Source: a virus. From it: a stretch of 21,240 bases of DNA. The stretch lies in the IMG/VR virus record IMGVR_UViG_3300020411_000116, positions 1-21,240 of that record. The stretch is one strand, 5' to 3'. Of this stretch, positions 1 through 21,240 are shown in pieces; position 1 is the stretch's first letter, and every line of letters begins with the position of its first letter. The notes under the pieces are model-generated. The model was not told the DNA's origin. It searched no databases and saw nothing but the letters and a program-made list of their open reading frames with translations. Position numbers and translations under genes: made by a program.

Positions 1-636
1 ATCTATTCAGAGCTTTCAGAAATAGAGCAGCTAATTAGAATCTCTAACCATCCTACATTGGTAAAAACCTTTGACACAGATGCAACTGCGGGAGCTGGTT
101 CGATAATTAATATGCCGGAAGACATAGAACCAAGTTTAAGACCGTATCAGATGCAGCCATCAGGGGCTAATCTGGATGCTATAAGAAACTCAATTACTGA
201 CAAAGTGAATGCTATTAACCGCATGGCTCATATGGGAGCTGTGAGGGGAGCGAAAGAGGTAACAATGTCAGGCGTTGCAATGCAGACTGAATTCCAGTTA
301 TTAAACGCTAAGTTATCTGAAAAGGCAGACATCCTTGAGCTAGTAGAGGAGCAGTTGTGGAGCATATTCGCAGCATGGCAAGACACCACATCAGATGTTG
401 AAGTCTTTTATCCTGACTCATTTGATTTAAGAGACTACCCGCAAGAGCTTCAATTCTTGCAACAGGTGAAAGCAAGCGGCGTTAAGTCTGCTACCTTGCA
501 AAAAGCTGTGGATGGAAAGATTGCCGACCTTGTATTAGATGACGAGGAACTGCAAAAAGCTCACGATGAAATAGATAGCGGGAGTGTAGTGCTTGGCCAG
601 TTCTCAGAGCAGCCTGAGCAAGAAATAACACCTTAA
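1..636 (+). CDS. Portal protein, C-terminal part (5' truncated by window edge)
   Basis: The reading frame is open from base 1, so the first 211 visible residues are the C-terminal part of a larger protein; no true start lies in the window. The portal is the dodecameric ring at the capsid vertex through which DNA is packaged and to which the tail joins. The visible part is helical and charged, with a stretch around GVAMQTEFQLLNAKLSEKA followed by a Trp- and acid-rich helix, which resembles the C-terminal helical region of siphovirus portals. The tail end is acidic (LDDEEL). The strongest support is position: it abuts a MuF-like minor head gene (TAA then ATG with no gap), followed by scaffold and capsid genes, the usual order portal-MuF-scaffold-capsid. 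It could be another large head protein, but portal is by far the likeliest. Confidence 0.75.
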   Translation: MYSELSEIEQLIRISNHPTLVKTFDTDATAGAGSIINMPEDIEPSLRPYQMQPSGANLDAIRNSITDKVNAINRMAHMGAVRGAKEVTMSGVAMQTEFQLLNAKLSEKADILELVEEQLWSIFAAWQDTTSDVEVFYPDSFDLRDYPQELQFLQQVKASGVKSATLQKAVDGKIADLVLDDEELQKAHDEIDSGSVVLGQFSEQPEQEITP

Positions 637-1515
637 ATGTCAGACGCAACAATAGATATACTTCTGAGGCTGTCGGAACAGCACCAGCGTAGATTAATTG
701 ATTCGTTGCATGAGCTAGAGCGTAAAATTGCTGCTTATGCTATGTCGGCTCCAGTTAGCGATGATGAGCTTTTTGATTTAGCTTGGTCTGTAAAGGCTAG
801 GGACGATTTAAGAGTAATAATCCAAGACACCTACCTAACAGAAGTGCAGTCGCTTGTAGAGGAATATGCACAAGAGGTGGCTGGCCCTACAGCAGCACTG
901 TTTTCTCAATATGAAGCGTTTACTGGTTTGAACTCTCAAACAGTAGTCGCTTTGCAACGTCTGTCATTTAGAGGCTTTGAGTCTATAGCTAGCCAGCAAC
1001 TAGAAACACTAGCGGATCTAATGTATAGCTACACTATTGCTGGGCAGTCCAGAGCTGAAATGATAGAGCGATTGAGGCATTCGATAAACGGTGTCTATAT
1101 AGCGTCAGACAAAAAAGAAATTAAACGGCTTGTTAAAATAGTCGAGGCTGGAGGCTTAGGGGCAGAAGACGCAAAAGAAAAGCTGGCCAGAGTTTATGCT
1201 GCTGACAAAGTGGGCAACAATATGCGCCGTTATGCTACGCAGATGGTTCAAGATAGCATTATGAATATGCATCAATCTTTAAGCACACAAACTGGAATTG
1301 AGTTAGGTGCGACAAGATGGGTTTATACTGGAAGCAAAAAAGAAAACTCAAGAGAGTTTTGTAAGGAGATGCTAAAGACTCCCGACAAGGAATATACAAA
1401 AGAAGATTTAAAAAAAATATGGGAAGGCAAGTGGACAGGAAAATCTGGATCCAACCCTTTTAGTGACAGGGGTGGTTACAACTGCACACATACCATCAGA
1501 CCTGTTGTTGACTAA
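637..1515 (+). CDS. MuF-like minor head / head morphogenesis protein
   Basis: A 292-residue, mostly helical protein of the MuF / SPP1 gp7 type, a minor capsid protein carried in few copies near the portal and needed for head assembly or DNA exit. The C-terminal hallmark is visible: a Trp-containing strand (RWVYTGSKKENSREFCKEM) with Cys242, then a Gly-Gly-Tyr-Asn-Cys-Thr-His motif with Cys283 and His285 close to the C terminus. This is the conserved C-x(n)-GG-x-N-C-x-H pattern of the MuF domain. The N-terminal 200 residues are predicted coil and helix. The ATG directly follows the portal stop codon, so translation is probably coupled. There is no fused toxin or ADP-ribosyltransferase domain; the length is that of a plain structural MuF protein. 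Confidence 0.75.
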   Translation: MSDATIDILLRLSEQHQRRLIDSLHELERKIAAYAMSAPVSDDELFDLAWSVKARDDLRVIIQDTYLTEVQSLVEEYAQEVAGPTAALFSQYEAFTGLNSQTVVALQRLSFRGFESIASQQLETLADLMYSYTIAGQSRAEMIERLRHSINGVYIASDKKEIKRLVKIVEAGGLGAEDAKEKLARVYAADKVGNNMRRYATQMVQDSIMNMHQSLSTQTGIELGATRWVYTGSKKENSREFCKEMLKTPDKEYTKEDLKKIWEGKWTGKSGSNPFSDRGGYNCTHTIRPVVD

Positions 1516-1567
1516 TTTAGAATAAATATGAGAAAATCGGGAAATTACTCTTTTAGAGGTTCGCAAC

Positions 1568-2257
1568 GTGAGCGATGAAGACACGGAAGTACAAGAAAAA
1601 GCGGAAACTCAAACCGACCAAATCGAGGAAGAACAGGTACAAGTAGCTAAGACGTTTACTCAGGAAGAGCTGGACAAGATAGTAGCTGATCGGGTTAGCC
1701 GAGAAAAGCGAAAACATGAAAAGAGTCTTGAAGGGGTAAACCTAGAAGAAGCCAAAGAACTGCTGAAGGCAAAGCAAGATGCGGATTTAAAACGGCAGCA
1801 GGAGCGTGGCGAATTTGACGCTATTTTGAAAAGTACAGTTGAAAAGAAAGATGCGGTAATTGCTAGCCTAGAGTCAGAGGTTTACACATTCAAAGTAGAC
1901 TCAGCTTTAATGTCGGCGGCTACCAAGCACAATGCTGTATCGCCTGACCAAGTGACTGCCTTGCTTAAAAACAAGGTTAGACTTTCAGACGATAGAGTTG
2001 CTGAAGTCATTGGCGAAGGTACAGACACGCCTAGATACAATGACAAAGGCGAACTTTTAACTGTTGATGAGTTAGTACAAGAATTTTTGACAGCTAACCC
2101 TCATTTTGTAAGAGCTAGCAGCGGTGGAGCTGGTTCGCAAGGGAATGCTGGTGGCAAGACACCGAAGCCTCAAACGGTGGACGACATGCTTAAAACATGG
2201 ACAACTGGTGGCAAAGAAGCCTACGGAGCCATGAAGAAAGCGAAACAAGCAAATTAA
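1568..2257 (+). CDS. Capsid scaffolding protein (GTG start)
   Basis: A 229-residue protein that is highly charged, Glu/Lys/Gln rich and free of membrane segments. Residues from about 30 to 110 (FTQEELDKIVADRVSREKRK onward) form a coiled coil, and the C terminus is Gly/Lys rich and flexible. This composition and the place directly before the major capsid gene are typical of phage scaffolds, which line the procapsid interior and leave before DNA packaging. The start is GTG at 1568, preceded at 8 bases by AGAGG. The only nearby ATG (1528) is in another frame and stops after 16 codons. No serine protease motif is seen, so scaffold removal would need another protease or exit through the shell. A 52-base gap separates it from the minor head gene. 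Confidence 0.8.
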   Translation: MSDEDTEVQEKAETQTDQIEEEQVQVAKTFTQEELDKIVADRVSREKRKHEKSLEGVNLEEAKELLKAKQDADLKRQQERGEFDAILKSTVEKKDAVIASLESEVYTFKVDSALMSAATKHNAVSPDQVTALLKNKVRLSDDRVAEVIGEGTDTPRYNDKGELLTVDELVQEFLTANPHFVRASSGGAGSQGNAGGKTPKPQTVDDMLKTWTTGGKEAYGAMKKAKQAN

Positions 2258-2273
2258 CAGAGAGGCTTAAACG

Positions 2274-3107
2274 ATGGCTGCATCAACAAGTTCAACATTA
2301 GACGACCTGTTTGCGAATATAATCGCTCAGGCAAGATTCACAGCAGAAGAACAATCACTTATGGCTGGCTTAGTGACTCGCTACGATATTGGCAGTCAGG
2401 CTGGCAAAACGGTTCAAGTGCCAAAATATCCCGCAGTAACAGCGGCGGCTCTTACTGAAGGCACAGATATGTCAAGCACTACAGTAAGCACTAGCTCAGT
2501 AACCATCACGGTTGCAGAAGTTGGAGCGCAAGTGGTTCTTACAGACCTAGCTGCTATGGGAGCTGGCGACCCAGCAAATGAATTAGGCACTGTTCTTGGT
2601 AACTCTATTGCTACCAAGATAGATACAGACCTTCTTGCTTTGTTTGATGGATTTAGCACTGCGCTTGGATCGGCTGGAACAGAAATCACTGTTGCAGATA
2701 TATTCAAGGCGGCAGCAACCCTCAGAACTAACAAAGCTCAGGGCGACATGTTTGCCGTACTTCATCCTTATCAGGCGTATGCTATAAAGGCTGGCTTAAC
2801 AAATACATTCGCTAATCCTAACGGCGGTGTAAAGCAAAACGAAGCTATGGTTAATGGCTACTGCGGAACACTGGCGGGTATCGACATCTATGAGTCTAGC
2901 TTGATTTCAATAGATGGATCTGACGATGCGAAAGCTGGTGTATTTAGCAGGGAAGCTCTTGCCTTAGCGATGAAGCGAGACTTCCAGATTGAGAGACAGC
3001 GTGATGCGTCACTCAGAGGCTGGGAGTTGAATGCTACTGCCATATATGGAGTCGGAGAGCTAGAAGACACCTACGGCGTAGAGATGTTGTTTGACGCTGC
3101 ACTTTAA
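2274..3107 (+). CDS. Major capsid protein, HK97-fold type
   Basis: A 277-residue protein with the layout of small HK97-fold coat proteins. It has a short N-terminal arm, then a beta-rich E-loop region (about residues 40-80, with VQVPKYPAVTAAALTEGTDM and a Ser/Thr/Val rich strand). An A-domain-like part contains ADIFKAAATLRTNKAQGDMFAVLHP, and the C-terminal segment (AMKRDFQIERQRDASLRGWE, then ATAIYGVGELED) matches the final strands where these proteins fold back into the P domain. It lacks a long cleavable delta domain, consistent with a separate scaffold gene. A good ribosome-binding site (AGAGAGG) lies 8 bases before the ATG. It is followed by a strong hairpin at 3139-3156. It is the expected most abundant product of the region. 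Confidence 0.87.
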   Translation: MAASTSSTLDDLFANIIAQARFTAEEQSLMAGLVTRYDIGSQAGKTVQVPKYPAVTAAALTEGTDMSSTTVSTSSVTITVAEVGAQVVLTDLAAMGAGDPANELGTVLGNSIATKIDTDLLALFDGFSTALGSAGTEITVADIFKAAATLRTNKAQGDMFAVLHPYQAYAIKAGLTNTFANPNGGVKQNEAMVNGYCGTLAGIDIYESSLISIDGSDDAKAGVFSREALALAMKRDFQIERQRDASLRGWELNATAIYGVGELEDTYGVEMLFDAAL

Positions 3108-3138
3108 CTCCTAACGGAGCTTCGTACAGCTAGCGCAA

Positions 3139-3156
3139 GCCCCTCTTAGGAGGGGC
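3139..3156 (+). terminator. GC-rich hairpin after the capsid gene (possible attenuator)
   Basis: A perfect 7-bp stem (GCCCCTC / GAGGGGC, 3139-3145 and 3150-3156) with the 4-base loop TTAG lies in the 71-base gap between the capsid and connector genes, the longest clear gap inside the module. No T-run follows (the next bases are ATTCTCTAC), so it is not a classical strong intrinsic terminator. Likely roles are partial termination or protection of the capsid message from 3' exonucleases, lowering expression of the downstream low-copy genes. The role is inference; the stem is seen directly. Confidence 0.55.
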
Positions 3157-3178
3157 ATTCTCTACATAGGAGTCTTTT

Positions 3179-3592
3179 ATGGCATTTTCTACGGATGCAG
3201 ATTTACTAACCGTGGTGCCTGACATTCTCGATTTCGGGATTGACGGCTTCATGGATGAACATGCTATCGCAGAAGCGGAACTTACAAGAGAAATTCGCAA
3301 CCAGTGGTGGCATCGCAAAGGCATCTCTGGCGAAATGAACGCCTCACTTCTCACAAGCACCCAATGGACAAAAGCTAATTCTTATTTAGTGCTTTGGAAA
3401 TATGCTTTGCCCAAACTTACCAACTGGACTGATAACGATAGATTCCAGAGCATGATTGCCTTTTATAAGCAGTTATATTTGGAAGAAATTGCATCAGTGT
3501 TTCAGGATGGCGTTGAGTATGATGCCGATGAAGACGGAAGCGTATCAGAAGCAGAAAAAGCTTATGTCGGAAGTGGATACCTGACCCGCTAA
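3179..3592 (+). CDS. Head-tail adaptor protein with a C-terminal EF-hand-like loop
   Basis: A 137-residue protein directly after the capsid gene, in the slot of the first head-tail adaptor (the ring that docks under the portal). It is helical with conserved-looking Trp-rich stretches (RNQWWHRKG, then STQWTKANSYLVLWKYALP), recalling an adaptor family common beside capsid genes in marine phages. Residues 115-126 read DADEDGSVSEAE, a complete EF-hand loop pattern: acidic or Ser ligands at positions 1, 3, 5 and 9, Gly at 6, a hydrophobic residue at 8 and Glu at 12. Calcium binding at the head-tail joint is therefore plausible but unproven. The start has a TAGGAG site 8 bases upstream. Its stop overlaps the next start (TAATG). 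Confidence 0.6.
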   Translation: MAFSTDADLLTVVPDILDFGIDGFMDEHAIAEAELTREIRNQWWHRKGISGEMNASLLTSTQWTKANSYLVLWKYALPKLTNWTDNDRFQSMIAFYKQLYLEEIASVFQDGVEYDADEDGSVSEAEKAYVGSGYLTR

Positions 3593-4017
3593 TGGATGTT
3601 CAGATTAATATCAAAATGCCTAAAGTTTCTGAAAAGGTGCAAAAGAAAATCGACAGCAATAAACGTCGAGCTTTCTTGGCAGCAGCACAGGAAGGTGTTA
3701 ATACGATTGTAAAAAGAACGACAAAAGGTGTTAGTTATCATGGCGGGGCTTTTAAGCCTTATTCCGAGTCCTACAAAGAAACTAGGATTGAAAAGAAAAG
3801 AGGAACAAAGCCAGACCTTCAATTAACAGGAAATATGATTGCATCTATCCAAGCCAAATCCACAAACAGAAAAGGCACGATATTTTTTAACTCAGCAACA
3901 GAATCAGCGAAGGCACAAAAAAATCAACAGACAAGACCATTTTTCGGATTTGATACAAAAGAAGAAGATTCACTCAGGAACACATATCGAAAGTGGTTGT
4001 TGCGAGGCGTTGAATGA
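3592..4017 (+). CDS. Head-tail connector / virion morphogenesis protein (gp10 or Mu gpG-like)
   Basis: A 141-residue basic protein. The central part reads GGAFKPYSESYKETR, then LQLTGNMIASIQAK, and near the end RPFFGF. This order (F-x-PY-x(3)-Y, then L-x-x-TG-x-M-x-x-S, then R-P-F-F-G) is the signature of the phage virion morphogenesis / HK97 gp10-like family that forms the neck ring between adaptor and tail terminator. The ATG shares one base with the preceding stop and no Shine-Dalgarno is obvious, implying translational coupling. The gene ends with ATGA overlap into the tail terminator gene. The family call is good; assignment to a specific ring is inference from gene order. Confidence 0.7.
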   Translation: MDVQINIKMPKVSEKVQKKIDSNKRRAFLAAAQEGVNTIVKRTTKGVSYHGGAFKPYSESYKETRIEKKRGTKPDLQLTGNMIASIQAKSTNRKGTIFFNSATESAKAQKNQQTRPFFGFDTKEEDSLRNTYRKWLLRGVE

Positions 4018-4448
4018 GTGTAAGGGAGAATATAGCCAAGAACCTAGTCACAACGCTTAAAGATGTAACAGAGCCTGTCAAGATTTGCTATGTAACCAGA
4101 GAGCCTTTTGATTTTGAAAGATTAAGTAATGCCCAATTCCCAGCGGTGTTGGTTAGCACAACAACAGAGAACAGAGAAGACCAGACGATAGGTGGATCCT
4201 TAACTAAGCGAGCTGGAACAATCAATTATGATTTAGTCTGCTACATTAAAGATAAAGCAATCGACACGGCAAAAAACAAATTGATTGAGGGTATAGAAGA
4301 AAAATTAGATGTAGACAGAACAAGGGGCGGTAACGCCTTAGACACACAGTTAGTATCTATACAAACCGATGATGGTAGTATAGACCCAGTTGGAGGGGTT
4401 ATCATAACAGTACAATGCTTATATCGTTTCACAAGAGGCACAGCGTAA
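4014..4448 (+). CDS. Tail terminator / tail completion protein
   Basis: A 144-residue alpha/beta protein in the slot between the connector and the tail tube, where the tail terminator (lambda gpU / HK97 gp10-associated type) is encoded. It begins with an amphipathic helix, followed by strands with FPAVLVSTTTENRE and a central YDLVCYIKDK strand, and ends with VIITVQCLYRFTRG. This helix-strand pattern with a terminal strand is common in terminator rings, which cap the tube at the head-proximal end and fix tail length with the tape measure. The ATGA overlap with the previous gene indicates coupled translation. The call rests on length, fold pattern and order rather than on a unique motif. Confidence 0.6.
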   Translation: MSVRENIAKNLVTTLKDVTEPVKICYVTREPFDFERLSNAQFPAVLVSTTTENREDQTIGGSLTKRAGTINYDLVCYIKDKAIDTAKNKLIEGIEEKLDVDRTRGGNALDTQLVSIQTDDGSIDPVGGVIITVQCLYRFTRGTA

Positions 4449-4597
4449 TGAAAATGACTAAGATGACAACTGATTCGGGTGGAGAGGTAGATTGTCACCC
4501 TTCGCAAGTTGAAAACATGGAAAAAATGGGCTGGAAAGTTGCGGGTAAAAAAGCACCAAAGAAAGCCGAAGATAAATCAGAGAAGGAGGAAGACTAA
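4448..4597 (+). CDS. Small conserved phage protein, 49 residues, unknown function
   Basis: Starting at the ATG that overlaps the tail terminator stop (TAATG), the frame gives a 49-residue protein. A TTG-started longer version from 4415 is possible in principle but would run into the previous gene. The N-terminal half has a compact motif, CHPSQVENMEKMGWKVA, similar to small proteins seen next to tail tube genes in several phages. There the QVENMEKMGW helix resembles a short helix-extension-helix unit. The C-terminal half is a Lys/Glu-rich, probably disordered tail (KKAPKKAEDKSEKEED). A GGAGG within its last codons (about 4586-4590) serves as ribosome-binding site for the tail tube gene, which starts immediately after the stop. 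The function is not known. Confidence 0.65.
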   Translation: MKMTKMTTDSGGEVDCHPSQVENMEKMGWKVAGKKAPKKAEDKSEKEED

Positions 4598-4987
4598 ATG
4601 GCGACTCATACAGGTAGTGAAGGAGTTGTTAAGGTGGCATCGAACACTATTGCCGAAGTGCGCTCTTATTCAATAGAGCAAACAGGCGACACGATAGAAG
4701 ACACAGGCATGGGTGATGCTGCAAGAACGTATGTGGCTGGACTAACAAGCTGGTCAGGAACAATCGACTGCTGGTGGGATGAAACAGACACTAATGGACA
4801 GGTTGCTTTAAGCGTTGGAAGTAGTGTGACGCTTAACTTCTATCCAGAAGGTGCATCGTCAGGCGATGTTTATTACACCGGAACTGCTTTAGTTACAAGC
4901 CACTCAAAAAGCGGCTCATTTGATGGAATGGTAGAAGCTTCAATAGGCGTTCAGGGAACTGGCGCATTATCGACAGCGACTGTTTAA
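4598..4987 (+). CDS. Major tail (tube) protein
   Basis: A 129-residue beta-rich protein with the features of small tail tube subunits. It has a start of the type MATHTGSEGVVKV, alternating strands (VRSYSIEQTGDTIEDTGM), the stretch SWSGTIDCWWDETD and a closing strand near ASIGVQGTGAL. Tube proteins of this family share the early V-x-V-x(n)-E-V-x-S-Y/F-S-I-E-x-T-G-D-T pattern and the W-S-G-T-I strand. Hexamers stack to form the tail tube through which DNA leaves the capsid. It has a good ribosome-binding site (AGAAGGAGGAAG) inside the end of the preceding gene and abuts the chaperone gene without a gap. No immunoglobulin-like decoration domain is attached. Confidence 0.8.
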   Translation: MATHTGSEGVVKVASNTIAEVRSYSIEQTGDTIEDTGMGDAARTYVAGLTSWSGTIDCWWDETDTNGQVALSVGSSVTLNFYPEGASSGDVYYTGTALVTSHSKSGSFDGMVEASIGVQGTGALSTATV

Positions 4988-5326
4988 ATGTCGGTCTTAG
5001 ATAAAGCTAAGGCACACTATCAGAACAAGCTTTCGGAAGAACCGAGGGAGATAAAAATCCCAGAATGGGACACCACAGCTTACATTAAGCCAGCTATGTC
5101 TTTGCAGAGATTGGGCGAAGTGATGGAGGCTGCCAACAGCGGCAAGTCTGCCGAGGCTATGGTTCTGACTATTATTTATCGACTAATCGATGAAGAGGGA
5201 AAGCCGATATTCCGCAAGGTAGAAAAAAGCGAGCTTATGCGGCAAACCGACCCTGATGTGTTAGCTGAGATAGTTAATCAAATTAACCAAGGCGACCCAA
5301 CAGCAGAGGACATTGAGGGAAACTAA
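4988..5326 (+). CDS. Tail assembly chaperone, short form (gpG analogue)
   Basis: A 112-residue acidic helical protein between tail tube and tape measure, the fixed location of the lambda G/GT-type tail assembly chaperones. The N-terminal part (about 18-35) has a strand pair with PREIKIPEWDTTAYIKPAM, followed by helices with SLQRLGEVMEA and MVLTIIYRLIDEEGKPIFRK. This resembles the phage tail chaperone family that handles the tape measure and recruits tube subunits. The last sense codons contain the heptamer GGGAAAC, and the stop TAA follows at once, so normal termination gives this short form. A -1 slip gives a 160-residue GT-like fusion described separately. The chaperone is not expected in the finished virion. 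Confidence 0.78.
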   Translation: MSVLDKAKAHYQNKLSEEPREIKIPEWDTTAYIKPAMSLQRLGEVMEAANSGKSAEAMVLTIIYRLIDEEGKPIFRKVEKSELMRQTDPDVLAEIVNQINQGDPTAEDIEGN

Positions 5327-5469
5327 AAAGCGACAGTGATTTGCAATTTGCCTATTTTCTAGCCGAGCATCTGCACAAAACTGTCGCTGAAATCTTGCAG
5401 ATGGATGTGAGGGAATATCAAGGTTGGCTAGCTTGGTTTCAAATGAAGGCAGACAAGAATGGCAAATGA
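4988..5469 (+). CDS. Tail assembly chaperone, long -1 frameshift product (gpGT analogue)
   Basis: After reading 112 residues of the G frame, a -1 slip at 5317-5323 continues at base 5323 for 48 codons to the TGA at 5467-5469, giving a 160-residue fusion. The extension is upstream-closed by a TGA at 5314-5316 in its own frame, so it can only be reached by slippage near this point. It encodes AYFLAEHLHKTVAEILQMDV and then EYQGWLAWFQM, the familiar T-domain pattern (a helix with LA..L..T..E.L, then E...W.A.F) of gpT-like sequences. It overlaps the first 11 bases of the tape measure gene. The T part is thought to bind the tape measure while G binds tube subunits. Frameshifting is inferred; the sequence signal is unusually complete. 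Confidence 0.8.
5317..5323 (+). promoter_or_regulatory. -1 ribosomal frameshift slippery heptamer
   Basis: The heptamer G-GGA-AAC is in the correct phase of the short chaperone frame (X-XXY-YYZ). Both tRNAs can re-pair as GGG-AAA after slipping one base back. It matches the lambda G/GT site GGGAAAG except for the last base. The zero-frame stop TAA follows directly at 5324-5326. Confidence 0.85.
5329..5403 (+). promoter_or_regulatory. Predicted H-type pseudoknot stimulating the frameshift
   Basis: Stem 1 pairs AGCGACAGT (5329-5337) with ACTGTCGCT (5380-5388), nine perfect base pairs, beginning 5 bases after the slippery site. Stem 2 pairs CATCTGCA (5368-5375), located in the loop of stem 1, with TGCAGATG (5396-5403) downstream, eight perfect base pairs. 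The order of strands is that of an H-type pseudoknot with loops of 30, 4 and 7 bases. The complementarity is seen directly; that both stems form at the same time is inference, since the first loop is longer than usual and the second stem could also form a plain hairpin on its own. Confidence 0.65.
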
Positions 5470-7141
5470 TGTAGTAATTGACATTGTAGCAAACGATAAA
5501 ACCAAAAGAGCTTTCGGTTCTGTTAAAGCTGGGATGCTTGGAATCGGAAAGCTTGCGCTAGGAACTGCTACCAAAGTCGCCAAAATAGGAGCTGCATTTG
5601 TAACAGCAGCAGCCGCAGCAACCGCCGCATTAACCAAGATGTCGATGACCTCTATCGACAATCTCACTAAAACAGCAAACAAAATAGGCGCAACCACTGA
5701 GGCTTTAGCAGGGCTGCAATTAGCCGCAGAGCTTACTGGCGTGTCTACAGAAACCATGAACATGGCCTTGCAGCGGATGACTCGAAGGGTGTCCGAGGCG
5801 GCGATGGGAACAGGTGAGGCTGTTAAGGCATTAAAAGAGCTTGGAATAAATGCCTATGAGTTAGAAAGACTTCCGCTAGACGAACAGATGAATATCGTGG
5901 CAGATGCCATGCAGAATGTAGAGTCGCAAGCAGACAGAGTGCGGCTAGCGATGAAGCTGTTTGATTCAGAAGGTGTTGCACTTGTAAACACGCTAGCTGG
6001 CGGCAGCGAAGCATTGAAAGAATATGCAGCAGAAGCAGAAGCGTTAGGGTTAACGATATCAGATATAGATGCAGCAAAAATAGAAGCAGCAAATGACGCA
6101 GTTACTCAAGCTAAAAAAGTATTCACAGGCTTAGGAAATCAGTTGGCAGTAACTTTTGCCCCACTTATTGAATATGTAGCAAATCTTTTCAGGCAAAGCG
6201 CAATTAATAACGCTGAATTTGGAAACATAGGACAAAGAGTCGCCAAAAAGTTAGTTGAAGCCTATATCTCAGTAAGAAAGGTTTTCTTTGAGTTAGGAAA
6301 GAGTGTAACTAGTACAAAATTAACATTTTTGGCGTTAAGAGATGCAATTACAAATCCTTTGGCTACTACAAGCATCCTTTTTAAATTAAAAAAAGATTTA
6401 GATGAGCTTGCAGCGTCGGAATTTAACACGGAAGCAATAACCGTTGCATTTGAAGCAATAGAAGTTGGCGCACAAAAAGCAGCGGAGTCAGTCGTCAAGC
6501 TAAGAGAAGTTCAGGCTGGAGGAAGCGAAGACCAAAAAAATCAGATTGATACATCAAAGTTTTTTTACGAAGCAGAGCAAAGAGGCGCACAAAAGCTAAA
6601 AGAGTTTACAGTAAAATCTAACGCAGAAAAAACAAAAGATGTACTAGGAAACGCAAATAAGCAGCTAGCGATAGCTGGGACGCAGAGCAAAAAAATGTTT
6701 GCCTTGCAGAAAGCAGCATCTATAGCCAGTGCATTAGTGAACACATACGAGTCTGTAACAGAAACGATGGCGGCTTATCCTTTCCCGATTAATATAGCTC
6801 TGTCTGCTTTAAGTCTGGCGGCGGGTATGGCTCAGGTTAGCGCAATCAAGTCACAGTCTTTCTTAGGTGGTGGGTTTACAGGTTACGGAGCAAGGGCTGG
6901 CGGTTTAGATGGGAAAGGCGGGATGCCAGCTATAGTGCATCCTAACGAGACTATAATAGACCATGAGCGAGGCGGTGGAGCTGGAGTGCAGCAAACAATT
7001 AACATTCAGACAGGCGTGTCTCAAACTGTAAGAGCAGAGATACAGAACTTGCTGCCTGAGATAGTCGAGATATCAAAAGCGGCTATAATAGACAGCAACC
7101 AGCGAGGCGGCTCGTTTAGAAATGGATTACTAGGAACTTAG
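5459..7141 (+). CDS. Tape measure protein
   Basis: A 560-residue protein directly after the chaperone pair, the place of the tape measure, which spans the tail lumen, sets tail length and is ejected ahead of the DNA. The N terminus (ANDVVIDIVANDKTKRAFGS) matches the common start of this family. It is followed by an Ala-rich hydrophobic stretch (about 25-61) and a helical region typical of the TMP_core fold (IGATTEALAGLQLAAELTGV). A coiled-coil centre follows, and a second hydrophobic block around 415-465 ends in the family-typical ALSLAAGMAQVSAIKSQSF. With about 0.15 nm per residue the tail should be near 80 nm, a short siphovirus tail. No lytic transglycosylase or peptidase domain is visible. 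Its ATG lies inside the end of the GT frame. Confidence 0.87.
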   Translation: MANDVVIDIVANDKTKRAFGSVKAGMLGIGKLALGTATKVAKIGAAFVTAAAAATAALTKMSMTSIDNLTKTANKIGATTEALAGLQLAAELTGVSTETMNMALQRMTRRVSEAAMGTGEAVKALKELGINAYELERLPLDEQMNIVADAMQNVESQADRVRLAMKLFDSEGVALVNTLAGGSEALKEYAAEAEALGLTISDIDAAKIEAANDAVTQAKKVFTGLGNQLAVTFAPLIEYVANLFRQSAINNAEFGNIGQRVAKKLVEAYISVRKVFFELGKSVTSTKLTFLALRDAITNPLATTSILFKLKKDLDELAASEFNTEAITVAFEAIEVGAQKAAESVVKLREVQAGGSEDQKNQIDTSKFFYEAEQRGAQKLKEFTVKSNAEKTKDVLGNANKQLAIAGTQSKKMFALQKAASIASALVNTYESVTETMAAYPFPINIALSALSLAAGMAQVSAIKSQSFLGGGFTGYGARAGGLDGKGGMPAIVHPNETIIDHERGGGAGVQQTINIQTGVSQTVRAEIQNLLPEIVEISKAAIIDSNQRGGSFRNGLLGT

Positions 7142-7693
7142 ATGGCAGATTTTCCAGACGTAGGAATACAAAAGATGACCATGCGGCTGTCTTCAGTGAC
7201 AGCAGTAGCAGAGTCGCCATTTACTTATGAGCAACAGGTGTATCAGCATCAGGGCGTTAGGTGGGAGGCTGAAATTACTCTTTCACCTTTAACAAGAGAC
7301 AATGCTAAAACAGTAGAGGCGTTTTTCGCTTCTTTACGAGGTCAGGCGACAACCTTTAATTTAGGAAACCCATTACATAACGTAAGCGGAGGGTCAGGAA
7401 GTGTTACAGCGGCAACCATTGGAGCAACAACACTTACAGCGACGCTCTCTGGCGGTGCTACTGTCGGAGACTATTTTCAACTTGGTACTCGTCTTCATAT
7501 CGTTACTGCTGTTAATAGTGGGAGTGGTACGGTTGCTGTTATGCCTCCCGCTAGAGATACTATATCTAGTGCAACGTCTATGGATTTCACTTTACCAAAA
7601 GGTGTCTGGCGTTTAGCAAGCAACCAGATTGATTGGGATATAAACGTGGCGGGAATATATGGATTTACCTTTGCATGTGTTGAGGCTATCTGA
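7142..7693 (+). CDS. Distal tail (Dit-like) minor tail protein
   Basis: A 183-residue beta-rich protein that directly follows the tape measure stop, where the distal tail hub ring is normally encoded. It contains a recognisable series: YQHQGVRWEAEITLSPL, then AKTVEAFFASLRGQATTFNLG (residues about 55-75), then a Gly/Thr-rich beta insert (GGSGSVTAAT to VGDYFQLGTRLHIV), and finally VMPPARDTI and GVWRL. This set, with a strand on W-x-A-x-(I/V)-x-L-x-P and F-x-x-S-L-R-G, recalls a family commonly annotated as tail protein in marine and alphaproteobacterial phages. The assignment to the ring connecting tube and hub is from position and beta content, not from a measured homology. It is followed by TGATG overlap into the next gene. 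Confidence 0.6.
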   Translation: MADFPDVGIQKMTMRLSSVTAVAESPFTYEQQVYQHQGVRWEAEITLSPLTRDNAKTVEAFFASLRGQATTFNLGNPLHNVSGGSGSVTAATIGATTLTATLSGGATVGDYFQLGTRLHIVTAVNSGSGTVAVMPPARDTISSATSMDFTLPKGVWRLASNQIDWDINVAGIYGFTFACVEAI

Positions 7694-8334
7694 TGGCTAG
7701 AACTCTTACAACAGCAATGTCGAATGCAGTTGACGATGAAGTAGTCAGACCGTTTTACCTTATTCATATGAATTTAGACTCTGGTGATGGAGGTGCGCTG
7801 TATTTTTGGAGCGGGGTTGGAAATTACTCTTACGACTCAAAATCTTACATCGGTGCGGGGAATCTTTTAAACATATCTACTATTCAAGAGACGGCAGCAG
7901 TACAGGCGAACGGATTGAGAGTCGGGCTTTCTGGAGTTAATAGCACTTTAATAACCGCAGCGAGAGATGCAGACTACCAAGGAAGGGTTTTAACCTTAAA
8001 GCTTGGGCTTATGGATGCAACTAATACAGTAATCAGCGACCCTGTTATTCTATTTGAAGGGTTTATGGATGTTATGAGCATTACTGACAAAGGTGAAAAA
8101 TGCGATATCTCTGTTTCAGTAGAGCATAGGCTTATCGAATTTGACAGAGAAAGAATTAGAAGGCTAACGGATGCAGACCAGCAAATAGACCACTCTGGAG
8201 ACAAGGGTTTTGAGTTTATTGCCGAAATACAGGAAAAGGAGATTGCATGGGGTGTGCATGATGGATCTAAACCAGTCTACGGAACAGGAAACCGGAACTC
8301 AGACTTAGCGGTAATTCCGCAGATTAATTTTTGA
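7693..8334 (+). CDS. DUF2163-like baseplate hub protein
   Basis: A 213-residue protein with a pattern recalling the N-terminal part of DUF2163 / BR0599 proteins, which form the hub of GTA and lambda-like tail tips. It opens with RPFYLIHMNLDSGDG, then LYFWSGVGNYSYDSKSY, then the I-x-x-I-Q-E-T motif followed by GLRVGLSGVNSTLI. A strand segment with LFEGFMDVMSITD and the acidic or basic helix FDRERIRRLTDADQ follow, the latter typical of the join to an iron-sulfur or peptidase part in other phages. No such Cys cluster is present here. It sits between the Dit-like gene and the GNAT gene, and its stop shares one base with the next ATG. Confidence 0.6.
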   Translation: MARTLTTAMSNAVDDEVVRPFYLIHMNLDSGDGGALYFWSGVGNYSYDSKSYIGAGNLLNISTIQETAAVQANGLRVGLSGVNSTLITAARDADYQGRVLTLKLGLMDATNTVISDPVILFEGFMDVMSITDKGEKCDISVSVEHRLIEFDRERIRRLTDADQQIDHSGDKGFEFIAEIQEKEIAWGVHDGSKPVYGTGNRNSDLAVIPQINF

Positions 8335-8786
8335 TGCTTTATCAGCATGAAAATTACGGCAATGTTAGGGAGGATATAAAGCCGCTAATTATTAAACACT
8401 GGGAAGAGATAGCGTTAAATCAGGACATTATCGAGCTAAACCCAGATTGGGATGCTTATGCAGAGCTTGATAGAGGCGGGATGCTAAGAGTTTTTACGGT
8501 CAGAAAAGAAGACGAGTCGCTAGTTGGTTATTTTGTGGTAATTGTTTCACGCTCTTTGCATTACAAAGACCATTTTTTTGCAAATAACGACATTATCTTT
8601 TTATTGCCAGAATATAGAAAAGGAACAACAGGGATTAAATTAATAGATTTTGCAGAAAGAGAACTAGAGGCAGAAGGCATTACAACTTTAAACATTAATA
8701 CTAAAGACCACCAATCATTCGACGCTATCTTGCAGAGAAGGGGCTACCAAATGATTGAAAGAGTCTACTCGAAGGTCTGGCGTTAA
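8334..8786 (+). CDS. GNAT-family N-acetyltransferase inside the tail-tip module
   Basis: A 150-residue single-domain protein. The ATG at 8334 overlaps the preceding stop (TGATG) and is preferred over a TTG three bases earlier. GNAT features are visible: an N-terminal helix pair, NPDWDAYAELDRGGMLRVF, a strand VGYFVVIVSRSLHY, the FLLPEYRKGTTGIKLIDFAE segment with the acetyl-CoA loop at residues 95-100 (RKGTTG), and a final strand ILQRRGYQMIERVYSKVW. The loop departs from the canonical R-x-x-G-x-G because residue 98 is Thr. Similar single-domain acetyltransferases are known in many phages, often near terminase or virion genes. The substrate is unknown: a virion protein, a host protein, or a small molecule are all possible. 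Note the place between hub and J, a slot that often holds NlpC/P60. Confidence 0.75.
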   Translation: MLYQHENYGNVREDIKPLIIKHWEEIALNQDIIELNPDWDAYAELDRGGMLRVFTVRKEDESLVGYFVVIVSRSLHYKDHFFANNDIIFLLPEYRKGTTGIKLIDFAERELEAEGITTLNINTKDHQSFDAILQRRGYQMIERVYSKVWR

Positions 8787-11392
8787 TGGCTATTGCAGCA
8801 GTCTTAACGGTAGTTGCAACGGCAGTTTATGGACCGAAAGGCTTTTTGTTTGGCCTTGTTGGCGGGTTCATAATTGACCAAGTTACAAAATTAATGAACC
8901 CAGAGCTTGATAATTTATCAGGCGGCGCAACCACAACAGTAAAAGAATCTAGCCCGACTCAGAAAATAGTCTACGGCAAAACCAGAGTTGGCGGCTCAAT
9001 CGTGTTTGTAGATATTACAGGAACAGACAACGAGTACCTTCACTTATTAATTTGTTTTGCTAGCCATGAAGTAGAAGACATAGAAAAGATTTACTTCAAT
9101 GACAAAGAGGCGTGGAACTCAACTTCAGGTACAGTTTCACCTTTTAACGCAGTTATAGTTGATGACCCTTATGTAACAGTCGATTTAGTAAAAGGAAGCC
9201 AGACAGGGGCTATAGGAGCTTTAGTTAACAGAAGCAGTTACTGGACAACAGACCATAAGAATTTAGGCCACACAATGGTTTATACACGCCTTATGTGGGA
9301 TTCAAACGATGGAAGCAGTGGCGAAGGCAAGAGCAATTCTTTATTTCCGCAAGGCATCCCTAATGTAACCGCTTTAATTAAAGGCAAAAAAGTCTACGAC
9401 CCTAGAAAAGACAGCACTTCTGCTGTGTACGATTCCAGCTTAGGCACTAGCACTCATAGACTAGCAACTGCTTCGACATGGGAATGGTCGCAAAACCCTG
9501 CGCTTATTGTTAGGGATTACATGACCGATGATAAGTTTGGCTTAAAAGATTCGGACAGCTTAATAAACCTAGCCTCATTAGCGGCTGCTGCAAATATATG
9601 CGACCAATCAGTTACTCTGGCAGATAGTTCTACTCAGAAAAGATACGAATGCGACGGAAGGATAGACAGCGGGAAAACAATAAAAACAAATCTTGAAGGG
9701 CTGCTAGCAAGTATGGCGGGAACTCTGGTCTATTCTGGAGGCGAATATTTTATAAACGCCGGAGCTTATGTCAGCCCATCTCTTACCTTAACTGAGTCCG
9801 ATATTGTAAGCGACATAAAAGTAACAACCAGAACGCCTAGAAAACAGCAATATAATGCGGTGAAGGGGCAGTTCTTATCTGCACAAAAAAATTACATCCC
9901 TATGGAATACCCCGCATTTATTTCTAGCACTTATGCCACGGAAGACGGAGAGCCGCTATATTTAGACGTGCCGCTTCACTTTGTTACGGATGACCATAGG
10001 GCGCAAAGGATAGCAAAGCTAAAGTTGCTAAAATCAAGACAGCAGACAGTAGCTACTTTTTCGGTCAATTTGATTGGCTTAAAATTAAAATGCGGCGACA
10101 CAATAAGCGTAACCAATACAAAGATGGGGTGGAGTTCAAAAGTTTTCGAGGTAATAGATTACTCAATAAACCCTCAATCTAGCGGAGCCATAGCAGTAAC
10201 CATTAGCTGCGTGGAAACAGCTTCAGCAGTTTACGACTGGTCTACCAGCGACGAACAGACCATGAATTTTGGTGGAACCATAACTCTACCTAATGGCTCG
10301 ACAGTAAATGCTCCAACCAGCTTATCTGTTTCTAATTCACCAGCATTGCAAGATGATGGCTCAATACTGCCAGCAGCTAACATTACATGGACTACTTCTA
10401 CTGGTGGAGGAATAGCCCGATACGAGGTGCAATATAAAAAGTCATCAGATAGTGATTACACTGTAGCGGGTTATCCTCAAGACTCGCCATTTAGATTAGA
10501 GCCGCTATTAGCTGGCACAAACTACGACATTAGGATTAGAGCATTAAATTATTTTGGCGTTAAAAGCGATTGGGTAACTGCAAGCAGTCAATCTGTCACA
10601 GGAGACACAACGGCTCCATCAGCACCCACAAGTCTTGCTGTATCGGCGGGAGTTAAGCAGCTTTCTCTTACTTGGACAAAGCCGACTGCTGACGATTATT
10701 CACACTCAGAAGTTTACGAACACACATCTAACTCTAGCGGATCTGCAACAAAGATAGGAACAGCAAGCGGTGCTTTTACAAGGTCTGGGCTTGGTACTGG
10801 TGTCACTCGATATTACTGGGTTAAAGGTGTTGATTACTCAGGAAACACATCAGGATTTAGCAGCGTAGCAAGCGGAACAACTCTGCAAGTTGGAAGCACA
10901 GATATTGAGACAGGGGGAGTAGCCACTGTTAATCTTGCCTCAGCCTCAGTTAACACTATCAAGCTAGGAGCTAATGCAGTTACCGTTCCAGTAGGAGCAA
11001 GCTTTTCTGCTAACAGTTCAAATACCACGACCACTTCTCACGCTGCCATTATAGATTTAGCAGTAGATTTTGGAAGCGATAGCGATTATTGGCCTACAGA
11101 TGTATTTGTCATAGCTGGGATTAACTTTTTACGAACAACCACATCAACCGGAGCCACAACATGTAATGTCAAATTAGCCAGAGTAAATTCTAGCGGAACG
11201 GTAGCCTATGGTGCTGGCAGCGACATGGGAATGTCTGTTCCTTCTGGATTTAGTACGTGTATAGAAACAGGCTTTAAGCATCCAGCACCAACCACTCAGA
11301 CTATGACTTATAGGCTTACTTGGCGGTCAACTGTAGCGGGGCAATTTTCTCAAGGGGCGTGTCACATGTTAGTGATAGCGACTAAACGATGA
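8786..11392 (+). CDS. Tail tip / central fibre protein, J-like, with two fibronectin III domains
   Basis: An 868-residue protein, the second largest unit of the tail. The N terminus is hydrophobic (residues 1-30, two short segments), as common in J-like proteins of marine and lambda-like phages. Then comes a tip-attachment region with QKIVYGKTRVGGSIVFVDI and a conserved WDSNDG / ALIKGKKVYDPRKDS stretch, followed by the hub-like beta region (about 270-480). Two fibronectin III domains follow at roughly 508-605 (motif ITWTTSTGGGIARYEVQYKK) and 610-706 (LTWTKPTADDYSHSEVY). The last 160 residues are a Ser/Thr/Gly-rich beta domain likely used for host contact. It shares ATGA with the next gene. 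J proteins trigger receptor binding and ejection; that role here is inferred. Confidence 0.82.
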   Translation: MAIAAVLTVVATAVYGPKGFLFGLVGGFIIDQVTKLMNPELDNLSGGATTTVKESSPTQKIVYGKTRVGGSIVFVDITGTDNEYLHLLICFASHEVEDIEKIYFNDKEAWNSTSGTVSPFNAVIVDDPYVTVDLVKGSQTGAIGALVNRSSYWTTDHKNLGHTMVYTRLMWDSNDGSSGEGKSNSLFPQGIPNVTALIKGKKVYDPRKDSTSAVYDSSLGTSTHRLATASTWEWSQNPALIVRDYMTDDKFGLKDSDSLINLASLAAAANICDQSVTLADSSTQKRYECDGRIDSGKTIKTNLEGLLASMAGTLVYSGGEYFINAGAYVSPSLTLTESDIVSDIKVTTRTPRKQQYNAVKGQFLSAQKNYIPMEYPAFISSTYATEDGEPLYLDVPLHFVTDDHRAQRIAKLKLLKSRQQTVATFSVNLIGLKLKCGDTISVTNTKMGWSSKVFEVIDYSINPQSSGAIAVTISCVETASAVYDWSTSDEQTMNFGGTITLPNGSTVNAPTSLSVSNSPALQDDGSILPAANITWTTSTGGGIARYEVQYKKSSDSDYTVAGYPQDSPFRLEPLLAGTNYDIRIRALNYFGVKSDWVTASSQSVTGDTTAPSAPTSLAVSAGVKQLSLTWTKPTADDYSHSEVYEHTSNSSGSATKIGTASGAFTRSGLGTGVTRYYWVKGVDYSGNTSGFSSVASGTTLQVGSTDIETGGVATVNLASASVNTIKLGANAVTVPVGASFSANSSNTTTTSHAAIIDLAVDFGSDSDYWPTDVFVIAGINFLRTTTSTGATTCNVKLARVNSSGTVAYGAGSDMGMSVPSGFSTCIETGFKHPAPTTQTMTYRLTWRSTVAGQFSQGACHMLVIATKR

Positions 11393-11781
11393 TTATAGTT
11401 TATGACAGCGATGGAAATATCACACAGCAGTTATCTGGTGCAGTGACGTTTTTAAAACTTGATGGCTTGTCGCATTTAGAAGTTGACGATGAAACAAACA
11501 TCGACCCAGTGCGTCAAAAGGTAGAAAATGGCAAAATAGTAGACAAAGACGCTAGCATTGTTACGCAAAATATGATAGCGGCCACAGAGATAGAGATTAA
11601 AATGCGAAGAATGCAGTTATTATATGACTGCGATTGGACACAGGCAGCAGACTCACCATTGTCAGAGTCTAAAAAAGCCGAATGGAGAACATATAGACAG
11701 GCTTTGAGGGATTTCCCAGCTACATGTGAAAACGAAACAAATATTGACGAGGTGGTTTTTCCAACACCTCCAGCGAGTTAA
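11389..11781 (+). CDS. Tail assembly chaperone-like protein (Phage_tail_APC type)
   Basis: A 130-residue soluble protein. An N-terminal beta unit (MIIVYDSDGNITQQLSGAV) precedes a helical part whose motif RRMQLLYDCDWTQAADSPLS (residues 73-92) runs on to a Trp, then YRQALRDFPA. This R-x-x-L-L-x-x-C-D-W-T-Q-x-x-D and W-x-x-Y-R-Q-x-L-R-D-x-P pattern is typical of the phage tail assembly chaperone family found near fibre genes, where it is believed to help fold or attach tail fibres. The start overlaps the J stop by 4 bases (ATGA), so the two are probably made together. Its specific partner cannot be told from the sequence; the J protein or the adjacent repeat fibre are the natural candidates. Confidence 0.72.
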   Translation: MIIVYDSDGNITQQLSGAVTFLKLDGLSHLEVDDETNIDPVRQKVENGKIVDKDASIVTQNMIAATEIEIKMRRMQLLYDCDWTQAADSPLSESKKAEWRTYRQALRDFPATCENETNIDEVVFPTPPAS

Positions 11782-11783
11782 AA

Positions 11784-12116
11784 ATGGCAGATACACTATA
11801 TTTAGTTAAAAACGACACGGCGGCAAATGTTCATGCCACTATCACAAGACAGGATACAGGTCTGGCGGTTGACCTTTCTGGAGCTACTACTGTTTTAAAG
11901 TTTAAAAAGAGAGGCGGCACCAGCGTTCTTTCTACTTTAACAGCGCAGAACTCAGGAACAAATTTGGCAAATGGAATAGCAATATTTAATTTTAGCGGGT
12001 CGCAATTAAATGTTGACGCTGGGAACTATGTCGGAGAAATTCAAGCTACTTTTGGCGATGGGACAATAGAATCGGTTTACGAGCAGTTAGACTTCTTTGT
12101 GAGGGACGAATACTAA
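11784..12116 (+). CDS. BppU N-terminal-like Ig-domain baseplate/fibre protein
   Basis: A 110-residue beta-sandwich protein. The sequence TLYLVKNDTAANVHATITRQ, then GLAVDLSGATTVLKFKKRGG, then DAGNYVGEIQATFGDG shows the layout of the BppU N-terminal / DUF2479 domain: an early N-D-T, a hydrophobic strand, the V-D-L-S/T-G-A-T turn and the A-G-x-Y-x-G-E-(I/F) strand with an D-G turn. In lactococcal phages this domain anchors receptor-binding proteins to the baseplate. Here it is a stand-alone protein directly before the repeat fibre, whose ATG follows its stop without gap, so it may be the adapter for that fibre. The role is inference; the domain type is reasonably supported. Confidence 0.6.
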   Translation: MADTLYLVKNDTAANVHATITRQDTGLAVDLSGATTVLKFKKRGGTSVLSTLTAQNSGTNLANGIAIFNFSGSQLNVDAGNYVGEIQATFGDGTIESVYEQLDFFVRDEY

Positions 12117-13175
12117 ATGGCTTTTGATGCTGTCATAAAGCTAAAAAGGCTTGTCGCTACCATAGCTGACAAACGTATGGTTATGGTGACGAAGCAGTCT
12201 AGGCTGATTGCTGATGTATTTATCGGAGCAATAGACAGGATTAGAAGAACATTTGCAGACACAAGCTCAATTACAGACACGCAGACTATAGACTTTGGAA
12301 AGAAGCCTAGCGAAACAGTTTCCTTAACGGAGTCGCAAGTTAAAGCGTTTGCAAAATCAACATCTGACGCTTTAGGAGTAACAGACTTAGCGTCTAAAGA
12401 AGCCGGAAAAACGTTAGCTAATGCGTTTAGCATATCCGATGCTTTAACAAGGCAATATAACAAGATTGTTTCTGAAGCAGTCAACGCAACCGACGACGTA
12501 AACGGTGCGCTTGCTGGTGATGACCAAACCATGCACTTTGTTAAAAGCGTTTCAGATGCTCCAGCAGTAAGTGATTCCCTATCAACTGCTTTTGCTAAAT
12601 ATGTTTCTGATTCATCAGCTATTACTGATAACGCAATTAATGAAATAGGCAAGAAGCCATCTGACTCAGTTTCTATGGCAGAAAGCCAAACCTTCTCAGT
12701 TGGCAAGGCTGTATCAGAGACACCAAGTGTTACAGACTCGCTGTCTAAGGCGTTACAAAGAGCATTTTCTGAAGCTCCATCAATTAGTGACTCTGTTGCG
12801 CTTCAACTAATAAAAATAAAAGATATTGCAGATACTGCTGGAATGACAGACAGTCAAAACATGGCCTTTGGCAAGAAGCCATCTGACACTGTTGCATCTA
12901 GCGAAACTCAAGTTTTCAATTTTGGCAAAAATATATCAGAAACAGCCATTGCCACAGATGATGTGAACGGAGCGTCTGCTGGGGATGACCAGACAATGGC
13001 ATTTTTCAAATCCACTGCTAACACTGCCAATGTTAGCGATTCAGTGATAAACTCACCTAACAAGATTCTATCAGATGCTAGCGCAGCCTCTGATTCGGGA
13101 AGTTACAGAGGGCAAAGTTACTGTGACTTCACTTATTTTGATGATGATTATGTAGGTTACACAGGAACCTTTTAA
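12117..13175 (+). CDS. Tail fibre built from about fifteen 18-residue repeats
   Basis: A 352-residue protein with a 44-residue basic N-terminal part (KLKRLVATIADKRMVMVTKQ) and then repeats of 18 residues from about residue 45 to 328. Examples are VSETPSVTDSLSKALQRA, VSDAPAVSDSLSTAFAKY and FSEAPSISDSVALQLIKI. The consensus is x-S-(D/E)-(A/T/S)-x-(S/A)-(V/I)-(T/S)-D-S, then a variable strand ending in (F/G)-x-K-x. Two repeats carry a 9-residue insert with GDDQTM, one has a 2-residue insert. The C terminus (residues about 329-352) is a separate Tyr/Asp-rich end, with TYFDDDYVGYTGTF. Such regular short repeats suggest a solenoid or trimeric fibre shaft; the C-terminal end would be the tip or a stop. 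Receptor specificity is unknown. Confidence 0.72.
   Translation: MAFDAVIKLKRLVATIADKRMVMVTKQSRLIADVFIGAIDRIRRTFADTSSITDTQTIDFGKKPSETVSLTESQVKAFAKSTSDALGVTDLASKEAGKTLANAFSISDALTRQYNKIVSEAVNATDDVNGALAGDDQTMHFVKSVSDAPAVSDSLSTAFAKYVSDSSAITDNAINEIGKKPSDSVSMAESQTFSVGKAVSETPSVTDSLSKALQRAFSEAPSISDSVALQLIKIKDIADTAGMTDSQNMAFGKKPSDTVASSETQVFNFGKNISETAIATDDVNGASAGDDQTMAFFKSTANTANVSDSVINSPNKILSDASAASDSGSYRGQSYCDFTYFDDDYVGYTGTF
12249..13100 (+). repeat. Tandem 54-base (18-codon) repeats coding for the fibre shaft
   Basis: The fibre gene holds about 15 units of mostly 54 bases, diverged in DNA but constant in protein length: three adjacent units within 12600-12800 end in AAA-rich codons at the same phase. 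Two units are 81 bases (12474-12554 and 12936-13016) and share VNGA-x-AGDDQTM, pointing to an internal duplication of a larger block. Boundaries are approximate. Confidence 0.6.
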
Positions 13176-13187
13176 AGAGGAATTAAT

Positions 13188-13634
13188 ATGGAAGATTCAA
13201 TCAAATTACGAGGCGATGTTGCGATTGTCGTAAAAGACAAGGACGGCAACGTCAAAGAGAAGCGGGAAGAAAAAAACCTAGTTGTGACAACTGGTTTAAA
13301 CTATATCGCTTCAAGAATGAAGGACGCTACCGCTACTGCTATGACTCACATGGCGGTTGGCAGTGGAACTACTGCTGCGGCGGCTGGCAATACCGATATT
13401 GAGTCTATTTTAGGCTCTAGGGAGGCATTGGACAGCACTACAGTGTCAGGAGCTACAGTTACCTATGTCGCAAGTTTTGAGGCTGGAGAAGGCACTGGCG
13501 CAGTCACAGAGGCTATAATCGCTAATGCTAGTTCTGGTGGAACATGTTTGTGCAGAGTTGTATTTTCTGCCGTCAACAAAGCAGCAGACGACACGATGAC
13601 TATCACATGGGCAATTACATTATCAGCGAGCTAA
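13188..13634 (+). CDS. Small beta-rich tail fibre/tip-associated protein
   Basis: A 148-residue beta protein with an AGAGGA ribosome-binding site 8 bases upstream. It opens with IKLRGDVAIVVKDKDGNVKE and has the motif MAVGSGTTAAAAGNT followed by SREALDSTTVSGATVTYVA, then GAVTEAIIANASSGGTCLCR, and ends in MTITWAITLSAS. The series V-G-S-G-T-T-A-x-x-x-x-T, then A-x-F-x-x-G-E-x-x-G-(A/P)-(I/V)-T-E-A, then G-G-x-x-x-x-R-x-V-F, then T-(I/V)-x-W-x-(I/V) is common to small virion proteins found with tail fibres in many phages. They are probably beta-sandwich units on the fibre or tail tip. A precise role is not known. The gene lies between the repeat fibre and a 77-residue fibre fragment-like protein. 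Confidence 0.6.
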   Translation: MEDSIKLRGDVAIVVKDKDGNVKEKREEKNLVVTTGLNYIASRMKDATATAMTHMAVGSGTTAAAAGNTDIESILGSREALDSTTVSGATVTYVASFEAGEGTGAVTEAIIANASSGGTCLCRVVFSAVNKAADDTMTITWAITLSAS

Positions 13635-13637
13635 TAT

Positions 13638-13871
13638 ATGTCTACCATAGTAACAAGGTCAGGAAAGGGGTCGCCTCTTACTAACACGGAGGTCGATGCT
13701 AATTTTACTAACTTAAATACTGACAAGTTAGAAGGCTCTAGCCTGTCAGTTAGCACAGCATCGGCCAGTGGCGGTGGAGCGTTGGCATATAATTCATCCA
13801 GCAAAGTGTTTACTTTTACGCCCGCTGTAGAAGCAGCCGACCCAGTTGCTATGGCTATCGCTTTGGGCTAG
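13638..13871 (+). CDS. Short fibre-start protein (77 residues)
   Basis: A 77-residue protein starting only 3 bases after the previous stop, with no clear ribosome-binding site. The first 30 residues, with TRSGKGSPLTNTEVDANFTN, are the well-known N-terminal anchor of many cyanophage and marine phage tail fibres. The next segment, LSVSTASASGGGALAYNSSS followed by VFTFTP, is a single copy of a repeat that in larger fibres is present many times. Here the protein then ends (MAIALG), so it looks like a minimal or reduced fibre with anchor plus one repeat. It could be functional as a small attachment unit, or a remnant. The reading frame itself is intact and it is followed by a strong site (AGGAGG) for the next gene. 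Confidence 0.6.
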   Translation: MSTIVTRSGKGSPLTNTEVDANFTNLNTDKLEGSSLSVSTASASGGGALAYNSSSKVFTFTPAVEAADPVAMAIALG

Positions 13872-13879
13872 GAGGATAG

Positions 13880-14215
13880 ATGGCTAATACGTTCAAAAAT
13901 AAGTTTGCCGCCAATGTAAATCATTCGGCGTATGTTGATTTATATACCGTGCCTAGCAGCACCACCACGATAATCTTGGGTTTAAGCCTCTGCAACAAGA
14001 CAGCCAATGCTGTCGATGTCTATGTTCAGGTACAAGACACCTCTGATTCAAATAATGATTTTCAAGTATTAGATACTGTAAGCATTCCCTCTAGGACAAC
14101 TCTTGAGGTCATGGCTGGTCAGAAATATGTACTTGAAGCAACAGACGTACTAAGAGTGAAATCAGGAACTGCATCAGCGTTAGACGCTACTCTTGGCATA
14201 ATGGAAATTACCTAA
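13880..14215 (+). CDS. Small beta-sandwich virion protein, fibre-associated
   Basis: A 111-residue protein preceded by a strong AGGAGG site. It is a string of beta strands: FKNKFAANVNHSAYVDLYTV, TTTIILGLSLCNKTANAVDV, DVYVQVQDTSDSNNDFQVLD, then SIPSRTTLEVMAGQKYVLEA, and DVLRVKSGTASALDATLGIM. This series (I/L-x-G-L-x-L-x-N, a spacer, V-x-V, then I-P-x-x-T-x-L-E-x-(L/M)-x-G-x-K-(Y/V)-x-L and D-x-(L/I)-x-V) is known to me from small proteins in fibre regions of cyanophages and pelagiphages. It fits a jelly-roll-like oligomer, possibly a decoration of fibre or baseplate. Specific function unknown. Its stop overlaps the next start (TAATG). Confidence 0.55.
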   Translation: MANTFKNKFAANVNHSAYVDLYTVPSSTTTIILGLSLCNKTANAVDVYVQVQDTSDSNNDFQVLDTVSIPSRTTLEVMAGQKYVLEATDVLRVKSGTASALDATLGIMEIT

Positions 14216-15318
14216 TGGCAATCACTAAAATAAATGCTTTAGCGTTGGGGAGCGATGCAATCCCTAATCCTAATCTTATAATTAATGGAGATATGGCTAT
14301 AGCTCAGAGAGGAACTTCAAGCACTTCTTCAGGAATAAATACTGTTGATAGATGGAATTCTGTGTGGACTGGAGGAGGAATTACTCAATCTCAAGTTGCT
14401 TTAACATCTGGAGGAGCTTACGAAGAAGGCCATAGACACGCTTTTAAGATGGCCGTGACTTCTACAAATAGTGCGAATAATAGATATGCACAGATGCGCT
14501 ATATACCAGAAGCAAAAGATGTTAGAAACTTTGGTTGGCAGTATACATCAAGTAGTTCTTATATAACGGTGTCTTTTTGGGCTAAGTCTTCTTTGGCGGG
14601 AACTTACTTTTTAAGTTTTGACGGGCCAGATTCAGGAAATGCTCAGGTTTATTCCACTCCCTTCACTTTATCAGCAGACACTTGGACGAAGGTAACAAAA
14701 ACTATTTCTGGCGGGTCAAACATTGTACTAAACGATGATACTGGTATTGGTTTTTATATAGATATACGACTGGATTTAGGTACAGATTATACAGCTTCTG
14801 ACGCTACTATTAACGCTTGGGCTGATAGATCAACATCATACTCTAAGACTACTACAGACTTTGCACAGTCATGGGCTAATACTGCAAACGCAACTTGGGA
14901 ACTTACAGGAGTTAAATTAGAAGCTGGTCAAAGCGCAACTACCTTTGAAAAACCAGATTACACCACAGAGTTAAAAAAGTGTTTTAGGTATTATGAAAAG
15001 ATAACTAATGCTGCTGGTTTTTCTTCTTTAGGTCTTGCCGCAAACGCCAGTACTGCTTATTTTGATTTATATTACGAAGAGAAACGAGCAGCCCCTTCTT
15101 TTAGTCTACCAACAGCAAGTGTTACTGGTAATGGTGTAGTACCACTAACTGCGGGTGGAGGTTACCCAACCGATGCAACTGGTACTTTGACCGCAATGAG
15201 AATAGGCAAAACAAGTTGCAGATTAGATGCTGAGAGTTTTGGAGGGCTGACAGCTGAAAGCCCGTCTTGGCTTTATTGGGTAGCCGAGAACAGTATTGAG
15301 GTAAATGCAGAGCTATGA
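14215..15318 (+). CDS. Tail fibre with carbohydrate-binding-like jelly-roll
   Basis: A 367-residue protein. After a short anchor (MAITKINALALGSDAIP) comes the motif NLIINGDMAIAQRG, then a region of strands with VDRWN and SSSYITVSFWAKSSLAGTY. It closes with the segment VKLEAGQSATTFEKPDY and LKKCFRYYEK. This combination (N-L-(L/I)-I-N-G-x-(M/F)-x-(V/I)-x-Q-R-G at the start, W-A-K-S strand, and (Q/K)-L-E-x-G-x-x-A-T-x-F-E at the end) is typical of phage fibres with a carbohydrate-binding-module-like jelly-roll. The C-terminal 110 residues (from KITNAAGF on) are a separate beta domain likely at the fibre end. It probably binds surface glycan of the host; no catalytic glycosidase motif is seen. 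Confidence 0.7.
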   Translation: MAITKINALALGSDAIPNPNLIINGDMAIAQRGTSSTSSGINTVDRWNSVWTGGGITQSQVALTSGGAYEEGHRHAFKMAVTSTNSANNRYAQMRYIPEAKDVRNFGWQYTSSSSYITVSFWAKSSLAGTYFLSFDGPDSGNAQVYSTPFTLSADTWTKVTKTISGGSNIVLNDDTGIGFYIDIRLDLGTDYTASDATINAWADRSTSYSKTTTDFAQSWANTANATWELTGVKLEAGQSATTFEKPDYTTELKKCFRYYEKITNAAGFSSLGLAANASTAYFDLYYEEKRAAPSFSLPTASVTGNGVVPLTAGGGYPTDATGTLTAMRIGKTSCRLDAESFGGLTAESPSWLYWVAENSIEVNAEL

Positions 15319-15491
15319 ATATTACTTCAGCAAAATATTACAAAGACAGTTTAACAGATAAAGTATCTGGAGTTCATGCGACTATAGATGGTCAAGTGTG
15401 GAATGTACCACTAGATTCTGATAATACTCATTATGCAGAAATTCTAAAACAAGTAGAAGATGGAACATTAACCATAGAGGACGCAGACTAA
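15315..15491 (+). CDS. Small conserved 58-residue protein of the fibre region
   Basis: An ATG overlapping the preceding stop (ATGA) opens a 58-residue frame that ends on a TAA sharing one base with the next ATG. This exact fit on both sides argues that it is a real gene. The sequence has a start MNITSAKYYKDS, a strand GVHATIDGQVWNVPLD and a closing part NTHYAEILKQVEDG followed by TIEDAD. The pattern V-P-x-D-x-x-N-x-x-Y-x-x-I-x-x-(W/Q)-V-x-x-G-x-x-x-x-(D/E)-A is seen in small proteins encoded among fibre genes of many aquatic phages. Function is unknown; a fibre attachment or assembly aid is a guess from position. Confidence 0.72.
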   Translation: MNITSAKYYKDSLTDKVSGVHATIDGQVWNVPLDSDNTHYAEILKQVEDGTLTIEDAD

Positions 15492-16258
15492 TGCCTTTTA
15501 TCGGACAAGCTCCAGCTTCTGAGGTAGCTGACGGAAGTATAACCTCAAGCAAGTTAGCTAACGATTCTGTGGCTGCTGCTAAGATAGCTGATGAAGCTGT
15601 TGATGAAGCCAGAATGCAAATTAGCAACGCTGGCACAAACGGACAGTTTTTAAGTAAACAATCTGGAAATACAGGAGGTCTTACTTGGGCGACAGTTTCA
15701 ACTACTCCATCGGCGGGTGAAATAATTGAGACACTTACAGGTCAGTGCGATGGAAGGCAAGTAACTGTCGGCTCTGGCACATACACGTTAACCGATGTAA
15801 CCACGCAGCAAATTTTAACTACTTCACATGCAGACATAACTGGAAGCTCTATTTCATACACTCCACCTACCGGAACAAAATATTTACTTTACCGTTTTGG
15901 GTTCAAATATGACTCAACCGAGCTTGTGGGTTTAGGACATTTTAGAATACAAGTTGACGGAAACACTGTAGAACCTTCTCAGAAAAGTTTTGCTGGGGGT
16001 AACGCTTGGGAAGCTAGTGCCGGAGAAATGTACGCTGTCATGGAGTACGTCTTTAATCTGAATGTCGGATCAACTGATACCTCAGAAGGTGAGTTTAATG
16101 GCTGGACAGGTGCAAAAACAATAAAAGTCACTGGACGAGATTACACTGACACACAGGGCGGCAGATGTCACATGAATACCTATTGGGATGGAAGCGGTGC
16201 CAGCGGAACTGCTGCTAATCCTATAAAGCCAATGTTATACATACAGGCGATAGCGTAG
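15491..16258 (+). CDS. Tail fibre protein with MPFIG-type N-terminal anchor
   Basis: A 255-residue protein. It begins with MPFIGQAPA, the same anchor motif as the next gene (MPFIGKQPA), then the fibre-linker stretch GSITSSKLANDSVAAAKIAD and a short NGQFLSKQSGNTGGLTW segment that marks the transition in many marine phage fibres. The C-terminal 150 residues (GTYTLTDVTTQQILTTSHAD onward) form a beta-rich head with HFRIQVDGNTVEPS and the closing ANPIKPMLYIQAIA. Overall this is an anchor, a thin coil or shaft, and a globular tip presumed to bind the host. Its ATG overlaps the stop of the 58-residue gene. The tip domain resembles fibre tips of marine phages but I cannot name its fold. Confidence 0.65.
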   Translation: MPFIGQAPASEVADGSITSSKLANDSVAAAKIADEAVDEARMQISNAGTNGQFLSKQSGNTGGLTWATVSTTPSAGEIIETLTGQCDGRQVTVGSGTYTLTDVTTQQILTTSHADITGSSISYTPPTGTKYLLYRFGFKYDSTELVGLGHFRIQVDGNTVEPSQKSFAGGNAWEASAGEMYAVMEYVFNLNVGSTDTSEGEFNGWTGAKTIKVTGRDYTDTQGGRCHMNTYWDGSGASGTAANPIKPMLYIQAIA

Positions 16259-16267
16259 GAGAACTAA

Positions 16268-17818
16268 ATGCCATTCATAGGAAAACAGCCAGCCCACGGA
16301 AACAGGACGCTTTTAGATAGCATCACGACTTCAGCGACAGCGACGTATACGCTGCAAAAGAGCAGTGCTACCTTTACAGCAGCAAGTGCTGAATCGCTTA
16401 TCGTTTCGCTCAACGGAGTTATCCAAGCACCGATATCAGCCTACACTTTAGCCAGCAACAATACTCAAATTGTCTTTGCAAGTGCGCTAACAAGTAGCGA
16501 TGTGATTGATTTTATCATTTCGGTTTCAGACGCTGCTTTGCCGATTGGAACACCCTCAGATTCAACCGTCACATCTGCAAAGATTGTAGACGGAAGTGTC
16601 ACGGTTGATAAGCTGGCCGCTGGCACAATTAAAACGCCGTCAGCTTATAGTGTTGCAGTAGGAACAAATGCACTTGTTGATGGCAGTCTTTCAGGTAGCT
16701 ATAACGTGGCTGTCGGAGTTGATTCCTTAAAAGAAAATGAAAATGGTGCGTACAATACTGCCGTAGGTGCCAGTACGTTAAAAACGCAAACGTCGGCAAG
16801 TTACAACACGTCGGTGGGTTATGCTGCGGGGGCAGCAATAACAACAGGGGGTTATAATTGTCTGTACGGATACCTTTCTGGAAACGATTTAACTGATGGG
16901 GTGTCGAACAATCTTATAGGTGCGTTTTCGGGTGAATTCGCAACGTCGGCAAGTTACAGTAATGCTCACGGCTATGCAGCGTTATATAAATTAACCACAG
17001 GGAATCACAATTCTGCATTTGGGCAACAGTCGTTGCATGAAAACACTACAGGGCATTCTAATTCAGGATTTGGAAATTACAGTCTTTATAGCAACACAGA
17101 AGGATTTTTAGGAACGGCAGTTGGTTATGCTGCTTTATATGGTAATACCGACGGTGATTACAACACGGCGGTAGGAGTCCAAGCGGGATATACCAATAGT
17201 ACAGGTTACAACCAAGTTTTCCTCGGAGGATATGCGGGATATGCCGCCACTACAGGGAACTCAAATCTTTGTGTGGGCTATGTCTCAGGATATGGAATCA
17301 CTTCAGGGTCAAACAATATTTGCGTCGGAACTTCGTCTGGCAGAGCTACAGCCCCTTCTGGCAACATTACAACAGGTAGCAACCAAGTATGCATTGGTGA
17401 TAACAGTATTACTGATGCTTTTATAAAGGTGGCTTGGACTACTGGCTCAGATGAAAGAGACAAAGCAGAGATAACCGACTTCACACACGGATTGTCTTGG
17501 ATCAACAAAATGCGCCCAGTTACTTATAAATGGGACATGCGCTCTGACTATTTAGATGAAGATGACGAAGAGCAAGACATCACCAAAGTAACTCGTGACG
17601 GCTCAAAGAAAAAGAGCAAAATACATATTGGTCTTATCGCACAAGAAGTTTTAGAAATCGAAAAGGCAGATAATTTTGCAACCACTACAGACAATGAGCT
17701 TCTTGTATCTTCAAATGCAGATAGGACTGCAATCGGTCTTCAATACGAGCGAGTTGTACCTGTCTTAATTAACGCAATCAAGGAGCTAGAAGCTCGAATC
17801 AAAGTGCTGGAGGGCTAG
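16268..17818 (+). CDS. Tail fibre with YadA-like repeats and S74 intramolecular chaperone
   Basis: A 516-residue protein with an AGGAG site 7 bases upstream. Domains: MPFIGKQPA anchor (1-10); a beta domain with SLNGVIQAPISAYTLASNN (about 45-65); linker SAKIVDGSVTVDKLA (about 104-118); about fourteen repeats of mostly 17 residues (about 130-375), each with a N-x-(A/S)-(V/F)-G turn such as YNTAVG, SNSGFG and SNNICVG, like the head repeats of YadA adhesins. A C-terminal S74 chaperone from residue 394 to the end has SDERDK, GLSWINKMRPVTYKW, IGLIAQEV, LQYERVVPVLINAIKELEAR. Ser394 and Lys399 have the Ser-x4-Lys spacing of the self-cleavage dyad, so a fragment of about 123 residues should be released after trimer folding. 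Receptor unknown. Confidence 0.82.
   Translation: MPFIGKQPAHGNRTLLDSITTSATATYTLQKSSATFTAASAESLIVSLNGVIQAPISAYTLASNNTQIVFASALTSSDVIDFIISVSDAALPIGTPSDSTVTSAKIVDGSVTVDKLAAGTIKTPSAYSVAVGTNALVDGSLSGSYNVAVGVDSLKENENGAYNTAVGASTLKTQTSASYNTSVGYAAGAAITTGGYNCLYGYLSGNDLTDGVSNNLIGAFSGEFATSASYSNAHGYAALYKLTTGNHNSAFGQQSLHENTTGHSNSGFGNYSLYSNTEGFLGTAVGYAALYGNTDGDYNTAVGVQAGYTNSTGYNQVFLGGYAGYAATTGNSNLCVGYVSGYGITSGSNNICVGTSSGRATAPSGNITTGSNQVCIGDNSITDAFIKVAWTTGSDERDKAEITDFTHGLSWINKMRPVTYKWDMRSDYLDEDDEEQDITKVTRDGSKKKSKIHIGLIAQEVLEIEKADNFATTTDNELLVSSNADRTAIGLQYERVVPVLINAIKELEARIKVLEG
16649..17420 (+). repeat. YadA-like 17-residue (51-base) repeats in the S74 fibre
   Basis: About fourteen consecutive units, twelve of exactly 17 residues, such as GYAALYKLTTGNHNSAF, GQQSLHENTTGHSNSGF and GYAALYGNTDGDYNTAV. 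The last one carries a 6-residue insert. The Gly at unit start and the N-x-A-V at unit end are conserved. They form a predicted left-handed beta-roll shaft. Limits are approximate. Confidence 0.65.
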
Positions 17819-17820
17819 CC

Positions 17821-18600
17821 ATGCGAATAATCGGACTAATATTAGTCGTTTTTTTAACAGGTTGTCAGACAGCGGGGCAGGAATATTATGCTGCTGTAGA
17901 AAAGGTAGCAATCGCACAAGCACAGGCACAGCAAGCCAAAGCAGATGCGCTTTTAGAAGCAATAAAAAGCGGAGATTCGTCAGCCAGTGGGTCTGCTGTG
18001 ATGGCATTAGCACTCATGCAGTCGCCTCAAACACAGGTAATCCCGCAACGATCCGCAGCTTTGGAATACACGAAATCAATATTGCCAATCGTCGGCTCCC
18101 TCGGAGCCATGTGGATTAGTGCAGATGCTTCTAAATCAACCAGTAGACATGCAATGCAGTCTAACTTGGCGAGAATAAATCAGGAAGGCCAGAAAACGAC
18201 AGCACTATATGATTTATTGGGATCGAATAATGAGAATATGCTTACCCTCGGTTTAGGCTCTTATGAAGCAATTAATGTAGCTGGTCAACAATCAGTTGAC
18301 CTCGGTTTAGGTTTGGGCTTGGCAAGCATTAATGGAAGCACAGGTGGAGGCGATAATTCTGCCGTCTTGGATGCCATAAACAACATAAATTATGCCAGTA
18401 ACTTTCAAAGTATTTTGGATGCCATTGGCGGCATAACAGTTCCTAACTATGACTCTCAGTTAGATAACATACTTAATAAAATACAAGACGCAAACACCGT
18501 ATGGGTGGCTGGCGTGAACTGTGTCAACAATCAAACATCAGGCCAGATTGGTGTAGGTGGAATTAATACAGCCCTTCCTGTTTGTCCAAGTGTAGACTAA
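17821..18600 (+). CDS. Phage-encoded lipoprotein of unknown function
   Basis: A 259-residue protein with a classical lipoprotein signal peptide: Arg2, a hydrophobic run (IIGLILVVF) and the lipobox LTGC with the acylated Cys at residue 15, followed by Gln, which would favour the outer membrane. The mature part has an Ala/Gln-rich coiled coil (residues 20-50, AQAQAQQAKADALLEA), a short hydrophobic stretch (SILPIVGSLGAMWISADA), a Gly/Leu-rich region (about 145-170) and a C-terminal part with two Cys (GVNCVNNQ and PVCPSVD) that could form a disulfide. Ribosome-binding site GGAGGG lies in the last codons of the previous fibre. It stands at the border of fibre and lysis genes. Roles such as superinfection exclusion or lysis helper are possible; it is much longer than typical outer-membrane spanins. 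Confidence 0.72.
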   Translation: MRIIGLILVVFLTGCQTAGQEYYAAVEKVAIAQAQAQQAKADALLEAIKSGDSSASGSAVMALALMQSPQTQVIPQRSAALEYTKSILPIVGSLGAMWISADASKSTSRHAMQSNLARINQEGQKTTALYDLLGSNNENMLTLGLGSYEAINVAGQQSVDLGLGLGLASINGSTGGGDNSAVLDAINNINYASNFQSILDAIGGITVPNYDSQLDNILNKIQDANTVWVAGVNCVNNQTSGQIGVGGINTALPVCPSVD

Positions 18601-18848
18601 TGGCTTTGCATACAATAGACAGTGCTGAGTTAGAGAAGATGCTAGAAAAAGCATCTTGCAGAGGTGCTGAGATGGCATTGGCAAATGTTGGTTTGACTGA
18701 TGACCAAGCTATACACGATATTCGTGACTTGAGAGATTTGCTTGATACGTTCAAAGACATAAAACGCTCTATTATCAAATCTGCTGCAAGCCTAATAACC
18801 GCTGCTGTGCTCGGATTAATTGCTGCATCAGTGTGGTTTCACAAATAA
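18600..18848 (+). CDS. Small membrane protein, DUF6127-like
   Basis: An 82-residue protein whose ATG shares one base with the lipoprotein stop. Its centre, with GLTDDQAIHDIRDLRDLLDT (about 33-52), matches my memory of a family from alphaproteobacterial phages and gene transfer agents (G-L-x-D-(D/E)-x-A-x-x-D-(I/L)-R-x-L-R-x-L-L). A C-terminal transmembrane segment (about 61-80, ASLITAAVLGLIAASVWF) follows a basic helix, which suggests a short tail-anchored protein with the N-terminal part in the cytoplasm. These proteins are found near holin and endolysin genes, so a link to lysis is suspected but unproven. A longer frame starting 18 bases upstream would use a non-ATG codon inside the lipoprotein gene and is less likely. 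Confidence 0.65.
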   Translation: MALHTIDSAELEKMLEKASCRGAEMALANVGLTDDQAIHDIRDLRDLLDTFKDIKRSIIKSAASLITAAVLGLIAASVWFHK

Positions 18849-18912
18849 ATGTCACAGGAGTGCATGAAATCTTATTTCTTTTCAATATCACGCCCACGGA
18901 TGAGATTGACTG

Positions 18913-19428
18913 ATGGCTGTAGCAGAGATAATGGCAATCATGTCAACGATAAACGCAGCAGCGGCAGCAATCAACAAGGTCGCCGGAACGTGTTCAGACG
19001 TAGAGACTATTGGGGCTTTTGTGGGCAAGCTTGGGCAAGCGCAGATAGACCTTCAGGTATACAAAAATAAACGTGGAAACAATCTATCACAAGAAGAACA
19101 TATTCAACTGGCTCTCGCTAAGAAAGCTTATGATGACAAGATGGCAGAAATCAAAGACCTGTTTTACTGGTCTGGAAATGCTCACATTTGGGACAACATG
19201 CAGATTGAAATGGCAAATGCTAGGAAAAGACGAATTGCCGAGATTAAAGCAAAAGCAGAAGCCAGAAGAAAAGCTATTAAATTTGCAGCTTATGGATTTC
19301 TCGGATTGCTCGTTGCGGTTGCGGGCTTTATTGTTTTATTTCTTGGGATTAGAGCTTATGCCGAAGAGGTCGCTTGGTGGACTAATAACCTGTCAGGGAT
19401 TGCTTACTGGGTGGGGATTCGCTGGTGA
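18913..19428 (+). CDS. Membrane protein with coiled coil, marine-phage conserved, unknown
   Basis: A 171-residue protein. The N-terminal part (MAVAEIMAIMSTINAAAAAI) is Ala-rich helical, followed by GAFVGKLGQAQIDLQVYKNK and the motif SQEEHIQLALAKKAYDDKMA, then IKDLFYWSGNAHIWDNM and a strongly basic helix (ANARKRRIAEIKAKAEARRK). One transmembrane segment lies at about 123-147 (KFAAYGFLGLLVAVAGFIVL) and a short Trp-rich end at 155-171 would lie outside. The order S-x-E-x-x-x-x-x-x-(A/M)-A-K-x-K-A, (I/L)-x-D-x-(F/I)-x-(Y/W), then R-K-R-R recalls a family repeatedly seen beside lysis genes in marine phages. Function is unknown. A 64-base gap separates it from the gene upstream; the next gene overlaps by 4 bases. 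Confidence 0.65.
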   Translation: MAVAEIMAIMSTINAAAAAINKVAGTCSDVETIGAFVGKLGQAQIDLQVYKNKRGNNLSQEEHIQLALAKKAYDDKMAEIKDLFYWSGNAHIWDNMQIEMANARKRRIAEIKAKAEARRKAIKFAAYGFLGLLVAVAGFIVLFLGIRAYAEEVAWWTNNLSGIAYWVGIRW

Positions 19429-19655
19429 TACGAGTAATGGCATTTATGCTAATCGTTATAGTGGACGGAGAAAAAATTGAAAATCCAGCTTGGAAGTTTA
19501 AAAGTATCTACTCTTGTAACAGATTTGCGAGAGCGATTGAATCGGGCGATATTGCGTATTCGTTCAGAGCTGCGAGCTATCAAGCTAAAATTACAGCTTA
19601 TTGTGTCCCGAAACAAGTTCTTGTTAACCGAGAAAATCCAGAATTTCAGGACTAG
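19425..19655 (+). CDS. Small exported protein with N-terminal hydrophobic segment
   Basis: A 76-residue protein starting with GTG that overlaps the previous stop (GTGA); an internal ATG at 19437 is an alternative start and gives 72 residues. The first 15 residues are hydrophobic (VMAFMLIVIV), behaving as a signal or anchor sequence. The rest has a pair of Cys (residues about 30 and 60, in IYSCNRFARAIE and TAYCVPKQVL) and ends PEFQD. The pattern hydrophobic start, S-x-x-C-x-x-F-A, then C-V-P-x-x-(V/L) recalls small proteins that sit beside the preceding gene in other marine phages. It is probably in the periplasm or inner membrane with one disulfide. It might be part of a spanin-like pair; that is a guess. 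Confidence 0.6.
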   Translation: MIRVMAFMLIVIVDGEKIENPAWKFKSIYSCNRFARAIESGDIAYSFRAASYQAKITAYCVPKQVLVNRENPEFQD

Positions 19656-19658
19656 AAA

Positions 19659-20036
19659 ATGAGCTTACTTACATCTCTTATCAGCCCAGTTACGAACCTA
19701 GCCGGAACTTATTTAAAAAACAAACACGAACAAGGTCAGGCTAAACATCAAGCCAAAATGCAAGTGATTCAGAACACTGCTACGTGGGAAGACAAGATGG
19801 CAGATGCTTCTGGATCAAGCTGGAAAGACGAATTTTGGACAATAGTTTTAGCCTTGCCCATATTTATGGTGGGATATGCGATTGCCTTTGATGATGTTGA
19901 AGTAATGGATCGAGTTCATGCTGGATTTGAAGCCTTGTCAGGGTTGCCGGAATACTATCAGTACCTCTTATTTTTAGCGGTCAGTGCGAGCTTTGGGATC
20001 CGAGGCGCAGACAAACTAATGAAGCTAAGAAAATGA
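19659..20036 (+). CDS. Holin, three-TM GTA type
   Basis: A 125-residue protein of a family known from gene transfer agents and marine phages (Holin of 3TMs). It has a short N-terminal hydrophobic part (MSLLTSLISPVTNLAGTYL), a charged helical middle (KNKHEQGQAKHQAKMQ), the conserved motif WEDKMADASGSSWKDEFW, a transmembrane segment (about 60-78, TIVLALPIFMVGYAIAF), and a second one (about 100-118, YQYLLFLAVSASFGIRGAD). The middle loop includes GFEALSGLPEYYQYLL, again conserved. Holins form the lesions in the inner membrane that start lysis and let endolysin reach the cell wall. It overlaps the next gene by 4 bases (ATGA), and the endolysin follows one gene later, which fits the role. Confidence 0.75.
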   Translation: MSLLTSLISPVTNLAGTYLKNKHEQGQAKHQAKMQVIQNTATWEDKMADASGSSWKDEFWTIVLALPIFMVGYAIAFDDVEVMDRVHAGFEALSGLPEYYQYLLFLAVSASFGIRGADKLMKLRK

Positions 20037-20353
20037 CACCAAAAACTTTAGAGCCTTCATCGAAATACGCAGCCTATGATTTAGATCAAGATGGGGTTGT
20101 AACTGATGCTGAGATGTCACGTTCAAAAGAGATGTTGGAATTGGAACTAAGAGAAGAGAAATCAGAAGCGCAAAAACAAATGGCTTGGGTGGCTATGATG
20201 GCGATGATTGGATTTTCGGTTGCCTTATTTACTCCCTTGGTAAGCGAAAGTCGAGTTGCTGCTCTAGCAGATTTATTAGGTTTATTTTATATCGCTCAAA
20301 CAGGAGTGATTGGCGCATATATGGGAGTTAGTGCGTGGATGTCTAGGAAATAA
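20033..20353 (+). CDS. EF-hand membrane protein of the lysis cassette
   Basis: A 106-residue protein between holin and endolysin. Residues 16-27 read DLDQDGVVTDAE, a complete EF-hand loop (Asp at 1, 3 and 5, Gly at 6, Val at 8, Thr at 9, Glu at 12). A charged helix follows (MLELELREEKSEAQKQ), then two hydrophobic segments at about 48-68 (MAWVAMMAMIGFSVALFTPL) and 76-100 (LADLLGLFYIAQTGVIGAYM). It therefore looks like a two-TM membrane protein with a calcium-binding-like N-terminal head, probably in the cytoplasm by charge distribution. I know of similar proteins in marine phages but not of a proven role. A holin partner, antiholin or a second holin are the natural hypotheses. Coupled to the holin gene by ATGA overlap. 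Confidence 0.7.
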   Translation: MTPKTLEPSSKYAAYDLDQDGVVTDAEMSRSKEMLELELREEKSEAQKQMAWVAMMAMIGFSVALFTPLVSESRVAALADLLGLFYIAQTGVIGAYMGVSAWMSRK

Positions 20354-20355
20354 AA

Positions 20356-20748
20356 ATGAGTTACTTTTCTGAAGACGAGCTGAGATGTCAATGCGGGTGT
20401 GGTGTCTACAAGTTTGACGAAGGGATGCTCAAAGTAATAAATCTAATCAGGGAAAAAGTAGGACAGCCATTACCCATTAGTTCTGGCTACAGATGCCTAA
20501 AACACCCTATCGAAGCAGCTAAAATAGCCTCTGGACGCTCTGTAAAGCGATATGGCGCACATACGACAGGAAGAGCAGTAGATATAGCTGTAAGAGGTAA
20601 AATCGCCCTACAAGTGATACAGGAGGCACAGAAGCCCTATGCCTCAATCCAGAGAATAGGTATTAACCAGAAAGGTGATAGAAGGTTTATTCATTTGGAC
20701 AATGCAGACGAAATAGGTTACCCGTCCCCAGCAATCTGGAGCTATTAA
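20356..20748 (+). CDS. Endolysin, peptidase M15 type (D-Ala-D-Ala / L-Ala-D-Glu peptidase)
   Basis: A 130-residue zinc peptidase of the M15_3 family that cleaves peptidoglycan stem peptides. Visible: the N-terminal Cys cluster CQCGCG (Cys11, 13, 15), the core motif ISSGYRC (residues 41-47), then zinc ligands His69 and Asp76 in GAHTTGRAVDI and His113 in FIHLD. The length is typical of a single-domain endolysin with no cell-wall-binding domain, as usual for phages of Gram-negative hosts. No signal peptide is present, so release depends on the holin. The start is the ATG at 20356, two bases after the previous stop, with AGGA about 8 bases upstream. Its stop overlaps the nuclease start (TAATG). 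Confidence 0.87.
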   Translation: MSYFSEDELRCQCGCGVYKFDEGMLKVINLIREKVGQPLPISSGYRCLKHPIEAAKIASGRSVKRYGAHTTGRAVDIAVRGKIALQVIQEAQKPYASIQRIGINQKGDRRFIHLDNADEIGYPSPAIWSY

Positions 20749-21125
20749 TGAAGTCAAAGCTTTGGTTCTATAGAGGTATCTGTGAGCGAGTTATCGACGG
20801 CGATACCATCGTTTTTAGTGCAGAATTAGGATTTGATGTCGTGTTGACAAGCCAGAGAATGAGGCTAGCTGGTATCAATACCCCAGAGTCCAGAACAAGA
20901 AACAAAGAAGAGAAGGTTCTAGGTCTTGCTGCGAAAGAAAGATTGATGGAGTTGCTACCAGTTGGTGAAAAGTTTATTTTTCACAGCTTAGGGTTTGGCA
21001 AGTTTGGTCGAACTCTAGGAATACCATTCTATGAAAACAAATCAATTTGTCAGATCCTAATCGATGAGGGTCATGCTCGACCTTACTCCGGTGGAAAGCG
21101 AGAACCTTGGATTTCACAGTCTTAA
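20748..21125 (+). CDS. Staphylococcal-nuclease-like (TNase) protein
   Basis: A 125-residue OB-fold nuclease of the SNase family, which cuts DNA and RNA with calcium. Motifs: VIDGDT (Asp17, Asp19), MRLAGINTPE with Arg39 and Glu47, and GKFGR with Arg88, then LIDEGHARPYSGGKREPW. Compared with the Staphylococcus enzyme, Asp19/Asp21, Arg35, Glu43 and Arg87 all have counterparts, but the calcium ligand Asp40 is replaced by Asn44; other phage and bacterial members also carry this INTPE form, so activity is likely. There is no signal peptide. It is the last gene of the + strand operon, coupled to the endolysin by TAATG. Possible roles are host DNA breakdown, nucleotide supply or damage to competing DNA. 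Confidence 0.82.
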   Translation: MKSKLWFYRGICERVIDGDTIVFSAELGFDVVLTSQRMRLAGINTPESRTRNKEEKVLGLAAKERLMELLPVGEKFIFHSLGFGKFGRTLGIPFYENKSICQILIDEGHARPYSGGKREPWISQS

Positions 21126-21142
21126 ATCTTTAAAATCCAAAC

Positions 21143-21171
21143 TGGTTAAAATTTAACCAAAAGCCTTTTTT
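21143..21171 (+). terminator. AT-rich palindrome with T-run, candidate end of late operon
   Basis: TGGTTAA (21143-21149) and TTAACCA (21153-21159) form a 7-bp stem with a 3-base loop, 18 bases after the nuclease stop. A run of six T (21166-21171) follows after a 6-base spacer. Stem stability is low and the T-run is not adjacent, so this is a weak candidate; on the opposite strand the stem is also followed by T-rich sequence. It could instead be a protein-binding palindrome. Confidence 0.4.
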
Positions 21172-21180
21172 ATGTAAATA

Positions 21181-21240
21181 TTACCAAAGTGATGGTGCGG
21201 GTTTCAAAACACCAGCATCTCGGAAAGTGGCTGTATTGCT
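21181..21240 (-). CDS. Possible C-terminal end of a convergent gene (partial)
   Basis: On the - strand, from the window edge, 19 sense codons are open and end in TAA at 21183-21181: SNTATFRDAGVLKPAPSLW. The frame is short enough to be open by chance, and another - strand frame and two + strand frames are also open here. The reason to note it is context: it would end just beyond the palindrome that may close the late operon, giving a convergent pair with a shared terminator. No function can be told. Confidence 0.25.
   Translation of the reverse strand, partial: SNTATFRDAGVLKPAPSLW

Follow-up and report, generated by a model that had tools for sequence, protein, structure and literature searches.

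A putative −1 frameshift site in phage tail chaperone genes with a covarying stem that keeps its 5′ strand and changes its 3′ partner

The G/GT frameshift of phage lambda and its counterparts were reportedly found to be conserved in tailed phages by Xu, Hendrix and Duda in 2004, a study cited in PMC5009743 and PMC3711429. The working ratio of gpG to gpGT in lambda is about 30:1, and the T part binds the major tail protein (PMC5009743). In bacteria, −1 shifting is stimulated by stems or pseudoknots that generally begin 5–8 nt past the heptamer, and a conserved hairpin occurs in three of five phage clusters, being judged possibly relevant in one (PMC4066793). The capsid gene of Listeria phage PSA has a +1 frameshift with a pseudoknot stimulator (PMC5009743).

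Here we analysed a 21,240-base IMG/VR viral record, IMGVR_UViG_3300020411_000116 (the window), for which an initial annotation had proposed a complete −1 frameshift signal with a predicted H-type pseudoknot in a tail chaperone gene. Direct reading places the in-phase GGGAAAC, the TAA next to it and the 5-nt spacer as that annotation had them: the chaperone open reading frame (ORF) ends GAG GGA AAC TAA, with the heptamer forming its final sense codons (Table 1). The identity of the gene agrees with its phrog_344 match and its position between the tail tube and tape measure genes; phrog_344, a tail assembly chaperone family, was also matched by 11 of the 11 chaperone homologues in A1. The sense part of the −1 ORF (5323–5466) adds 48 residues to the 112 of the chaperone, giving a fusion of 160 aa. 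The locus thus resembles lambda G/GT in the order of tail tube, chaperone and tape measure genes, in an in-phase X_XXY_YYZ at the end of the chaperone and in a T-like −1 extension, but differs from it in using GGGAAAC or AAAAAAC with the stop directly behind and in having a T part of only 48 codons.

Table 1 Features of the frameshift region in the window
Feature	Position	Strand	Evidence
0-frame tail assembly chaperone (G-like), 112 aa	4988–5326	+	phrog_344, E = 3.7e-11
Slippery heptamer GGGAAAC, phased G_GGA_AAC	5317–5323	+	Direct reading
−1 frame T-like ORF, 48 codons and TGA (5467–5469)	5323–5469	+	Homology
0-frame stop TAA, within the 5-nt spacer 5324–5328	5324–5326	+	Direct reading
S1 5′ strand AGCGACAGT, fixed anchor strand	5329–5337	+	Top helix of codon-aware scan
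P2 5′ strand TGCA, nested extension of S1 over a 4×4 internal loop, pairs with 5372–5375	5342–5345	+	RNAfold minimum free energy (MFE) structure
H1, hairpin inside the S1 loop	5347–5367	+	Class A Z 3.8 (inflated by class definition), rank 22 of 7134
S2 5′ strand CATCTGCA, proposed pseudoknot, without comparative support	5368–5375	+	8 Watson–Crick pairs
S1 3′ strand ACTGTCGCT, class A partner site	5380–5388	+	Covariation
S2 3′ strand TGCAGATG, proposed pseudoknot, without comparative support	5396–5403	+	8 Watson–Crick pairs
Class B partner site, unpaired in the window	5403–5413	+	S1B, 5331–5341/5403–5413
Tape measure protein gene, overlapping the end of the −1 ORF	5459–7141	+	phrog_9483 (tail length tape measure), E = 7.5e-88

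Four scans of viral contigs, one of which contributed the best 80 of about 240 loci, yielded 80 unique frameshift regions that form a gap-free alignment. Among the matches listed, all 80 unique relatives carry an X_XXY_YYZ heptamer (GGGAAAC in 57, AAAAAAC in 22, GGGAAAT in 1) directly 5′ of a 0-frame stop (TAA in 64, TGA in 15, TAG in 1), and all 80 have the T-like −1 ORF. In a chaperone-protein tree whose alignment columns exclude the stem, GGGAAAC and AAAAAAC are exchanged in four changes and only slip-compatible forms occur; because this exchange takes three substitutions that keep the slip rule, it suggests that selection acts on slipping and not on the residue encoded (Gly or Lys). The T part has 14 invariant residues across 17 homologues, and 16 of the 17 homologous T parts match phrog_337 ('tail protein'). 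The whole 160-aa fusion aligns end to end (3–156 with 6–159/160) with the tail assembly chaperone family phrog_16513, itself 160 residues long (E = 8.9e-10), and a T-part profile aligns weakly with the N terminus of lambda gpT (37 columns, hhalign E = 0.0013, probability only 18%). The T-like domain foreseen for the −1 product was thus recovered through phrog_337 and phrog_16513. A universal heptamer together with a universal T-like −1 ORF makes −1 frameshifting very likely, and the phrog_16513, phrog_337 and weak lambda gpT alignments make it the straightforward reading. A more distant branch (L098–L110) has a T part of the type DPHLWTLYYIAY, weaker stems (p 0.02–0.2) and, in some members, AAAAAAC 3–6 nt ahead of the stop.

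The same fusion could come from transcriptional slippage or an indel polymorphism, and the A6 runs of the AAAAAAC relatives could indeed slip. GGGAAAC, however, which is the form of the majority and of the window, has no run long enough, and slippage by RNA polymerase needs no RNA stem downstream at ribosomal distance; we regard this origin as extremely improbable and retain ribosomal frameshifting. Upstream, a Shine–Dalgarno-like GAGG lies 7 nt ahead of the heptamer (5306–5309) and recurs in 25 of 50 representatives, with some such tetramer in 44 of 50; these are plain counts, the stretch encodes acidic residues, and an upstream stimulator of this kind was a candidate that we did not adopt.

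Downstream, the stem S1 consists of nine Watson–Crick pairs and has its base 5 nt after the heptamer. Only 3 of the 21,120 9-mers in the window have an equally close, perfect Watson–Crick partner downstream, and the window's best stem from the S1 5′ strand has p = 0.003 when the synonymous codons of the −1 protein are re-drawn. S1 is therefore clearly beyond chance in the window. Because both strands of S1, and of the second stem S2 that was proposed to complete the pseudoknot, lie in the −1 reading frame, a comparative null has to preserve the protein. In our codon-aware null, synonymous codons were permuted among sequences within each codon column, with all proteins and column codon sets kept, and every possible 6-bp helix was scanned (8446 helices in 53 sequences, 7134 in 34 class A sequences and 4682 in class B). 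The classes differ in the site of the 3′ partner, which lies at +57 to +65 in class A, including the window, and at +80 to +90 in class B, mostly AAAAAAC phages.

Across all 53 sequences, the S1 antidiagonal ranked first of the 8446 helices in this unsupervised scan with a Z of about 6, a value free of inflation from class definition; as the sequences are related, and phylogenetic non-independence is handled in part only, this and the other Z values and shuffles overstate independence. The S1 pairing was reached by 0–1 of 2000 codon shuffles at four redundancy cut-offs. S1 was again first of 7134 helices in the 34 class A sequences, the classes being partly defined by the tested pairing, so that class-specific Z values are inflated. 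In class A, 24 cells had changed on both sides of S1 against 7.2 ± 2.2 after shuffling, 85% were paired against 15–50% when the strands were slid, and the RNAalifold consensus of the 34 sequences was the S1 core alone. Pair 5335/5382 is C-G in 19 class A sequences, A-U in 8, U-A in 5 and unpaired in only 2; on the chaperone tree one side changes 6 times, the other 5 times and the two jointly only 6 times. For 5330/5387, where G-C and C-G are exchanged, the corresponding counts are 6, 6 and 7. Independent-pair counts (starred branches) amount to only 3–4, all of them concordant or neutral and none opposed. The check for stem covariation that the initial annotation had suggested thus gave compensatory changes coupled on the tree, and these comparisons strongly support S1 as a stem that begins 5–8 nt after the heptamer, at stimulator distance, and has been kept by repeated compensatory change. 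The sole relative with GGGAAAT followed by TGA (L150) has S1 intact, with 9 pairs.

Such pairing could be a by-product of the conserved −1 frame protein: the core GAC/GTC does fall within conserved Asp and Thr–Val codons, and S2 resembles exactly such a case. S1, however, still wins under a null that keeps every protein and column codon set. The Thr codon varies in its third base together with the leading base of the codon for a variable residue, 47 nt upstream (A-U, U-A, C-G); Ser, Ala, Thr or Gly at one residue co-vary with Ala, Gly or Val at another in accordance with base pairing, and pairing at the class A site vanishes exactly where a different partner arises. A protein by-product is thus highly improbable, and pairing of the RNA itself is the reading that we carry forward.

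Two further helices lie within the S1 loop. P2 (5342–5347/5370–5375) is preferred in the RNAfold MFE structure of the window (all scores here come from models of isolated RNA) and competes with S2; as a conserved extension of S1 it reached a Z of at most 1.85 and is not claimed. H1 is weak in the window, strong in relatives and common to classes A and B, with 80% of its cells paired in A4 and 94% in A5. An Rfam search of 5200–5600 gave no match up to E = 1.

Beyond what the initial annotation had described, the 5′ strand is anchored 5–9 nt after the heptamer in most lineages, whereas the 3′ partner site varies by lineage from about +23 to +112. Pair counts lend S1 no support in class B, and mostly none in the AAAAAAC relatives, which nevertheless show strong folding. 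In class B, 22 sequences form 9–11 of the 11 pairs of S1B, of which the window can form 6, and S1B ranks 1–2 of 4682 helices, with compensatory changes at 5335/5409 (C-G, G-C, A-U) and 5340/5404; RNAalifold predicts it together with the inner hairpin H1. Other partners were found at 5346–5356 (L107), 5354–5364 (L052), 5361–5369 (L096), 5370–5378 (L094, L111), 5382–5399 (L154, L159) and 5417–5428 (L059, L176), and the outer topology is a hairpin, a long hairpin with an inner hairpin, or multibranch. L154/L159 and L155/L160 are close sisters with a nearly identical 5′ strand, GGCGACCCCGACC; a single 3′ codon differs between them (GGG or GCC), and the stem is re-registered to match. The three partner groups correspond to five changes on the chaperone tree. 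Class B comprises 19 AAAAAAC and 3 GGGAAAC heptamers and class A 40 GGGAAAC, 2 AAAAAAC and 1 GGGAAAT, an association that may reflect common descent only, given so few changes on the tree.

To score the stem irrespective of its partner, we took the best helix of the fixed 5′ strand 5328–5340 with anything downstream. Against the codon-aware null, this anchored stem had a mean z of −2.0 (class A), −1.8 (class B) and −2.5 (remaining sequences); against a within-sequence codon null the mean was −1.5, −2.2 and −2.0, respectively, compared with +0.3 to −0.4 for two control region pairs under the latter null. Stems were weak or non-significant in L068, L261, L018, L084, L187 and CRP-821. On this comparative evidence, what selection preserves is a stem with an anchored 5′ strand, whose 3′ location is free and has repeatedly changed. 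A real stem might instead affect the stability or processing of the mRNA or control translation of the tape measure gene, and it does lie just 5′ of the tape measure start. Its distance is constant to the heptamer only, however, while the 3′ side varies in position by about 90 nt, with no tie to the tape measure ribosome-binding site, which makes a role outside frameshifting improbable.

The arrangement extends to cultured phages. A_AAA_AAC followed by TAA or TAG is present in DSL-LC06 (lake), in CRP-811, CRP-406, CRP-821, CRP-823 and CRP-831 (Roseobacter) and in HTVC026P (SAR11). DSL-LC06 has an anchored stem of 13 bp (z −5.95), CRP-811 one of 11 perfect bp with an 80-nt loop (p = 0.02) and CRP-406 one of 13 bp including G-U pairs (p = 0.04); the stems of CRP-821, CRP-823 and CRP-831 have 11 bp (p about 0.2), and that of HTVC026P has p = 0.1. 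Unlike these phages as a family, with their conserved covarying downstream stem, lambda and P2 gave no significant stem in the same test (p = 0.12 and p = 0.83). HK97 was left out as a control, no strict X_XXY_YYZ heptamer having been found in the stretch scanned. A nucleotide search of a phages collection gave no match, and the 199 pattern matches in genome contigs included no relatives. In the records of the cultured relatives (L272, L273, L274, L275, L276, L277 and L032), the genes for the chaperone and the tape measure protein are annotated but the T ORF between them is not, so that our analysis corrects the records of cultured Roseobacter and SAR11 phages, from which the T part is absent. 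The chaperone of CRP-406 is labelled hypothetical in its published record.

S2 had been predicted from complementarity that is indeed there: eight Watson–Crick pairs in pseudoknot order (5368–5375/5396–5403). Classical H-type pseudoknots have a short loop 1. Like those of coronavirus IBV, retroviruses and Listeria phage PSA, the window has two complementary segments in pseudoknot order, but here the second stem lacks comparative support and loop 1 spans 30 nt, with 4 nt between the S2 5′ and S1 3′ strands and 7 nt in L3. The loop lengths are sterically possible, p for the best helix in pseudoknot order is 0.02 in the window alone and 0.025–0.11 in L004, L006, L142 and L145, and S2 is marginally beyond chance in the window sequence. 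All eight S2 pairs are present only within the window's subclade, in 11 of its 12 members; five class B sequences retain 7 of the 8. Within that subclade the S2 codons CAT CTG CAC are invariant while adjoining K, E and D codons vary synonymously, although with codons almost invariant compensation cannot show there.

The comparative tests speak against conservation of S2. It shows no excess over the codon-aware null (p 0.12–0.36) and ranks 1794th of 8446 helices in the 53 sequences and 2365th of 7134 in class A, where only 61.8% of its cells are paired and five of its eight pairs are broken in at least 10 of the 34 sequences; one pair is broken even in L002, with a 99% identical chaperone. Its sides evolve independently on the tree, changing 10 and 9 times at 5373/5398 (jointly 14) and 7 and 10 times at 5374/5397 (jointly 13). 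By a simple column shuffle S2 did exceed expectation, with 20 doubly changed cells against 11.2 ± 2.3, an excess that traces almost wholly to 5374/5397 and is gone on the tree and under the codon-aware null. By coincidence, the codons for H-L-H and M-Q-M are reverse complements, and the S2 5′ strand overlaps the competing P2. A pseudoknot with a lineage-changing partner was also considered and rejected: class A sequences show an excess of pairing between loop and 3′ flank (Stouffer −3.7), and this stems mainly from the window's subclade and weak, scattered alternatives (5362–5366 with 5408–5412). We therefore think it rather unlikely that S1 and S2 form a compact H-type pseudoknot acting as stimulator in the window and the phages closest to it; the pseudoknot is possible in the window's subclade, but is not the conserved element. 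Of the initial annotation, the frameshift cassette, the T-like product and S1 hold, whereas the second stem of a complete pseudoknot signal is not supported; only the first stem is.

What remains is, very probably, a programmed −1 site of the lambda G/GT kind with a stem anchored at the entry distance and its 3′ strand free. Read from the sequence, a ribosome that has GGA in its P site and AAC in its A site would meet the base of the stem at the mRNA entry. In a minority of passages the two tRNAs would re-pair on GGG AAA, and the ribosome would continue in the −1 frame to yield the 160-aa chaperone–T fusion; most ribosomes would halt at TAA and release the 112-aa chaperone. On the model of lambda, the tape measure protein would be coated by the short form, while the rarer long form would recruit the tail tube protein. 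Conservation of the anchor position alone suggests that the decisive factor is resistance at the entry channel at that moment.

The 3′ stem-loops of dnaX, IS911 and the IS3 family likewise begin 5–8 nt past the heptamer (PMC4066793, PMC5009743); here, unlike there, loops reach about 80–90 nt and the 3′ partner has moved while the 5′ strand was kept. A G/GT frameshift with a 3′ stem stimulator is a known kind, and the movable partner strand appears to be what is new; we found no description of this structure in open-licence papers. We lean, with some reserve, towards a class of stimulator with a fixed 5′ and an interchangeable 3′ strand, in which hairpin, long-range and multibranch forms have replaced one another several times among marine and lake phages, with frameshifting kept and the heptamer type shifting along. 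As lambda is thought to lack an obvious stimulator, a phage family with a covarying stem would represent another build of tail-chaperone frameshifting. The series of partner changes at one homologous site offers a natural experiment that would set the topology and stability of the whole structure against a stem at the entry distance.

Elsewhere in the window, a small protein encoded between tail genes (8331–8786) has no Pfam match, and the syntenic DSL-LC06 gene is annotated as an acetyltransferase. A 352-aa protein with many near-repeats of the type SVSDSLS (12117–13175) likewise has no Pfam match. The protein encoded at 16268–17818 is tail fibre-like; it contains repeats and carries an S74 intramolecular chaperone domain at its C terminus. 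A Peptidase M15 family protein, likely the endolysin (20356–20748), is followed by a staphylococcal nuclease-like protein (20748–21125).
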